Source: Gloeocapsa sp. PCC 7428
Lineage (GTDB): Bacteria > Cyanobacteriota > Cyanobacteriia > Cyanobacteriales > Chroococcidiopsidaceae
Length of the DNA: 64,000 nt
Assembly (NCBI RefSeq): GCF_000317555.1
Contig: NC_019745.1
Span: 4,964,001-5,028,000, forward strand
Reading direction: 5' to 3'
The notes below the pieces were generated by a model, which worked only from the letters and a program-made list of their open reading frames with translations, ran no database searches and was not told the origin of the DNA. Of this stretch, positions 1 through 64,000 are shown piece after piece; the stretch's first letter is position 1, and the number at the start of each line of letters is the position of its first letter. A program made the translations under genes and the position numbers.

Positions 1-1115
1 AACTATTGCAAATCGATCCGTTAATTCGTCAAGTCAATGCAGAATTAACCGCAGGAAGTACTGCTGGACGCAATGTTTTGCAAGTCAGTCTGCAAGAAGC
101 CCCTCCCTTCACCGCTGGCTTGACAACAGATAATCGTCAGTCGTCTAGCATTGGTTCGCTACAAGCCAGCGTCTTTGCAACGCACAATAATTTATTAGGA
201 TTTGGCGATCGCTTGAGTGCAGAATACGGAATTACTGAAGGACTCAACATTTACGATATTAACTACGTTTTTCCTGTTGATGCAAGTAATGCTACACTTA
301 CCGTGCGCTACGGTAACAGCGACAGCCGCATTATTGAAGATGATTTTCGCGAGTTTAACATTACAAGTGATACTCGCACCTTATCGCTGTCATTTCGTCA
401 ACCAATCTCACAAACTCCCACAAGCGAATTTGGATTGTCCTTAGCATTCGATCTCCGTCGCAGTCGCACGTTTTTAGACGGTAGGTCGTTTTCCTTTACC
501 GAAGGTCCTGATAATGGAGAGTCTAGAGTGAGTGTAGTACGCTTTACGCAAGACTGGGTAGACCGTGGGACAACACGAGTCTTAGCCGCGCGATCGCAAT
601 TCAGTTTTGGCATCGATGCATTTGATGCAACAATTAATGATACTGGTACGGATGGCAGATTTTTTAGCTGGCTAGGACAATTTCAATGGGTGCAGCAATT
701 ATCACCTAGAATTGTTTTACTATCTCGAATTGATGCACAGTTGACACCAGACTCCTTACTATCACTAGAAAGATTCGGTCTTGGTGGAGTAGATACTGTC
801 CGAGGCTATGGTCAAAATGAGATAGTTGCAGACAATGCAATTTTAGGTTCAGTAGAAGTTCGTTTTCCACTAACATCCGATCCGAATAGATTGCAAATTG
901 CACCTTTTTTTGAACTCGGTACAGCTTGGAATAATCGCTTTCCCAATCCCGATCCTACAACACTTGCTGGTTTAGGGTTGGGCTTACGCTGGTTAGTTAG
1001 CCCAAGTCTAGCGCTGCGCCTTGATTATGGTATTCCTTTAATTGCAGTCCACAATCAAGGAAACTCCCTACAAGATAATGGTTTTTATTTCTCCTTACGA
1101 TATCAACCTTTTTGA
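1..1115 (+). CDS. ShlB/FhaC-type two-partner secretion outer-membrane protein, 3' part
   Basis: This is the C-terminal part of a TpsB outer-membrane transporter, the family that exports large TpsA adhesins or hemolysins. The frame is open to the left window edge, so the POTRA domains and signal peptide lie outside. The visible 370 residues are a beta-barrel with many alternating polar and aromatic strands. They include a VRGY tetrad (GGVDTVRGYGQNE), the barrel-lumen motif of the Omp85/TpsB superfamily, and end in a C-terminal phenylalanine (RYQPF) typical of outer-membrane proteins. No TpsA partner is visible downstream. An Omp85-like surface-antigen annotation is possible, but TpsB fits better. 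Confidence 0.85.
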   Translation, partial: LLQIDPLIRQVNAELTAGSTAGRNVLQVSLQEAPPFTAGLTTDNRQSSSIGSLQASVFATHNNLLGFGDRLSAEYGITEGLNIYDINYVFPVDASNATLTVRYGNSDSRIIEDDFREFNITSDTRTLSLSFRQPISQTPTSEFGLSLAFDLRRSRTFLDGRSFSFTEGPDNGESRVSVVRFTQDWVDRGTTRVLAARSQFSFGIDAFDATINDTGTDGRFFSWLGQFQWVQQLSPRIVLLSRIDAQLTPDSLLSLERFGLGGVDTVRGYGQNEIVADNAILGSVEVRFPLTSDPNRLQIAPFFELGTAWNNRFPNPDPTTLAGLGLGLRWLVSPSLALRLDYGIPLIAVHNQGNSLQDNGFYFSLRYQPF

Positions 1116-1192
1116 TATCGTGCAATAACTTACTAATACGAGCTACAGTATTTTAAATAGTAGATAGTTAATCTTCATCTTCTAGATTCTAC

Positions 1193-1345
1193 TTATACAG
1201 ATGTGCTGTCTCTAGCAATCAGCCATGCTTGAAGTTCATCTAGCCACATCTCACGGTTGAGAATACCAAAATCAGAAGACAAGTCAATAGGTAAAGATAG
1301 GTTCTCGGCGAGAGGAATAAAAAATATTTTTTAATACTGAGATAA
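1193..1345 (-). pseudogene. Remnant of an ArnT/GT39-like membrane glycosyltransferase N-terminus
   Basis: The minus-strand translation gives about 45 residues ending at a stop at 1193-1195. They include the string REMWLDELQAWLIARDS, which resembles the first loop (acidic DE motif) of large ArnT/GT39-like membrane glycosyltransferases. Those proteins run to several hundred residues and nothing of the rest is present. It lies directly behind the chimeric polysaccharide relic at 1369-1863 on the same strand, which supports a decayed exopolysaccharide locus. The family call is from pattern recognition only. Confidence 0.4.
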
Positions 1346-1368
1346 GTCTTTTAAAATCAAAGGTTATG

Positions 1369-1863
1369 CTAGGTTTTGTGAAGCGGTGAGTTTGTATTTT
1401 TGATGAGATTTTTCACAAAAAAAACAGCAATGTTTGCTATTTGAGTTAATAGTACAGAATGTTGCGATCGCATTAATAACGGATATCGCACCAAATTGAA
1501 ATAAAATGAGAGTAATTTAACTTTAATTCGTTCTACATTACGCCGAGAGCGTGCTTGGTGGAAACAAAAAGTGCCATGTCCATAATTGAAGTGTTGATGC
1601 CAAAATGACCGCAATGATAATTTGTGTGCGTGGTAAACTTCAACTTCAGGAGCATAAAGCATTGAGGAGGTCACACTCCACTCAACCCAAGCAATCAGTG
1701 TTGCAGCAAGTGTAAATAGACCATATCCTTCAGGATCAAATTGCCACGTCAGAAAGCCCGCAGTTACGATCCCTGTGGGTAACAACGCTTCTGCTAAAAA
1801 AATATGTTGACTTTTTGCAGCAGAGTAATTCATGAGCAACACAAAAATATCGACGTCTAACAA
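1369..1863 (-). pseudogene. Chimeric relic: oligosaccharide flippase N-terminus joined to GT2 glycosyltransferase C-terminus
   Basis: This 164-codon frame does not look like one protein. Residues about 15-70 resemble the first helices of a Wzx-type polysaccharide flippase (GIVTAGFLTWQFDPEGYGLF, then a W-E-x-S helix). Residues about 72-150 match the membrane-associated tail of GT2 glycosyltransferases (EVEVYHAHKLSLRSFWHQHF, NYGHG, FHQARS, then a hydrophobic helix). The GT2 catalytic domain with its DxD motif is absent. The simplest reading is a deletion that fused two neighbouring exopolysaccharide genes. It could be translated, but no activity is expected. Confidence 0.55.
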
Positions 1864-2242
1864 AATTTATTCGCCAGACTTAAGACTGTTCCCAACTCAC
1901 CTCCACTTGCGCCTGTGGTATGTGTTTAGTATAACCAAAACTAAACTATACTTTAGTTATGTAATTTCACCCTTCAGCTAGTTACAAACTTAACCATCAA
2001 GAATTCCTTTGCCCAAGTTTATCTCAGTATTTTAACGGTTAATTTATATAGCTATGTATTTTTAGTAATGTATTTCATTTAACAAGATGTGCCCAACTTA
2101 AAGTAAATAAATTCGCAGTTAAACACACCAAACTTACCGCCGTAATTCAGCGGCAAGCGATCGCCAAAAGCTTTAAACAGAAGTTGACGGTAGAATAACC
2201 ATAGTAATTAGCTCAACGATTAAATCTTAGCGAGATACTCAT
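1864..2242. other. Intergenic region upstream of peroxiredoxin
   Basis: This is AT-rich DNA between the polysaccharide relic and the peroxiredoxin gene, with one HIP1-like site near 2158. It presumably carries the peroxiredoxin promoter. I recognise no RNA gene or coding frame in it. Confidence 0.4.
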
Positions 2243-2680
2243 ATGACTCTAGCCGTTGGTACTGATGCTCCTAGCTTTACTGCCAAAGATACAAATGGCA
2301 ACACTGTTTCACTATCTGACTTTGCTGGTAAAACAGTCGTTTTATACTTCTATCCTAAAGACGACACCCCTGGTTGTACGAAGCAAGCTTGCAGCTTTCG
2401 CGATGCTCGAACCGAGTATCAAAACAAAGATATTGTTGTTTTGGGTGTGAGTAAAGATGACGAAGCTTCGCACCAACAGTTTACACAGAAGTACAACTTG
2501 AATTTTCCGTTGCTGGCTGATACTGATGGCTCAATTATCAAAGCTTACGATGTCGATGGTGGCGGCTATGCTAAGCGCGTCACTTATGTGATCGATCCTA
2601 ATGGCAAGATCGTTCATATAGATAGTGCTGTTAATACGACAACTCACGCTAGCGATGTTCTAGCAGCACTAGGACTTTAA
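2243..2680 (+). CDS. bcp: Thioredoxin-dependent peroxiredoxin (PrxQ/BCP family)
   Basis: A 145-residue peroxiredoxin that reduces hydrogen peroxide and alkyl hydroperoxides using thioredoxin. The peroxidatic cysteine is Cys45 in TPGCTKQAC, and Cys50 five residues on is the resolving cysteine of atypical 2-Cys PrxQ enzymes. The usual Glu/Asn between them is Gln here. The thioredoxin fold is complete (SLSDFAGK at the start, VTYVIDPNGKI near the end). There is no signal peptide, so it is cytosolic. It is a single gene closed by a strong terminator 10 bases downstream. Confidence 0.95.
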   Translation: MTLAVGTDAPSFTAKDTNGNTVSLSDFAGKTVVLYFYPKDDTPGCTKQACSFRDARTEYQNKDIVVLGVSKDDEASHQQFTQKYNLNFPLLADTDGSIIKAYDVDGGGYAKRVTYVIDPNGKIVHIDSAVNTTTHASDVLAALGL

Positions 2681-2689
2681 AAAACAATT

Positions 2690-2726
2690 AGCCACAAAGC
2701 ACGATATGTCTTTGTGGCTCTTTTGC
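2690..2726 (+). terminator. Rho-independent terminator of the peroxiredoxin gene
   Basis: A 10-bp inverted repeat (AGCCACAAAG at 2690-2699, CTTTGTGGCT at 2710-2719) with a 10-nt loop, followed by a T-rich tail. It starts just after the stop codon at 2680. Confidence 0.85.
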
Positions 2727-2769
2727 AAGAAAACTATAAACTTTTGGATGCGTTACCAAGCTGCTGAAT

Positions 2770-3150
2770 TTAATTATCCAAGCGGATTATCGGTGATGGA
2801 GCATTAGCGGGAGTAGCTTGCTGCTGGCTGGGTTGTTGCATTAATTGTCTTTGTCGCGCACGAAACGCCTCTGCTGCCGAATTGATATTCTGATTTTGCT
2901 CATTCGCGTATTCGTAAGGATCGCGCATGGTTCCCATTTGAGCGCGGTGAATGAGGTCAAACATACCAAAAGAGTCATTCGTATTCTGACTAGAAAACGG
3001 ATCGTTGTTGCGTTCTCTTCTAAAAATCTCTTGGGGATCTGCACTATTCGTGACTTGAGCCAAGCTTGCACTAGGTAGAAGAAAAGTTGTTATCACTCCA
3101 GCGGCTGTACCTAAAAGGATTTGAGTAAGCAAGATGCGGGGTAGTTTCAT
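2770..3150 (-). CDS. Secreted cyanobacterial protein of unknown function
   Basis: A 126-residue protein with an N-terminal signal peptide (hydrophobic core about residues 8-28, Ala-rich cleavage region ending SLAQ). The mature part is short, hydrophilic and rich in Asn, Gln and Arg. It has a glutamine-rich stretch near residues 100-112 and no recognised domain. It is probably periplasmic or lumenal. It lies alone, converging on the peroxiredoxin gene, with 38 bases to the ABC permease gene behind it on the same strand. Function unknown. Confidence 0.65.
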   Translation of the reverse strand: MKLPRILLTQILLGTAAGVITTFLLPSASLAQVTNSADPQEIFRRERNNDPFSSQNTNDSFGMFDLIHRAQMGTMRDPYEYANEQNQNINSAAEAFRARQRQLMQQPSQQQATPANAPSPIIRLDN

Positions 3151-3188
3151 AATGTTGATCGGGTAAATACTGTTTTGATGCTTATATC

Positions 3189-4082
3189 TTACGCAAGTGA
3201 CTTACGTAATAGTGGTTGAATGCTAAGTAAGGCAACAAGGCTAAAACCAAATAATACTAGCAACGCTCCACCAAAAGTAATTGTTCCCCAAGGTGCTTGC
3301 ATAACAATACTACTCAAGTTCCAATCGCTGTGAGTATAAAGATAGCGAATCGGTTCGATCGCATAACTCAAAGGATTCAGCGTTGCCACAACTTGCAACC
3401 ACTTAGGCATAAAAGACAGGGGCGCTAACGCCGTACTTGCAAAAAGTAAAGGCAAGTTTGTTACGAAAATAACAGCGATTAATTCAATATGACCAGGTAA
3501 CGCAAAAGCCAAGCCTAAGCTTAATGCAGTAACGCCTAAAGCCAGTAAAAAGACAACTAAGGTAATCACACCCAATCCTGTAATATCAGGTAGCCCAGCC
3601 CCTAGAAACGCTGCTGCGGCAACAATGACAGCCGCTTGCAGTAAACTTTGAGTAATAATAAAAATTGCTGAAGCTAAAACAATCGAGAATCGAGACGCCA
3701 GAGGTGCGACGAGCAAGCGATTGAGAAAGCCAAACTCGCGGTCAAACATCACTGGTAATCCGGCATTGAGCGCACCCGCAAAAGCAGTAAAAACAATCAC
3801 ACCAGCACCTAGAAATTGCGCATAACTTTGACTATTGCCAAACAATCCTTGCGGTGCGTTTTGAAACAGTGCGCCAAATAAGATAAGCCACATCACTGGC
3901 TGAATAATACCAGCAATTAACGTTGAGGGACGTCGCTGTAACTGAATAAACAGCCGACGTGTTAGCGCTAATGTCTCCTGAACTAATTCATTCAAGATCG
4001 AGGTAGCACCAGTATCAATTTGCGGTGATGCTACTTGCTGCCAGTCGATTTCAGATTTTGGAGGTGTAACAGTACGACTCAT
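3189..4082 (-). CDS. ABC-2 type transporter permease (DrrB-like)
   Basis: A 297-residue ABC-2 permease. A cytoplasmic N-terminus (about 1-45) is followed by six hydrophobic segments of the DrrB/NodJ class, including a conserved F-D-R-E-F-G-F-L-N-R-L-L-V loop after the second segment. It pairs with the ATPase gene upstream on the same strand, 161 bases away. Export of a lipid, glycolipid or hydrophobic small molecule is typical for the family; the substrate here is unknown. The pair lies just downstream of ctaA-ctaB but behind a terminator. Confidence 0.9.
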   Translation of the reverse strand: MSRTVTPPKSEIDWQQVASPQIDTGATSILNELVQETLALTRRLFIQLQRRPSTLIAGIIQPVMWLILFGALFQNAPQGLFGNSQSYAQFLGAGVIVFTAFAGALNAGLPVMFDREFGFLNRLLVAPLASRFSIVLASAIFIITQSLLQAAVIVAAAAFLGAGLPDITGLGVITLVVFLLALGVTALSLGLAFALPGHIELIAVIFVTNLPLLFASTALAPLSFMPKWLQVVATLNPLSYAIEPIRYLYTHSDWNLSSIVMQAPWGTITFGGALLVLFGFSLVALLSIQPLLRKSLA

Positions 4083-4243
4083 AATAATTTTAGATTTAGG
4101 ATTATGAAGAAGGATTTAGGGATCGGGGATCAGAGGTCAGAGGTCGGAGAAAAAGTACGCGATCGCCGTTTAGCTTTAAGCTCCAAGATATATTCATCAT
4201 TTTCTTAAAATCTACCCTGACCCCTGACCTCTGACCTCTGTTT
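4083..4243. repeat. Short inverted GAGGTCAGAGGTC repeats between the ABC genes
   Basis: The gap holds CAGAGGTCAGAGGTC near 4130-4145 and the inverted form GACCTCTGACCTCTG near 4226-4241. The same heptamer type (GGGGTCAGAGGTCAG) recurs near 56070. These are simple heptamer repeats of the kind found between cyanobacterial genes and could fold into a long hairpin within the operon. Confidence 0.5.
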
Positions 4244-5263
4244 TCATCGCATATTCTGCTTGCGTTCTGCCTTGAGATCGCGGCTTCCTGCTGCGGCAAG
4301 TTCAGCATCCATTAATGTTCTTCCCGTCGCAGCTAGGTACACATCATCTAAGCTAGGGCGCGACTGGGCAATACCAAAAATGGGTAAACCTGCGGAGTTG
4401 AGCGATTGCTGAACAGCGCTTAAGGCATTATTTTGTGGCGTAACGACTAAATTGAGCGAATTGCCTTGAGCGCTATTGATAATTACTTCTTGCACAAAAG
4501 GTAAGTTTTCGAGCAAGTTCTTTGCTTTACTCGCTTCTTCTTCTGGAGAAAACTCGCGAATGCGGAGCGTAATGCGATCGCCGCCGACGCGATCTTTTAA
4601 TTCTGAAGGAGTTCCTACCGCAATCACCTTACCGCGATCAATAATTGCAACGCGGTCTGCTAAAGCGTCAATTTCTTCCAAATAATGACTTGTAATTAAT
4701 ACTGTTGTCCCTGCTTCCCGAATGCGGCGCAAGAAATTCCAAACGATAAACCGACTTTCGATATCAAGTCCTGCTGTAGGTTCATCTAAAACTAGGACAT
4801 CTGGGGCATGAAGTAATCCCGCAGCAAGGTCTAAACGCTTGCGAATGCCTCCTGAATACGTTCCTGTGCGCTTGTCCGCCCATTCTTCTAAACCTAGTAG
4901 ATTAATGACAGTCTCAATTCTTTCTTTGGCGGCTGCCTTGGGCAGATGATACAGCGCTGCTTGTAGTTGCAATAATTCGCGTCCGGTAAGTATTTTATCT
5001 AGTGCGACTTCCTGAGCGACATAACCTAATTTTTTTCTAGCTTCTCTAGGAGAGTCTACAACTGAGATTCCTGATACAGCAATGTGCCCTGCATCAGGTT
5101 TAGCAAGCGTACATAAAATGCGTAGCGTTGTTGTTTTTCCTGCGCCATTGGGACCTAAGATTCCAAAGATTTCTCCTGGTTCAACTTGAAAGGAGATATC
5201 TTTAACAGCTTCGGTTGAGCCGTAGCGTTTCTTTAAATTTTCGATTAAAACCGCAGGAGCCAT
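4244..5263 (-). CDS. ABC transporter ATP-binding protein (DrrA-like)
   Basis: A 339-residue ATPase with Walker A (GPNGAGKT), Q-loop, signature (YSGGIRKR), Walker B (VLVLDEPTAG) and H-switch (ITSHYLEE). A C-terminal extension of about 110 residues is typical of DrrA-type exporters (DUF4162-like). It energises the permease encoded next. The length is normal for the family and the ATG start is the first one. In other cyanobacteria a DrrAB-like pair is also found near ctaA-ctaB (from memory), which hints at a link to membrane or oxidase biogenesis, but a function is not established. Confidence 0.92.
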   Translation of the reverse strand: MAPAVLIENLKKRYGSTEAVKDISFQVEPGEIFGILGPNGAGKTTTLRILCTLAKPDAGHIAVSGISVVDSPREARKKLGYVAQEVALDKILTGRELLQLQAALYHLPKAAAKERIETVINLLGLEEWADKRTGTYSGGIRKRLDLAAGLLHAPDVLVLDEPTAGLDIESRFIVWNFLRRIREAGTTVLITSHYLEEIDALADRVAIIDRGKVIAVGTPSELKDRVGGDRITLRIREFSPEEEASKAKNLLENLPFVQEVIINSAQGNSLNLVVTPQNNALSAVQQSLNSAGLPIFGIAQSRPSLDDVYLAATGRTLMDAELAAAGSRDLKAERKQNMR

Positions 5264-5367
5264 AAGTTATATCTCTGCTGGAAAAAAGATACAATTCTAT
5301 ACAATCCTCATTTCTATTTTAAGCCCTGATTGCGGTTGAGATCGCGATTGTTATAAATTCAAAAATT

Positions 5368-5393
5368 CAAGGTGGGCTTTTGCCCACCTTTTG
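5368..5393 (-). terminator. Terminator of the ctaA-ctaB unit
   Basis: A perfect 9-bp stem (AAGGTGGGC at 5369-5377, GCCCACCTT at 5382-5390) with a 4-nt loop. On the minus strand it is followed by GAATTTTTG. It lies 2 bases past the ctaB stop and separates the heme genes from the ABC pair. Confidence 0.85.
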
Positions 5394-5394
5394 A

Positions 5395-6342
5395 TTATTG
5401 TCCGCTAAATGCCATAACAGCAGTCGTGACTTGATGCGTAATTGGCAAGCTATCGATCACCATGCCCGCACAAAGTAGCATCATATAAAGAATCGAGTAG
5501 AGAAACAGCGATCGCGCTTGTTGTTGGTTGCTCGGATCGTGGAGTAATGCCCAAGCTTTTTTAATAAAGATACTCCCCAATACCAAGGCGATACCGGCGT
5601 AGACAATCCCTGATACGTGCAACGGATAAACAAGGAGTAGCGTAGTAGGAATCAATATCAGCGTATATAACCAAATTTGCCGAGTTGTTGCTGTATCGCC
5701 CGCAATTACAGGTAACATAGGCACTCCAACTTTGGCATAGTCATCGCGGATCATGAGTGCTAGCGCCCAAAAATGTGGTGGAGTCCACAGAAATACGATC
5801 GCAAAGATTACCCAAGCAGGTAAACCTAATGAATCCGTAACCGCTGCCCAGCCGACTAGCGCGGGAATGGCTCCTGCGGCACCACCAATCACGATATTTT
5901 GTGTCGTATGGCGTTTGAGTAAGTGGGTATAAATGCCGACATAGAAAACAATGCCTGACATTGCTAACAATGCGCTGAGCAAGTTGGCAAATACGGCAAG
6001 TAAGGTAAAAGAAATCACTGCTAGTGCGATCGCAAAAATCAGTGCATCGCGTGGTTGGACTCGTCCTGATGGTAGAGGACGATGGCGAGTGCGCTCCATG
6101 TCATAATCGATGTCACGATCGTAGATGCAGTTAATTGTTTGTGCTGCGCCAGCTGCGAAAGTTCCACCGCTTAAGGTTGCCACGAGCAATACAGGGTCTA
6201 CTTTTCCCTGCGATGCAATCCACATACTCGCAGCCGTTGTAATGAGTAAAAGTGGAATAATTCTTGGCTTCGTTAGCTGGTAATAGCTTTGAATCACTTG
6301 AAAAAAGTTTTGATGATGGCGCGAGACACTCGTCTCAATCAT
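5395..6342 (-). CDS. ctaB: Protoheme IX farnesyltransferase
   Basis: A 315-residue UbiA-family prenyltransferase that converts heme B to heme O, the first step towards heme A. The first aspartate-rich motif is present in [18 protein letters not shown], with the conserved RPLPSGR following. About nine membrane segments are visible. The N-terminus is cytoplasmic and the length is normal for CyoE/CtaB. It lies downstream of ctaA on the same strand, 118 bases apart, and is closed by a terminator. Confidence 0.96.
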
Positions 6343-6460
6343 ATTTGCACCAGTTCCTTACTGTTGAAACAACACACAGCCAACGAGCAAGCAAATTTTG
6401 CACAGGCAGAAATTGCCTTTGTTAACAAAATTGCTGTTTGCGCTTCTGTTGGCTGCAATT

Positions 6461-7408
6461 TTATAAATTTGATGGTTCAGTCGTGGGGATGGCAATACTG
6501 CTTGTTGCGCGATCGCGTAAGCCCAGTACGGTAAAAACAACGAGCGATCCCAGCAAAACAGCACCGACAACTTGGTGCGCTACTGTGAGTGGCTCGACTT
6601 GCAGGTGCAAGCGGAAGGTCGCTATCCCTAATAAGATTTGTAAAAAGAGCAAGCCACCTGCCATATTAGCAAGTTGCCGTAAAGCTGGATGCAATGCCGG
6701 AGTTCGCCACGCGAAAAAGACAACCGCAATAATTGCTAGTGTGGACGGAATAACACCACCGATATGACTATACATGACGCTACATAAGGCGTTACCCGCA
6801 AAACACTGATGCAGCGCCCAGCGCGATGCGACTAATGCGCCCATCAAGCTTTGTAGATAAACGGCAATTGCAGCAATCAAACCTATCCAAGGCAAGTTTC
6901 CTGCTGTACCAGTACCTTGATAGCGAACGAGTGTGCTGCCGATCGCCAGTAGCGTGATAAAAAACAACAGTGCCGTACCTAAGTGCGCTGTGACAATATC
7001 AAATCGCAATAGTTCGGTGACAGTTAGTCCGCCGAGAACGCCTTGGAAGACAACTAAACCAAGTGCAAACGTTGCTGCCCAAGGAAGCCACTGCGGTAAT
7101 ACACGACGGTTCCACCACGACAAACTCGCGAGGGCGATCGCACCCAAACCTACCATGGCTGCGTCCAAACGATGAAACCACTCCAGAAAAACTTGGAAAT
7201 TCATTTGTTTTGTCGGGACAAGCTCGCCGTAGCACAAAGGCCAATCGGGACAAGCAAGCCCAGCATTCATTACGCGGGTGGCACTACCGATTGCCATCAA
7301 AATTAAGGTCGCGATCGCAATTTTCCATACGAGCCGCCGGATTCGTTCTTTTGGCTGCGACTGCTCACCACCCGTTACAGTTTGTTGATGCAGGACGGAT
7401 TCGGTCAT
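6461..7408 (-). CDS. ctaA: Heme A synthase (COX15/CtaA family)
   Basis: A 315-residue, eight-helix protein that oxidises the C8 methyl of heme O to give heme A. The family histidines are visible in EWFHRLDA, VTAHLGT, the segment around SHIGG, and VAHQVVG. Two cysteine pairs lie in the external loops (CPDWPLC, and HQCF with NALC), as in the Bacillus-type enzyme. It is transcribed divergently from the ctaCDE operon across a 386-base regulatory gap and is followed by ctaB. Confidence 0.96.
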   Translation of the reverse strand: MTESVLHQQTVTGGEQSQPKERIRRLVWKIAIATLILMAIGSATRVMNAGLACPDWPLCYGELVPTKQMNFQVFLEWFHRLDAAMVGLGAIALASLSWWNRRVLPQWLPWAATFALGLVVFQGVLGGLTVTELLRFDIVTAHLGTALLFFITLLAIGSTLVRYQGTGTAGNLPWIGLIAAIAVYLQSLMGALVASRWALHQCFAGNALCSVMYSHIGGVIPSTLAIIAVVFFAWRTPALHPALRQLANMAGGLLFLQILLGIATFRLHLQVEPLTVAHQVVGAVLLGSLVVFTVLGLRDRATSSIAIPTTEPSNL

Positions 7409-7794
7409 GAACGATACCTTCTGCCTGATTGAAAGCTATTAAAGTTAACGTTTTTGTGATTATCTGCTCATTTCCACGCTAGCGCATTACCGACAGAAAA
7501 TGAGCTACATTGAGCTTTGACTGTGATTGATGATTATCCTATGTCGTATAAAAATTGCAATTGACAACTTGTTAAAGTTTGCTTATGTCAATGACGTCAA
7601 TAAGTAACACAATTTACATTGCTTAACATCTGCCACAGGTCATACTAGAGAAAGATGCTTGGGAAACCTTATTAAGCGATCCCAAAGAAATTAGTAAAAA
7701 AAACGTTTTTTGGCTCGACGGTAGTTTGTCCCTACACTACCGTGGTAGATAAGCAGAGCTAACAATAGAAGTAAAGTCACTAAATAGCTAAACC
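7409..7794. promoter_or_regulatory. Divergent promoter region between ctaA and ctaC
   Basis: This gap must hold promoters for both units. Visible elements are a TTGACA box at 7561, TGACGTCA (an 8-base palindrome) just downstream, and a hairpin ACGGTAG (7718-7724) with CTACCGT (7737-7743). That hairpin overlaps the palindrome CTACCGTGGTAG at 7737-7748, about 47 bases before the ctaC start. Protein binding to these sites is inference. Confidence 0.45.
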
Positions 7795-8883
7795 GTGAAC
7801 ATTCCATCCTCGATCTGGACCTTACTCGTTGGTATAGTCGTTACCACAGTCAGCCTTTGGTACGGTCAGAATCATGGTCTATTGCCAACCCCAGCATCAG
7901 ACGAAGCTGAGTTAGTAGATGGGCTATTCAATGCGATGTTGACCATCTCCACAGGTTTGTTTCTCATTGTGGAAGGTGCCTTAATCTACTCTGCGATTCG
8001 CTATCGTCGTCGTCCTGGTGACGATTCTGATGGACCACCAGTGTTCGGCAATATTCCACTAGAAATTTTATGGACGGCAGTACCGGCTATTATTGTTATT
8101 GGAATTGCAATTTACAGCTTTGATGTCTATAACTCGATTGGTGGGTTTAGTCCGCATGGCGTCCACGATGCCCCAATCGAAGAACAAGCAGTCAAAATGC
8201 CAGGAGCCGCGATCGCCGCAACGCTGAGTGATACACCGCCAAGCACAGATACTAACCTCAACCAGGAAAAATCTGATGCGGCAATGCAAGACCCAGCAAC
8301 CGCAGCAGTTCGCAACGCTGACCAAATCCCCCAAAGAAGAAATGCACCAGGTGTTGGCGTTGTTTCTCCCACAATTGGTGCAAGCCCTGATAAAGAAGGA
8401 ACGCCCCCAGCACTAACGGTTAACGTCACAGGATTGCAGTACGCGTGGATCTTCACCTATCCCGATACAGGAATTACAACAGGTGAATTACACGTTCCCG
8501 TAGGGCGCGAAGTTCAAATCAGCATGACAGCAAACGATGTGATTCATGCTTTTTGGGTACCAGAATTACGCCTAAAGCAAGATGCGATTCCTGGTAGACA
8601 GTCAGAAATTCGCTTTACACCAAAAATTGTAGGTGAGTATAAGCTAATCTGTGCTGAACTTTGCGGTCCATACCACGGTGCGATGAATACGCAATTTGTC
8701 ATTGAGACACCAGAAGCATTTGAGCAATGGCAACAAGAGCAACAAGTCGCCAGTCTCGATTCGCAGCAGCTCGTTGCAGTTAATTCAGCAGATTTATCTC
8801 CCGCAGAATTTTTAGCTCCTTACGTTAGTGATTTGGGCATTCAGCCAGAAATGCTCCACCAAGTCCATCACACTCATCATTAA
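7795..8883 (+). CDS. ctaC: Cytochrome c oxidase subunit II
   Basis: A 362-residue subunit II of the aa3-type oxidase, read from a GTG start. Hydrophobic segments lie at about 7-25, 45-68 and 90-110. The C-terminal cupredoxin domain carries the CuA ligands His251, Cys286, Cys290, His294 and Met297 (CAELCGPYHGAM) and the electron-entry Trp region (LQYAWIF, about 215-220). Between the membrane part and the CuA domain, residues about 120-205 form a low-complexity Pro/Ala/Asp-rich linker longer than in bacterial homologues. It is the first gene of ctaC-ctaD-ctaE. Confidence 0.96.
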   Translation: MNIPSSIWTLLVGIVVTTVSLWYGQNHGLLPTPASDEAELVDGLFNAMLTISTGLFLIVEGALIYSAIRYRRRPGDDSDGPPVFGNIPLEILWTAVPAIIVIGIAIYSFDVYNSIGGFSPHGVHDAPIEEQAVKMPGAAIAATLSDTPPSTDTNLNQEKSDAAMQDPATAAVRNADQIPQRRNAPGVGVVSPTIGASPDKEGTPPALTVNVTGLQYAWIFTYPDTGITTGELHVPVGREVQISMTANDVIHAFWVPELRLKQDAIPGRQSEIRFTPKIVGEYKLICAELCGPYHGAMNTQFVIETPEAFEQWQQEQQVASLDSQQLVAVNSADLSPAEFLAPYVSDLGIQPEMLHQVHHTHH

Positions 8884-8942
8884 AGGTGTTAGGGGTTAAA
8901 TATCATACCCCCTACTCCCTACTTTCTACTTCCTCTTTCGTC

Positions 8943-10694
8943 ATGACACAAGCACAGCTACAAGAAAGCGCTAACATTTCTGCCCTAAGTGAGGAACCAG
9001 GGGTAAGAAAATGGCGCGATTACTTCAGCTTTAATACCGATCACAAAGTCATCGGCATTCAATACCTCGTCACAACGTTTATCTTTTACTGTATCGGTGG
9101 TGTTTTAGCTGACTTAGTACGAACCGAACTCAAAACACCAGAAACAGATTTTGTCAGTCCAGAAGTCTACAACAGCTTATTTACGCTCCACGCGACGATT
9201 ATGATTTTCCTGTGGATCGTACCCGCAGGCGCTGGATTTGCGAATTATCTCATCCCCCTGATGATCGGGGCGAAGGATATGGCATTTCCACGCTTGAACG
9301 CGGTTGCCTTTTGGATGATTCCACCTGCTGGACTATTACTGATCAGCAGCTTATTGATTGGTGACGCCCCCGATGCGGGTTGGACGTCCTATCCACCGTT
9401 AAGTTTGGTAACGGGACAGGTAGGCGAAGCGATCTGGATTATGAGCGTCCTGTTGCTGGGAACCTCATCAATTCTGGGCGCAATTAACTTTCTAGTGACC
9501 ATCTGGAAAATGCGCATCCCAGGAATGACGGTTAATCAAATGCCGTTGTTTTGTTGGTCAATGATTGCGACTTCCGCAATTACATTGCTTTCGACTCCTG
9601 TACTCGCCGGTGCGTTAATTCTGTTGGCATTCGATTTACTCGCAGGTACAACGTTTTTTAATCCAACTGGTGGCGGCGATCCAATTGTTTACCAGCATAT
9701 GTTCTGGTTTTATTCGCACCCAGCGGTTTACATCATGATTTTGCCCTTCTTCGGGCTAATTTCCGAAGTTTTGCCTGTCCACGCGCGTAAACCAGTCTTT
9801 GGTTATCAAGCGATCGCTTATTCGAGTTTGGCAATTAGCTTCTTGGGCTTAATCGTCTGGGCGCACCATATGTTTACCAGTGGTATCCCTGGTTGGTTGC
9901 GGATGTTCTTTATGATCACAACGATGATCATCGCTGTACCCACAGGGATCAAAGTTTTTAGCTGGGTCGCTACGGTTTGGGGTGGCAAGTTACGCTTGAA
10001 TAGTGCGATGCTCTTTGCCATGGGCTTTGTCGGAACGTTTGTAATCGGTGGAATTAGCGGCGTTATGTTAGCTGCTGTACCCTTTGATATTCACGTTCAT
10101 GATACGTATTTTGTTGTAGCTCACCTGCACTACGTTCTTTTTGGCGGTAGTGTTTTAGGCATCTTTGCGGGTCTATACCACTGGTTTCCCAAAATGACAG
10201 GGCGAATGCTCAATGAGTTTTGGGGTAAAGTTCACTTTGCACTCACTATCGTGGGCTTAAATATGACCTTCTTGCCGATGCACAAGTTGGGCATGATGGG
10301 TATGAACCGCCGAATTGCGGTATACGATCCTAAATTTGAAACGCTCAATTTCATCTGCACGATGGGTTCTTATCTGCTTGCCGTTTCTACTTTTCCATTC
10401 ATTATTAACGCGATTTGGAGTTGGATGTACGGTCCGAAAGCAGGTAACAACCCTTGGCAAGCACTCACCTTAGAGTGGATGACAACTTCACCACCAGCCA
10501 TCGAGAATTTTGACAAACTACCTGTTCTAGCAACCGGACCTTATGATTACGGTATGAGTAACGGTGACGATGAAGAAGTGGAAAATGTACCCTTCTCAGA
10601 TGAAAAAGAACCTGCTTTAGCAGCTGGTCCTAATTCAGCGTTACGTGCTGATCCCGATCCGAAGGTTGCTGCTAACCCAGAAGACCGTAAGTAA
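8943..10694 (+). CDS. ctaD: Cytochrome c oxidase subunit I
   Basis: A 583-residue catalytic subunit holding heme a, heme a3 and CuB. The CuB/Tyr crosslink motif appears as SHPAVYIMILPFFGLISE, and the heme histidines are in HDTYFVVAHLHYV. Twelve membrane helices are visible. The Glu of the ISEVLP segment places it with A1-type aa3 oxidases. An in-frame GTG at 8886 exists, but the ATG at 8943 (MTQAQLQ) gives the usual N-terminus. The last 60 residues are an acidic, Pro/Ala-rich tail. It follows ctaC by 59 bases. Confidence 0.96.
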   Translation: MTQAQLQESANISALSEEPGVRKWRDYFSFNTDHKVIGIQYLVTTFIFYCIGGVLADLVRTELKTPETDFVSPEVYNSLFTLHATIMIFLWIVPAGAGFANYLIPLMIGAKDMAFPRLNAVAFWMIPPAGLLLISSLLIGDAPDAGWTSYPPLSLVTGQVGEAIWIMSVLLLGTSSILGAINFLVTIWKMRIPGMTVNQMPLFCWSMIATSAITLLSTPVLAGALILLAFDLLAGTTFFNPTGGGDPIVYQHMFWFYSHPAVYIMILPFFGLISEVLPVHARKPVFGYQAIAYSSLAISFLGLIVWAHHMFTSGIPGWLRMFFMITTMIIAVPTGIKVFSWVATVWGGKLRLNSAMLFAMGFVGTFVIGGISGVMLAAVPFDIHVHDTYFVVAHLHYVLFGGSVLGIFAGLYHWFPKMTGRMLNEFWGKVHFALTIVGLNMTFLPMHKLGMMGMNRRIAVYDPKFETLNFICTMGSYLLAVSTFPFIINAIWSWMYGPKAGNNPWQALTLEWMTTSPPAIENFDKLPVLATGPYDYGMSNGDDEEVENVPFSDEKEPALAAGPNSALRADPDPKVAANPEDRK

Positions 10695-10767
10695 CTCGAT
10701 GAATTGTGAGGGATAATTATGAGTCGCTCACAATTCATTACCCGTACATTTGTTATTTAATGAAATC

Positions 10768-11388
10768 ATGCAAAGTCAAACAATTGACCCAGCAAAAACA
10801 GCGCTTAACTATCACCACACTGAAGCCGCAGCGCATCACGAAGAACATCCAGACCATCGCATTACTGGACTCATTATGTTTCTAGTTGCTGAAGGAATGA
10901 TTTTTTTCGGTATGTTTGGTGCTTACTTGGCTTTTCGCTCGGTGCTACCATCATGGCCACCAGAAGGAACACCAGACTTAGAACTGCTGCTACCTGGAGT
11001 CAATACTATAATTCTAATTTCCAGTAGTTTTGTGATTCACAATGCGGACACAGCAATTAAAAAAAATGACGTGTCTGGAATGCGTACGTGGTTAGCAATT
11101 ACTGCGGCGATGGGCGCAATCTTCTTAGCCGGACAGCTTTACGAATACAGTAATTTGGAGTTTGGTCTCACGACCAATTTATTCGCTAGTGCGTTTTATG
11201 TTCTCACTGGCTTCCATGGATTGCACGTATTTATTGGACTCGTTGCAATTTTGGCAGTGTTGTGGCGATCGCGCGTTGCGGGTCACTATTCAAGTGAGAA
11301 ACACTTTGGTGTAGAAGCAGCAGAAATCTATTGGCACTTTGTTGATGTTGTCTGGATTGTCCTATTTGGACTGCTGTACATCCTCTAA
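10768..11388 (+). CDS. ctaE: Cytochrome c oxidase subunit III
   Basis: A 206-residue subunit III with five membrane helices and the conserved glutamate in VAEGMIFFGMFGAYL. The C-terminal helices have FYVLTGFHGLHVFIGL and YWHFVDVVWIVLF, both family signatures. The ATG at 10768 (MQSQTID) is preferred over the upstream in-frame TTG at 10750. It is the last gene of the ctaCDE operon, 73 bases after ctaD, with a terminator following. Confidence 0.95.
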   Translation: MQSQTIDPAKTALNYHHTEAAAHHEEHPDHRITGLIMFLVAEGMIFFGMFGAYLAFRSVLPSWPPEGTPDLELLLPGVNTIILISSSFVIHNADTAIKKNDVSGMRTWLAITAAMGAIFLAGQLYEYSNLEFGLTTNLFASAFYVLTGFHGLHVFIGLVAILAVLWRSRVAGHYSSEKHFGVEAAEIYWHFVDVVWIVLFGLLYIL

Positions 11389-11428
11389 GTCATATTGGTA
11401 ATCGTTTTTACTAGTCCCTAAGCACTTG

Positions 11429-11457
11429 CAAAACCCCTTTCTGGGGTTTTTTATTTG
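11429..11457 (+). terminator. Terminator of the ctaCDE operon
   Basis: The stem AAAACCCC / GGGGTTTT around 11430-11450 with a short TTTCT loop is followed by TTATTTG, about 40 bases after the ctaE stop. Confidence 0.85.
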
Positions 11458-11584
11458 TCAATATGGATACTGTAGCGGTTAGCGATTTCTTCTGTTAGCT
11501 GTTAGCTTCATTAAAAGCCTTACAAGGTAACAGATTTACTCAATAGACTTGTTCTCACCTGAATGCGTCTTGCTATAACTGCTA

Positions 11585-12787
11585 CTATACTGTGTAAACA
11601 TCTTCTTCCGGCAGTCTATCAAACAAACTTTGTTCTTTCAGAATAATGTGATTGTTGCCATCAATGGCAATCTTCCCCTGTTCTTGCAGTTTTCCTAACA
11701 ATCGCGTGATTGTGACTCTGGTTGTTGAACAAGCTTCGGCTAATTCTTGATGCGTGAACCGGACGCTTAAACGAGTTCCTTGAGGAGTTGGTTGCCCAAC
11801 CTCGTGTTTTAGTAGCTGTAATAATTGCTCAAAACGATCTTTAACGCGTCTTTGCCCAAAAATAGCTAACAAAGCTTCGGTCTGCTGTAATCTTTGGTTG
11901 ATTCGCGGTAAAACATTTGCAGCTAGCAACGGCGATGCGGCGAGTTCGCTAAAAGAATAACAGAGTAACTGAACTTGGGAAAGCGCGCTAGCTTGATACG
12001 TATGCAGCGAAGTTAGCTCGACTCCAAATGGCATTCCAGGTCCTGCTAAGCCAACGACTACCTCTTCCCCAGTTTCGCTCAAAGTGCTTAGTTTCACAAT
12101 TCCTTGGTGGACTTGCCAAATCATTTGCGGTTTGAGTGGTATGAGTTCGCCCTTCAAATAAACAAACTTACGGCGATCGCCTGTTAAATCACTCACTTTT
12201 TCTTCGATTGGCTCTATCAAAGGCTGATCTTCAGCAGTTGGACTCCGGTGAATACATACTTGCATTCGGCTTTTCTTACCTTCGTTGTCTATTGCGATCG
12301 CGATTGTGAGTGCGACTTTTAATGGTTCGCTATTACGCGGGCAAAGATTCACTGTCCACTCGATTGATTCTTCTACCTGCTGCGGTTGCATCAACTTGCT
12401 ATAAAGTGCTTGTCTGTCGTTTTCAACAACAAACATCAGAAATGATTTGCCGACTAAAAAGCGCTGCGATACGTTCAACAGTTTAGCCGCCGCCCGATTA
12501 GCTTCCTCGATCCTTCCCGATTTATCTGTAATGATGTAACCCTCAGAAGCAAAATCAAAGAGTTCTCGATAGCGTCGAAGCTGTAATTCTAGTGCTGTTC
12601 GTGTCGCTATCAATTCTTCATTCTTTCGTTGTAACTCATCTACCGTTACCTGTAACTCTTCAGAAATAATGCCCAGATTCGTTAGCGCGATCGGTAACAT
12701 TTCTTTTGGAATTTCTGTTCCATTGTTCAATCGACACAAGCTTTCTATTTGTGTGTGGATTTGTTTAGCAAATTTATCTACATTCAC
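11585..12787 (-). CDS. PAS-CRP/FNR family transcriptional regulator
   Basis: A 400-residue regulator. A helical, coiled-coil-like stretch (about 40-72) is followed by a PAS domain (about 75-180; FDFASEGYIITDKSGRIEEA), then a degenerate CRP-type beta-roll (about 215-320) and a winged HTH (about 330-395; FTHQELAEACSTTRVTITRL). I place the start at a GTG (12785-12787) because GGAGG sits 6 bases upstream; the longer frame to 12964 has no such site. The cNMP pocket motif (FGExxLL, RxA) is not recognisable, so it may sense something other than cAMP, possibly through PAS. It converges on ctaE. Confidence 0.8.
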   Translation of the reverse strand: MNVDKFAKQIHTQIESLCRLNNGTEIPKEMLPIALTNLGIISEELQVTVDELQRKNEELIATRTALELQLRRYRELFDFASEGYIITDKSGRIEEANRAAAKLLNVSQRFLVGKSFLMFVVENDRQALYSKLMQPQQVEESIEWTVNLCPRNSEPLKVALTIAIAIDNEGKKSRMQVCIHRSPTAEDQPLIEPIEEKVSDLTGDRRKFVYLKGELIPLKPQMIWQVHQGIVKLSTLSETGEEVVVGLAGPGMPFGVELTSLHTYQASALSQVQLLCYSFSELAASPLLAANVLPRINQRLQQTEALLAIFGQRRVKDRFEQLLQLLKHEVGQPTPQGTRLSVRFTHQELAEACSTTRVTITRLLGKLQEQGKIAIDGNNHIILKEQSLFDRLPEEDVYTV

Positions 12788-13639
12788 GCGCTGCCTCCAA
12801 CCGTGATGGTAATCTAGCTTGCAGGATAAATAATTTTTTGTGGCTTGACATTCTCCCAAGTGGAGATTTGTCGTTTGAAGTAGCGAAAGCGTTACAAAAT
12901 TTAGAATAACTATTTTTCTCTCACATCTTGCACTTGGTGGTTGAAACCGCCGCCAGACAGACAAAACCCTTAGTTTCTCGTCAGTTTGCGCAGACAGACT
13001 TCGTTCTTATAGCCGCGAATTTTATTTGCTAAGGCTTGGTGCAAGATTTGAGTTTCTCGAAGGTGAGGTTACTAGTAAAGTGCGCATGTAAAAATACTCA
13101 AAATAATTTCTGTATTTTTGAGGAACGCACGCGACTAACACCAAAACCCTTCTTTAGGAAGATGATTTAAATCAGCATTTGATTTTTTGTGACCTAAGAC
13201 TTCGCCTGAGTAAGATTATTTATCATCAATCGTAAATTTCTCAAAGATTGCTATTTTTTTCTTAAGTAACTAGCCCCAAAATTTCAAAAAAATATGTTCG
13301 TTCGTCGAGTAATGCTGACTTTATCGACTTAACTATATTTTATAGTAAAATCAATTTCGAGTTTATAAAATCTAGATGAATGATTGATTGTGAAAGTATA
13401 ATCTTTACTTCTGATAATCAGCAGTTCCTACCATTTAAAATAGTGAATTATAGCGATTTTTTCAATCGTTATATTTTGCGTATAAGATTTGAGAACTAAA
13501 AGTTCACTCACTAAAGTATTCAGAGTAATATATAAATGTAGTATCTATAATTTTGTGTAGTTGACTATTATTATTTAGAGTAATTATTGTTTATATATAA
13601 TATAGTTAATGAATCTTTTCTTATAATTCAGTCAAAAAT
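12788..13639. other. AT-rich intergenic region
   Basis: About 850 bases without a convincing gene, very AT-rich after 13180. It probably includes the promoter of the PAS-CRP gene. A minus-strand frame of about 30 codons near 12985-13080 has no start and no recognised relatives. I see no RNA structure I can name. Confidence 0.4.
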
Positions 13640-13864
13640 ATGAGCGAGTATAAAATTCATGATGAATACAGCTTGGCAGAAGCAGCTGACAGACTGGGAG
13701 AAAGAGCAATGGAACTAGGAATCATTTCTAGTTTTGTAGTGCGGCACTTCCCTGATAGCAGGCAATATTACATTCCCAATGAAAATGAATCCGAGCCACT
13801 TACTCCAGAAGAAGCTTATATGAAGTTGAAAAAACTCGTTGAATCAGCAGAAGCAGGAGCTTGA
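13640..13864 (+). CDS. Small hypothetical protein
   Basis: A 74-residue soluble, acidic protein with no signal peptide or membrane segment. It begins with an ATG in MSEYKIHDEYSLAEAADRLG, and the SLAEAADRLGERAMELG stretch looks helical and amphipathic. I do not recognise a family. Composition is normal for coding DNA and differs from the very AT-rich surroundings. It is a single gene with no operon partner. Confidence 0.6.
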   Translation: MSEYKIHDEYSLAEAADRLGERAMELGIISSFVVRHFPDSRQYYIPNENESEPLTPEEAYMKLKKLVESAEAGA

Positions 13865-13938
13865 GTTGATTGCGACCCACACAAAACTGGTCTGTTGAGG
13901 AGTTTCGCAACTAGTTGTAGGTTTACTTCTGATTTTTT

Positions 13939-14241
13939 TCAGTGGCGAGGGCGTTTCTTTGACACTTTTAACACGGGTAGTGCTTGATGCGAGCTACTAC
14001 TACTAGGTGGTAAGTAACGCGGTGTATTCACTGATTCTGTTGGATAAGGGCGCTGCTGTAACAACCACCAGCGTAAGCCAATCGCTATTCCTACAGTTAC
14101 CAATCCAAACGCAAACAAAGACCAGCGATCGCCTAATCCACCAATAACAGCATCTACCGCTCCCATTGTCACCAATATACTGGGTAGCGGCTCTTTACGG
14201 TATGCAGACTTTATCAATTTCGGTATGGCTGCGTTCATCAC
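13939..14241 (-). CDS. Small membrane protein of unknown function
   Basis: A 100-residue protein with two hydrophobic segments (about 22-40 and 43-62) and a basic, serine-rich tail (SSSSSHQALP, then KVSKKRPRH). No domain is recognised. It lies near the HLIP gene on the same strand, but 175 bases separate them. Function unknown. Confidence 0.6.
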   Translation of the reverse strand: MMNAAIPKLIKSAYRKEPLPSILVTMGAVDAVIGGLGDRWSLFAFGLVTVGIAIGLRWWLLQQRPYPTESVNTPRYLPPSSSSSHQALPVLKVSKKRPRH

Positions 14242-14416
14242 AAATTAATACACTTGAGCTTAGCTATCATCTTAAGACCTACGTTTCTAAGATGGAGGTA
14301 TCTTTATCTAATTTGCATCATTCCTGAAGATGGCAAAATTAATTTTTCTAAGGTTCACTGTCAAGTAGGTTTTGTTTCTACTAGTACTGATAACTTAGAC
14401 GTAAGCGTCTTTTACT

Positions 14417-14590
14417 CTATTTTAGCCCAAGCCAAGCTAATACTCCTTTACCTGTCAAGTATTCAATGACAATAAGGAGTAAAAAGCCAATCATTGCTGC
14501 TCTACCGTTTAAACGTTCGGCGTATTCGTTAAATCCAAACTTGGGTTCCTCTAAATTGGGCGTTGTTGTTGGTTGTGGTTGAGTTGTCAT
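14417..14590 (-). CDS. High-light-inducible protein (one-helix Chl a/b-binding-like)
   Basis: A 57-residue HLIP/Scp read on the minus strand from ATG at 14588-14590 to TAG at 14417. After a Pro/Thr-rich N-terminus comes FGFNEYAERLNGRAAMIGF. This is the chlorophyll-binding ELxNGRxAMxG motif, with Glu and Arg as ligand and ion pair and Asn in place. A single thylakoid helix ending YLTGKGVLAWLGL follows. HLIPs protect photosystems and help insert chlorophyll during PSII assembly. It has normal length for the family and overlaps no other gene. Confidence 0.93.
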   Translation of the reverse strand: MTTQPQPTTTPNLEEPKFGFNEYAERLNGRAAMIGFLLLIVIEYLTGKGVLAWLGLK

Positions 14591-14812
14591 TTGTGAAACC
14601 TCGTTCAGATAGATTGGCTAGGAGAGTTGATTCAGAAGTCAAATTAGATTGTACCCAAAATTACGTTTTCTTTACATTTCTTTACTGTATTGTACAGATA
14701 AAATTGACAAAAGTAGGCTCAAGGTATGGTTCGAGTGAGTGCTAGAAGCTCAATATGTCGCCACTGAAAGCGATCGCGCTTAAGCTAAAAACAGATGAGA
14801 AGATGATAACCA

Positions 14813-15904
14813 ATGGAAATCGGTGTTCCCAAAGAAACAAAGGATCAAGAATTTCGCGTGGGCTTGAGTCCGAGTAGTGTGCGAGTCCTCAAAGAGAATG
14901 GTCATAAGATTTTTGTAGAATCCCAAGCTGGTGTCGGTGCGGGTTTTACCGATGAGGACTATCGTCAAGTGGGAGCAGAAATTGTTTCTACACAAGAGGC
15001 TTGGAATCGGGAACTCGTTGTGAAAGTCAAAGAACCCCTTCAGCCAGAATATCGGTTTCTCCAAAAAGGGCAATTATTATTTACCTATTTGCATCTAGCC
15101 GCCGATCGCGCTTTAACCGAGCATTTAATTGATTGTGGCGTGACGGCGATCGCGTATGAAACGGTAGAAGTAACAAATAGCACAAACAAGCTACCACTGC
15201 TCACACCGATGAGTATTATTGCTGGGCGCTTATCAGTACAATTTGGCGCGCGGTTTCTAGAACGTCAACAAGGAGGGCGCGGGGTTTTGTTAGGCGGCGT
15301 TCCTGGTGTTCGACCTGCGCATGTTGTCATTTTAGGTGGTGGCGTTGTTGGTACTGAAGCGGCGCGAATTGCTGTCGGAATGGGTGCGACTGTCCAAATT
15401 TTAGATGTGAACGTAGAGCGGTTATCTTACCTAGAAACAATCTTTGGCTCTAGAGTCGAGTTGCTTTATAGTAATTCTGCGCAAATTGACGCTGTTGTTC
15501 CCGATGCGGATTTACTCATTGGTGCGGTCTTAGTTCCAGGGAGACGCGCGCCGATTCTAGTAAATCGCGAGTTAGTCGGGCGGATGGGTCCAGGATCGGT
15601 GATTGTTGATGTAGCGGTTGACCAAGGTGGTTGTATCGAGACGTTACGCGCGACAAGTCACACTAAGCCTACGTATGTGGAAGCAGGAGTCGTTCATTAC
15701 GGTGTCCCCAATATGCCTGGGGCTGTACCATGGACGGCAACGCAAGCTTTAAATAATAGTACCTTACCTTATGTTGTGCAATTGGCGAATTTAGGAATGC
15801 AAGCCGTGAAAACAAATCCGGCTTTAGCGGCGGGTGTAAACGTTCAAAATCATCGCCTCGTTCATCCTGCGGTACAAGAAGTGTTTCCTGACCTTGTTCC
15901 ATAG
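14813..15904 (+). CDS. ald: Alanine dehydrogenase
   Basis: A 363-residue enzyme that interconverts L-alanine and pyruvate plus ammonia using NAD. The N-terminus MEIGVPKETKDQEFRVGL is the family signature. The Rossmann motif is at about residues 170-185 (VVILGGGVVGTEAARIA), and the conserved DVAVDQGGCIET and NMPGAVP segments are present. Full length for Ald. It is a stand-alone gene about 85 bases before the ferredoxin-MBL gene on the same strand. Confidence 0.96.
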   Translation: MEIGVPKETKDQEFRVGLSPSSVRVLKENGHKIFVESQAGVGAGFTDEDYRQVGAEIVSTQEAWNRELVVKVKEPLQPEYRFLQKGQLLFTYLHLAADRALTEHLIDCGVTAIAYETVEVTNSTNKLPLLTPMSIIAGRLSVQFGARFLERQQGGRGVLLGGVPGVRPAHVVILGGGVVGTEAARIAVGMGATVQILDVNVERLSYLETIFGSRVELLYSNSAQIDAVVPDADLLIGAVLVPGRRAPILVNRELVGRMGPGSVIVDVAVDQGGCIETLRATSHTKPTYVEAGVVHYGVPNMPGAVPWTATQALNNSTLPYVVQLANLGMQAVKTNPALAAGVNVQNHRLVHPAVQEVFPDLVP

Positions 15905-15990
15905 CAAAAAGGCGAACCAATGTCAAGTGCGCTAGCCTAGAGATAGCCAGTGACTTCTATGCTGTGTCACTGCATTCTAGAGGTTAGATT

Positions 15991-16860
15991 ATGGCTCACC
16001 TAAATCAGCGTCGCCCGCAAAACGTGAGTGGAGACTTTTACGTTGATAACACGTGTATCGATTGCGATACTTGTCGTTGGATGACTCCAGAGGTATTTCG
16101 TCGTATTGGAGGACAGTCAGCAGTTTACCATCAGCCAGACAATGACATCGAGCGACTGCGATCGCTACAAGCACTCTTAGCGTGTCCCACAAGTTCGATT
16201 GGAACAGTAGAGAAGCCCCACGATATTAAACAAGCGCAGCAAAGTTTTCCGATTCGAGTTGCGGAGAATGTATACCACTGCGGCTATCATGCAGAAAACT
16301 CTTATGGCGCAGCAAGTTACTTGATTGTCCGTCCCGAAGGTAATGTGATGGTCGATTCACCTCGGTTTACACCACCGTTGGTAAAGCAAATCGAGAAATT
16401 AGGAGGAATTCGCTATTTGTACCTAACGCATAAAGATGATGTCGCCGATCATCAGAAGTACCACGAGCATTTAGAATGCGATCGCATTTTGCATCATGAT
16501 GATGTCACCTCGAATACTCGCAGTGTAGAAATTCAACTAACAGGTTCAGAACCATTTCAACTCGCCTCAGACTTACTCATCATTCCTGTACCTGGACATA
16601 CGAGAGGTCATACAGTTTTGCTCCACAAACAGTTCCTCTTTACTGGAGATCACCTAGCTTGGTCAGATAATCGTCATTCGCTCGTTGCTTGGCGCGATGT
16701 CTGCTGGTATTCTTGGTCAGAACAAATTCAATCGATGCGGAAGTTGACGAAATACGCTTTTGAGTGGGTATTACCAGGTCACGGACGCAAACACCACGCC
16801 GATGCTGATAAGATGCAATATTTATTACACCAGTGTATTGCCGAAATGGAAGCAGCCTGA
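15991..16860 (+). CDS. Ferredoxin-like domain fused to metallo-beta-lactamase-fold hydrolase
   Basis: A 289-residue two-domain protein. Residues about 15-75 form a small ferredoxin with Cys22, Cys25, Cys28 and Cys65 (CIDCDTC ... ACPTS), enough for one Fe-S cluster. Residues about 88-289 are an MBL fold with VPGHTRGH, FTGDHL and LPGHGR. The usual HxHxDH metal motif is replaced by THKDDVADH (His147, Asp149, Asp150, Asp153, His154). So metal binding must differ or rely on a shifted His/Asp set. The fusion suggests a redox-linked hydrolase or thiol enzyme; the substrate is unknown. Confidence 0.85.
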   Translation: MAHLNQRRPQNVSGDFYVDNTCIDCDTCRWMTPEVFRRIGGQSAVYHQPDNDIERLRSLQALLACPTSSIGTVEKPHDIKQAQQSFPIRVAENVYHCGYHAENSYGAASYLIVRPEGNVMVDSPRFTPPLVKQIEKLGGIRYLYLTHKDDVADHQKYHEHLECDRILHHDDVTSNTRSVEIQLTGSEPFQLASDLLIIPVPGHTRGHTVLLHKQFLFTGDHLAWSDNRHSLVAWRDVCWYSWSEQIQSMRKLTKYAFEWVLPGHGRKHHADADKMQYLLHQCIAEMEAA

Positions 16861-17142
16861 AGGCAACACTTGCGAGAGAACAAAGGTGTAATGTACTATT
16901 AGAGAAGTTATCAAAAATCAAAATTTTGACTCGATGAGCGAAGCGCGATCGCTATTGAGAAAAATTTGAATGTATGTTCTTAAGTTCAAAAAATTTTACT
17001 TTAATTCATATTACTGGTTTATCTAGGGTAGTTCTGTATACAGTAGAGCCTGTGCCTATTGCAAATAAGTGTCACAGCTAGGTAACTCCTATTAGGTATT
17101 TTGGGCTTGGAAGCGTTGAATTTAATACTTCTGTTTGTGCTT
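16861..17142. other. Intergenic region before the MITE-like element
   Basis: AT-rich sequence with one HIP1 site and no coding frame or RNA that I recognise. Confidence 0.35.
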
Positions 17143-17328
17143 ATACCATTTCACTAAATAAGAACTACAGTTAATTTCTCCCTCTGCCCACGCCAGTTTG
17201 ACGCCACTTCTCTCAACGGGGGAACCCCCGCACGAGAGTGGCTCCTCAACGGAGGACACCTCCGCACGCAACTGGCTCCTCTACTTCCTCTGCTACCCAT
17301 TTGTAGCAAATTTAAAGTGAAACGGTAT
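17143..17328. mobile_element. MITE-like element, longer copy with internal tandem repeat
   Basis: The ends are inverted: ATACCATTTCAC at 17143 and GTGAAACGGTAT ending 17328. Both flanks of the element match, in reverse complement, the shorter copy at 39637-39719: the stretch with CTACAGTTAATTTCTCC on one side, and TTTGTAGCAAATTTAAAGTG on the other. No transposase is encoded. The middle carries two tandem 33-34 base units. I infer a non-autonomous element mobilised in trans. Confidence 0.55.
17212..17278. repeat. Two tandem palindromic repeat units
   Basis: The units at 17212-17244 and 17245-17278 share CTCAACGG..G, a central palindrome (GGGGGAACCCCC or GGAGGACACCTCC), CCGCACG, and a GTGGCTC / CTGGCTC end. 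Each can form a hairpin. They are nested inside the MITE-like element and absent from its second copy. Confidence 0.65.
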
Positions 17329-17483
17329 TACTGCGTGCGAACGTGGGTAATATTGCAACAGTTCTTTGTATAAGCGGTGCTTAAAGCAATGAAAGCATAT
17401 TGCCTTCAAGTCTTCTTGAGTTTTGTTGTTTAGCTCTCAATAAACGACACAGATCTTGCTAAATATAAATCTTGAAACATTTT

Positions 17484-18407
17484 ATGACTGAATCGTTGTG
17501 GAGTAGCAAACGCTCATTTAATCTTCCCGAAGGAACGTACTTAATCATATTAGCTGCGGCAATTTATGGTTTAACCATCGTGCTAACGAAAGGTGCTTTA
17601 GAACAAATACCACCATTTACTTTGCTATGCATTCAAACAGCTTCAAGTGTGATTTTCTTCTGGACAATCGTTATCTTCCAAGGTATTCAAGTTCCTTTGC
17701 GTTGGACGACACTCAAATTGAGCTTAGCAGGGCTACTTGAACCTGGGTTATCATACATTTTCGGGATGTTTGGGCTAGCGCTGACAACAGCTAGTAATGC
17801 AACGTTCATCAGTACAACGGAACCAGCGATCACAATGGCGCTATCGTGGTTGATTCTGCGCGAACACTTCAATCTTGCTTTTGTTGGATTAGGATTGTTA
17901 GCCTGTGTTGGGGTTTCTTTTATTGTGACTCCTGATGGAACTTCAATTACCTCAGGTTCAATTTGGGGAGATCTTCTTGTCTGTCTCAGTGTTTTGTTTG
18001 CTTCACTTTATGCAATCACAGCAGCGCGTTCAGTCCAACGCTTACATCCAGTAGTCTTAGCCGCAATTCAACAATCTGTCGCACTTATTCTGTTTATCAT
18101 GATGCTTGTTGGCGCATTGTGGTTAGGTTTTGAGTCTTTTGAATTTACACCTGCTATGTGGGGAAATTTAGTGATTGCGATCGCCTCAGGCGCATTTGGC
18201 TATGGATTAGCGTTTCTCCTTTACCTGGCTGCGGTACGCTATCTTCCCGCCAGTAGACTGTCACTTTACCTGACACTAACTCCTGTGTTCGGTGCGATCG
18301 GCGCTTACTTCATATTAGGAGAGCGACTTTTAGTTTCACAAGGCTTCGGAGGTAGCTTGATTATCCTTGCAGTCATCGGTATTTCGTGTTTACCGCATTC
18401 CAAGTAG
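17484..18407 (+). CDS. EamA/DMT-family transporter
   Basis: A 307-residue drug/metabolite exporter with ten hydrophobic segments arranged as two EamA repeats. In the second repeat the SRLSLYLTLTPVFGAIGAYF segment is typical. The ATG at 17484 (MTESLWSS) is preferred over the in-frame TTG at 17472. It is a single gene. Family members export amino acids or small metabolites, but the substrate cannot be read from sequence. Confidence 0.9.
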   Translation: MTESLWSSKRSFNLPEGTYLIILAAAIYGLTIVLTKGALEQIPPFTLLCIQTASSVIFFWTIVIFQGIQVPLRWTTLKLSLAGLLEPGLSYIFGMFGLALTTASNATFISTTEPAITMALSWLILREHFNLAFVGLGLLACVGVSFIVTPDGTSITSGSIWGDLLVCLSVLFASLYAITAARSVQRLHPVVLAAIQQSVALILFIMMLVGALWLGFESFEFTPAMWGNLVIAIASGAFGYGLAFLLYLAAVRYLPASRLSLYLTLTPVFGAIGAYFILGERLLVSQGFGGSLIILAVIGISCLPHSK

Positions 18408-18425
18408 TTGATTGTCAAAACCCGC

Positions 18426-20111
18426 TCAACTCACCATAATCTGAGAAGGTACAGCCCGCCACAAATGATCTAACCGATTTGCAGGCATAGTTAGATACAA
18501 GACATCGCCTGCACTTAAATACGTCCCTAGTAAATCCCAACCGTGGATCGTTTGGCAATTCGTTTCGATATACAGTGGCACAAAATCAGATTGCATTGCG
18601 GTTTCTTTAACGCGCTGACCGCAAAAAGGGTGTGAAGGAGTGATTAAAGTTGCCAAAGCAACCCAAAGACTATCAGCAGTGATGCCATTACCTAAAATCC
18701 TTCCGCCCAGCGCAGCGGCGGCAAAAGCTGGGGCGGCAAGTTCAGCAGGGCTTAGCACCGCCTCGAATTCAAAAACTTGTTGTGCCATGTGCGCAAAATC
18801 TGGATGTTCGTAGCGGACGATCGCAGGAATACTCGGCGTTAATGTTTTGGCATTCAGCGCAATTTCTAAATTAACCGCATCGTTACTTGTCACAATCAAT
18901 AAAGCACTTGCTGATTTGAGATTCGCGGCTTGTAATGTTTCGGGTAAACTTGCATCACCTTGAATCACTGGGATGCCTAAACCACGCGCAGTATTAAGAA
19001 ATCTATTATTAGAATCGCGTTCAATGACAACGACTTCATGTCCGCTTGCATGGAATTGTTGAACAACTTGCACGCCAATGCCACCTAATCCACAAACAAT
19101 GTAATGATGGCGTTGAGGAACTCGTGCCGCATCCCAAAACTGTTTGAAGCGGGTTCCTAAAACAAAATCGTTGAGTAGTGCATAGCAAATTCCGATAATA
19201 CCTGCGCCAATTAACATCATGAAGGCGGTAAAGACTTTGATGCTGTCTGGCGCTTTTTCGACCACTTCTTCTTTACCGCCAGCACCTGTGATCATGCCAA
19301 CCGAAAAATATAAAGCATCAATCAGTGAAGTATTTAAATCAAAACAGATATAAGTGAGCGTTGCAGTAAAAATAGTTATAAGCAGAACTAACGTCACAAC
19401 CATTAACGATTGCCCATGTTGGCGAAATTGACGTAGGTTAGTGACGACTTTTAGCAGTTTAGAAAGCGCTGATTTACGCATTGTTCGGATACTCGGTTGC
19501 GTACCGACGATCAGGCGATCGCCAACTTGCAACTGTTGTCCTGAACTGACCGCACAAACTAGATCGATTTCACCTTGTACAGGGAGATAATAAATCAACA
19601 TCCGCGCGCGATCGTCCCATAAATCGCTCAATAGTCGCCCGCGCCAAGGATGATTTTCGTGAATATATTCTTCTTGAATCGGCCATGTTTGATTAAAGAG
19701 TTTGAGTTGCCCGATCGCTCGATTTCCCAAGGCAGCAAAGTAAAATACCGGTGCGGCTAAACCCGAAACACTCATGCTAACGTGATCCGGTAGAGTATGG
19801 TCGAGGCGATCGCCTAAGTTGGCATTAAATAAACGATTGATAATCCGAATTCGAGGATTGAGGACTCGCGCTTGAATGAGAATTGCTAAATTCAGCGCAT
19901 CATCACTGTTTGCCAGTACCAGTGTTTGCGCCGTTTCAATACTTGCCGCTTGTAAAGTCGCCGCTGCTTGCAGATCGCCAACAACGATCGTTTCTTCTTT
20001 GGGAATCGGCTGGTGATGAATTCCAACGACACTTGCTCCTTGTTGTCTAAGCAAACAAAAAATTTTGTAGCCCGTGCGTTCTAAGCCGCAGACAATGATC
20101 CGAGGTTTCAT
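18426..20111 (-). CDS. Dual RCK (TrkA-N) protein with central two-helix channel segment
   Basis: A 561-residue protein in the order RCK/TrkA-N domain (1-120, GLERTGYK), TrkA-C-like part (about 140-205), a two-helix pore module (helices about 236-256 and 292-315), then a second TrkA-N domain (from 336, VCGLGGIGVQVVQQFHASGHEV) and C-terminal TrkA-C. This resembles prokaryotic K+ channels and CASTOR/POLLUX-like proteins. The pore loop reads YFSVGMITGAGGKEEV, so the canonical TVGYGD filter is missing. Ion selectivity is therefore uncertain. It is a single gene, convergent with the DMT gene 18 bases away. Confidence 0.85.
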   Translation of the reverse strand: MKPRIIVCGLERTGYKIFCLLRQQGASVVGIHHQPIPKEETIVVGDLQAAATLQAASIETAQTLVLANSDDALNLAILIQARVLNPRIRIINRLFNANLGDRLDHTLPDHVSMSVSGLAAPVFYFAALGNRAIGQLKLFNQTWPIQEEYIHENHPWRGRLLSDLWDDRARMLIYYLPVQGEIDLVCAVSSGQQLQVGDRLIVGTQPSIRTMRKSALSKLLKVVTNLRQFRQHGQSLMVVTLVLLITIFTATLTYICFDLNTSLIDALYFSVGMITGAGGKEEVVEKAPDSIKVFTAFMMLIGAGIIGICYALLNDFVLGTRFKQFWDAARVPQRHHYIVCGLGGIGVQVVQQFHASGHEVVVIERDSNNRFLNTARGLGIPVIQGDASLPETLQAANLKSASALLIVTSNDAVNLEIALNAKTLTPSIPAIVRYEHPDFAHMAQQVFEFEAVLSPAELAAPAFAAAALGGRILGNGITADSLWVALATLITPSHPFCGQRVKETAMQSDFVPLYIETNCQTIHGWDLLGTYLSAGDVLYLTMPANRLDHLWRAVPSQIMVS

Positions 20112-20509
20112 ATCTTAATCGCAATTCCCCAGTAGCAAGCGAAAGTAACTTACTGTTGTCTAAATCACCATTTTTGACTACTAGCAGCGCACATACTGTA
20201 GCTGAAAACACTGCTACTCAAAGTTGTTATTCACAAAAACAGTTTGAATTATGAGTCTCTATTTAGAGTTGCTAATTGCTAATGCGTCATTATTTATGGC
20301 TATGAACGCTTAACCAATCGGTGTGGCGAGTATAACTTTTTGCAATCTCGCTGTACGTGAACAAGAAAAATTAACTTTGTTGGTCAATAAATTTGCATAA
20401 AAAGGCAATACGCTGCAAAAGTCACTCATTTATTCTGAGCTTATACAAGCTAGGTTACAGCCCGACGCGACTTAATAAACACTTATACATAACTTCCACT
20501 GACAAAATT
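20112..20509. other. Divergent upstream region of the RCK and protease genes
   Basis: About 400 bases with promoters presumed for both directions. A longer in-frame start for the protease exists at 20393 but lacks a clear ribosome site. No RNA gene recognised. Confidence 0.35.
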
Positions 20510-22279
20510 ATGATAACTGTTTCAAAAGTTACAGAATATCGCGATCTAATTTCTGATGACTATGATTTAAGCCAAGATAGCCTTTTAAATTACAGCGAAT
20601 TTGCTAGCGACACTCTACTAAAAATTGTGCCCACTCTTACAGAATTTACATCAGTAGCGTCATCGTTAGTAGAAACTGCCGATGAATCGCTTCAGCAAAT
20701 TATTTCAAACGGTTTTGTCGATTCGGTTAAAGAAAAGGAACTTCCTTTTATACTGCCAGACATTGAAAGCAACAAGCTTGTTAGCACTGAAAAAATAGCT
20801 TCAGCGATAAGTAATGCAAAGACGTTTGACTTAGGGCAAAGTTTTGGGTGGATTGGTAACGATCCACCAACATCACAATTATCAACTCAACCACAGCGTT
20901 GTGGTTGTTCAGCGTGCTGTGGTTTTGCTAGCGACTTCAATAACGATAGTTTAAACTTTCAAACCGCAGCCTCAGCAAACGGAGGATTAACACCCCAAGC
21001 AAACACAGGGGTTTACTACATCGATGCACTACTACCTACTCCAGCGAATTACTGGGTTGGTTCGACGATAAGTTATAGCTTCATGACATCAGTACCAAGC
21101 TATTATCCCTGGAATAATTCAGAGCGCAACAACTTTGTTCCTTTTAATGCAACGCAAGCAAATGCAGCACGAAGAGCCTTACAACTTTTCAGCGAGATTT
21201 CAGGACTCAGATTTGTTGAAGTATCTAATGCAGGTGCAGGGGGAACAATTCGGTTTGGTACAGCAAACTTAGGAGATACTAAAAGCGCTCACGCCTACCT
21301 TCCAGATAACAATCCCTTGGGAGGAGATGTTTGGCTAAATAATTCTTACTATCCTAATTACACTCAAACCAATAGCTCTTATGGATTTTTGACCATGGTT
21401 CATGAAATTGGTCATGCACTAGGGCTAAAACATCCAGGTAACTACAATGCAGGGGGAGGAGGTAGTCAAGGTCCTTTCTTACCCGCACAAGAAGATAACA
21501 CCAAGTATACGGTGATGTCCTACTTTAAGCATCCAGGTAGTGGGATTCATCCTCAAACACCAATGCTTTACGACATTGCGGCAATCCAGTATCTCTACGG
21601 TGCTAATAATAACACTCGTCCTGGCAATAACACTTATTCATGGAATGCAAATCAAGCCTTTATACAAACAATCTGGGATGCTGGCGGTAATGATACTATT
21701 AGCGCTGCGAATCAATCTCTAGCTGCAACGATTAACCTTAACCCTGGAAGCTTTAGTTCGATTGGACGTTTCTCTAATAGCAGTAGCAATCGAGCTAATG
21801 GTAACTTGGCGATCGCCTACAGAGTCACAATTGAAAATGCGATCGGAGGTGCAGGAAACGATACTCTCATCGGTAATAACGTTGCCAATAATCTTTCTGG
21901 TAGAAATGGCAATGATTATTTGTTTGGTGGCGGTAGTTATGACACGCTTACAGGAGGTGCAGGGAAGGATATTCTCATCGGCTACGGTGGTAGTACAGAA
22001 GTTGATGTTTTGACTGGAGGCACAGGTACAGATACCTTTGTGTTAGGTGAAGCCTCTAATGTCTTTTACCGAGGAGATGGCTATGCTCGGATTACCGATT
22101 TTGATTGGCGGAATGACTATATTCAAGTAAGGGGAACTTCAAATCAATACTCGTTACAATCAGGAAATTGGTTTGGCAGTGCTGCACTTGATACCGCAAT
22201 ATTCTTTGGCAATGATGCGATCGGCGTCGTCCAAGATTCTACTAACGTTAGTTTTGCACGCGACTTTATTTTTGCTTAG
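20510..22279 (+). CDS. Serralysin-like M10 metalloprotease with RTX repeats
   Basis: A 589-residue secreted protease. The zinc site HEIGHALGLKHPG and the Met-turn VMSYF identify an M10 metalloprotease. C-terminal calcium-binding RTX nonapeptides follow (GGAGNDTLIG, GRNGNDYLFG, GGAGKDILIG), then a peptidase-M10 C-terminal module. No Sec signal is present, as expected for type I secretion of RTX proteins; no HlyB/HlyD/TolC genes are nearby. The segment before the catalytic domain holds a cysteine cluster (RCGCSACCG, about residues 128-136) unusual for serralysins. The start is put at the ATG at 20510 rather than 20393. Confidence 0.9.
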   Translation: MITVSKVTEYRDLISDDYDLSQDSLLNYSEFASDTLLKIVPTLTEFTSVASSLVETADESLQQIISNGFVDSVKEKELPFILPDIESNKLVSTEKIASAISNAKTFDLGQSFGWIGNDPPTSQLSTQPQRCGCSACCGFASDFNNDSLNFQTAASANGGLTPQANTGVYYIDALLPTPANYWVGSTISYSFMTSVPSYYPWNNSERNNFVPFNATQANAARRALQLFSEISGLRFVEVSNAGAGGTIRFGTANLGDTKSAHAYLPDNNPLGGDVWLNNSYYPNYTQTNSSYGFLTMVHEIGHALGLKHPGNYNAGGGGSQGPFLPAQEDNTKYTVMSYFKHPGSGIHPQTPMLYDIAAIQYLYGANNNTRPGNNTYSWNANQAFIQTIWDAGGNDTISAANQSLAATINLNPGSFSSIGRFSNSSSNRANGNLAIAYRVTIENAIGGAGNDTLIGNNVANNLSGRNGNDYLFGGGSYDTLTGGAGKDILIGYGGSTEVDVLTGGTGTDTFVLGEASNVFYRGDGYARITDFDWRNDYIQVRGTSNQYSLQSGNWFGSAALDTAIFFGNDAIGVVQDSTNVSFARDFIFA

Positions 22280-22357
22280 CAACTCTATCTTGTTTCGTGG
22301 AACGATATTAAATAGAGGTTAATCTAGGGAAAACAAGATAAGACTAATGCCGCCAAG

Positions 22358-23032
22358 ATGAATCACATTTTTGCAGCTAGGGTATTTACCGAATTATCTA
22401 CGCAGCTAGTACGCGCGTTTGACGCAATCTACAGTGGCTGGATTCTGTGGAACTTGTTTTTGGCTTTTATTCCTTTAGCGCTTAGCTTTTGGCTATTTCG
22501 CCGCAAAACACGCTCTCGTTCTTTGGTGTGGTGGATAATTTTTGTTGTTTTCGTGGCTTTTTTACCCAACGCACCTTACGTTCTCACGGATATCATTCAT
22601 CTCATTCGTGGAATACGCCCTAATATATCGCCGTGGATAATTACGCTGTTTGTCATCCCTGTGCATCTATTTGCCATGCTAAGTGGCTTTGAGGCTTATG
22701 TTGTCTCTTTGATTAACCTAGGCTATTACTTAAGACGTCTAGGAGCAAGACAATTTGTCGTTTGGGCAGAATTAATCGCACACGCGTTATGTGCGGTTGG
22801 AGTTTATCTTGGTAGATTTCGCCGCTTTAACAGTTGGGATTTAGTAACTGAACCTGGTAACGTTCTACTGAGAACCGTCAATGATTTAACTGAACGACGC
22901 CCTTTATTTGTTGTATTTATCATCTTTATTATTATCACAGCATTTTACTGGATAATGAAACAAATAACTCTGGGGCTTGTGCTCCGAATTCATCACGCGC
23001 GAGCAAAAACTGACATCGATCAATATCTATAA
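22358..23032 (+). CDS. DUF1361 membrane protein
   Basis: A 224-residue integral membrane protein with about six helices. The family hallmarks FLPNAPYVLTDIIHL and YLGRFRRFNSWDLVTEP are both present. Function is unknown in all homologues I know of. It lies 79 bases after the RTX protease on the same strand, which may be chance. Confidence 0.88.
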   Translation: MNHIFAARVFTELSTQLVRAFDAIYSGWILWNLFLAFIPLALSFWLFRRKTRSRSLVWWIIFVVFVAFLPNAPYVLTDIIHLIRGIRPNISPWIITLFVIPVHLFAMLSGFEAYVVSLINLGYYLRRLGARQFVVWAELIAHALCAVGVYLGRFRRFNSWDLVTEPGNVLLRTVNDLTERRPLFVVFIIFIIITAFYWIMKQITLGLVLRIHHARAKTDIDQYL

Positions 23033-23067
23033 ATTTTGTTCTTCTCAATTCATCCAATCCAATATTT

Positions 23068-23298
23068 TATCTTTTCGCTGCCATAACTGCTCTTTCAAAT
23101 TTGCGACTACCTAGAAGGATGTAGCTAATAAATTTAGGCAGCATTTCGTTAACTCTGGGGAACAGTTTGTTTGCTGCTCAGCTATCTAAAAGCTCTAACA
23201 AGTAAAGTAGTAACGGTCGCAAAAACTCCATCACTTAAGGCTTTAATGCGATCGCTCCTGACTTCATCAATATTGAATTGCTCATTTGATGTACTCAT
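23068..23298 (-). pseudogene. Degraded TMEM175/DUF1211 potassium-channel gene
   Basis: On the minus strand an ATG at 23296-23298 opens MSTSNEQFNIDEVRSDRIKA, followed by LSDGVFATVTTLLV. This is the first-helix signature of TMEM175 channels (RxxxFSDGVFAIVMTLL type). The frame stops after 38 codons. A second frame further on reads EMLPKFISYILLG and ends at 23068, resembling a later helix of the same family. Most of the expected roughly 200 residues is deleted, so this is a dead remnant. Confidence 0.65.
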
Positions 23299-23333
23299 AT
23301 CATTTCAATAATTGAGAATGAGATGTCAAATAT

Positions 23334-23729
23334 CTAGTCTAAGAATTGATACAATCCAATTAAATTATCATCAGGATCTCTGAAATAAACTGTTTTAATT
23401 CTATAATCTATATTATTCATAGGCTCTGTAACAAAGTTAATGTTTTTATGCAGCAGACGATGATATTCTTGCTCGATATCATGTACAGTAAAAATTAAAG
23501 CTACTTTATCTTGACATTCTGCATGAGTTGGTTTATCGGTAGTTCTAATAATCTCTGCCATTTCTTGACGTCTAAACAAACTCAATTTCATTCCACCAAC
23601 CTGAAACTCAGCGTAACCACTTTTTTCATCTTCTACATTAACCGGAAATTCCATAACATCTTTGTAGAACAGAAAACACGCTTTGAGATCTGAAACAAGT
23701 AGTCTTGTATATGCAGAACTTACTTTCAT
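23334..23729 (-). CDS. VOC (glyoxalase/bleomycin-resistance) family protein
   Basis: A 131-residue protein of the vicinal-oxygen-chelate fold, with two beta-alpha-beta-beta-beta units. It starts YTRLLVSDLKACFLFYKDVM and ends VYFRDPDDNLIGLYQF, where the acidic residue is usually a metal ligand. Substrate unknown; family members include dioxygenases, isomerases and binding proteins. A stand-alone gene. Confidence 0.88.
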   Translation of the reverse strand: MKVSSAYTRLLVSDLKACFLFYKDVMEFPVNVEDEKSGYAEFQVGGMKLSLFRRQEMAEIIRTTDKPTHAECQDKVALIFTVHDIEQEYHRLLHKNINFVTEPMNNIDYRIKTVYFRDPDDNLIGLYQFLD

Positions 23730-24178
23730 AACTGCTTACCTCAGTAAAATCAAGTTATTTTAATAACTATGAGTAGATGCAGTAAAGGCTATATGCTACA
23801 AATGAAACTCATTTTTGGCTAAACCTTACCAATATTCACTCAAAGGTTCATATTGCGGCTCTTATGGTAGTAATTCAACATCTGCGAAACTACGCTGCTG
23901 ACCATAATTCATTATCCGCATCATTCTATCAAGTAAGTGATGGAAAGTAGCAGAAATTAGCCCACGATTTTGTAATCTTATATTGACATATTCCCTCTCC
24001 ATAAGATTTCTATTTGATTTTTGGACGTTTTGTCAAGGCTGTTAATTGTTAATAAACTTTAATCATTGACCATTAACTGTTGACAGGCTAAGCGCCAAAT
24101 TTCATCTCTAGAATCGACTTGCTATAATTCTACAAGGCATGGTTGATTTTATGATTTTAAGCGAATGGCAAGATGAAT
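23730..24178. other. Intergenic region with one small candidate frame
   Basis: About 450 bases between the VOC and ABM genes. Apart from the small candidate frame listed separately I recognise nothing. Confidence 0.35.
23862..24002 (-). CDS. Candidate small protein, 46 residues
   Basis: A minus-strand frame from ATG at 24000-24002 to TAA at 23862. It begins MEREYVNIRLQNRGLISATF and ends RSFADVELLP. Composition looks protein-like, but I recognise no family and see no strong ribosome site. It could be a short gene, a gene fragment or chance. Confidence 0.25.
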   Translation of the reverse strand: MEREYVNIRLQNRGLISATFHHLLDRMMRIMNYGQQRSFADVELLP

Positions 24179-24529
24179 TCAATCATCCTGATTAAGTTCT
24201 AGCGTGGTGTTGTCTGAGTGCAAACTGACGACTTCAAAAATATGTAAATCTGGTGGTTGAAAGTTGGCAAGCTTTTTTCCTTGCGCCTGTACTTCTGAAT
24301 TATTAAGAAAAGCGTGATAGTTTTCAAGGCTTCGCCATTGCGCATAATTTATAACACGTACGCCATCCAAACTTTTGTGAAGGGTAGCCGAAACAAAACC
24401 TGGTTGATACTTCACTGCAATTTCAATAAACTCAATAATAGTATCGATTAGCTGTTGTTGGTGTTCTGGTTCAACAGTGAAAACAATTATGACTGTAACG
24501 ACGTCATTATTTTTAGCGATCGCTGGCAT
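24179..24529 (-). CDS. Antibiotic biosynthesis monooxygenase (ABM) domain protein
   Basis: A 116-residue single ABM domain (dimeric ferredoxin-like fold), with QPGFVSATLHKSLDGVRVIN and the YAQWRSLENYHAFL stretch typical of the family. Relatives include heme-degrading and quinol monooxygenases, but many are of unknown role. It lies 87 bases from the pirin gene on the same strand, so they may be co-transcribed. A role in quinone or reactive-electrophile detoxification would fit both neighbours, as inference. Confidence 0.85.
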   Translation of the reverse strand: MPAIAKNNDVVTVIIVFTVEPEHQQQLIDTIIEFIEIAVKYQPGFVSATLHKSLDGVRVINYAQWRSLENYHAFLNNSEVQAQGKKLANFQPPDLHIFEVVSLHSDNTTLELNQDD

Positions 24530-24616
24530 TTCATTATCTCATTTTTAATAACAAATAGGGTGAGTTATTACCCACCCCGCGACAAATCAAATTGGTAGCA
24601 TTGTAGTCTTCCAATA

Positions 24617-25327
24617 TTACGCAAGATCAAACAACAGAATCTCTGCACCAATATCAGTACTCATTTCTAAGTCTCCTTCGTACATTTGCACTCCATCTCC
24701 TGCGCGCAGTTCCTGATCGTTAAGAGAGACAATTCCTTGCGCAACTTGTAACCAAGCATAACGGTTTGGTTTGAGGTGATAATTCAAAATATCACCTTTT
24801 TCTAAAACAGACGTATACAAATCAATATCTTGCTGAATTGTCACCGCGCCATCACGCCCATCTTTAGCAGCAATTAAACGTAAGTTACTGCGTCGTTGTT
24901 CTAGAGGAAATGCTTTTTGCTCATATCTAGGTTGTACTCCTTGTGTATCAGGAATAATCCAAATTTGTAAAAAGTGAACAGGTTCAGTTTTTGATGGATT
25001 AAACTCGCTGTGAGTAATTCCAGTACCTGCACTCATGATTTGTGCTTCTCCTGGAGAAATAATCGCGCCGTTACCTAAGTTGTCTTGATGTTCTAATGCA
25101 CCTTCTAGAACATAAGTAAAAATTTCCATATTGCGGTGGCTATGCATCGGAAAACCAGCGCCAGGAACAACGCGATCGTCGTTGATGACTCGTAAAGCAC
25201 GAAAGCCCATCCGCGCCGGATCGTAAAAACTCCCAAAAGAAAAAGTATGGTAACTGTCTAACCAACCCATTCGCGTACGACCACGAGCATTTCTATCATG
25301 AATAATATTAGTGGCTGTGTGCGTCAT
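24617..25327 (-). CDS. Pirin family protein (YhhW-like)
   Basis: A 236-residue bicupin. The N-terminal cupin has the metal-binding set in FPMHSHRNMEIFTYVLEG, GALEHQDN and GTGITHSEFN (three His and a Glu). The relatives YhhW and human pirin bind iron and can show quercetin 2,3-dioxygenase activity. Full length. Upstream lies a long AT-rich region with a strong palindrome (25536-25562), a possible operator. Confidence 0.93.
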   Translation of the reverse strand: MTHTATNIIHDRNARGRTRMGWLDSYHTFSFGSFYDPARMGFRALRVINDDRVVPGAGFPMHSHRNMEIFTYVLEGALEHQDNLGNGAIISPGEAQIMSAGTGITHSEFNPSKTEPVHFLQIWIIPDTQGVQPRYEQKAFPLEQRRSNLRLIAAKDGRDGAVTIQQDIDLYTSVLEKGDILNYHLKPNRYAWLQVAQGIVSLNDQELRAGDGVQMYEGDLEMSTDIGAEILLFDLA

Positions 25328-25842
25328 ATTTTTACCTCCTTGAGTTTTCTCCTACAAGCTTTCTCGTAACTATATGGATAGCTAATTATTAGATTAATTA
25401 TTATTGAAGTTTCTAAAACGCTAAAGCTACTAAAATATTTTAATAGATTTTACTTAATAATCTCTTTAAATAAAATTCTTATGGTTGTTCTCTATTACTA
25501 TATTAAATAAAAAAGATAAAAATAGTAAGTACGTACTCAAAAGTAAGTTACTTACTTTTGAGATATTGCTATTTAAGGAGTTATTTAGTATCGAGTATCT
25601 ATAAATACTAGTATTAATTTTATTCAAGCCACAAAAAATATTAATGGACACAACGAGCCAGTATAAATATTACTTGCCTTTGCGTTCTATTTAAAATATA
25701 AAAACGGTAGCTCGTTAAAAAGGGAAAATTCAGTTTGTGCGATCGCCTAAAAGTAATAAGTCACCCAGAGAATGATTTACACAACAAGCGAAATAAGCTT
25801 AAAAATAGAAATGTAACTAAAACTTCTACAGAAATCTGTTTC
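25328..25842. other. AT-rich region between pirin and DCC genes
   Basis: About 515 bases, strongly AT-rich, with the palindrome cluster listed separately. A longer in-frame start of the DCC gene lies at 25735 but looks spurious. No RNA gene recognised. Confidence 0.35.
25528..25562. promoter_or_regulatory. Adjacent palindromes, candidate operator
   Basis: AGTACGTACT (25528-25537) abuts a perfect 12-bp inverted repeat CTCAAAAGTAAG (25536-25547) / CTTACTTTTGAG (25551-25562) around a 3-base centre. No T-tract follows, so it is not an obvious terminator. It sits about 200 bases upstream of the pirin start and could bind a dimeric repressor. Confidence 0.45.
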
Positions 25843-26256
25843 ATGAATTACCACGTCATCTACGACGGCAATTGCAACCTGTGCGTAACTTTTGTCCAAT
25901 TACTCGAAAGCTTTGATAAGGGACAAATGTTTCGATACGTCCCCATGCAAGACCAAGCGACACTTGCACCCTGGGGAATTACACCACAAGATTGCGAATT
26001 AGGTGTAATTTTGCTTGCTACTGATGCACCCGAACATCGTTGGCAAGGTACAGCAGCGATCGAAGAAATTGGGCGCGTGTTACCGATGGGTAATCTTTTT
26101 GTGGAAGCTTATCGCGGATTACCAGGCGTCAAGTGGGTAGGCGATCGCATTTACGAACAAGTTCGCGATAACCGCTACGCATTATTTGGGAAACGTCAAA
26201 ATACTTATAATTCACCTTACTGTAGTGAATGTGGTAGTCAATCTGCCAGCAATTGA
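25843..26256 (+). CDS. Thiol-disulfide oxidoreductase, DCC family
   Basis: A 137-residue DCC (DUF393) protein, named for its N-terminal Asp-Cys-Cys motif: here YDGNCNLCVTFVQLL with a CxxC. The middle WQGTAAIEEIGRVLP and the C-terminal NRYALFG are also family features. Two extra C-terminal cysteines (YCSECG) are present. I start it at the ATG at 25843 (MNYHVIYDG); the longer frame from 25735 adds an unlikely basic leader. It probably acts in thiol redox chemistry in the cytoplasm. Confidence 0.9.
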   Translation: MNYHVIYDGNCNLCVTFVQLLESFDKGQMFRYVPMQDQATLAPWGITPQDCELGVILLATDAPEHRWQGTAAIEEIGRVLPMGNLFVEAYRGLPGVKWVGDRIYEQVRDNRYALFGKRQNTYNSPYCSECGSQSASN

Positions 26257-26297
26257 GCAAGATTAGATAATTCCTTAAAGCTACTTGTGACCAATGA

Positions 26298-26732
26298 CTA
26301 CTCTGGTGCTGTTGGCTGATTAAATACGCGGATAATTTCGCGGCAAAACGATTTTAACTTTTCTCCGACCTCAGGGGAAGGTTGAACAGCACCAACGAAA
26401 CTCCAGTTTTCCACGGTAGAAAGACGCCACTGCTTACCGCGATGGTCGAAACCTGCGGCTTCAACACCGATACAAGCGCGATCGCCGTTTAAAGGATCTT
26501 CGTGAAAGCGGATTTGCACCAAAATGCTGCGACTTTGCAACGAGCGACTAACACCAGGAAAGTGAAAACCAATATCGATTGAATCAGGATCGACTAATTC
26601 TCTAGTATCAGGATCATTTGTCCACGGTTTGAGGTCAGACCTAGCGTCAGGAAACTCTGATTTAAAAAGATTAACGACTGTAGCAATTTTACTAGTAAGT
26701 TCCAAATTAGTTGCTTGCTCAGCTGCGTTCAC
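26298..26732 (-). CDS. Conserved hypothetical protein
   Basis: A 144-residue soluble protein read from GTG at 26730-26732, with AGGAG about 9 bases upstream supporting this start. It has no recognised domain. The core around DPDSIDIGFHFPGVSRSL and the strands after it suggest a compact alpha/beta fold. It converges on the DCC gene. Function unknown. Confidence 0.65.
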   Translation of the reverse strand: MNAAEQATNLELTSKIATVVNLFKSEFPDARSDLKPWTNDPDTRELVDPDSIDIGFHFPGVSRSLQSRSILVQIRFHEDPLNGDRACIGVEAAGFDHRGKQWRLSTVENWSFVGAVQPSPEVGEKLKSFCREIIRVFNQPTAPE

Positions 26733-27052
26733 GCGGGAACTCTCCTGGATTTTGAGTCTAGTGTAGTGAAAAAGACGACAGAAAACCGCTAGAAAGCTTA
26801 CTGTATTGGTTTTCCAGCTTAACAATACTTTATTAATTTTGCAATCGCTGCTCTGTGGCGCGATCGCATCACAGATGCTAATAGATATTTATACTCAAGA
26901 GCTTAAATCTTAACGATCTCTACGCGCCGTGAGAACATCCCTCTCGCAGTAGGAGACGAAAATTTCATTTGGGCAAGACAATAGCAATTGATTCTTGCCA
27001 CCAGCGATCTAAAATGACACTGTTCATCAGCAGACAAAAGTATAGTCAGATT
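26733..27052. other. Upstream region of psbQ
   Basis: About 320 bases with divergent promoters presumed for the hypothetical protein and psbQ. HIP1 occurs near 26860. Nothing else recognised. Confidence 0.3.
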
Positions 27053-27526
27053 ATGGCGCGTTATCGGTCAATTCTGTCATTGATTTTAGTTATCGTGACA
27101 ACGTTTCTTGTTAGTTGTAGTAGCCCCAGCGCTGCAAAAGCACCTCCCACCTATACGGCGGCGCAGATAGAGCAAATTCAGCAATACGTTCCCGATATTG
27201 TTGCTTTACGCGATCGCATGAATAACGAACTTATCACATTGATTAAACGTCGCGATTGGATCGATGTCAGCAACTTCATTCACGGTCCTGTTGGGGAAAT
27301 GCGACTCAAAATGACTTACGTCACTCGCAATCTTCTACCGCAAGACCAACAATCAGCACGCGAATTTACTCGAAATTTGTTTGATAATTTAGTCAAAATT
27401 GAGCAAGCCGCAGAAGCCGCTGATTACCAAAAAGCGACGCTTAACTACCGCGAAGCCTTAGCAGACATCGATGGCTTTTTACAGTTGATTCCTAAACCAA
27501 CATCACCACAAGCAAGTGAAGCGTAA
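27053..27526 (+). CDS. psbQ: Photosystem II protein PsbQ (CyanoQ lipoprotein)
   Basis: A 157-residue lumenal subunit of PSII that stabilises the oxygen-evolving complex. The N-terminus is a lipoprotein signal (hydrophobic core 7-19, lipobox LVSC with Cys22). The mature part is a four-helix bundle; the segment RRDWIDVSNFIHGPVGEMRL and RNLLPQDQ are PsbQ hallmarks. The ATG at 27053 is chosen because it directly precedes the signal peptide; an in-frame upstream start at 26969 would spoil it. A single gene. Confidence 0.92.
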   Translation: MARYRSILSLILVIVTTFLVSCSSPSAAKAPPTYTAAQIEQIQQYVPDIVALRDRMNNELITLIKRRDWIDVSNFIHGPVGEMRLKMTYVTRNLLPQDQQSAREFTRNLFDNLVKIEQAAEAADYQKATLNYREALADIDGFLQLIPKPTSPQASEA

Positions 27527-27646
27527 CTAACGAGGGGCAAGGGGCGAGGGAATAGTGGTTAGTACTGCGAGAAGTTTATATGTAGTTTTTTCTCCTCTAC
27601 GCCTCTGCTTCCTCTGCACCTCTGCTCAAACATTCTCACTCAAATC

Positions 27647-28825
27647 ATGAGTCATGTATTAATTATTGGCTGTGGTGTGATCGGGGCGGCGATCGCCTAC
27701 GAACTCAGTTTATCTGGGCTGGAAGTTACCGTACTCGATCGACAACCGCCCGCCCAAGCAGCAACAGGCGCAGCGCTGGGGGTATTAATGGGAGCCATTA
27801 GCCACAAAATTAAGGGTAATGCCTGGCAGATGCGCGCTGCGAGTATCAAACGCTATGAAACCCTCATTCCAGAGCTAGAAGCGGTCATTATGCGGCGGAT
27901 TCCCTTCAATCGACAAGGTATATTGATGCTTTGTTTTCAAGAAGAAGATTTAGCCGGTTGGGAAAAATTAGCCGCAGTTCGTTCAGCACAAGAATGGCAA
28001 TTAGAAATTTGGAACGCTGCACAATTACAATCGCGCTGTCCGCAGCTTAATAGTGAAAAAATTACAGCAGCAATTTACTCACCGCAAGATCGACAAGTTG
28101 ACCCCGTAGCGCTTACCTTAGCTTTAGTAGAAGCCGCAAAGCACAAAGGAGTTCAATTTCATTTTGGAGTCACAGCCACAGGTTATTATCTCGATAACGC
28201 CGATCAACGGATGTATCTCCAAATCGAGAACGCTCAATTATCCGAAAAAATTAAAGATGTTGATTGGCTAGTCATCGCCGCCGGTACTGGTTCAACACCG
28301 TTGCAATGGCGACAAGAATCGACTTCTCGCGATCGCACTCCCATAGCACTCACATTTGCACCTACGCAGCAAGCACAATCAACGCCAGCCGTAGAAATTA
28401 AACCTGTACTCGGTCAAGCGATTCATATGCGGGTCAACCAACCTTTAGGCGATCCCAATTTTCAACCTGTTATTACAGGCGATGACGTTCATATTGTTCC
28501 CTGTCTTAGCAGTCAACCAATGACAGATTACTGGGTTGGTGCGACAGTAGAATTTTCTGCAAACGGACAGGTAGTCGCAGATGCTACGCAATTAGAAAAA
28601 GTTAAACAGCAAGCGATCGCATTTTGTCCTGCTTTAGCCCAAGCCAAAATTATCCGCACTTGGTCAGGATTACGCCCACGCCCCGAAGGACAACCAGCGC
28701 CTATCATTCGCCACGTGCCAGGTTTTGACAACATTCTCCTCGCGACAGGACACTACCGCAACGGCGTTTTACTCGCACCTGCTACCGCCGAGAAGATTCG
28801 GGAGATCGTTATGAGGGGCGAGTGA
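27647..28825 (+). CDS. FAD-dependent oxidoreductase (DAO/glycine-oxidase-like)
   Basis: A 392-residue flavoprotein of the D-amino-acid/glycine oxidase fold. FAD binding: IIGCGVIGAAIAYELSLSG at residues about 5-23. The C-terminal SGLRPRPEGQPAPIIRHVPG and LLATGHYRNGVLLAPATA match ThiO-like enzymes, which make the glycine imine for thiazole synthesis. No other thiamine gene is near, so substrate assignment is open. The preceding 100 bases are C/T-rich intergenic sequence. Confidence 0.88.
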   Translation: MSHVLIIGCGVIGAAIAYELSLSGLEVTVLDRQPPAQAATGAALGVLMGAISHKIKGNAWQMRAASIKRYETLIPELEAVIMRRIPFNRQGILMLCFQEEDLAGWEKLAAVRSAQEWQLEIWNAAQLQSRCPQLNSEKITAAIYSPQDRQVDPVALTLALVEAAKHKGVQFHFGVTATGYYLDNADQRMYLQIENAQLSEKIKDVDWLVIAAGTGSTPLQWRQESTSRDRTPIALTFAPTQQAQSTPAVEIKPVLGQAIHMRVNQPLGDPNFQPVITGDDVHIVPCLSSQPMTDYWVGATVEFSANGQVVADATQLEKVKQQAIAFCPALAQAKIIRTWSGLRPRPEGQPAPIIRHVPGFDNILLATGHYRNGVLLAPATAEKIREIVMRGE

Positions 28826-28861
28826 ATTGCTTAGTCCAATTACCCATAACCTCATACCACT

Positions 28862-29218
28862 TTACAAGACAATCAGAAAACTCAGTAAGAGTAAACCGAG
28901 GATTAATAGCCAAAACTGATATTGTTGAAGCCAGCTACGGAAATTTGCACGCAAGCTGCTTTTGTAAGACTGCTGTGATGCGCGCAATTGAGCTTGTGTG
29001 ACATCTTGATAAAGCGTACACTCTTTGGCATAGGGACGCTGCGGAAAATTACACGTATCGTCTAAGTGATAGGTACAGCGATCGCACAAGTACGTATCAC
29101 CAGTAGCGCGGTGTAAGGGGATTCCTGGATGTCCGTAAGCTTTGAGTGGAGTACGGCAATAAGGACAAGTAACAGCTTGTGCATCAACCGATTGATGACA
29201 ACGAGGACAATGTGGCAT
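28862..29218 (-). CDS. Zinc-ribbon membrane-anchored protein
   Basis: A 118-residue protein from ATG at 29216-29218. The N-terminal zinc ribbon has CPRC ... CPYC (Cys4, Cys7, Cys18, Cys21), followed by a second cysteine set (CDRC ... CNFP ... KEC). A C-terminal hydrophobic helix (about 95-117) anchors it. Its role is unknown. It lies 30 bases past the TIGR03792 gene on the same strand and is probably co-transcribed. Confidence 0.8.
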   Translation of the reverse strand: MPHCPRCHQSVDAQAVTCPYCRTPLKAYGHPGIPLHRATGDTYLCDRCTYHLDDTCNFPQRPYAKECTLYQDVTQAQLRASQQSYKSSLRANFRSWLQQYQFWLLILGLLLLSFLIVL

Positions 29219-29248
29219 TGATAACAGTAAAGTTAAAGTTAATGTCAA

Positions 29249-29560
29249 CTAAGGAAATAAGCGATCGCCATAAACTTGGTACTCTGCTGACTCGACAATT
29301 TTATAAGTGCGACCCATTTGTTGCAAAAATAGTTGTTCTATCCGATTTAGAAACTCGTCAGGGATAGCTTTCCATTGTTCTTTCGTCGCCCAGCGAATCA
29401 CTAAAATAACTTCTGATGTTTCTTGTGGATTCAGCCAAACTTCTTTTCCTAGAAATCCAGGACACTCAGCCAGCGCTTTCGTCCAAACTTCTGCATCCAA
29501 TTGCAAATATTGTTCGCGCAAATCTGGGTCTACTTTACACTTAAGTAACTCAATAACCAT
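29249..29560 (-). CDS. TIGR03792 family protein
   Basis: A 103-residue cyanobacterial protein starting MVIELLKCKVDPDLREQYLQ, with CPGFLGKEVWLNP and the RWATKEQWKAIP stretch. It probably has the ABM-like ferredoxin fold. Function is unknown. It forms a pair with the zinc-ribbon gene. Confidence 0.8.
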   Translation of the reverse strand: MVIELLKCKVDPDLREQYLQLDAEVWTKALAECPGFLGKEVWLNPQETSEVILVIRWATKEQWKAIPDEFLNRIEQLFLQQMGRTYKIVESAEYQVYGDRLFP

Positions 29561-29784
29561 CTTAGCGATTTTCTATCTTGCAGTAGCTATAGGCAAAGCT
29601 GTAAATTTGCCACAATAGAACTACAGGCACTTAGGGTTTACGCTTCAAGCATAGCTTTAGCAACCGCAATTCTATGCCCATAACACGGGATACAGTAGTA
29701 TCAGAGTTATGTTCTTGTGGCGACTCATTCCTAATCCTGACTTTTGATTTCGTCTGTTTATTGATTAAATATCCGCAAGATAGC

Positions 29785-30114
29785 ATGGAAAGCAACAACT
29801 GGATTAAACAGCTATTAATGGTTGGTATAGGCACAACGTCATTGGTAGCCGAAAAGCTGCGGGAAGTAAGTGATGAATTAGTTAAAGACGGTAAGCTTCA
29901 GCCAGACCAAGCGAAAGAGTTTATTGACAACTTGATGCACCAACTTAAATCAGAACAAGGTAATTTTGAGGTGCAAATGCAGCGTCAAATGCGCAATATG
30001 CTGCAAGACTTGGGCGTACCCCGCCAAGCAGAAATGGATGAACTACGCGGGCGAATTGACCGTCTTGAGCGCCAGGTACGCGATTTAGAAAATAAATTGT
30101 GGCGGGGAATGTAA
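29785..30114 (+). CDS. Phasin-like small helical protein
   Basis: A 109-residue mostly helical protein from ATG at 29785 (MESNNWIKQLL). A hydrophobic N-terminal helix is followed by coiled-coil: MDELRGRIDRLERQVRDLEN. This architecture is annotated as phasin family in many cyanobacteria and would fit a granule- or membrane-associated protein. The longer frame from 29674 is less likely. Confidence 0.75.
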   Translation: MESNNWIKQLLMVGIGTTSLVAEKLREVSDELVKDGKLQPDQAKEFIDNLMHQLKSEQGNFEVQMQRQMRNMLQDLGVPRQAEMDELRGRIDRLERQVRDLENKLWRGM

Positions 30115-30205
30115 CTACTGTGGTTTAGCTAACAGCGAATCGCTTTTGACATAAACTAGAACACGTGAAGTCGCTCAATTTGTTGTCTTGAGGGAGAACT
30201 AAATT

Positions 30206-30739
30206 TTGAGAGAAATTTTAATTAGTTTGGGTGTTGTCATCGCTTGTGTCATTGTGCTGGTAGTCGCGCAGTTTAGCAGTCAACCCGAATCGGCAATTGC
30301 CGAAGTCACGCCAAATCAACCAGCAAATGAGGTTGTTGCACCCAGCAACGCTACTACAGAAAATACTTTACTTGCAAGTAACATGATGTCTGATGAAAAT
30401 GCTGTAACAACGCCCTCTGGACTGAAATACATTGATATCCAAGAAGGTGATGGCGCAACTCCAAAAGCTGGGCAAAGAGTTTTTGTCCATTACACTGGAA
30501 CTTTAGAAGACGGAACGAAGTTCGATAGTTCGCGCGATCGCAATCGTCCCTTTGACTTTAAACTTGGTGCAGGACAAGTCATCAAAGGTTGGGACGAAGG
30601 AATTAGTACGATGAAAGTCGGCGGACGTCGCCAGTTAATTATTCCTCCTGAACTTGGTTACGGGGCGCGTGGTGCAGGTGGAGTAATTCCTCCCAACGCC
30701 ACCCTCGTCTTTGATGTAGAACTACTACGGATTTCCTAA
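30206..30739 (+). CDS. FKBP-type peptidyl-prolyl cis-trans isomerase
   Basis: A 177-residue protein with a signal anchor (about 5-22), a low-complexity linker and a full FKBP domain (about 75-177): [28 protein letters not shown] and [11 protein letters not shown]. It is likely periplasmic or lumenal and assists folding there. The start is a TTG at 30206 with AGGGAG 9 bases upstream. Confidence 0.93.
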
Positions 30740-30816
30740 ATTCTTAGCCGCACTACCATCGCTTTGTCCCTAAACGCTACAGTGGTTATGTGTTGAGGTG
30801 TCGTAGCCCTGAATTT

Positions 30817-33294
30817 ATGCAACTTGTCCCAAAAACCGAGTCACCGCAGGCTGTCCCTAGTAGTATCAATCAACCCACAGAAACAATCACGCTAGACGTC
30901 CAAGGGATGAAGTGTGCTGGCTGTGTCAAGGTTGTCGAAAGTCAGTTAACAAAAAATGAGAGCGTACTTTCTGCGTGTGTAAACTTGGTTACAGAAGTTG
31001 CCGTTGTTGAGTGTACCGCAGGTGCTGTAGATGCCGCCGAACTCGCGGAGAATTTAACCGCTGCTGGCTTCCCTACCCAACCACGTTATGCACAGGGAGA
31101 AGCTACTCTTTCTAGTAGTGTAGAGCCAGCAAAACACCGTCAGGAAATGCAATCAGCATTTAGACAGTTAGTTGTTGCTGGCGTTTTGCTTGTATTGTCT
31201 AGCTTAGGACATTTCAGCGAGTGGGGTTTGCCTGCACCGCCGATGTTGCACAATATTTGGCTGCACTTTGGACTTGCAAGCGCCACCTTACTCGGACCAG
31301 GACGCCCAATTTTACTCGATGGCTGGCGGGGATTGCGGCGCAATGCACCCAACATGAATACCTTAGTGGGATTGGGAACGCTGACGGCTTACACCGCAAG
31401 TTTAGTAGCACTTTTGTTTCCACAACTTGGTTGGGACTGCTTTTTTGACGAACCTGTGATGCTGTTGGGCTTTATCTTATTAGGAAGAACATTAGAACAA
31501 CAAGCGCGAGGACGTGCAGCATCTGCTTTTCGTGAATTACTGGCGCTGCAACCGCAAGTTGCGCGTTTAATAGCCGATCCTACAACCGGAGTTTCTTCAG
31601 GACGCGAAAGTGTAGAAATTCCTGCCGATCGCGTGCGCGTGGGCGAATGGTTACAAGTTCTACCAGGTGAAAAAATCCCCGTTGATGGCGAAATCGTTGC
31701 TGGAAAGACAACGGTAGATGAATCAATGCTTACTGGGGAAGCCATGCCAGTGACAAAGCACCCTGGAGATACTGTAGCCGCAGGTACAATTAATCAACTA
31801 GGAACAATTTCACTACGAGCAACGCGCACAGGGAAAGATACGACGCTAGCCCAGATTGTCGCTTTAGTAGAAGCCGCGCAAACGCGCAAAGCACCCGTTC
31901 AAAAATTAGCAGATACGGTAGCAGGATACTTTACCTATGGCGTGTTAACTGCTGCGGTATTGACGTTTGTGTTTTGGTATTTTATTGGGACTCATCTTTG
32001 GTCTGATGTCGTCACGCAGCCGCATCACCTTGTCCACTTAGGACACAACTCACTACATCAACCGCATCACATCCAGACAACAATTTATTCACCGCTGTTA
32101 CTCAGTTTAAAACTCGCGATCGCCGTGATGGTTGTTGCGTGTCCGTGTGCTTTAGGACTAGCGACACCTACCGCGATTCTGGTCGGTACAGGAGTAGGTG
32201 CAGAACGTGGGTTATTGATCAAAGGTGGCGATGTCTTACAAAGAGTACACCAATTAAGTACGGTAGTTTTTGATAAAACTGGTACGCTCACAACCGGACT
32301 TTTGCACGTCAGCGATTGCATTGCACTAACGGAAATTCGCAACGCAGAAGATATATCCGATTCGCAATGCCTGCTACAACTAGCAGCAGCCGCAGAAAGT
32401 GGCAACGCGCATCCTGTAGCTACCGCGATCAGGCAAGCTGCACAACAGCAAAACTTGCCAATTCTCGATGCCCATAACTTCGACATGGAACCAGGATTAG
32501 GAGTATCAGCCGTAGTTGCAGGTCATACTCAGGTGTTGCTGGGTAATCAGGAATGGCTCGAACAACACTCGATTACGATTGATGATGCTGCACAACAACT
32601 GAGTCAATCGCTGCTCAATAACGGTAAAACTGTCATCTATGTAGCAGTAGAAAGCGCATTAGTAGGATTAATTGCGCTGACAGATACGCTGAGAGCAGAC
32701 GCAAAGGCTACGGTAGATAGCTTGCGGCAAATCGGTCTACAAGTCATGCTCTTAACTGGGGATCGACAAGAAGTCGCGGCGGCGATCGCGCTACAACTCG
32801 CCATCGAACCACACCACATCCTTGCCGGCGTGCGTCCTAGTGGGAAAGCCGCCGCCATTCAACAACTACAATCGCGAAATCATCTCGTTGCTATGGTAGG
32901 TGATGGTATTAATGATGCTCCTGCCTTATCACAAGCTGATGTTGGAATTGCCTTAAAAACTGGCACTGATGTTGCTATAGAATCCGCAGAAATTGTCCTA
33001 ATGCGCGATCGCCTAACAGATGTTGTCGTCGCGATCGACTTAAGCCGTGCGACTTTCAATAAAATTCGCCAAAACTTATTTTGGGCATTCGCCTACAATA
33101 CGCTAGGAATTCCGATCGCGGCTGGTGTTTTATTACCTAGTTTTGGTTTTGTTCTTAGTCCAGCAGCGGCAGGTGCGCTTATGGCATTTAGCTCAATCAG
33201 TGTCGTCACCAACTCTTTATTATTGCGCCGCTTTCACCAACAAGAAAGTGAAGCGTCATTGACTACGGGTGAGAAGCGAGGGAACAGTGATTAG
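30817..33294 (+). CDS. Heavy-metal P1B-type ATPase, probably copper-translocating
   Basis: An 825-residue P-type ATPase. It has one N-terminal HMA domain (GMKCAGC, Cys33/Cys36), an actuator loop (TGEAMP), the CPC metal site (Cys442, Cys444), phosphorylation Asp486 in DKTGT, the HP motif (NAHPVA) and GDGINDAPAL. CPC plus HMA indicates Cu(I) (or Ag). An outward-facing loop at about 393-421 has eight histidines. Similar pumps (CtaA/PacS of cyanobacteria) feed plastocyanin and oxidase. The ATG at 30817 is preferred to the GTG at 30790. It is not adjacent to ctaCDE. Confidence 0.93.
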   Translation: MQLVPKTESPQAVPSSINQPTETITLDVQGMKCAGCVKVVESQLTKNESVLSACVNLVTEVAVVECTAGAVDAAELAENLTAAGFPTQPRYAQGEATLSSSVEPAKHRQEMQSAFRQLVVAGVLLVLSSLGHFSEWGLPAPPMLHNIWLHFGLASATLLGPGRPILLDGWRGLRRNAPNMNTLVGLGTLTAYTASLVALLFPQLGWDCFFDEPVMLLGFILLGRTLEQQARGRAASAFRELLALQPQVARLIADPTTGVSSGRESVEIPADRVRVGEWLQVLPGEKIPVDGEIVAGKTTVDESMLTGEAMPVTKHPGDTVAAGTINQLGTISLRATRTGKDTTLAQIVALVEAAQTRKAPVQKLADTVAGYFTYGVLTAAVLTFVFWYFIGTHLWSDVVTQPHHLVHLGHNSLHQPHHIQTTIYSPLLLSLKLAIAVMVVACPCALGLATPTAILVGTGVGAERGLLIKGGDVLQRVHQLSTVVFDKTGTLTTGLLHVSDCIALTEIRNAEDISDSQCLLQLAAAAESGNAHPVATAIRQAAQQQNLPILDAHNFDMEPGLGVSAVVAGHTQVLLGNQEWLEQHSITIDDAAQQLSQSLLNNGKTVIYVAVESALVGLIALTDTLRADAKATVDSLRQIGLQVMLLTGDRQEVAAAIALQLAIEPHHILAGVRPSGKAAAIQQLQSRNHLVAMVGDGINDAPALSQADVGIALKTGTDVAIESAEIVLMRDRLTDVVVAIDLSRATFNKIRQNLFWAFAYNTLGIPIAAGVLLPSFGFVLSPAAAGALMAFSSISVVTNSLLLRRFHQQESEASLTTGEKRGNSD

Positions 33295-33655
33295 TGGCGC
33301 TTTGGTTAGTAGTTAGTTTGGAGTTTTGAGTAATAAACTCATTTATAATTCACCCTTGCTTCCCTGTACCTGAAGCTCCCATGCTTCCCTATACGTAGTC
33401 ACTCCTAGGCAAAAAGTAATGCTCTGGGAGTGTTACTTTATGTAACTAAACTGCAAAGGAGCGTTAGTTCCTGGTGATGAATATAAAGGCTACCTTAGAT
33501 TTGATATAGGAGACATAATGTAAAGTACAATCAAGCTAAGTTAAGCTAATTCAATAATCTCAGCCAAGATCGCGCTTTTCGATAGCGATCCGCAGCTAGT
33601 ATGACCAAAGCGAAACTAACAGATTGATTCAGTGATTTTACTAACCGATGCTTCA
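33295..33655. other. Intergenic region before the FHA gene
   Basis: About 360 bases. An imperfect hairpin (CACTCC ... GGAGTG, near 33404-33433) might act as a terminator for the ATPase gene. Otherwise I recognise nothing. Confidence 0.3.
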
Positions 33656-34078
33656 ATGGCTTTACAACCTAATCAGAACCACATACTGATTGTTGAAGAC
33701 GATCAGGGACGTAAAGAATTTAGTTTAGACGCTCCTGTGTACTCTATCGGCAGAGACGCGCGCTGCGATATCCGTTTGTTTTCGCAGTTTGTTTCTCGTC
33801 GTCACGCAACGCTGGTCAGATTACCACGCGAAGATGGCAGCTTTTACTATCGTATTATTGACGGCGACTCTAAAGGAAAACCTAGTGCCAATGGATTACT
33901 GATTAATGGTCGGAAAATTCCTGCGCACGACCTCAAAAATGAAGATGAAATTGTGTTTGGTCCTCAAGTTCGAGCAATTTATTACCTATTGAGCAGAGAC
34001 ACAATGCCTTCTGGTCCCTTGGACGAGTATGATGTCACTCTGATTGGTCCGAATATGATGCCAGAGTTTGAAGACTAA
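33656..34078 (+). CDS. FHA-domain protein
   Basis: A 140-residue protein that is essentially one forkhead-associated domain (residues about 8-105): IGRDARCDIRL and VSRRHATLVRL are the phosphothreonine-binding loops, with NGLLINGRK after. It probably binds a Ser/Thr-kinase-phosphorylated partner. The start may be the ATG at 33656 or an in-frame GTG at 33632; neither has a clear ribosome site. A terminator lies about 80 bases downstream. Confidence 0.88.
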   Translation: MALQPNQNHILIVEDDQGRKEFSLDAPVYSIGRDARCDIRLFSQFVSRRHATLVRLPREDGSFYYRIIDGDSKGKPSANGLLINGRKIPAHDLKNEDEIVFGPQVRAIYYLLSRDTMPSGPLDEYDVTLIGPNMMPEFED

Positions 34079-34159
34079 ACAATACTAGCGACAAGCATCA
34101 TTCGACTGTAGACCCTAGCAAGACCAGCATAAGAATTAACGATATATATTGGAAATTCG

Positions 34160-34190
34160 TAAGCCCCCAAATCGGCGGGCTTAATTTTTG
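34160..34190. terminator. Terminator between FHA and the convergent hypothetical gene
   Basis: The stem TAAGCCC (34160-34166) / GGGCTTA (34177-34183) is followed by ATTTTTG on the plus strand. It lies between convergent genes and may serve the FHA gene mainly. Confidence 0.7.
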
Positions 34191-34202
34191 TAAATTATTG
34201 GT

Positions 34203-34550
34203 TCAGCCACAAATACTTTCGATTAGCTGCCACTGATGATTATCGGCGATCGCCTGATTTACTTGTTGAAACATTTGGTAGCAATGGTTATTCATTTGTA
34301 GCGGTAATTCTTCGTTTTTGACGACAATGTTAATCCGCGTTTCTGTGGTTGAATTCATTGTTTTGTCAGTCAGAACTTCGACAACGACCAATCGAGCGAA
34401 AGGGCTTTTACCTGGCATTTCCTGCGCCATGATGTAGTCGCTTGTGTGGTATACAATATCAAGATTGCAAGTTTGCAAAACCTCAATCAGCAACTGCTGT
34501 AAACGTGTAGGCGGAACTTCAACAGTGAACCAGCTGGTATAGCGAGCCAT
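34203..34550 (-). CDS. Conserved hypothetical protein
   Basis: A 115-residue soluble protein with no membrane segment. It begins MARYTSWFTVEVPPTRLQQL, and the alternation of strands and helices suggests an alpha/beta fold. I cannot name a family. It converges with the FHA gene and diverges from tmk. Confidence 0.7.
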   Translation of the reverse strand: MARYTSWFTVEVPPTRLQQLLIEVLQTCNLDIVYHTSDYIMAQEMPGKSPFARLVVVEVLTDKTMNSTTETRINIVVKNEELPLQMNNHCYQMFQQVNQAIADNHQWQLIESICG

Positions 34551-34681
34551 AGATACTCCTCGCTGGGAAAACGCGCGTCGATTCTATGATATACGACAGA
34601 TTGCCAATACCAGGGGTTAGCAAAACAAAGCTAGCGCATTGAGAAATTTATTTCGACTTCTGTATAGAGTAAAGTAAGTGC

Positions 34682-35353
34682 ATGAGTGGCAGATTGATCG
34701 TCTTTGAAGGTGTCGAAGGTTGCGGCAAAACAACGCAGTTACAGCGATCGCATCAATGGCTAAAAACATTATCGTTACCCGCGATCGTCACCCGCGAACC
34801 AGGTGGAACAAATTTAGGTACGGCGCTACGCCAGTTATTGTTAAATGTAGGCAAGCAGCCAATTTATAATTCTACCGAGTTGTTATTGTACGCAGCAGAC
34901 CGCGCCCAACACGTAGAAGAAGTCCTCAAACCCGAACTCGCCAGCGGGACAATTGTTTTATGCGATCGCTACGTTGATTCTACCGTCGCGTATCAGGGCT
35001 ACGGGCGAGGTCTGAGTCATAGTTTAATTGCGCAATTAAATTCCATCGCCACAGGTGGGTTAGAAAGCGATGTCACGATTTGGTTGGATATCGATGTAGC
35101 TATCAGTCTCGCCAGAAAACAGCATCAGAGTACGAGCGATTGCGCGGAGCGCAGCGCCGGAGGCGATCGCATCGAGCAAGAAAAAATCGAGTTTCATCGC
35201 CGCGTACAACAAGGTTACACCGAATTAGCTCAAAATCACCAAAATCGCATCGTTCGGGTCGATGCCAGTCGTAGCGTAGCCGAAGTCCAAGAACAAATTC
35301 AGCAAATCTTACTACAACGCTTTCCTGAAATTAGAGACAAATATAATTCATAA
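34682..35353 (+). CDS. tmk: Thymidylate kinase
   Basis: A 223-residue dTMP kinase with the P-loop GVEGCGKTTQ (about 10-19), the TREPGGT motif, DRYVDSTVAYQG and DRIEQE in the LID. It phosphorylates dTMP to dTDP for DNA synthesis. About 11 codons at residues 152-163, just before DRIEQE, are encoded by a palindromic repeat (35136-35170), lengthening the LID region relative to ordinary Tmk. The frame is intact. It is followed by holB, 108 bases on. Confidence 0.95.
   Translation: MSGRLIVFEGVEGCGKTTQLQRSHQWLKTLSLPAIVTREPGGTNLGTALRQLLLNVGKQPIYNSTELLLYAADRAQHVEEVLKPELASGTIVLCDRYVDSTVAYQGYGRGLSHSLIAQLNSIATGGLESDVTIWLDIDVAISLARKQHQSTSDCAERSAGGDRIEQEKIEFHRRVQQGYTELAQNHQNRIVRVDASRSVAEVQEQIQQILLQRFPEIRDKYNS
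35136..35170. repeat. Palindromic repeat inserted in the tmk coding sequence
   Basis: A roughly 35-base stretch (GCGATTGCGCGGAGCGCAGC, continuing GCCGGAGG, ending GCGATCGC) flanked by GCGATYGC copies. It has the look of the dispersed GC-rich hairpin repeats of cyanobacteria. It is a multiple of three with its flanks and encodes the residues around SDCAERSAGG. Confidence 0.6.
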
Positions 35354-35461
35354 CTACTCATGCCTAGGAAAGCCACAATAGTAATAGAACTATAACACTA
35401 GGGCATCATAGAAGGTCAGAATCATTGCCCTGATTAAGTTTTAACTCTGACCCCTGAATAT

Positions 35462-36430
35462 ATGTCCAATTTTTTCGCACCAGTTATCGGACAAACACAA
35501 GCGATCGCATTACTGACACAAGCCGTCAATCGCCAACGCATTGCGCCAGCTTATTTATTTGTTGGTTCACCAGGCGTAGGACGTAGCTTAACCGCACAGT
35601 GCTTTATTACGCAAATCTTCTGTACAAATGCTCCAGTCGATCAGCATCATCAAATCAAACAACGCATACAACTAGGAAATCATCCAGACGTATTGTGGGT
35701 GCAACCAACTTATTTACATCAAGGACAGCGACTCACCGCCGCAGAAGCCGTAGCAGCTGGAGTCAAGCGCAAAGCACCGCCCATAATTCGCGTCGAACAA
35801 GTTCGAGAAATCGCGCAATTCCTCAGCCGTTCTCCCTTAGAAGCATCTCGCAATATAGTTGTCATTGAACAAGCAGAAACAATGGCAGAAGCCGCCGCAA
35901 ATGCGTTGCTCAAAACACTAGAAGAACCAGGACTAGCAACAATTATTTTAATTGCGCCTGCGGTGGAAGCGTTGTTACCAACATTAGTATCGCGGTGTCA
36001 GCGAATTCCGTTTTATCGCCTAAGTCGCGAGCAGATGACGCAAGTTTTACAGCAAGCTGGCGATGAAAATTTGCAGTCGCCCACTGTATTAGCGATCGCG
36101 CAAGGAAGCCCAGGAGATGCGATCGCCGCGAGTCAGCAACTCCAAGCAATTCCTGCTGAACTAATCAACGCGCTGACTCATCCACCGCGATCGCTGCATA
36201 GCGCCTTAGATTTAGCAAGACAAATTGATAAAACTTTAGAGACAGAAGCGCAATTGTGGTTGGTAGATTACCTACAACACGCTTATTGGCAGCAGTTTCT
36301 AGCAGGAGACATACAACACTCACCTTTACCATATTTAGAACAAGCCAAAAAGTACTTACGCTCCTACGCACAACCACGATTAGTTTGGGAAGTGACGTTT
36401 CTACAAATGAGTCAATTGCAACCACAATAG
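35462..36430 (+). CDS. holB: DNA polymerase III delta' subunit
   Basis: A 322-residue clamp-loader subunit. The AAA+ fold begins PVIGQTQAIALLTQAVNRQR; the P-loop reads GSPGVGRS, with Arg instead of Lys, consistent with the usual lack of ATPase in delta'. NALLKTLEEP and the SRCQRIPF arginine-finger motif (SRC) are intact. The zinc-module cysteines of other delta' subunits are not all present. It sits in a tmk-holB pair, as in many bacteria. Confidence 0.92.
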   Translation: MSNFFAPVIGQTQAIALLTQAVNRQRIAPAYLFVGSPGVGRSLTAQCFITQIFCTNAPVDQHHQIKQRIQLGNHPDVLWVQPTYLHQGQRLTAAEAVAAGVKRKAPPIIRVEQVREIAQFLSRSPLEASRNIVVIEQAETMAEAAANALLKTLEEPGLATIILIAPAVEALLPTLVSRCQRIPFYRLSREQMTQVLQQAGDENLQSPTVLAIAQGSPGDAIAASQQLQAIPAELINALTHPPRSLHSALDLARQIDKTLETEAQLWLVDYLQHAYWQQFLAGDIQHSPLPYLEQAKKYLRSYAQPRLVWEVTFLQMSQLQPQ

Positions 36431-36551
36431 ATCAGTAGAAAACGAAGAGTTACCTAACTGGCTTGAATATGCTGAAGCGATGCTGAATGAGAAATAATGC
36501 GATCGTGTTTGCCACACCACAATATTCCTCAAGGCTAAATCGGATTTAGGG

Positions 36552-37670
36552 TTAAGGTTTTAGCTGAGCTAGGCTAGCACCGCGATAGTAGTGCGATAAA
36601 ATTTGCTGGTACTTAACACCCTGTTGCGCTAAATTATACGCTCCCCATTGACTCATACCCAAGCCATGACCCCAACCACGACCATCAAAGCGTAAACCCA
36701 AAGGTTCGGCTGTGATCGTAAAGCGCGTACTTCTCAAACCAAGCGCAGTACGTAAAGCATCACCTCGTAGTTCGCGCGTACCGCGATCGCCGATAAACTT
36801 CATACTTTTGACACTACCATAAGGACTTAAAACGGGCGTTAAAGCTTGTACCGTGCCAATTCCAGTAATTTTCTGGTTCAGTTCTGCTCCCGTCACCGTC
36901 TTTACCCACTGACAGGCATTCACATTGTCATCGTAGCCAGCAACTCCCCGTAAGTATGGTAATGGTTGCGACCACACATCTTCCACATTTTCTGTATGAC
37001 CGCCCGAACACGCATGAAATGCTGCGAGAATCGCTTTGTTATTGTGAGTGAGGATTTGCCCTGTGGTGGCATTTACCGCAGCATGAGTACCAGGTGATTC
37101 GCTGGCAATACCCTTGTAAACCTGTGATGCTTGCGTATTGACAACATCATAAACACCGTTGCTTTCATTTTCTCGCTTGTAAACCGCATAAGTACGCGCC
37201 GCAACGGCTTGGGCTTTTAAAGCTTCTTGATGCCAATTACCATTCATCTCTCCGCCGAGAACGCTGTAGAGATACTGTTCCAAATCGACGTAGTTAACCG
37301 CAGTTACGCCTTGTTGTGTGGGCATTAACAAGGTTTTTCCGCGATACCAGCGATCGCCAATGAATACATAGCCATCCCCACTCGGCTCAACCCACATCGC
37401 CGAAGACTGCACCTGCGCTAAGGCAACGCCAGCAGGATTGGGTTGTGCGTAAAAGGCATTCATTGCCGCAAGTTGTCCTAATGGTTTGCCACTGCTGTAA
37501 TCGCGGATTGTCGCCGTTGTTGAACTACCAACTTTAATTTGCTCGACACCTTGTTCAATTGCTACGCGAATTTCCATCGCCGCTGCGGGAGTAATGAACG
37601 CGAGCCAAAACAAGGTTGACCACCAGAATCGCCCTTGAAGCGATAACAAGCGTAGAAGTTTGAATTTCAT
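36552..37670 (-). CDS. SpoIID/LytB domain protein
   Basis: A 372-residue secreted protein from ATG at 37668-37670, chosen because it is followed by a signal peptide (about 12-31, ending PAAAM) and because the longer frame to 37898 would overlap RNase Z. The SpoIID core is at about 110-350: YLYSVLGGEMNGNWHQEALK, QAVAARTYA, FHACSGGHTE, and near the end WGHGLGMSQWGA. Relatives cleave peptidoglycan glycan strands (lytic transglycosylases). It probably acts in cell-wall remodelling. Confidence 0.92.
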   Translation of the reverse strand: MKFKLLRLLSLQGRFWWSTLFWLAFITPAAAMEIRVAIEQGVEQIKVGSSTTATIRDYSSGKPLGQLAAMNAFYAQPNPAGVALAQVQSSAMWVEPSGDGYVFIGDRWYRGKTLLMPTQQGVTAVNYVDLEQYLYSVLGGEMNGNWHQEALKAQAVAARTYAVYKRENESNGVYDVVNTQASQVYKGIASESPGTHAAVNATTGQILTHNNKAILAAFHACSGGHTENVEDVWSQPLPYLRGVAGYDDNVNACQWVKTVTGAELNQKITGIGTVQALTPVLSPYGSVKSMKFIGDRGTRELRGDALRTALGLRSTRFTITAEPLGLRFDGRGWGHGLGMSQWGAYNLAQQGVKYQQILSHYYRGASLAQLKP

Positions 37671-37857
37671 ACTGGCATCCTTACATTTTTTGTTCTGGCG
37701 ATTAAATAGAGGTTGATGACGATCAAATTTCAAATACATCAGTATAAGCGAATTAACTGCTTTTTGCAGCAATCGACCCCACAAGCGAGTTTTCTGCTCT
37801 AGTCGTGCCACTATAGATAAAGAAGTCGCAAAATTCTGTAGATAGGTTGCCACTTTC

Positions 37858-38838
37858 GTGCAAATTACATTTTTAGGAACAAGTTCTGGTGTCCCCACGC
37901 GATCGCGTAATGTTTCTAGCGTGGCGCTTCGTTTACCGCAAAGAGCCGAAATGTGGTTGTTCGACTGTGGCGAAGGTACGCAACATCAAATTTTACGCAG
38001 CGATCTGAAAATCAGCCAACTTTCACGGATCTTTATTACCCATTTACACGGGGATCACATTTTTGGATTAATGGGGCTTTTAGCAACCTGTGGATTGGCT
38101 GGCAACACAAAAAGAGTCGATATCTATGGTCCACCTAAATTAGACGAATACTTGCGCGCGTGTGGTCGGTATTCTTCGACGCATTTAGCATACAGCATCC
38201 AAGTTCATACAGTACAACCTGGTGTTGTATATGAAGATAACGAATTTACTGTCACGTGCGAACGATTAGAACATCGGATTACAACTTTTGGCTACCGCGT
38301 AGCCGAAAAAGATCGCCCAGGAAGGTTTGATGTCGAAAAAGCAAAAGCCCTAGCAATTCCCCCTGGCAGAATTTACGGTCAACTCAAACGCGGGGAAACT
38401 GTGACACTGCTTGACGGACGCACCATTCACGGCGCTGATCTATGCGGTTTACCAGAAATCGGACGCAAAATTGCTTATTGTACAGATACTATCTATTGCG
38501 ATGGCGCAGTCCACCTAGCTCAAAATGCCGATGTTCTCATTCACGAAGCAACTTTCTCGCATCAAGATGCAGAACTTGCTTTTCAACGCCTCCACTCTAC
38601 CTCAACAATGGCAGCACAAGTCGCTTTAGCGGCTCAAGTTAAACAGTTGATTATGACGCATTTTAGTCCCCGCTATGCGCCAGGAAACGTCATCGAATTA
38701 AAAGATTTACTTCAGGAAGCCCAGGCAATTTTTCCTAACACACAAATGGCATACGATTTTATGACGTATGAAGTTCCTAGACGGCGCGAAGCAGAATTGG
38801 CAAAAACTTCTGGGCAAAACGAAATGGTTAATTACTAA
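37858..38838 (+). CDS. rnz: Ribonuclease Z
   Basis: A 326-residue tRNase Z that matures tRNA 3' ends. The GTG start at 37858 gives the family N-terminus [18 protein letters not shown]. The metal site is [13 protein letters not shown], with further ligands in YCTDT, LIHEATF and MTHFSPRY. The N-terminal 40 bases overlap only the unlikely extension of the opposite SpoIID frame. Its last 4 bases overlap the convergent gene at 38835. Confidence 0.95.
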
Positions 38839-39113
38839 GTCTCGCAATCAATCGCTTTGATTTCGCGTAAGCCGTTGCTAACTTCTGTCTTCTCCTCAAG
38901 AGCATAATTAAAATGACTACTCGAACCAAAAAATAATTCTATAAGTTGCTCTCTACAAAAGAAATTATCCTCAGCATCGCAATAGCCTAACTCACTATAT
39001 GCTTCCACCAAACGTACAGAATTGTCTTCTAAAAGAAGTCGATATTGCCACGTACCAATCGGTAGGGCATCCGTAATATTCTTTGCTGTATACACTTGGG
39101 CTTTGATTTGCAT
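38835..39113 (-). CDS. Small hypothetical protein
   Basis: A 92-residue soluble acidic protein beginning [20 protein letters not shown]. It has a Cys pair ([11 protein letters not shown]) and no recognised domain. It overlaps the end of rnz by 4 bases on the opposite strand. Coding-like composition supports it, but no function can be given. Confidence 0.6.
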
Positions 39114-39636
39114 ATTTTTCTTAGAGAATTTCCTACTTAATGATAATTACTCATAAGGTTTATCTCGGTAAGAATAATTCAGATTTTATTTAAAAAGTTC
39201 AGTGTAATAACAACAAATTGATATGTCTTCGCGAGCGACACTCTTCTGCTAAATATGATATACACAAGAAACGAAGATGTACTATTTCTTTATATAAAGG
39301 GTTAAGTTTACATAAAGGTGGAATACGCACGCGAATATTCCCAAATTGAAAGTTGCGTTCAAATGAGCAATTTGCAGTAGTTATTTTACAAAGCAATCGA
39401 GCTATCTTTTAACATTTAATGAACACTACACGAAAATAATACATAACTTTACCTCTTGACTATATGTAATTTTTATATGCTAAAAATTAACTATAAGGTC
39501 ATGATTTTATAGAGTAAACTTATAAATTATTGACTTCAACGGCTTTTTCAGCTACGTTAACGTCCTAATACCGCAAATTTTATTACACACATATATGAGA
39601 TAGATTGCTGAAAGTGGCAAACCGGATGCAACTGTG

Positions 39637-39719
39637 ATTCACTTTGAATTTACTACAAATAGGCAGCTTCAGGTGCAGAGGAGAAATGATCTGTAGTTTT
39701 TATTTGGCGAAATGGTATT
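39637..39719. mobile_element. MITE-like element, short copy
   Basis: About 83 bases, from a TTCACTTTGAATTTACTACA left part to GGCGAAATGGTAT on the right. In reverse complement it matches both flanks of the element at 17143-17328, without the inner tandem repeats. No coding capacity. The left inverted end is less well kept than the right. Confidence 0.5.
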
Positions 39720-39768
39720 AGTTACCAGGCTATTGAGCAAACTTGTATTATATTGTACAAAAAATAAT

Positions 39769-39813
39769 TATGGCTTACCTTTAAAAGCGGTGAACTTGTT
39801 AGAGTAAGCCATA
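39769..39813 (-). terminator. Hairpin after the binding-protein gene
   Basis: TATGGCTTAC (39769-39778) / GTAAGCCATA (39804-39813), a 10-bp stem with a 25-nt loop, followed on the minus strand by ATTATTTTTTG. It lies about 50 bases past the stop of the binding-protein gene. Confidence 0.65.
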
Positions 39814-39864
39814 TATTTTATTAATAACTACTGACTGAATGAGATTAGCAACACTAAGGAAAAA

Positions 39865-40902
39865 CTACACTCGCCCTTTGTGAGAAGCAGCGTAAGCTTT
39901 AACGAAACGATCGTCAAATATACGATTTAAGTCGGGAATACGTTTAATCAAGTCAGCTTCCAAAAGAAACTTATTAATCTCTTTAGCTGCATAATGCAAG
40001 GATTGCATATCATTTCGTGGTTGAAAGGCTTGCAAGTTTTGTTCAACAGAAAAGAGTGTAGTACCTGCATCATACGCTTTATAATCTGCAACTGAAACGC
40101 CAGCTTTTTGAGCCATAATTTCAAGAGATTTTGCCTGATTTTTCTGCATAAAATCTAAAGTATCAAACCAGGTATTGACGAGTGCTTGTACTTCTTGGGG
40201 ACGCTCATTAATCATCTTTCTACTGACAACTAAATGATCTGGAATTGCTCCAGGAAAATCTTTAGAACTAAATAATTCTTTACTTCCAGGACGTTCTAGA
40301 GCTTTAGTTGTAAAAGGTGCATATACTGCTACTGCATCAACTCTACCTGCTGCAAATGCGGCAGCCGCAGCACCTGTCTCTAGCGGAAAAAATTCAATGT
40401 CTGCTTGAGTTATTCCAGCTTCTTTCATCCCTAAAAGTAATAGAAAATGATCTACAGTTCCTTCTTCTGCTGCAACTTTTTTGCCTTTCAAGTCAGCGAT
40501 ACTATTAATACCTTCACGGACAATTACTTTATCGTTACCCGTTGAGTTATCATTAACTAGAACAACAACTTGGTCAGAGCCATTCGCTACTGAACTAATT
40601 GTTTGGTCTAAAGTTTGACAATTAGCATCTAACTGACCTGCATTCATTGCATTCATAGAATCTAAGTAGCCATCAAACCATCTAAGGTCTACTTGAACGT
40701 TATTTTTAGCAAATAAGTTTTGCTCGTTTGCAACTGCCCAAGGATACCAGCCAGGCCAACCACTATAACCCATTTGAACTGGCGTAGTTGTTGCAGCAGT
40801 ATTCGTAATATTAGAGGCTGGTTGTGTCGAAGTACAGCTAACAGTCACTATTAAGCTGACTAAGAAAACACCAATAAGTGATAGGATTTTATTTATTTTC
40901 AT
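39865..40902 (-). CDS. NitT/TauT-type ABC substrate-binding lipoprotein
   Basis: A 345-residue lipoprotein: signal peptide with lipobox (core about 7-22, VTVSC) and mature SsuA/TauA/NMT1-like fold. MGYSGWPGWYPWAVANEQ is the typical N-terminal part of these proteins. The family binds nitrate, taurine, sulfonates, thiamine precursors and similar. No permease or ATPase is adjacent, so it may share another transporter. Substrate unknown. Confidence 0.88.
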   Translation of the reverse strand: MKINKILSLIGVFLVSLIVTVSCTSTQPASNITNTAATTTPVQMGYSGWPGWYPWAVANEQNLFAKNNVQVDLRWFDGYLDSMNAMNAGQLDANCQTLDQTISSVANGSDQVVVLVNDNSTGNDKVIVREGINSIADLKGKKVAAEEGTVDHFLLLLGMKEAGITQADIEFFPLETGAAAAAFAAGRVDAVAVYAPFTTKALERPGSKELFSSKDFPGAIPDHLVVSRKMINERPQEVQALVNTWFDTLDFMQKNQAKSLEIMAQKAGVSVADYKAYDAGTTLFSVEQNLQAFQPRNDMQSLHYAAKEINKFLLEADLIKRIPDLNRIFDDRFVKAYAASHKGRV

Positions 40903-41812
40903 GATTGTATCTACAAGTTTTATAGAAACCGAGTATCTAATTACCGTTATCTTTAATTAATTTACTCTTCTAAACCGCCGCTTGTTTCAGCAGTATTTGA
41001 AGTACGTGTAACATCATAATCTGTTTGACTAATAAAGTTATCTTGTAAAACAGTATTCCCAATTTCTCACTACTCATAACACTAATGTCAGAAATTGGTA
41101 GTTGCTTTAAAAGATGTACTCAACTTAGTTATATTAAAGATAGTTTTTGAGTTGCCTCAAGTCTCTGAAACTTAGCTATTAGGGACATCAGTAACAGAAA
41201 AGCGGATGTTTATAAGCTTCTCAAAACAACTCTAAAAATGTAAATTCTCTTATTGCTAAATACAAGACAGTATTCCTTTTTCTAAAGATCTTTGTGCTTT
41301 AGTATTTCTCATACAAAATTTTGGACAGTCAGCAACAGCGATCGCACATTTTTTTTGTCTCATTTAGGCTAGTGGCTGCTTTGGAATGAGGCATTTAATG
41401 TTCCAATAACCCTGATACTTGAAACCGAAACCACAGAAGCCATTTGATTGTTACGACATCTTGTAAGCCAGGTATAACTGTCTTGATTCTTTGATAAACA
41501 ATGCAAATTAGCAGGTAATAAATCATAGTTCTGTAGCATTGTCTACATAACTTAGCTACAACATAAATTTAAAAACACTCCTACTATTTGTCATGCGCAA
41601 TTTTACTGAAACCTTTTAGCGATCGCACTGTTGGTTAGATTGGCACTGATATGACCGCTTTTTTTATACTTCTACTGCAAATCTAACTTGCCTGCGCTGA
41701 TGAATTGATGATTTCGGCGTTGAATCACAACTACTGTTTAAAATAGATAGCTAGCCCTAAAGAAATATTGTTAACGATATTTCTAACAAAGTAGTGTAAT
41801 GAGCAAGACAAA
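40903..41812. other. Long intergenic region
   Basis: About 910 AT-rich bases. A minus-strand stretch at 40965-41063 reads as about 32 codons (NTVLQDNFISQTDYDV, then TRTSNTAETSGGLEE) but has no start codon in frame. No RNA, repeat or gene is otherwise recognised. Confidence 0.35.
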
Positions 41813-42211
41813 ATGTCAATTGCCGAGTCCGATAGTCCTAAAAAAGTTATTTATCCAAGAAAAACAGTCGAACGCGCGAAAGTAGCGCTGGCGTGTTCGC
41901 CGTTTCAACGACATTTATTTGAAACGATGTGCTATCAAAGCGTTTCTACCAATGCGATCGCCAATGTGAGTGGCACTCAGCAAGGCTATACCAAGCGTCC
42001 GCTATCGGAATTAGCCGTAGAAAATGCTTTAATGTGGTTAATTCAAGTTGGAGTACTGCGCCGTGAAGTTGACGGACAGGGAATTACAGATAGTTTTCGT
42101 TTAACGCCGTTAGGTCGGCAGTTAGTCGAAGAAACTCAAGAATCGTGGAATCCAACACGTCGCGATCGTCTGTCAAATATGCTGAATCGCTGGCTGCGAC
42201 TGCCATTTTAA
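41813..42211 (+). CDS. Npun_F0494 family protein
   Basis: A 132-residue cyanobacterial protein starting MSIAESDSPKKVIYPRKTVE, with ERAKVALACSPFQRHLFETM and the C-terminal FRLTPLGRQLVEE typical of the family. The C-terminal half resembles a winged helix (AVENALMWLIQVGVLRREVD), so DNA or protein binding is possible. Function unknown. It precedes cobQ by 117 bases on the same strand. Confidence 0.82.
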   Translation: MSIAESDSPKKVIYPRKTVERAKVALACSPFQRHLFETMCYQSVSTNAIANVSGTQQGYTKRPLSELAVENALMWLIQVGVLRREVDGQGITDSFRLTPLGRQLVEETQESWNPTRRDRLSNMLNRWLRLPF

Positions 42212-42328
42212 GCGAGTATTGCTTTACAAATAGTTAAAAGTGAGCAAGAAAAGGGAAAAATATGAAATGAGACTTGATGCTATAACTACAGCCGACTTGA
42301 TACCTCACTTTTTAACTTCGCAAGCTAG

Positions 42329-43825
42329 ATGCGCCCTATGAAAGCAATTATGGTGGTAGGAACCACATCCCACGCTGGAAAATCGCTCCTTAGTGCAGCT
42401 ATTTGTCGCATTTTGGCGCGACGTGGCTGGCGGGTTGCGCCCTTCAAAGGGCAAAATATGGCTTTAAATTCCTATGTCACCACGAGTGGGGGCGAAATTG
42501 GTTATGCACAAGCCGTACAAGCTTGGGCGGCGGGCGTCACGCCGACAGTAGACATGAACCCCATTCTGCTCAAGCCGCAGGGTAACATGACCTCGCAAGT
42601 CATTCTCAAAGGTAAAGCTGTAGGCAAAGTGAGCGCGACTGATTACTACGAACAATATTTTGATATAGGATGGCAAGCAATTACAGAGTCATTACAACAC
42701 CTCGCGGCTGAATTTGATTTGCTGGTGTGTGAAGGTGCAGGAAGTCCCGCAGAAATTAACCTTAAACACCGCGATTTGACAAATATGCGCGTCGCAAAGC
42801 ATTTAAATGCTCCCACCTTGCTAGTTGTTGATATTGATCGTGGTGGTGCTTTTGCTCATGTGGTAGGCACTTTAGAGTTACTAGAACCAGAGGAAAGAGC
42901 GTTAATTCGCGGTGTCGTTATCAATAAATTTCGCGGACAGCGATCGCTTTTAGAATCAGGTCTTCAATGGTTGGAAGAACGCACGGGGATTCCTGTATTA
43001 GGTGTTATTCCCTGGATTGAAGATGTCTTTCCGGCTGAAGACTCTTTAGACTTACTCGAACGCAAACACAGTAATCAAGGAGAACTTGAGATTGCCGTTA
43101 TCCGCTTACCCCGAATTTCTAACTTTACCGATTTTGACCCGTTAGAAGCCGAACCAAGTGTTTCGCTAAAATACATTAGCCCAAAGCAAGAATTGGGGCA
43201 TCCTGATGCGGTGATTATTCCAGGTTCAAAAACGACAATTGCAGACTTATTAGTTTTGCAGCGAACTGGAATGGCAGAAGCAATTCAAAACTATGCAGCA
43301 GCCGGCGGTACGGTCTTAGGAATTTGTGGTGGCTTTCAAATGCTAGGCAAATTCCTCGCCGATCCTGAAGGCGTAGAGGGCGAAGCAGGAAGATTTAAGG
43401 GATTAAGTTTATTGCCAATTCAAACGGTAATTACAGGGCAAAAAGTAGCGCGACAACGGCAAGTTGTATCAAATTTTCCACAAGTAGGCTTACCTGTTGC
43501 TGGCTACGAAATTCATCAAGGGCGATCGCGTATCGTGGAAACTCCGAATACAGCACCTAATCCTAATACATACCAAGCGTTATTTGACGATCCTAGTTTG
43601 GGTTTGGTTGATAATTATCAATCAGTTTGGGGAACGTACTTGCACGGTATTTTCGACAATGGCGCTTGGCGACGTGCTTGGTTAAATCGCTTACGGCAAC
43701 AACGCGGTCTAAAATCTTTACCTACAGGTGTTTCTAACTATCGCAAACAGCGCGAAACTATGTTAAATACGCTTGCTGCTATTGTAGAGGCAAACTTAGA
43801 CTTGACGAAGATTTTGCCGTCCTAA
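42329..43825 (+). CDS. cobQ: Cobyric acid synthase
   Basis: A 498-residue amidotransferase that amidates four side chains of adenosylcobyrinic acid a,c-diamide in B12 biosynthesis. The N-terminal dethiobiotin-synthetase-like ATP domain has VVGTTSHAGKS and QAAWAAG-like segments. The glutaminase domain has the nucleophile in GICGGFQMLGK and the late GTYLHGIFDN histidine. The ATG at 42329 is used; an ATG 9 bases later (42338) is equally possible. It is followed within 6 bases by a small ferredoxin gene. Confidence 0.96.
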   Translation: MRPMKAIMVVGTTSHAGKSLLSAAICRILARRGWRVAPFKGQNMALNSYVTTSGGEIGYAQAVQAWAAGVTPTVDMNPILLKPQGNMTSQVILKGKAVGKVSATDYYEQYFDIGWQAITESLQHLAAEFDLLVCEGAGSPAEINLKHRDLTNMRVAKHLNAPTLLVVDIDRGGAFAHVVGTLELLEPEERALIRGVVINKFRGQRSLLESGLQWLEERTGIPVLGVIPWIEDVFPAEDSLDLLERKHSNQGELEIAVIRLPRISNFTDFDPLEAEPSVSLKYISPKQELGHPDAVIIPGSKTTIADLLVLQRTGMAEAIQNYAAAGGTVLGICGGFQMLGKFLADPEGVEGEAGRFKGLSLLPIQTVITGQKVARQRQVVSNFPQVGLPVAGYEIHQGRSRIVETPNTAPNPNTYQALFDDPSLGLVDNYQSVWGTYLHGIFDNGAWRRAWLNRLRQQRGLKSLPTGVSNYRKQRETMLNTLAAIVEANLDLTKILPS

Positions 43826-43831
43826 AGAATC

Positions 43832-44071
43832 ATGGCAACTCAAATACGTTTTTTACCAGATGATGTCACGGTGACAGCTAGTGTTGGTGAACCTTTATTA
43901 GATGTTGCGCAACGGGCTGGGGTCACAATTCCTACTGGCTGTTTGATGGGATCGTGTCACGCTTGTGAAGTAGAACTAGAAGATGGAGACACGATCCGTG
44001 CTTGTATTACCGCCGTCCCGCCTGGGTGCGCAGAATTAACAATTCATCTGTTTAGCGATCCGACGTGGTAA
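43832..44071 (+). CDS. Small [2Fe-2S] ferredoxin-like protein
   Basis: A 79-residue ferredoxin-fold protein with Cys37, Cys42, Cys45 and Cys58 (TGCLMGSCHACEVELEDGDT ... AC). The C-x4-C-x2-C-x12-C spacing is shorter than in photosynthetic ferredoxins and closer to the small Fe-S domains of molybdenum hydroxylases. It follows cobQ by 6 bases and is probably co-transcribed. A redox partner role is likely; the partner is unknown. Confidence 0.88.
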   Translation: MATQIRFLPDDVTVTASVGEPLLDVAQRAGVTIPTGCLMGSCHACEVELEDGDTIRACITAVPPGCAELTIHLFSDPTW

Positions 44072-44105
44072 TTGATAAAGTATGATTTCTACTTGTGCTG
44101 GCTTA

Positions 44106-44339
44106 TTAAAGTCTTCTCGAACTACTGATATATTGACCGTGGATATTGACAAAGTAGGGAACTAAGTAAGTCAGAGTTGCCGAAATCCAGCGATCGCGTG
44201 TCATCTGTCCTTGGACAAAAGCTGCACCATGATTGATCGCAAACAACAATGAACCAATGACAACTGCGACCTTGAGCGCAATTGGCACAAATTGAGGATT
44301 GACAAGGCTAAGAAAATAACCTCGTAGGAACTTCATCAA
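44106..44339 (-). CDS. nrtS: NrtS-type nitrate/nitrite transporter
   Basis: A 77-residue membrane protein with two hydrophobic segments and the NrtS pattern NPQFVPIALKVAVVIGSLLF, then INHG and a long RDRWISATLTYLVPYFVNIHG. NrtS proteins carry nitrate and nitrite in marine Synechococcus (usually two paralogues). Only one is here. It is a single gene opposite the cobQ-ferredoxin unit. Confidence 0.75.
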   Translation of the reverse strand: MMKFLRGYFLSLVNPQFVPIALKVAVVIGSLLFAINHGAAFVQGQMTRDRWISATLTYLVPYFVNIHGQYISSSRRL

Positions 44340-44432
44340 GCAAACTTCAGCAGTGACAGCTAAGTATAAGCCTTTTCAAGCTTATGGCTTGTTAAGTTAG
44401 TTACAACCATCGAGCCAAACCGAGCAAACAGC

Positions 44433-44882
44433 TTATTTTTGTGCGGCTTTTGCTTGGAGTGCATAATCGCGGAAGCGTTCTAAATCAGCTTTGATCGTCG
44501 ATTCAACCGCACGACCGAGGAAAAGATTATCCATAATTCTACCTAGAATTCCAGGAATCGCGTAGGAAACAGAAAGTTTCACAATACTGCTATTGTGGCG
44601 ATCGTAAAAGCGAATCGCACCACGGTTAGGCAATCCATCCACCGATTCCCATTGAATAATTTGCTGCGGTACCATTTTCAGGATTCGCGATAACCAAGTG
44701 AATTCTAGCCCCCCAGTATTAAGTTTCCACCGCGAGAGTTCGGGATTATCTTCTAAAATCTTTACTGATGAAATCCATTTCATCCACTGAGGCATCTGCT
44801 CAAGATCAGACCACAAACTCCACACGAGGTCAATTGGTGCTTCTACCTCGACCTGTACGCTATGCTCTAACCAATCTGGCAT
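44433..44882 (-). CDS. SRPBCC (START-like) family protein
   Basis: A 149-residue START/polyketide-cyclase-like protein from ATG at 44880-44882, with AAGGAA about 9 bases upstream. The hydrophobic-pocket signature VEVEAPIDLVWSLWSDLEQM is clear. In Synechocystis a related gene (slr0941) follows the zeta-carotene desaturase gene. Here the gene follows only a wrecked copy of that desaturase (44911-45151), so its neighbourhood is conserved but the partner is dead. It may bind a hydrophobic ligand such as a carotenoid precursor; inference. Confidence 0.87.
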   Translation of the reverse strand: MPDWLEHSVQVEVEAPIDLVWSLWSDLEQMPQWMKWISSVKILEDNPELSRWKLNTGGLEFTWLSRILKMVPQQIIQWESVDGLPNRGAIRFYDRHNSSIVKLSVSYAIPGILGRIMDNLFLGRAVESTIKADLERFRDYALQAKAAQK

Positions 44883-44910
44883 TGATATGTTCCTTTGTGT
44901 TTGCTGTGGT

Positions 44911-45151
44911 TTAACTACCAACCTTTGAAGGTTGGGGACTAACGGCTATTTTGTCCAAACTTGCCTTAGCAGCACCGCATCTCGCAAGAGTAGCGCCTTC
45001 CATACTATCGAGATAGTCTTCCTGGATGTAACTACCTGCGAGACAAAAGTTTTCTATAGAGGTTTTTTAGGGTGGATGATATCGGTTTATTCACCAAATC
45101 TACGGCGATTACTGACCTAGCTAACCCCGCTTTGACGATCGCAACGCGCAT
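44911..45151 (-). pseudogene. crtQ: Zeta-carotene desaturase remnant
   Basis: The minus strand opens with ATG at 45149-45151 and MRVAIVKAGLARSVIAVDLV. This is the Rossmann N-terminus of ZDS, with the first Gly of GxGxxG changed to Lys and further damage. After a short junk stretch, another frame reads [20 protein letters not shown] then [12 protein letters not shown] to a TAA at 44911. That is the ZDS C-terminal FAD segment. About 400 residues between are deleted and the two parts are out of frame. The gene is dead. Confidence 0.8.
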
Positions 45152-45226
45152 TCAGTCTATCCTACTCACATTTGCTTTACGTATTTTAATCTGAAGGGGA
45201 AGAAATATTATACCATGTCACTATAA

Positions 45227-45352
45227 TTAAATCGGCATCGAGTTGCAGTAAGGCTTTTTATAGAATTGCCATAAAACTGCGCTGAGTTCATCTAGGACAA
45301 TTGCAGCGGAAAGTTGACTTTCAGAGGAACGCTTTTCGTTTGAATGAGTCAT
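45227..45352 (-). CDS. Candidate small protein, 41 residues
   Basis: A minus-strand frame from ATG at 45350-45352 to TAA at 45227, starting MTHSNEKRSSESQLSAAIVL. The composition is protein-like, but no ribosome site or family is recognised. It lies directly upstream of the crtQ relic and may itself be a fragment. Confidence 0.25.
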   Translation of the reverse strand: MTHSNEKRSSESQLSAAIVLDELSAVLWQFYKKPYCNSMPI

Positions 45353-45415
45353 GTTGTCATCTTGATAATCCCTCTTCCCCGTAATCTACGTTCTGCCTTT
45401 GTTGTGCAAATTACC

Positions 45416-47059
45416 TTACTCAAATTGCGGCATCAATTGCAGCGTACCAATGCCAAAATCCTGCGGTGAAAGCGATCGCGCTTCAAATAATGCCATCATG
45501 TCGCGTAATTGCGGCTGTCCGCGCGAAGCACCCATTAAACCACGCGCAATGATTAAACCACAGTAGCCTTTGGTTTTTTTACAGCGTTCGTCCCACTTTT
45601 TGCGCGCCGCGATGTGAACGGGATCGTCGTCTAAAAACTCACCAAAAAGAAATAACTCGCCGTTTTCGGTTTGCAGAATACCTAAGTCGTAGCGATCACC
45701 ACCAAATATATCCGTACCAGGATTAAACCCGATACCTTTGATTCCACCAGTTGCTTGAATTGTCTCAATTAAATTTTTAGCTTTAGGACGCGAAGTTTGA
45801 ATGAGAATAACTGGTAATCCATCACCGCTTGAGGACATTTCTTCGGATTGGGTCAAATGCGTCACAGATGCGCGCAGATGCTCAACCATATCCCATGACA
45901 CAACGCCAAGACTCAGAAACGATTCCTCTGGAATTAAGTCATCTCTAAGCGCCCCTAAGCTTGGTAAGTCTTCGACGTCGGTAAATTCTGCTTCATCGCC
46001 AAAACCTGCCATTTCTTCTAGTTCTGCGGCTAACTCTGGCATAGTGTTGACAGTGACATCAATTTGTAGAGTTTTGCGGTTTTGGTCTTTTATCGGTAAA
46101 GCAATTCGATAGCGATCGCTCAAAGCGGGAAATGTCTCCGCGCTTAATTGACGGCGTTTGCTGCGAATAAAACGTGCGAGGGCTTCTAACGCCAAAAATA
46201 CCGCAGTTGCTTCTTCTTCATAAAGTACTGCGCGCAAGCCTTCGAGGGGATGAATATTGCCAAACGATGGTTGAATTTGAGCGATTGGCAAATCGGCTAA
46301 ATCGATAATGTCGATATCTTCATCTTCTTCGTCTGTTGTTCGCTCAAACGTTAAAAATAAACAATCCTGCTTCAGAAAAGCTTCTTCTAAAAGTTCGGGC
46401 GATTCTTCCTCATCCGACAAGACCGAAGCGCGAAATCGCCGGAGTGATTCTTGCGAACGATACAGCAAAATTCCATACTCCATCCCCAACATTCCCATAA
46501 CCGAGGCATACAGTGTGCCAACATCGCTTTGATTTAGCTCGATGGCGATGATCTGATGTTCTTCGAGAAATTCCCAGGGCGCGGCTTGCCAAATTTCTAA
46601 GGCTTTTTTCCTGAGTGGTTCGGCAAACTGTGGTGGTAAATCGGGTGTATATTCATCGCCAACGTCTTGAAATCCACGATACAGTTCCTCGATCAGCGGT
46701 AATTGTGGGACGTAATCGATAACGATTTCAAGTTCTTGCAGGACGCCACGTAAGAAAAACTGTAATTCGCGATCGCTGACAACAATTTTTTGGGGACGCG
46801 CAGGTTTAGCTGGACTGTTGGGATGCTCCATTGCGCGCAGCAATGTACGAACAACAGCTTCTGGACCACTTTCAGCCGCAACAACATCCATAGCTCTCAC
46901 AACGCCTTGCGAACCATCTACCCACAAGATACATTCGCCGTGTGCTTCTAAGTTCTGTTTGTGAGTTGACAACGGACGCCGATCGCCTTCCCAGACACTA
47001 GAAGTCTGGTGCAATTTTTGTAATCGACGACGGGTAGAGCAATTTAAGGACATTGTCAT
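45416..47059 (-). CDS. Conserved cyanobacterial protein (DUF6930-like)
   Basis: A 547-residue soluble acidic protein. The N-terminus TRRRLQKLHQTSSVWEGDRR and the stretch CILWVDGSQGVVRAMDVV fit a cyanobacterium-specific family I recall as DUF6930. The remainder has two further alpha/beta regions. No catalytic motif is recognised. A single gene, divergent from the iron-sulfur gene. Confidence 0.75.
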   Translation of the reverse strand: MTMSLNCSTRRRLQKLHQTSSVWEGDRRPLSTHKQNLEAHGECILWVDGSQGVVRAMDVVAAESGPEAVVRTLLRAMEHPNSPAKPARPQKIVVSDRELQFFLRGVLQELEIVIDYVPQLPLIEELYRGFQDVGDEYTPDLPPQFAEPLRKKALEIWQAAPWEFLEEHQIIAIELNQSDVGTLYASVMGMLGMEYGILLYRSQESLRRFRASVLSDEEESPELLEEAFLKQDCLFLTFERTTDEEDEDIDIIDLADLPIAQIQPSFGNIHPLEGLRAVLYEEEATAVFLALEALARFIRSKRRQLSAETFPALSDRYRIALPIKDQNRKTLQIDVTVNTMPELAAELEEMAGFGDEAEFTDVEDLPSLGALRDDLIPEESFLSLGVVSWDMVEHLRASVTHLTQSEEMSSSGDGLPVILIQTSRPKAKNLIETIQATGGIKGIGFNPGTDIFGGDRYDLGILQTENGELFLFGEFLDDDPVHIAARKKWDERCKKTKGYCGLIIARGLMGASRGQPQLRDMMALFEARSLSPQDFGIGTLQLMPQFE

Positions 47060-47304
47060 ATAACCAAGCTAACCAGAACAATGCGATTGAGAAGCACGAC
47101 CTTAAGAGCCTTTTTACAAGTCTCCCCTGCTTGCGGGTCAAAAAGCTTATCTGTATTTAACCCATCAATTCTAGGATAGAAACCTTTGGAGTGCTTTTAA
47201 AGGAGTAGAGTATAATTCCTCAAACCTTTGTATCTAAACCGTTAAAATAAACGAAAAAGCTGACATCAGTTTACGCTAAAAAATCTCAGGAGTTTGATCG
47301 ACTT

Positions 47305-47661
47305 ATGGTGCAAGCAGTTCCCTCGCAACAACGCGGTATTCTACTCAGTGAAGCAGCTTTACGCCAAGTACTATTCCTTCGCGACAGACAACAAAAAGAT
47401 CTGTGCTTGCGCGTTGGTGTTCGCCAAGGCGGCTGTTCGGGAATGTCTTATCTGATGGATTTTGAAGACCCCAGCAAAATTCGTAGCGATGATGAAGTCT
47501 ATGATTACGATGGCTTCAAAATTGTTTGCGATCGCAAAAGTATGTTATACCTCTATGGTTTAATGCTCGACTATAGCGATGCGATGATTGGTGGGGGATT
47601 TCAATTTACTAACCCCAATGCTAACCAAACTTGTGGGTGCGGTAAATCGTTTGGAGTTTAA
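47305..47661 (+). CDS. Iron-sulfur cluster A-type carrier (HesB/IscA/SufA)
   Basis: A 118-residue A-type carrier with the three conserved cysteines Cys44 (QGGCSGMSY), Cys110 and Cys112 (TCGCGKSF). It binds Fe or a Fe-S cluster and passes it to apoproteins. Full length. It is followed, after a short tandem repeat, by a TPR gene on the same strand. Confidence 0.94.
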
Positions 47662-47697
47662 TACGTTGGTCGGTATATCGTCAGGCATTAGGGCAGG

Positions 47698-47722
47698 TAA
47701 TCGGTAATCGGTAATCGGTATT
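47698..47722. repeat. Heptamer tandem repeat
   Basis: TAATCGG is repeated three times just downstream of the A-type carrier gene, the kind of short tandem repeat common between cyanobacterial genes. Confidence 0.7.
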
Positions 47723-47799
47723 AGAGATGCTTTCCAACGACCAATGACCAGTTACCAATTACCAGTCTTTAGATACGTTGTTCCCTCACTTACTTAGTA

Positions 47800-48219
47800 A
47801 TGACAGAAACGGTTAACTCTTTATTTGAAACGGCTATAGAGCGTTACAAAGCTGGTGAAGATCCAGCAAATTTAATTTCTGTTTTTCAAGACCTTTGCGA
47901 TCGCGCGCCTAAAAGCAGTGCCGCGTGGACGTGTCTTGCGTGGATTTATCTACTTAATGATAAACCTAACTCGGCGTACAAAGCCGCACAAAAAGCCGTG
48001 AAACTACATCCTCATGACCCTCAAGCCAGAGTTAATCTGGCAGTTGCCATGCTAGAAACAGGTCAAAAAGGAGTACGCGAACACGTCGATCATGCGATGC
48101 AATTGATGATGATCGACTCAGAAATGCGCGATGAAATCAAACAAAGCATTAACGATGGTTTAACGCGCAAACCTGACTGGAAAAGTCTTCAGCGAGTACA
48201 AAGCTGGTTGTTTAATTAA
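47800..48219 (+). CDS. TPR-repeat protein
   Basis: A 139-residue soluble helical protein with about three tetratricopeptide repeats: the SSAAWTCLAWIYLLNDKPNS and PQARVNLAVAMLETGQ stretches show the alternating A/L/Y pattern. It is probably a protein-protein interaction module. Relatives lie near hesB-like genes in other cyanobacteria as well, to my recollection. It has no signal peptide. Confidence 0.85.
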   Translation: MTETVNSLFETAIERYKAGEDPANLISVFQDLCDRAPKSSAAWTCLAWIYLLNDKPNSAYKAAQKAVKLHPHDPQARVNLAVAMLETGQKGVREHVDHAMQLMMIDSEMRDEIKQSINDGLTRKPDWKSLQRVQSWLFN

Positions 48220-48288
48220 AGCCAGAGGCTATAGGCTAGATGTTTTGTCTAGCCACAAGCTTAAAAAGGTGCGATGATTTCTAAATAA

Positions 48289-48546
48289 ATGAAAGAGAAA
48301 CTACTCAACTGGTTAAATACTGCCTTAGTTGCAGATTTTTTTCTTGTTTTACTTAGCTTTTTTTGGCTAGCGATCGCCGTGATTGGTCATACGCTTAATA
48401 TTCCGCTTGGTTTAGATCTTTGGTACAAACTATGGCAGCCAGTATTTACACCTGCGATTGGCGTCCTTATGGCTGGTTCGATCGTCAGTGGATTAATCGG
48501 CTGGATATTCAAGCGGTTAAATCTACGACAACAGCCCAAAAGTTAA
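48289..48546 (+). CDS. Small membrane protein
   Basis: An 85-residue protein with two membrane helices (about 15-36 and 50-70) and a basic C-terminus (FKRLNLRQQPKS). No family is recognised. It follows the TPR gene by 69 bases on the same strand and converges on the TIGR01777 gene. Confidence 0.7.
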   Translation: MKEKLLNWLNTALVADFFLVLLSFFWLAIAVIGHTLNIPLGLDLWYKLWQPVFTPAIGVLMAGSIVSGLIGWIFKRLNLRQQPKS

Positions 48547-48564
48547 CCAGCATTACGCTCAGCT

Positions 48565-49485
48565 TCATGACAAAATATCTGCTAACGCTTGTTTAACATT
48601 CGGATACTGAAACTCGAAATTATAGGCTTGTGCGCGTTGCGGTAAGACTTTCTGCCCTTCTAGCACAACAATTGCACCATCTCCTAAAAGCGCTTCGATC
48701 GCAAAACCTGGTACTGGTAGCCAAGAAGGACGATTCATCACTTCTCCCATCGTTTGACAAAATTCTGCCATCCGTACAGGATTAGGCGCAGTGGCGTTGA
48801 GGACGCCTTGAATGTCTTCGCGTTGAATTGCGGCAATAATTAAACTTACCACGTCGTCGCGGTGAATCCAGGAAAACCACTGACGACCGCTACCGATTGG
48901 ACCGCCAGCAAAAAGCTTAAAGGGAGTCACCATCCGCGCGATCGCACCGCCCATGCCTAAAACAATACCAAATCTTAAAATAACTAGGCGGACTCCATAA
49001 TCTAAGACTTTCTGTGCTTCGGCTTCCCAAGCACGACAAACTTCGGCAAGGAAATCATTACCTGATGAACTTGCTTCATCAAAAGTTTCCGTTTCACTCG
49101 TGCCATAGTAACCAATGGCAGAAGCATTAACTAAAACTTCGGGTTTAGGATTTGCTTTAGCGATCGCTTCGACAAGTTTTTGCGTAACAAGTTGGCGACT
49201 TTGAAGGATTTCCTGCTTGCGTTGAGGTGTCCACCGTCCTTCGGCGATCGATTCTCCTGCAAGATTGACCACTGCATCGCAACCAGCGATCGCGTTTTGC
49301 CAAGTGCCTGATTCTGTAGGGCTATAAGCGACTATTTCGACATTCGGGTAAACTTCCTTGGGAAAAACTCGCTGCGCGCTTGTGGAATTACGGGTAAAAA
49401 TGAGTACTTGATCGTCTTGCGCGTGGAGGCGTTCTACCAAGCGACTACCGACAAATCCTGTGGCTCCTGTAATTGCTACTTTCAT
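48565..49485 (-). CDS. TIGR01777 family NAD(P)-dependent epimerase-like protein
   Basis: A 306-residue extended short-chain dehydrogenase. The Rossmann motif is GATGFVGSRLVERL near the N-terminus; the middle has ASAIGYYG and the WFSWIHRDDVV segment, both TIGR01777 features, with a C-terminal DUF1731. The family is widespread (YfcH) and of poorly defined function, sometimes linked to cell division. It has normal length. Confidence 0.93.
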   Translation of the reverse strand: MKVAITGATGFVGSRLVERLHAQDDQVLIFTRNSTSAQRVFPKEVYPNVEIVAYSPTESGTWQNAIAGCDAVVNLAGESIAEGRWTPQRKQEILQSRQLVTQKLVEAIAKANPKPEVLVNASAIGYYGTSETETFDEASSSGNDFLAEVCRAWEAEAQKVLDYGVRLVILRFGIVLGMGGAIARMVTPFKLFAGGPIGSGRQWFSWIHRDDVVSLIIAAIQREDIQGVLNATAPNPVRMAEFCQTMGEVMNRPSWLPVPGFAIEALLGDGAIVVLEGQKVLPQRAQAYNFEFQYPNVKQALADILS

Positions 49486-49786
49486 TTAAATTACACTCAC
49501 TGGTTTGAAGAAAGCAGAAGATATAAGGCTTTTATGGAATCTTCACATAGGAACAGATCCACTGAAGTTCCGCTACTTGAGGATTTGTCATCCTTGGCTT
49601 TTTCCATCGCCCAGAAGTCTCGTACCTCAGCAGAAGACTAAACCTCTTGCCCTCACACTTGTGCATTTCTTAGTTATCTCAACTGCTCCAGAGCGAATTT
49701 AGCATCTTTCTTGTATGTTCAATGATCTACCTCTAGAGTGGAGTATTGCGATGCGATGATTACAGACAATTGTAAGTACTTGTTCA
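49486..49786. other. Divergent intergenic region
   Basis: About 300 bases between divergent genes. Nothing recognised besides presumed promoters. Confidence 0.3.
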
Positions 49787-50875
49787 ATGTTATCCGAAGC
49801 ATTACCGCGTACGGCGATGATTACACAAACCAACCAAACCGTATACACTGACGCCGAGCAGCAATTGACACAACTGCTCGACATGATAGATTTAGACGAA
49901 AAACTGGCTTCTCAACCCGAACTTGCCAGTCAATTTGAAGCATCGCTCGATCGCGCTATCCAAGACGCCTATCACACCGATTCTCATGATGCAGCCGCCC
50001 ATCGCTTTTTACAGCGCGTGCTGTATCGCATTAACCGCCTCAAGTTATTTTGGTATGACGATTTGCGGCACTATACGAACGAGCGTTCAGCTTACTTACG
50101 TAGTGTCCGCGATCGCATCGAAGCACCTTGGCAAGCATGGGAACTCGCCCAAATTGATGTCGCTGCACTGCAACAAGAAGATGTGAAGCAAGGGCTAATT
50201 GAACGTGGCGCGCGTGACCTCGATCCCCCACTGTCTGAGGATAGCCGTTACATCCGCGAACAAACAACTGAAGCTGGATATCGCCGGATACTCGCGATTG
50301 GTTCTTTTGATGGTTTAGTCGAAGGAAGCCGCCTGTCAAGAATTTTGGGTGGTGCAGCGAATGAAGTCCAAGCAACACTCACTAGAGTATTAATCGAAGA
50401 ATATGGCAACGGTCGCTTATCGCGCAAGCACTCGACGTATTTTGCTCAAATGCTATCCGAGTTTGGTATGAACACCGAACCCGAAGCCTATTTTGATTTA
50501 GTTCCTTGGGAAGTGCTAGCTTGCGCTAACCACAACTTTTTAGTAACTGAATGCAAGCGTTATTTCCTGCGCTACAACGGCGGATTAACGTATTTCGAGG
50601 TAGCAGGACCTGCGGCTTATCGTAACTATCTTACCGCCGCGCAACGCTTGGGCTTATCACAAGCTGCAATGGGTTATTGGGAGTTACACATTCGCGAAGA
50701 CGAACGTCACGGACGCTGGATGTTGGATGATGTTGCTTTACCTTTAGCGGATAAGTATCCTGAGCAAGCTTGGGAACTTTTACTCGGATACGACCAAGAA
50801 AAACTTATGGGCGATCGCGCCGGAGTTGCGATCGTGCGATCGGCAAAAGAAGCGGATCGCTTGGCAGTCCAATAA
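49787..50875 (+). CDS. Heme-oxygenase-like iron-containing redox enzyme
   Basis: A 362-residue protein whose C-terminal half has the heme-oxygenase-like diiron fold. VLIEEYGNGRLSRKHSTYFA (conserved Glu/His) and YWELHIREDERHGRWMLDDV supply metal-binding His and Glu residues. Family members cleave or oxidise amino or fatty acids, or oxygenate amines. The N-terminal half is helical. The ATG at 49787 may be preceded in use by the ATG 30 bases later. A terminator follows. Confidence 0.82.
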   Translation: MLSEALPRTAMITQTNQTVYTDAEQQLTQLLDMIDLDEKLASQPELASQFEASLDRAIQDAYHTDSHDAAAHRFLQRVLYRINRLKLFWYDDLRHYTNERSAYLRSVRDRIEAPWQAWELAQIDVAALQQEDVKQGLIERGARDLDPPLSEDSRYIREQTTEAGYRRILAIGSFDGLVEGSRLSRILGGAANEVQATLTRVLIEEYGNGRLSRKHSTYFAQMLSEFGMNTEPEAYFDLVPWEVLACANHNFLVTECKRYFLRYNGGLTYFEVAGPAAYRNYLTAAQRLGLSQAAMGYWELHIREDERHGRWMLDDVALPLADKYPEQAWELLLGYDQEKLMGDRAGVAIVRSAKEADRLAVQ

Positions 50876-50882
50876 ACAAACT

Positions 50883-50920
50883 TACGTCCCTCATTAGCAA
50901 TAATTGGGGGACGTATTTTG
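50883..50920 (+). terminator. Terminator after the HO-like gene
   Basis: The stem TACGTCCC (50883-50890) / GGGACGTA (50908-50915) with a 17-nt loop is followed by TTTTG, just past the stop at 50875. Confidence 0.75.
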
Positions 50921-50945
50921 CTCGCTAATTCAATAGCAGGAAGAT

Positions 50946-51659
50946 TTATAAGGCTGTCATCACTTGAACTAATTCTTTCGATAAATCAGATGTCAATTTG
51001 TGCTGCTTTGTAAATAAAACACCTGCTAACATATAAATATTATCTGAATAAAAAGCCTGATTATTTTTCCTCAACTCGGTAATTCTTTGTTGAACTTTAG
51101 GATCGGAACTGTAATAACCAAACTTTAAGGGTGAAACGATAAAATCAGCAGTACCATACCCTTTTGTTATTGCATAATCTATGAGGCTTTCGGGATTAGA
51201 GTAACTGGAAATCATGACGAGTACATTTTCATAAGCCAAAGATAAAAGCTTTTGTGTAATCGTAATTCCATCAATTCCTCCATGCAGAAATGGTTGATAG
51301 ATTTTATTATCCTTGGCTGGAAGGTACGGAGGATTTGAGATTAAATACTCGGCTTGATGTGCTGCCTCAAAAAATGAGGCATTATGTATTATATAATGAC
51401 TTGTCAAGCCAAAGGCTTCGATTTTAGATTGGGCGGCTTCGTAAGCCAAATGATTGATTTCAAATCCATGTATTACACCAGGAAATCTTGTTCGCAGCAG
51501 TGATTTAATAACTGGACTACCATCACCAGAGCCAAATTCAATGATTGCTTTTGAAGCAGAACAACGATTTAATACTAGTGATTCTATACAAAATGCATAA
51601 AAATCAGACTCTTCTGGGCAAAAGAAAATATCTTTGAGCGGCTGGGGTGAAGTGAGCAT
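50946..51659 (-). CDS. SAM-dependent methyltransferase with NPPY motif
   Basis: A 237-residue methyltransferase. The SAM-binding motif is IEFGSGDGSP; the acceptor motif NPPYLP is of the N-methyltransferase type (HemK/RlmG class), typically acting on Gln, Asn or adenine. The N-terminus and C-terminus do not match PrmC. Substrate unknown. AT-richer than its neighbours. Confidence 0.8.
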   Translation of the reverse strand: MLTSPQPLKDIFFCPEESDFYAFCIESLVLNRCSASKAIIEFGSGDGSPVIKSLLRTRFPGVIHGFEINHLAYEAAQSKIEAFGLTSHYIIHNASFFEAAHQAEYLISNPPYLPAKDNKIYQPFLHGGIDGITITQKLLSLAYENVLVMISSYSNPESLIDYAITKGYGTADFIVSPLKFGYYSSDPKVQQRITELRKNNQAFYSDNIYMLAGVLFTKQHKLTSDLSKELVQVMTAL

Positions 51660-52044
51660 AGAAATTTCAGTAAACTTATATACTGAAATTAATCTTTAAG
51701 CTTTTCTTTATTCATCTATCGCTAGTTCTATACCAAAAAGCCTAAGTATTTAAACTAAAAGTAGTACATACTACATTGAAAAAAAATATATTGTTAATTT
51801 GGTAATGGGTAATTAGTAATAGTTTTTTGGAAGTTATCTTATTCCATAAATGGTTTCATCTTTTAATTACCATTGCTAGCTAAAAATTAAGAATTAGCAA
51901 GTAGTTATAGCTAATGTTTAATGTAACTACTTGAATAGGAGATGATATTCATTAAAAGTTTAGTGGAAGCTAGCTCAAAATAACTTTTGTCATTGAGGAA
52001 GTTATCTTGAACTAGTAGCGATCGCATCCATCGCCAAGCAAAAA
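51660..52044. other. Intergenic region
   Basis: About 385 AT-rich bases with a HIP1 site at the end and some GGTAATNNG-type short repeats. No gene or RNA recognised. Confidence 0.35.
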
Positions 52045-52374
52045 TTATTGTGCTGCTACAGGCTGCTTTACTGCAAGGCGTCTTGCAACAATAATTGAGC
52101 CAAGATTAGTTAATAAACAAGTGCTTGCTAAGCATAGCAAGATGTATGTTGGAGGCATAACAACTCCCACCATAAACCAAGTCCAGACGTGCAGTAACAT
52201 CAACACCGCAAAGATACTAGCAATTCCGGCTGATTGCCATACCTGAGATATAGGACGCCGTAGTACAGTTAGCAGCATTGTCAGTGAGGTAGCAATTAAG
52301 TTAGCAGGAACTAAAACTGCACATAGAGCAATGCAGTGAGTACGTGAAAGTTCTGCAAGAGTGTTGACAAACAT
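52045..52374 (-). CDS. Small membrane protein of unknown function
   Basis: A 109-residue integral membrane protein with about four hydrophobic segments and short loops. It starts MFVNTLAELSRTHCIALCAV. No family recognised and no operon partner. Confidence 0.6.
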   Translation of the reverse strand: MFVNTLAELSRTHCIALCAVLVPANLIATSLTMLLTVLRRPISQVWQSAGIASIFAVLMLLHVWTWFMVGVVMPPTYILLCLASTCLLTNLGSIIVARRLAVKQPVAAQ

Positions 52375-52505
52375 TCAGTTACCTAGACGATCTAAGTTGC
52401 CAAATCCTAACATTAATCTTTATTGTATGAACCATTCACTCGCCTAATATTAAACTTTTCGTAATAATCTCAATGCAGTGCGATCGCACATTATGACTGG
52501 CGGTA

Positions 52506-53045
52506 ATGACGATTGAGTTGGATAACAAGATTATTTGGGGCTTAATAGTCATGTTTTTGGGAGTTGTCGGGTTGTTGAATTGGCGATCGCTTGCTTTTGC
52601 GATTTTGAAACGTCTGATTAGGCGTAACTATCCTACAGTTCAATCATTAACAACCCAAGAATTAGCACAATGGCATAAATCTCAACAGCCACAGCCTATT
52701 TTACTTGACGCCCGCAATGCCGCAGAATATGAACTTAGTCATCTGCAACAAGCGCGACACATTGATCCCCAGCAACCTGATTTATCAGCTTTACCTCAAT
52801 CGCTAGAGACACCGATTGTCGTTTATTGCTCAGTAGGCTATCGTAGCGCAAAAGTCGCGACCAAGTTAACTGAGGCTGGTTACACGCACGTATACAACCT
52901 GGAGGGTAGTATCTTTCAATGGGTTAATGAAGGGCGTCCCGTCTTTCAAGATGACAATGTGACAACGCAAGTTCATCCCTACGATCGCCGTTGGGGACAA
53001 CTTCTCAAACCCAAGTATCGCGCAAAACTTACAACTGAGAAATAA
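52506..53045 (+). CDS. Membrane-anchored rhodanese-like protein
   Basis: A 179-residue protein: an N-terminal helix (about 10-25) and a rhodanese domain (about 45-140). LLDARNAAEYELSHL is the family start, and the catalytic Cys108 is in VVYCSVGYRS. It may transfer sulfane sulfur or act as a redox thiol. The ATG at 52506 is the only good start. Confidence 0.88.
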   Translation: MTIELDNKIIWGLIVMFLGVVGLLNWRSLAFAILKRLIRRNYPTVQSLTTQELAQWHKSQQPQPILLDARNAAEYELSHLQQARHIDPQQPDLSALPQSLETPIVVYCSVGYRSAKVATKLTEAGYTHVYNLEGSIFQWVNEGRPVFQDDNVTTQVHPYDRRWGQLLKPKYRAKLTTEK

Positions 53046-53200
53046 CGTATTGATTCTACGCTCTGTCTGTTGTCGCAGACACTATTTTTCTTTTCGCATA
53101 TACTATTCTATTTGTCAACCTTATGGCTGATGTCTAGTTCCTTAAAATTTTTCTAAGTTAATTAATAAAAGTTCATAAAGCTTTCTGGCTTAGGAAAGCG

Positions 53201-54250
53201 ATGAGGGTGCAAAAAACTTTAGGAGTAAAAGTGACTCAGCTTAAACCAATAAATCAACAAGTTGTTGCGATTGTCGGCGCTTCGAGTGGAATTGGTAGAG
53301 AGACAGCTTTACAATTCGCCAAGCGTGGGGCGAAGGTCGTCGTTGCAGCAAGAAGTGAATCAGGATTGCGATCGCTTGTCGAAGAAATTCAACGTATGGG
53401 CGGCGACGCGATCTATGTTATTGCGGATGTAAGTGATTTTGAGCAGGTAAAAGCGATCGCAGACAAAACCGTACAAGTTTACGGTAGAATAGACACCTGG
53501 GTTCATGCAGCTGCGACAGGTGTACTCGCACCATTCGAGAAGATCACCCCAGAAGAATTTAAGCGCGTTATTGACGTCAACCTTAATGGGCAAGCGTATG
53601 GCGCAATGGCTGCATTACCACACCTTAAACGCGAAGGACGTGGCGCATTCATTAGCATTTCTTCAGTAGAGGCAAGACGCGCGATTCCACTACAAAGCCC
53701 TTATTCTGCCTCAAAACACGGTGTAGAAGGACTTTTAGAATCTCTGCGTGTCGAATTGATGCACGAAGGCATTCCCATTAGCGTAACAAACATTATGCCT
53801 TCAGTAATTAATACACCTTACTACAATAAAGTTCGCACGAAATTAGGTGTAAAACCGACAGGAGTACCGCCATACTATCAGCCTAGCTTAGTTGCGGATG
53901 CTATTTTGTATGCTGCTGAACATCCGACACGCGATTTTATCGTAGGAGATGTCGGCAAGGTCGTCGATCTGTTACAGAAAGTTTCGCCACAACTATTTGA
54001 CGCATTGTTGCTGATCATCGGTTTTCCTGGACAACGAACCAACGAACCAAAATCAGAAGATGCACCACACAACGTATTTGAACCGATTGAAGGCTACGAC
54101 CGAGTAGAGGGAGACTTCAGCAATCTTACGATACCAAGTTTCACCGACTGGCTCGATAAAAATCCACCACTTAAGTGGGGCGCTGTAGCGGCTGCGACAT
54201 TGGGAATTGCTACCGTTTTAAAAGCCTTGTTACCTGGAAACGACGCATAA
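53201..54250 (+). CDS. Short-chain dehydrogenase/reductase
   Basis: A 349-residue SDR. NAD(P) binding GASSGIGRE (about 27-35); catalytic Ser in ISISSVEA; YSASK with Tyr and Lys. Classical SDRs end near 250 residues; here about 90 residues follow, including a C-terminal hydrophobic segment (KWGAVAAATLGIATVLKALL) that may anchor it. Substrate unknown. A further in-frame Met is absent before the Rossmann motif, so the start at 53201 is used. Confidence 0.92.
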   Translation: MRVQKTLGVKVTQLKPINQQVVAIVGASSGIGRETALQFAKRGAKVVVAARSESGLRSLVEEIQRMGGDAIYVIADVSDFEQVKAIADKTVQVYGRIDTWVHAAATGVLAPFEKITPEEFKRVIDVNLNGQAYGAMAALPHLKREGRGAFISISSVEARRAIPLQSPYSASKHGVEGLLESLRVELMHEGIPISVTNIMPSVINTPYYNKVRTKLGVKPTGVPPYYQPSLVADAILYAAEHPTRDFIVGDVGKVVDLLQKVSPQLFDALLLIIGFPGQRTNEPKSEDAPHNVFEPIEGYDRVEGDFSNLTIPSFTDWLDKNPPLKWGAVAAATLGIATVLKALLPGNDA

Positions 54251-54261
54251 ACTACAAGTTC

Positions 54262-54301
54262 GTTAATCTACGAAGGTGAACTTAGTCTGTTAAGCCGCGA
54301 C
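54262..54301. repeat. Dispersed hairpin repeat, copy A
   Basis: GTTAATCTACGAAGGTGAAC followed by a spacer and TAAGCCGCGAC. It matches copy B at 56176-56215 (same order, CTACGAAGG / CCACGAAGG core and GCCGC end). Of a type frequent between cyanobacterial genes. Confidence 0.55.
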
Positions 54302-54442
54302 TAAAATCGCCAAGCTAGCGATTAAATCTATGCTAATTTAATCCCTACGAAGGAGATACGCCTGATACATAGTGGGCTATTTTCAAAGAAATTGAGCATC
54401 TAACTACTGATTTCTCAAGTTTAAAGCAGAGAGTAAACTATT

Positions 54443-54742
54443 ATGAGTAACGAACAAGAGCAAGTATTGCCGGAAGATCCGCGTGAAGCTGAACCAGGGA
54501 GAGGCGCACCAGGAGACAATCACTACGGCGTACAAATGGCACAAACCATTGACGTAAATCCTCCAGATGCTGTCATCCCATCTAACACAGACACAGAAGA
54601 AAGTGTCCATCAAGTTGAAGCATTGGCAGAACAGGAAGAAGGAACAGGATTACCGACTACCGATGGCTATGTTGTCGATGAGTCAGGTAGGCTAGACAAC
54701 TTTGCAGTTGAGCCACCGATGTATTACGAAGACGAAAAGTAG
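54443..54742 (+). CDS. Acidic, low-complexity hypothetical protein
   Basis: A 99-residue strongly acidic protein (MSNEQEQVLPEDPREAEPGR at the start), rich in Glu, Pro and Asp, with no hydrophobic core or known domain. It is probably disordered. It lies alone. Similar acidic disordered proteins occur in stress-tolerant cyanobacteria, but I cannot assign a role. Confidence 0.65.
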   Translation: MSNEQEQVLPEDPREAEPGRGAPGDNHYGVQMAQTIDVNPPDAVIPSNTDTEESVHQVEALAEQEEGTGLPTTDGYVVDESGRLDNFAVEPPMYYEDEK

Positions 54743-54819
54743 TATTTTGAGAGGCTAGTGGCTAGTTGTTAGTTATCTTATTTAATCCTTGCTAGTCACT
54801 AGTTACATAATCACATTCA

Positions 54820-56061
54820 TCATGCCTTGAAGACGATCGCCGGATCGACGCGAGTTACTTTTTGGATGGCAAATGCAGCAGAACCAACGCACATCAATAC
54901 AGTGACACCAAGAACAGCGATCGCACTGACAGGTGTAATCAAAATCATAATTCCTTGCGTTGCCATTGTCCAAGCTCCTACGCCGTAGCACAAAATCATA
55001 CTTGGCACATACCCTAAAATCGCCATCCACAAAGATTGTTCGACAATCACACCATAAATTTTCCAGTCAGAAGCACCCATTGCCTTAAGCGTCCCAAATT
55101 CTTTTAAATGGTCTGTGACTGAAGAATAAAGAATTTGTCCGACAACGACAACTCCAACAATCACACCCACAACCGTGCTAAGTCCCAAAATAAATCCGAT
55201 TCCTGTGCGCTGCTGCCAAAACTGTTGATTGTGTCGGATGAGTTCGGCTTGCGTAAAAGCGCGGGTATTGGGTAGTGCGGTTTCTATTCTTTGCTTGAGT
55301 GCTTGTAGATCTTCCCCTGGCTGTGCCTGAATCAAGACATGGGTAATTAAGTCGGAGGCGGCTAAAGGTTTCGGTGTAGCAGTTGTCTCAGGATCGGGCG
55401 GTGTATATACATTAGTACATTGAATATCTGATGAACCTGCTTGTAATTTGCACGATAAAGTTGCACTTTGACCCGAATTCGCATAAGCGTTGGCATTCGC
55501 TAACGAAGTAAATACGAAAGGATTAGAGATAATTGAGCGATTTCCCTGCGTTAAACCCACAACTTGTGCTGGCAAAGTTGCTATCTCCTCGACTTCCCCA
55601 ACATTACTTACATTTAATGTTGTGAGATTTGTGCCATCTACCATCACCGTGTAAGGTTGCGCTAAAGCACTAACGCTTCCTTGAGTGATATTTTTGGGCA
55701 CGAACAATTGCCCACTCGAATCAAAGCCAATAATTCGCACTAAGACAATCTCGCGCAACGAGTTGCGCCAAATTGCACCTCTAAGGAGTAAAGGTTCAGC
55801 GCTGGCGACACCAGCAATTTTTTGCGCGTCATTAACTGTGCTGGCAGGGATTGGTAAAGATAATTCCAGATGTACAATACTCTCAGAAGTTACCCAGATG
55901 TCTGCTTGCGAGTGTTCAATAATTTGTGTTGTCGAGCGCGTAAACCCATTAAAAATCCCTGTTTGAATCGTCACTAAACTCACAGCAAACATGATTCCCG
56001 CTTGGGCTACAAGAAAGCGTGGCAGATCTTCTAGTAGATTTTTGCGAGCAACTGAAACCAT
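54820..56061 (-). CDS. DevC/MacB-type ABC transporter permease
   Basis: A 413-residue permease of the MacB/FtsX type: one N-terminal helix (about 18-38), a large external domain (about 40-285), and three C-terminal helices with the FtsX signature (LKEFGTLKAMGASDWKIYGV). DevC of Anabaena exports heterocyst glycolipids. No DevB or DevA partner is adjacent in the window. The external domain has Cys pairs and suits a lipid-loading role; the substrate is unknown. Confidence 0.88.
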   Translation of the reverse strand: MVSVARKNLLEDLPRFLVAQAGIMFAVSLVTIQTGIFNGFTRSTTQIIEHSQADIWVTSESIVHLELSLPIPASTVNDAQKIAGVASAEPLLLRGAIWRNSLREIVLVRIIGFDSSGQLFVPKNITQGSVSALAQPYTVMVDGTNLTTLNVSNVGEVEEIATLPAQVVGLTQGNRSIISNPFVFTSLANANAYANSGQSATLSCKLQAGSSDIQCTNVYTPPDPETTATPKPLAASDLITHVLIQAQPGEDLQALKQRIETALPNTRAFTQAELIRHNQQFWQQRTGIGFILGLSTVVGVIVGVVVVGQILYSSVTDHLKEFGTLKAMGASDWKIYGVIVEQSLWMAILGYVPSMILCYGVGAWTMATQGIMILITPVSAIAVLGVTVLMCVGSAAFAIQKVTRVDPAIVFKA

Positions 56062-56175
56062 GAAGATATTGTAGGGGTCAGAGGTCAGGGAAGAACAGTT
56101 CTACTGATATAGTGAGAGAGTATCAGCTACGAATTTGTAATTAAGGAAATTAAACAAACTTTAAAACGTAACAGT

Positions 56176-56215
56176 GTTAGTCCACGAAGGTGGACTTTGT
56201 TTGTCAAGCCGCAAC
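56176..56215. repeat. Dispersed hairpin repeat, copy B
   Basis: GTTAGTCCACGAAGGTGGAC and a GCCGCAAC end. The 7-bp hairpin AGTCCAC / GTGGACT is perfect here. It abuts the stop codon of the radical SAM gene and may serve as its terminator on the minus strand. Confidence 0.6.
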
Positions 56216-57802
56216 TTATTTTGGCGATACAGCATAGGTTTTCTCTGCCATATCTTCCCTTGATTCTTCTTCTAACAACGTAGCTAATTGTGCTTCAATT
56301 TCGTCGCGAACGATTTGCCGATATTGAATAAAGTGTTCAATTAATGCGCAGTTACTCAAATAAGGAACAAAAACGCCAGGATTGTGACGCATTATGCTAA
56401 ACAGTTGTTTCCAAAACTGAAATCGAGTATTACGTTTAAAACCCTGTCGCCAGCAGATAATCAATACAGCGCGCATCTCTATAGGTTCCAACATCCGAAA
56501 CGGTGCTTTATGCGGGGCTGGCTTCATTGCCATAAAGTGACGGTACACTCTTGATAGATAGCGACGCGGTTCATACAGTTCCCAGAAACAACTGACATAC
56601 TCGCGGGCTAACTCTGGTAAAGGGCGCGTAGGTACAAAGTTAGTGAGAGTCATCTGATGACCTTCGGTTTCTTGCTTTGCCTCTAAAAGTCGTCCTTCTT
56701 TGTGTAGTCGTTGCCATAGTGCAGTATTTGGCAAGGCTTGTAATAGCCCAAACATTGCTTTAGGAATTGCGGTTGCTTCGACAAAATTGATAATGCGATC
56801 GCCTGCGCCAGGTTTTTCATCATCAAATCCTAAAATGAAACCTGCCATGACACTTAAGCCGGCAGAGTTAATTTTCTGCACTGACTCGATCAGCGAATTG
56901 CGTGTATTTTGAAACTTGTGGGTTAGCGCCAGACTATCCGTATCCGGCGTTTCTATTCCCAAAAATACCGCTGTAAAGTTCGCCGCAACCATCAACGCCA
57001 ATAATTCATCGTCTTGGGCTAAGTCTACTGATGCTTCAGTTGCGAGGCGAAATGGATACTGATGTTCTGCCATCCAAGGACCAAGTTCGCGTAGCAACAG
57101 CTTGACATTCCGCTTGTTACCAATAAAATTGTCATCGACCATAAAAACCGAACGCCGCCAACCTAGATCGTAAAGTGTCTGTAACTCGGCGATCAGCTGT
57201 GCTGGTGTTTTAGTCCGAGGTTTACGTCCATACAGTACAATAATGTCGCAGAATTCGCACTGAAAAGGACAGCCCCGCGAAAATTGCACAGACATCTCGT
57301 TATATGCGTTGAGATCGAGGAGATCGAACCTTGGAATTGGCGTAATAGTCACATCAGGTTTATCGCCTTTGGCAGTGAAAATTCCTGACGTTTCACCCTG
57401 TTCAAGTGCCGCAACCAGAAGTGGTAGAGTAATTTCGCCTTCGTCTAAAACGAGAAAATCTGCCCCCGCTTCCTGCGCTGCGTCTGGTACAGAAGTCACA
57501 TAAGGACCACCCACCGCTACCAATTTACCCCGTCGCTTTGCCTCGCGAATCAGATGAAGCATATCAGGTTTTTGGACAATCATTCCAGAAATAATCACTA
57601 AATCTGCCCAAGCCCAATCTGCTTCGGTTTCTTCGCGTACATTCCGATCTACGAGGCGAAATTCCCACGTTTGAGGCAAAATAGCTGCTACGGTAATCAT
57701 CCCCAATGGGGGTAGGGAGACCTTACGCCCAATCAATTCTAGTGCGCGATCGAATGACCAGAAAGATTTAGGGAAAAGTGGATATAAAAGTAGTACACGC
57801 AT
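56216..57802 (-). CDS. B12-binding radical SAM protein
   Basis: A 528-residue enzyme from ATG at 57800-57802. N-terminal B12-binding-like domain (about 1-140; MRVLLLYPLFPKSFWSFDRA, GGPYVTSVPD), then the radical SAM core with CxxxCxxC in FSRGCPFQCEFCDII (about 185-192), and a C-terminal DUF4070-like part. Such enzymes often methylate or rearrange unactivated carbon. The frame runs on upstream to 58129 only through a tandem repeat, so the longer start is rejected. It is the last gene of a block of lipid- or metabolite-type enzymes. Confidence 0.9.
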   Translation of the reverse strand: MRVLLLYPLFPKSFWSFDRALELIGRKVSLPPLGMITVAAILPQTWEFRLVDRNVREETEADWAWADLVIISGMIVQKPDMLHLIREAKRRGKLVAVGGPYVTSVPDAAQEAGADFLVLDEGEITLPLLVAALEQGETSGIFTAKGDKPDVTITPIPRFDLLDLNAYNEMSVQFSRGCPFQCEFCDIIVLYGRKPRTKTPAQLIAELQTLYDLGWRRSVFMVDDNFIGNKRNVKLLLRELGPWMAEHQYPFRLATEASVDLAQDDELLALMVAANFTAVFLGIETPDTDSLALTHKFQNTRNSLIESVQKINSAGLSVMAGFILGFDDEKPGAGDRIINFVEATAIPKAMFGLLQALPNTALWQRLHKEGRLLEAKQETEGHQMTLTNFVPTRPLPELAREYVSCFWELYEPRRYLSRVYRHFMAMKPAPHKAPFRMLEPIEMRAVLIICWRQGFKRNTRFQFWKQLFSIMRHNPGVFVPYLSNCALIEHFIQYRQIVRDEIEAQLATLLEEESREDMAEKTYAVSPK

Positions 57803-57821
57803 TCGTTTAGGGGTATGGGGG

Positions 57822-57909
57822 TGCAGGGGTGCAGGGATGCAGGGATGCAGGGGTGCAGGGGTGCAGGGGTGCAGGGGTGCAGGGATGCAGGGGTGCAGGG
57901 ATGCAGGGG
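57822..57909. repeat. Octamer minisatellite, 11 units
   Basis: Eleven perfect 8-base units TGCAGGGG or TGCAGGGA fill 57822-57909 between the radical SAM gene and the amidohydrolase. In the minus strand it would encode repeats of His-Pro-Cys-type residues, none in a real gene. Confidence 0.9.
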
Positions 57910-57927
57910 CAAGGCAATGCCTTGCCC
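57907..57927. repeat. Palindrome next to the minisatellite
   Basis: GGGCAAGGCA at 57907-57916 pairs with TGCCTTGCCC at 57918-57927 around one base, a perfect hairpin. It follows the octamer array directly. Not followed by a T-tract in either direction. Confidence 0.75.
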
Positions 57928-57939
57928 GTACTGCATTTT

Positions 57940-59334
57940 TTAGGGTAGTGCGGTTTGTGTGAGGAGATGATTTGGTAATGATTGGCGCAGGCGATCGCCG
58001 TATAATGCCAAGGCGTTTCCACCTAGCAGTAAGCCTAAGTGTTCGCGATCGTAATCGGCTACTGTCGCCGCATCGTGGACGCAGTTTTGTAAAACGCCAT
58101 CCCAATGACCATAATCGCCGGAGAAGCACGCAAGGTGTTTGCCAGTTTCACCCATCGCAATGTGTAGATATGCAGGACCAGGATCGTCGGATTCAAACGA
58201 AGTGAAAATTTGTCCGCGCTCAAAGTATTCTAAGGGATCGCGGTGGCGTAAATCGTAATGTTCGTACAAACTTACATCTTCAATCTTCGTGGGATCGTGT
58301 TGCTTGTTCCACAATAAATCGAACAGGTTTTTCGCTTGACTAATCAAGTTAACGTTATTGTGCGTTCCGCGTTCTTGAATCATCAACTTGGTAAATTCCA
58401 TCAGTGATGGGCGATAAGGATGTTTCGGATCAAAGTCACGAATGCGCTTTTCCCAATGTTCGTGGAATGCATGGGCTAAATCGGGAACCCAACCGCAACC
58501 ACCTTCTAGAAACCCAACGCGTAGCGTAGGAAATTGCTCGAATGCACCATCAAAGACCATCCGCGCTAATGCTAACTGTTGTTGGTTGCGTTGTACGAAA
58601 ATATGCGTGAGGACAAAAGTTTCAGTATAATCTGAAATGCCGCCTACCATGTAGGAACCAGGTCCGCCGTGAATTCCCAAGCCAATATTTAAATCAACTG
58701 CGGCTTGCAGAATCGGGCGAAAGTCTGGATGGCTAATTGTTTTGCAACTGCGGATTTCGGGGAAAGCTTCGGGTGCTTTGGGGTGCGGAATTGGCATATT
58801 TGGCGCAACCGCGACGCTAATCATCCCTAGTTCATTCACACAACGATGCATCTCTGCAACTGCGGCATCAACATCTTGTAGCGGAATCACGCCAATAGGT
58901 TTCAATCGGTTATCGTAGCCGCGACAGTCATCCGCCATGTAGGTGTTATAGGCACGGCACAGCGCGATCGCCAAGTCTTTATCAATAATGCTCGAAAATA
59001 TTAAATTTAATGTCCCGTAAATGACATGAACGTCAATGCCTTCGCGATCCATGTGTTCGATGCGGATGCGATTGAACATTGCGCCTAAAGTTGTTTCCGG
59101 ATGCAAATTGCGAAAACCGCCTTTACCCATCCCCTGTGGTTGGGGAAACATTCGCATCAAGTCGTTTTTTCCGGTTACAGGGTTAAAGTCAACAATTCTG
59201 GCGCGTTGATCGCCTAAGCTATCAATCACCAAACCAATGCGATCGCGATACTCTGGCTCAATATAATCGCGCATTACCAATGGATTTTCGAGCTTATGAG
59301 CGTCTGCATCAATAACAGGTAAACCTTGATACAT
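57940..59334 (-). CDS. Amidohydrolase family protein (Amidohydro_2)
   Basis: A 464-residue TIM-barrel metal hydrolase/decarboxylase of the ACMSD/Amidohydro_2 class. Early DADAH motif (about 9-13), later IHGGPGSY, and FLEGGCGW / CFSGDYGHWDG towards the end supply metal-ligating His and Asp residues. Typical members decarboxylate or hydrolyse small aromatic or polar acids. It is preceded by the Mpo1-like gene with a 30-base gap. Confidence 0.88.
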   Translation of the reverse strand: MYQGLPVIDADAHKLENPLVMRDYIEPEYRDRIGLVIDSLGDQRARIVDFNPVTGKNDLMRMFPQPQGMGKGGFRNLHPETTLGAMFNRIRIEHMDREGIDVHVIYGTLNLIFSSIIDKDLAIALCRAYNTYMADDCRGYDNRLKPIGVIPLQDVDAAVAEMHRCVNELGMISVAVAPNMPIPHPKAPEAFPEIRSCKTISHPDFRPILQAAVDLNIGLGIHGGPGSYMVGGISDYTETFVLTHIFVQRNQQQLALARMVFDGAFEQFPTLRVGFLEGGCGWVPDLAHAFHEHWEKRIRDFDPKHPYRPSLMEFTKLMIQERGTHNNVNLISQAKNLFDLLWNKQHDPTKIEDVSLYEHYDLRHRDPLEYFERGQIFTSFESDDPGPAYLHIAMGETGKHLACFSGDYGHWDGVLQNCVHDAATVADYDREHLGLLLGGNALALYGDRLRQSLPNHLLTQTALP

Positions 59335-59364
59335 GAATTATCCTTTAAGTCAATAGTTTTTTTA

Positions 59365-59718
59365 CTAATCGCTCAGAGCTTTTTGCTGAAAGTGCTGTAC
59401 AACTTGGCGCACGCCGAACCAATTCTCGAATGACCACTGCATTGAAGCTAAAATTGTTATCCCTGGGTACTTGACAAATGCAGGTTCATTTTTCTCAAAA
59501 AAAGCATGACCGCCCAAAGCAAAAACTTGGGTGAAAACTAAGCAGACGATGGTGAGTCGCCAATCGTAAAACAAAAAGACAACGGCGGCGATCGCGACAA
59601 TATTCGTTAAATGATGGAGAAACTGATTAATCGGGTGCTGGTGGCTTGCAACAAAGTGGGCTTTTGCCTCTTGGAAGTATTTCACAGCGTATGCCCCTAT
59701 CTCGAAGAAAATTGCCAA
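59365..59718 (-). CDS. Mpo1-like (DUF962) membrane protein
   Basis: A 117-residue protein of the yeast Mpo1/YGL010W family, with SHQHPINQFLHHLTN and GHAFFEKNEPA, whose conserved histidines bind iron in the yeast dioxygenase. Yeast Mpo1 performs alpha-oxidation of 2-hydroxy fatty acids in sphingoid-base degradation. Two or three hydrophobic stretches suggest membrane association. It lies between the fatty-acid-hydroxylase-like gene and the amidohydrolase, same strand. Confidence 0.88.
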   Translation of the reverse strand: MAIFFEIGAYAVKYFQEAKAHFVASHQHPINQFLHHLTNIVAIAAVVFLFYDWRLTIVCLVFTQVFALGGHAFFEKNEPAFVKYPGITILASMQWSFENWFGVRQVVQHFQQKALSD

Positions 59719-59813
59719 TGTGTTGTAGGAACAATAGCACTACAAGTCTCTACAGCCTACAAAAATAACAAATTCTTTATTGATCTTGAGAATTGAACGA
59801 ATTAGTTACGCAC

Positions 59814-60314
59814 CTACCACCACCGCAACTGTAAGTAACCGCGTTTTGGTTGCGATAATTCCTCTTCGGTCAGCCATTCTACAGGCTTGTACGTTCCAAA
59901 AACGCGATCCCACCAATCGACAGCTAAACCAAAGTTGTGATGCCACATACCATACTTATGATGGACATAATGAACGGGCATTTTCATCCAAAAGCACTTT
60001 GTGGGGTTTTCGTGCTGTAGTTGATGTGCATAAGCTGAGAATGCAGCATAAATTAATCCTCCTAGAAACCAACCAATTCCGGCTTCTAAAGAAAGGAAAA
60101 ATACAGCAATCATTACAATAAAGCTACCGCGCACATAATCGCGAAATTCCCAGATGACGCCTTGTCCTTCATTGCGACGGTGATGATCGCGGTGACGTTC
60201 GCCAATTTGCTGCGAAACGTGCATCAACCGATGCAACCAGTATTCTACCAAACTTGCTAGGACGAACGCTGCAATAAAACAAACAACTGCGATAGAAATA
60301 GTTAACGCGTTCAT
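59814..60314 (-). CDS. Fatty acid hydroxylase/sterol desaturase family protein (CrtZ-like)
   Basis: A 166-residue diiron membrane oxygenase with histidine boxes HRLMH (about 29-33), HRDHH (about 42-46), HQLQHEN and HYVHHKYGMWHHNFG. This pattern is shared by beta-carotene hydroxylase CrtZ and small fatty-acid hydroxylases. Three hydrophobic segments. Without carotenoid genes nearby and with an Mpo1-like neighbour, a fatty-acid role is plausible, but CrtZ activity cannot be excluded. Confidence 0.85.
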   Translation of the reverse strand: MNALTISIAVVCFIAAFVLASLVEYWLHRLMHVSQQIGERHRDHHRRNEGQGVIWEFRDYVRGSFIVMIAVFFLSLEAGIGWFLGGLIYAAFSAYAHQLQHENPTKCFWMKMPVHYVHHKYGMWHHNFGLAVDWWDRVFGTYKPVEWLTEEELSQPKRGYLQLRWW

Positions 60315-60353
60315 AGGTTTCGATTCCTCACACGAGACGAACTCCAGCGAGCT

Positions 60354-61295
60354 TTATAATCTATGAAGAATTTTACTGAGTTTTTGTTTTCTGTTACTGC
60401 CAGAAAGTGCGATCGCAAGACTCATACCGATATGTGGTAATGCACAAATATGTCCGCAAACTGCACGCCATCGATTCCAAGACTGTACGACTCTTGACGT
60501 CGGATAGACGCGCCAGAATCGATTCACTGAACACACCATATCGTCGCCTAATGCTGTCACTTCATGCCACCACCCCATAGGAATAAAGAGTGTTTCGCCT
60601 TGCTTGAGAATGACTTCATATCTATGTTGCAGCGCCATCTTAAATCGCGGAAAGGATATTAAATCTGGTTGGGCGAGTGATACGCGGCTGAACCAAGAAC
60701 GTAATTTCAAACCGTAGCGTATATGACGATAAACGGGGAACGGATAGAGATTATATGTCTGAGAAGGAGGAAACAACACAACTCTTTTCTCACCATACAT
60801 TTGCATTAGTGTACCGTCCACTGAGTCGTAATGTAAACCTGATGAATGTCCGCCAGGTCCCATATACAAATTGAAATCCGTCGCGGGCTTAGTTAAACCA
60901 AGTTGACTGCCAATAATTTGTAATGCAGGTGTTTGTGCGAGAATAGTATCTTTTATAGAGCATTTACCTAAATAAATGTCGTTTTCGTGCGCAGTGCGAT
61001 CGCGTAACAATTCGGCATACTCGGTAAACTGCATACTTTGCAAAGCGACTCCACTACCAATATTCTTCCAATCGCGTTTATCTTGCTGATATCTAGAATT
61101 ACCGTAATTTCTGAACAAAAATGTTTGATCGCCTAACTTTTCGCAGAGATATTCTAAATTCCAATTTATCGCGGGTAATAAGCCAGCGATCGTAACTGGT
61201 GTACCGGTTTTCTGATACTTTTCAATAAATATATCAGGTGTTATCTCAGCTACATCAATCCTTGCTATAGAATCGGCTATTTTGAGCATTTGCAC
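60354..61295 (-). CDS. JmjC/cupin_8-like dioxygenase
   Basis: A 313-residue cupin-like 2-oxoglutarate/Fe(II) oxygenase. The iron triad is visible: HYDSVDG (HxD) and WWHEVTAL (distal His). Family members hydroxylate proteins or small molecules. It starts at the block's promoter side, divergent from the GH3 gene by 81 bases (from the likely start of that gene), and 39 bases before the fatty-acid-hydroxylase-like gene on the same strand. Confidence 0.85.
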   Translation of the reverse strand: MQMLKIADSIARIDVAEITPDIFIEKYQKTGTPVTIAGLLPAINWNLEYLCEKLGDQTFLFRNYGNSRYQQDKRDWKNIGSGVALQSMQFTEYAELLRDRTAHENDIYLGKCSIKDTILAQTPALQIIGSQLGLTKPATDFNLYMGPGGHSSGLHYDSVDGTLMQMYGEKRVVLFPPSQTYNLYPFPVYRHIRYGLKLRSWFSRVSLAQPDLISFPRFKMALQHRYEVILKQGETLFIPMGWWHEVTALGDDMVCSVNRFWRVYPTSRVVQSWNRWRAVCGHICALPHIGMSLAIALSGSNRKQKLSKILHRL

Positions 61296-61376
61296 TAATC
61301 ATGAATTATTTTATAACTTTATAATGCCAAAACTGTATTTGATCTACAGTTGCTTTTTATTCAAGTGTGCCAGAAT

Positions 61377-63059
61377 ATGTCAAGTTTTGTTCAAAAAGTC
61401 TTACTGTATGCTACTCAACAGCGGAAGAATATTTTTGTCAAAAAAACTCATAACGCTTTAAGTTTGCAGGAACAATTCTTAATTAATCTTTTAGATTTTC
61501 ATAAAAATACAGAGTTAGGAAAAGAGTATTCATTAAATGACATTACTACTATCGAGCAGTTTCAACAACGAATTCCGATTTGGGAATATAGCAGCTATGA
61601 ACCTTATATCCAGCGCATGGCACAAGGTGAAAAAAATATTTTGACACCCGATCCTGTCGTATATTTTAATACGACGAGTGGTTCGACTGGAAAGCAGAAA
61701 TTAATTCCTGTCACGCAATACTTTCAAAGTACATTAAGACGAGCTAATTTCACAAGTATTGGTTTTCTCGATACGGCGCTGCGATCGCGCAATTTGAATT
61801 TTGGCAAATTATTAGTGACTAATACAGCAAAGATTACTGGGCAGACTGCAAGTGGAATTGCATATGGTCCTGGAGGTACAGGAGTAATACGGATGAATAA
61901 AATACTGTATCAACAGCTATTCGCCCATCCATATACACTGCTTGAAGTTTCTGATAGCGTTAGCCGACATTACCTCTGTTTGCTGTTTGCATTAAGAGAT
62001 GAATCGATGCGAGGCATGATTGCTAACTTTCCTATGCTTATTCTACGTACTTGCCAGTATTTAGAACGCTATGCTAAGGATTTAATTCACGATCTCGAGT
62101 TTGGGCAAATTGCTAGTTGGTTAAACTTAGAACCCGAAATACGTAAGACTTTAGAAAAGCAATTTTTTGCTGTCCCAAGCCGTGCGGCTCAACTTAAATC
62201 TATATTGAGAAATAATGGTAAACTCACACCAAAACTTGCTTGGTCTAACTTATCTTTTATTGCAACCGCACGTGGAGGAACATCTAATTTTTATTTTCAT
62301 AGGTTTCCTGATTACTTAGAGGATACTCCAATATTTGGTGCAGTTTATGCTTCAGCTGAAGGGACATTTAGTATTTATTCTGACCTCAATACAGATGGAA
62401 GTATTTTGGCGATTGAAAGTGGCTTTTTTGAATTTATCCCTCAAGACCAGTGGGAAGAAGCACATCCTAAAACTTTGCTAGCTACAGAAGTCAAAGTAGG
62501 TCAACTTTACCGCATACTCATGACAAACTATAGTGGTTTATACCGTTATGATAATGGCGACGTTATAGAAGTTGTCGGTTTTTACAATAAAACTCCTTTA
62601 ATTACCTTTCGGTATCGTCGTGGAGGTCTACTATCTTCTACTACCGAGAAAACAACCGAGTCTCACGCAACGCACGTTATGCAAGCTTTACAACAAGAGT
62701 TTGGTTTAGCCTTAGAGGATTTTTGCATTACTTTAACAGATAATGATTTTCCGGCGCATTATTTAGTCAATATTGAACTAATCGGCGATCGCCCGCTGAG
62801 TAACCCGCAAACATTTTTAGCCGGATTTGACCAAAAACTGAAAGAAATTAATGTCTACTATGGTGCGAAACGTCGAGATCAAGTACCACCACCGCGATTG
62901 CGTATTTTAGCACCTGGAAGTTTCGCGATAATTCGTCAGCGTCAATTACAAAAAGGAATTCCCGATTCGCAATTAAAATTTCCTCATATTAGCGAAGACC
63001 GCAATTTTCTTTCGGGACTCACCATAGAACAAGAATTTAGACTACCAGAAGATGTCTAG
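61377..63059 (+). CDS. GH3 auxin-responsive-promoter family protein
   Basis: A 560-residue acyl-adenylating enzyme of the GH3 fold, from ATG at 61377 (MSSFVQKVLL); the TTG at 61350 is less likely. ATP-binding TTSGSTGKQKLIPVT, YASAEGTFSIYSDLN and NYSGLYRYDNGDVIEVVG are the three adenylation motifs. Plant GH3 enzymes couple hormones to amino acids. Bacterial homologues are of largely unknown role. Here it is divergent from an oxygenase block, suggesting acyl amidation. Confidence 0.9.
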   Translation: MSSFVQKVLLYATQQRKNIFVKKTHNALSLQEQFLINLLDFHKNTELGKEYSLNDITTIEQFQQRIPIWEYSSYEPYIQRMAQGEKNILTPDPVVYFNTTSGSTGKQKLIPVTQYFQSTLRRANFTSIGFLDTALRSRNLNFGKLLVTNTAKITGQTASGIAYGPGGTGVIRMNKILYQQLFAHPYTLLEVSDSVSRHYLCLLFALRDESMRGMIANFPMLILRTCQYLERYAKDLIHDLEFGQIASWLNLEPEIRKTLEKQFFAVPSRAAQLKSILRNNGKLTPKLAWSNLSFIATARGGTSNFYFHRFPDYLEDTPIFGAVYASAEGTFSIYSDLNTDGSILAIESGFFEFIPQDQWEEAHPKTLLATEVKVGQLYRILMTNYSGLYRYDNGDVIEVVGFYNKTPLITFRYRRGGLLSSTTEKTTESHATHVMQALQQEFGLALEDFCITLTDNDFPAHYLVNIELIGDRPLSNPQTFLAGFDQKLKEINVYYGAKRRDQVPPPRLRILAPGSFAIIRQRQLQKGIPDSQLKFPHISEDRNFLSGLTIEQEFRLPEDV

Positions 63060-63068
63060 TAGTAACAA

Positions 63069-64000
63069 TCAGTTTGTGGTGATTCGGCGATCGCTACCAA
63101 ATAAAATCAGCGAAATTGCGATCGCGGCGGATAAACTTGCAGCAGTGTAAAATACAGATGGTAATCCACTGCGGTTCAACACAGGACTCAGCAGAATAGG
63201 CGAACAAAATTGTCCTAAAAATCCGGCACCTGCGCCTAATGCTAAGATACTCGAACGCAGGTTTGCAGGTGCGATATCTGCTAAGGCACTATAAAGACTA
63301 GGTAGGACAATTCCAAATCCTGCCCCAAATAGTCCCGCCATGAATAAAATCAAGAAGAGTTGGTCGAGTAGCGGCAGCGTAGCTAAGGTGACAGCCATGA
63401 GTGCAAAACCTACGGCGCTAGCCTGTGCTGTACCTAAAGATTGTACCAAGCGTTTAGCGACAAATGCAGATACAATTGCGGCTCCAATAGCTCGTGTTGC
63501 CAGAATAATACCGTTAAGCGCTGCACCAGCATTGATAGTTGCTCTAAAGTAAAGTGGTGCGTAGATCACAACAGTATACATCACAATTGATGCCCCACCG
63601 AGAGTCATCAGTAACCCGACAACGCGGCGATCGCCTAAAATGTGACCAAGTTTGTTGCTAGCTATTTGATTGACTTTCGTTGGTTGCGTCTGTTGGCGTA
63701 ACATGACAACGGCAACGACTGCTAAGGGAATTCCGAGACTGTATAGCCCAAAAGTCAAGCGCCAGTTAATATTACCTAGCCAGCCTCCAAGTAGCGGAAA
63801 CAGAATTCCAGTAATTGTTAAGGTACTTGTTGCGTAAGCTAGCGCCTGCGATCGCTGTTGACCTTCGTACATATTACCAAGCAAACCAAGACTAGCGGCG
63901 GCAATTCCTCCACTTGCAACACCGAGTAAAGCTCGACTCACTAATAACGGTAAGATACTTTGTATGACTGCGCCTACTGTACCAAAGAATGCGTATAGCA
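63069..64000 (-). CDS. MFS transporter, C-terminal part
   Basis: At least 310 residues of a major-facilitator protein, open to the right window edge, so the N-terminal helices and start are missing. About nine membrane helices are seen; the loop after the first visible ones has GGWLGNINWRLTFG (the WR between helices 4 and 5) as in drug/H+ antiporters. It converges on the GH3 gene with 9 bases between stops. Substrate unknown. Confidence 0.9.
   Translation of the reverse strand, partial: LYAFFGTVGAVIQSILPLLVSRALLGVASGGIAAASLGLLGNMYEGQQRSQALAYATSTLTITGILFPLLGGWLGNINWRLTFGLYSLGIPLAVVAVVMLRQQTQPTKVNQIASNKLGHILGDRRVVGLLMTLGGASIVMYTVVIYAPLYFRATINAGAALNGIILATRAIGAAIVSAFVAKRLVQSLGTAQASAVGFALMAVTLATLPLLDQLFLILFMAGLFGAGFGIVLPSLYSALADIAPANLRSSILALGAGAGFLGQFCSPILLSPVLNRSGLPSVFYTAASLSAAIAISLILFGSDRRITTN

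Follow-up and report, generated by a model that had tools for sequence, protein, structure and literature searches.

The closest described counterpart of the locus analysed here is the bacterial Spt-bCerS-CerR system of Caulobacter and Sphingomonas, with which it shares a clustered alpha-oxoamine synthase (AONS), a full-length GNAT homologue and a putative NAD-dependent reductase of the epimerase family. Unlike that system, its AONS forms a separate clade and falls under the SPT cut-offs, and the locus further includes a fatty acid hydroxylase (FAH), a Rieske enzyme, a cupin8 or OlsC-like oxygenase, a GH3 enzyme, an Mpo1-like protein, an amidohydrolase and a DevA/DevC-like exporter. Saxitoxin biosynthesis also has AONS and Rieske enzymes. 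Two cyanobacteria are reported to contain ceramides, but according to a 2022 paper the genetic basis of cyanobacterial sphingolipids was still unreported and none of the phylum's sphingolipid enzymes had been characterised (PMC8895605). We propose that a block of genes in Gloeocapsa sp. PCC 7428 probably makes up the left half of a ceramide-type lipid locus of cyanobacteria, one that combines synthesis, oxygenase tailoring and export.

The window, by which we mean the whole stretch of 64,000 nucleotides analysed (contig NC_019745.1), contains the following features, and the gene families named for it in the original prediction are confirmed, each scoring above its Pfam cut-off:

54820-56061, minus strand: FtsX/MacB-type ABC exporter permease, DevC-like (Pfam FtsX/MacB_PCD)
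56216-57802, minus strand: B12-binding/Radical_SAM/DUF4070 protein (Pfam), recurrent but optional
57818-57909, no strand: tandem repeat of the 8-bp unit GGGGTGCA, 11.5 copies (TRF), between the radical SAM and amidohydrolase genes
57940-59334, minus strand: metal enzyme of the amidohydrolase-2 family, linked with Mpo1 (Pfam Amidohydro_2)
59365-59718, minus strand: Mpo1-like protein, 2-hydroxy-fatty-acid dioxygenase family (Pfam); start perhaps GTG 59685
59814-60314, minus strand: diiron fatty acid hydroxylase (FAH) with an Scs7-like fold (Pfam FA_hydroxylase)
60354-61295, minus strand: JmjC-like Cupin_8 oxygenase (Pfam Cupin_8/JmjC_2), accessory to GH3
61350-63059, plus strand: predicted GH3 acyl-adenylating amide ligase (Pfam GH3, GH3_M and GH3_C, the N, middle and C domains)
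63069-64000, minus strand: MFS transporter, recurrent partner (Pfam MFS_1); partial here, the gene (418 aa) continuing beyond the window

The block is real and the observation partly confirmed, with one boundary redrawn. The radical SAM reading frame of 637 aa, taken earlier to begin at 58129, is over-long: its first 109 codons overlap the 3' end of the amidohydrolase gene and the tandem repeat, and the homologous part begins at ATG 57802. The TTG starts of the Mpo1 and GH3 genes are doubtful; GTG 59685 agrees with the aligned relatives of Mpo1, and ATG 61377 is merely the next in-frame ATG of GH3. Promoter-like sites (14, against a shuffled mean of 17.8, sd 3.7) and terminator-like sites (11, against 8.6, sd 2.3) were both near the shuffled level.

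Which genes accompany this block elsewhere in the chromosome? The same genome carries a Rieske-AONS-GNAT-epimerase run 12-17 kb beyond the window end (C1:5040120-5044808), with the AONS gene 13 kb from that end; 1.6 kb after the run comes a DevA-like ATPase. The GNAT aligns over 95-100% of its own length with AONS-neighbouring GNATs of Sphingomonas, Streptomyces, Rubrobacter, Aureispira and Acidisoma. The Sphingomonas neighbourhood holds an NAD(P)H-binding protein, an ACP and an SPT passing NF047603, and its GNAT, which from this context we infer to be bCerS, matches ours at 28% over 403 columns (E 2e-48). Streptomyces has AONS, GNAT and epimerase in identical order, the epimerases matching with E 6e-25; our epimerase resembles the NAD(P)H-binding protein of Sphingomonas only in part (191 residues, E 2e-13), and the superfamily concerned is large. 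In Acidisoma an FA_hydroxylase gene is present as well. At six loci genes are inserted between AONS and GNAT; we set these aside as pathway parts, the proteins at L162 being NACHT/AAA-type, NfeD-like and one that matches no Pfam family.

The distribution of these genes was surveyed in 291 cyanobacterial genomes, a sample with many draft assemblies in which some AONS-positive calls are partial or broken copies, and from whose counts 6 weak FAH and 9 distant GH3 matches were dropped. AONS occurs in 101 genomes and FAH in 95; 93 have both, 8 AONS alone and 2 FAH alone. All 37 Mpo1 genomes and all 39 amidohydrolase genomes possess AONS, the 35 with cupin8 possess both AONS and GH3, and a strong GH3 is found in 73 genomes, 70 of them AONS-positive. 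Control for kinship was limited to tables of FAH-AONS agreement within four families (both/AONS only/FAH only/neither): three read 6/1/0/26, 6/1/0/19 and 30/0/0/3, and agreement breaks down in the fourth, f30 (2/3/1/0). On a panel of 80 genomes, comprising 60 of the 101 AONS-positive ones and 20 AONS-negative ones, a strong GNAT is present in 60/60 versus 1/20 and a Rieske enzyme in 49/60 versus 2/20, being absent from 11 AONS-positive genomes. A DevC-like homologue of at least 400 bits appears in 57/60 versus 2/20, so that the permease, rightly described as DevC-like, tracks the AONS set and is not the mere flank it had been taken for. Because the window genes track the AONS-GNAT-epimerase (Spt-bCerS-CerR-like) run, we favour a sphingolipid-type pathway; the fatty-acyl or acyl-amide pathway suggested earlier keeps its joint lipid role and loses its free fatty-acyl character.

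Gene order tells a similar story. Mpo1 and amidohydrolase genes lie on the same strand no more than 2 kb apart in 36 of the 37 genomes with both, as do Mpo1 and FAH in 28 of 37, and at most 2 kb separates GH3 from FAH in 12 of 66; adjacency among these four genes exceeds chance. Both halves stand in one run at L108, L111, L116, L109 and L148, and in Aliterella atlantica and four MAGs the window genes and the AONS run form a single 12-16 kb locus with a DevA/DevC-like exporter at its end. Of 80 named AONS loci, 38 have an MFS match of at least 38% and 5 a radical SAM copy; radical SAM copies of 85-97% identity adjoin other members of the set in L033, L034, L037 and L041. The gene set is common to many cyanobacteria, and conservation beyond this strain, the point on which the original prediction could have failed, is borne out. 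The window's precise order of six genes, however, is already lost in the sister genus (G037), where FAH-Mpo1-amidohydrolase-radical SAM-DevC-like, GH3-cupin8-MFS and AONS occupy three contigs. Taken by itself, that loss of order would suit an assembly of unrelated genes adjacent by chance, an explanation we regard as highly improbable, since it is contradicted by genes that co-occur and lie side by side again and again in distant families.

Which amino acid does this AONS use? In the alignment the enzyme keeps the catalytic Lys (TFSK), His (LNH) and Asp (DEAH), and TFSK is also found in all eight reference rows of the SPT clade. It nevertheless scores below all three curated SPT models (164, 162 and 114 bits versus cut-offs of 640, 500 and 670), and higher, at 231 bits, with the bioF model, still under its cut-off of 426. 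In a tree built without two long rows it is a separate long branch forming its own deep clade, and joining it to SPT (p-AU 0.445), KBL (0.277), HemA (0.269) or BioF (0.123) was not rejected. With the SPT models failing and several tree placements compatible, serine is a putative substrate. The deep clade and the failed SPT models would also suit an enzyme that takes alanine, glycine, cysteate or some larger amino acid in place of serine, yielding a related lipid of the amino-ketone or amino-alcohol type (for example a sulfonolipid or a 1-deoxy lipid) and no true sphingolipid. We consider this a realistic possibility, though somewhat short of an even chance. The L050 AONS has a cysteate C-fatty acyltransferase among its PDB relatives (E 3e-31), and a threonine-synthase-like gene adjoins GH3 in L036 and L044. 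That gene, however, occurs in just 2 of 40 mapped loci, and its scores of 173/175 bits exceed the thrC cut-off of 167 while reaching only 133 and 101 bits against a cysteate synthase cut-off of 325, and a cysteate/sulfonolipid route through this neighbour was set aside on these scores.

Among the tailoring enzymes, FAH resembles yeast Scs7, the ceramide fatty acid hydroxylase, in being a diiron fatty acid hydroxylase with His boxes and with Scs7p as its best fold match, and differs in its length of 166 aa, its lack of a cytochrome b5 domain and an identity of about 24%. The His boxes are invariant in 18 sequences, PF04116 is above its cut-off, and the sole credible Foldseek match of the structure model among PDB folds is yeast Scs7p (probability 0.97-0.99, TM about 0.6, with a weak E of 0.28). 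A CrtZ-like carotenoid hydroxylase was set aside because FAH tracks AONS and has no other credible fold match. The Mpo1-like protein belongs to the same family, PF06127 (50.3 bits versus a cut-off of 24), as yeast Mpo1, the 2-hydroxy fatty acid dioxygenase, with conserved histidines (H26, H35, H36 and H71 invariant in 16 sequences); unlike the yeast enzyme it is bacterial and fixed beside an amidohydrolase, its dioxygenase activity is putative, and a PDB search gave no convincing match (best E 0.074). On the simplest reading, the diiron hydroxylase would make 2-hydroxy acids and Mpo1 would shorten them, both reactions being putative. The amidohydrolase keeps D11, H13, H222 and D407 in 16 sequences. 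Its structure model is poor (mean pLDDT 57.9) and its profile, under a strict E limit of 1e-20, matched nothing in the PDB; a search with the single sequence brought up decarboxylases as well as DitZ and PtmU3 (best E 5e-20), so it could be a hydrolase, a thioesterase or a decarboxylase.

The GH3 protein carries, in translation, the nucleotide motifs TTSGSTGKQK, YASAE and GLYRYDNGD, and its best PDB match is JAR1 (E 1.3e-39). It shares family and all three motifs with plant GH3 and with planctomycete OlsH, the lyso-ornithine lipid synthetase, a GH3-like protein reported to synthesise N-acyl ornithine (PMC12493201). Unlike OlsH, it reaches just 96.3 bits with the curated OlsH model (cut-off 620), and its amine partner is putative. 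Relatives of the locus contain an LpxO/OlsC-family gene scoring 269 bits with the OlsC model, whose cut-off is 450. GH3-cupin8 is one accessory module and Mpo1-amidohydrolase another, and they largely vary apart: GH3 occurs in only 17 of the 37 Mpo1 genomes. Such separate variation, together with the OlsH precedent, the OlsC-family score, the split in G037 and the distant GH3 genes (28-30% identity) of 9 genomes, all without AONS, could mean that the neighbourhood houses two or three lipid modules independent of one another, with GH3-cupin8/OlsC-like making, like OlsH, ornithine-lipid-like N-acyl amino acid lipids, FAH-Mpo1-amidohydrolase serving alpha-oxidation of free fatty acids, and AONS-GNAT-epimerase making ceramide. 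We judge this rather unlikely, as only 3 of 73 strong GH3 genes and none of the Mpo1 (0/37), amidohydrolase (0/39) or cupin8 (0/35) genes occur without AONS, a pattern that independence does not predict. The B12 radical SAM protein is a possible lipid C-methyltransferase.

As in the heterocyst DevBCA exporter, a DevC-like permease and a DevA-like ATPase stand beside lipid genes; unlike that exporter, both score below the cut-offs of the curated models (TIGR01185/TIGR02982). The permease reaches 156.9 bits versus the DevC cut-off of 290.35, for which reason we label it DevC-like. Its likely partner is the DevA-like ATPase outside the window (L076:374-1111), which is 73% identical to the ATPase adjoining the DevC-like gene in L061 and gives 260 bits versus a DevA cut-off of 295.8. 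The ABC-ATPase cluster is mixed; after sorting, DevA-like members are found in 17 of 18 loci, L171 having another type.

From the observed gene set, synteny, co-occurrence, homology and conserved metal- and active-site residues we predict the reactions, amino acid, order of steps and product of the proposed ceramide-type pathway. AONS would join an acyl thioester to an amino acid, by analogy most likely serine, giving a 3-keto long-chain base, which the bCerS-like GNAT would N-acylate before the CerR-like epimerase-family reductase reduced the ketone. The Scs7-like FAH, and in most tested genomes also the Rieske oxygenase, would hydroxylate the chains. In genomes with both, the amidohydrolase may free the substrate of Mpo1, which, where present, would convert 2-hydroxy acids to odd-chain acids by alpha-oxidation, to be turned over or used as building blocks. 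GH3, as an accessory amide ligase, would with cupin_8 or the OlsC-like oxygenase add an amide-linked variant, the B12 radical SAM protein may methylate, and the DevA/DevC-like ABC exporter would carry the lipid toward the outer membrane.

The acyl chain of mooreaside A, a cerebroside reported from Moorea, lacks 2-hydroxylation, which counts against a ceramide-type reading with FAH; an odd C17 base and an odd C25 acyl chain are reported for the same compound. The second AOS named for Moorea has 571 aa, compared with 426 aa for the AONS described here. We tentatively suggest, as something that may well prove wrong, that cyanobacteria own a deeply separate sphingolipid pathway with a yeast-like pair of Scs7-type hydroxylase and Mpo1, whose odd-chain acids could in Mpo1 genomes be reused by AONS to give C17-type bases. 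If true, this odd-chain route would fit the C17 base and C25 acyl chain of mooreaside A, and the presence of ceramides in some cyanobacteria (second AONS type) but not in N. punctiforme would be explained. The locus, with AONS in 101 of 291 sampled genomes, offers a concrete candidate gene set for cyanobacterial ceramides; it predicts which strains make the lipid and which do not, and it exists in a one-piece version. It also brings GH3, familiar chiefly from plants, and Mpo1, familiar chiefly from yeast, into a single bacterial lipid context.

The original prediction had named a protein family for each gene of the block, and every one of these families was confirmed by Pfam. The features are as follows:

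54820-56061: DevC-like permease
56216-57802, minus strand: B12 radical SAM protein (B12/radical SAM/DUF4070)
57818-57909: tandem repeat, 11.5 copies of the 8-bp unit GGGGTGCA, between the radical-SAM and amidohydrolase genes
57940-59334, minus strand: amidohydrolase (Amidohydro_2)
59365-59718, minus strand: Mpo1-like protein
59814-60314, minus strand: diiron fatty acid hydroxylase (FA_hydroxylase; FAH)
60354-61295, minus strand: Cupin_8/JmjC-like oxygenase (cupin8)
61350-63059, plus strand, divergent from the minus-strand genes: GH3
beyond GH3: MFS gene

For the radical-SAM gene the family stood, and the extent given to its ORF (to 58129) proved over-long; the mechanically called ORF runs through the tandem repeat.

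Do these genes keep company with the alpha-oxoamine synthase (AONS) in other cyanobacteria? Five block proteins and AONS were each searched separately in 291 genomes of the class, and weak matches were removed before genomes were counted. Matches remained for AONS in 101 genomes, FAH in 95, GH3 in 73, the amidohydrolase in 39, Mpo1 in 37 and cupin8 in 35. The pair FAH and AONS is shared by 93 genomes; 8 have AONS without FAH, and 2, each a fragmented draft, have FAH without AONS. Mpo1 (37/37), the amidohydrolase (39/39) and cupin8 (35/35) are found exclusively in AONS genomes, and 70 of the 73 GH3 genomes also have AONS; the nine genomes with distant GH3 genes only (28-30%) are all without it. 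Fisher values for co-occurrence are very small, but this statistic ignores phylogeny; when four families were taken one by one, FAH and AONS agreed in those of 33, 26 and 33 genomes and did not in the one of six. Spacing is at most 2 kb for Mpo1 and the amidohydrolase in 36 of 37 genomes, for Mpo1 and FAH in 28/37 and for FAH and GH3 in 12/66, and at most 10 kb for GH3 and AONS in 23/70, counts that draft assemblies lower. In a panel of 80 genomes (60 of the 101 with AONS, 20 without), the candidate N-acyltransferase (GNAT) matched strongly in 60 with and 1 without, with weak or fragment matches in three more of the latter; the corresponding figures were 49 and 2 for Rieske (at least 420 bits), and 57 and 2 for DevC-like (at least 400 bits).

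Gene maps of the window and 40 other neighbourhoods revealed recurrent clusters of Rieske, AONS, GNAT and epimerase (a candidate reductase) beside GH3 and FAH. The window's own genome has this order at C1:5040120-5044808, on the same contig, 12-17 kb past the window end. An ATPase 1.6 kb beyond that run scores 260 bits against the DevA model (cut-off 295.8) and is 73% identical to the ATPase beside the DevC-like gene of a relative (L061). The DevA/DevC-like pair recalls DevBCA, a system of heterocysts. Among the best 80 of 151 AONS loci, many in stretches that end at contig ends, neighbours were Rieske (67), MFS (38), GNAT (36), epimerase (27), FAH (26), GH3 (22), amidohydrolase and DevA-like ATPase (17 each), DevC-like and Mpo1 (16 each), OlsC-like (11), cupin8 (10) and radical SAM (5). 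Five loci, one from Aliterella atlantica CENA595 (L108) and the other four from MAGs (L109, L111, L116, L148), hold amidohydrolase, Mpo1, FAH, GH3, MFS, Rieske, AONS, GNAT, epimerase, DevA-like and DevC-like genes in a single run. Of these, L109 alone has radical SAM and cupin8, the latter split in two pieces; in L148, FAH and GH3 are separated by two extra ORFs, of which one is of MCP type; and the Tatlockia label of L116 probably reflects mis-binning of a cyanobacterial contig. In L108 the DevC-like gene is followed by one for an acetate-CoA ligase, which has relatives in L111 and L116. The window genome is close to Gloeocapsopsis: its AONS is 95% identical to that of G. crepidinum (L106). 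In an uncultured Scytonema MAG (L130), the available stretch reads MFS-Rieske-AONS.

Variants were also seen. In L159, L162, L164, L165, L167 and L168, an unmatched gene and NACHT/AAA-type and NfeD-like genes recur between AONS and GNAT, assignments resting on a scan of L162 proteins. Aspartate decarboxylase-like and gamma-butyrobetaine-dioxygenase-like genes follow Rieske-AONS-GNAT-epimerase in L181 (Hormoscilla; relatives of them in L182 and L185). Two GH3 genes, adjoining or close together, in L038, L049, L122 and L158 suggest duplicated amide ligases. In one draft genome (G263, 74% complete; L034 = G263:C319, L079 = G263:C360) the AONS match is interrupted by 11 stops, and FAH matches in pieces, with Mpo1 and the amidohydrolase free of stops; the pathway may be decaying there.

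According to excerpts of PMC11087976 and PMC11334938, Spt, bCerS and CerR form the known ceramide backbone pathway of bacteria; the cyanobacterial run groups AONS, GNAT and epimerase, the similarity of the last to a CerR-type protein being partial. Relatives of the GNAT lie in AONS-GNAT-epimerase (Streptomyces), AONS-GNAT-NAD(P) oxidoreductase (Rubrobacter), oxidoreductase, AONS, GNAT (Aureispira), FA_hydroxylase, AONS, SDR, GNAT (Acidisoma; hydroxylase 24% identical to FAH, E 5e-5) and NAD(P)H-binding protein, ACP, AONS, LptFG, GNAT (Sphingomonas), where the AONS exceeds the curated serine palmitoyltransferase (SPT) model NF047603 (833 bits, cut-off 670). Compared pairwise with eight chosen GNATs, the cyanobacterial GNAT gave E values between 3e-64 and 2e-44, and an alignment of 14 sequences has 19 invariant residues; the displayed stretch does not contain an AONS for all eight, Diaphorobacter having none. 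By tblastn, 44 plasmid records matched the GNAT, 43 at 80% coverage or more. A protein annotated YghO is a full-length relative of the cyanobacterial GNAT in Pseudomonas veronii and on an E. coli plasmid (30.7% and 27.7%). In P. veronii its surroundings (L088) include an AONS and an aspartyl beta-hydroxylase, so ygh genes may be part of a locus of ceramide type.

The cyanobacterial AONS forms a separate clade under all curated SPT cut-offs, and the tree leaves its joins to SPT, KBL, HemA and BioF all unrejected. Its TFSK motif is present in 8/8 SPT-clade reference rows, with TLSK or TLGK in BioF, KBL and HemA rows and TLSK in the Acidisoma AONS, outside the SPT clade. The motif is at most suggestive, so serine stays a putative substrate.

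FAH carries the histidine boxes of its superfamily, which are invariant in 18 sequences. The AlphaFold model of FAH (mean pLDDT 76.6) has yeast Scs7p as its sole credible PDB match (probability 0.97-0.99, TM about 0.6; 23-25% identity, E 0.28-0.41), and a profile search ranked Scs7 first, weakly (E 0.14). Because few superfamily members may have solved structures, the match leaves the FAH substrate unfixed. Excerpts of PMC9624242 describe yeast Mpo1 as a dioxygenase that depends on Fe(II), and the reference list there includes a 2019 paper that, by title, concerns alpha-oxidation of a 2-hydroxy fatty acid. Given this chemistry and an Scs7-like FAH, the simplest reading is that FAH would make 2-hydroxy acids and Mpo1 would shorten them. 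Of the 95 genomes with FAH, 58 are without Mpo1, and in these the product of FAH must be used in some other way. The amidohydrolase, tied to Mpo1, may release the acid from amide or thioester linkage; its relatives leave room for other chemistry. GH3 carries three nucleotide motifs, the same as those an excerpt of PMC12493201 describes for plant GH3 and OlsH, and should be an acyl-amide ligase.

No paper on this locus was among the top 12-20 literature matches of each list (titles and abstract starts; most subscription journals lie outside coverage), a result short of proof of novelty. Excerpts of PMC8895605 list ceramides from cyanobacteria (Scytonema julianum acetylsphingomyelin, Moorea producens cerebroside), state that both species seem to carry several AOS genes or at least a second one, and give for N. 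punctiforme neither long-chain bases nor ceramides and a single AOS, a BioF. The AOS named there for Moorea has 571 aa, whereas the AONS here has 426. In the excerpts of PMC6272925, which give two differing molecular masses for mooreaside A, this compound combines a C17 base with a C25 acyl chain, both odd, the latter without 2-hydroxylation; alpha-oxidation could explain these odd chains.
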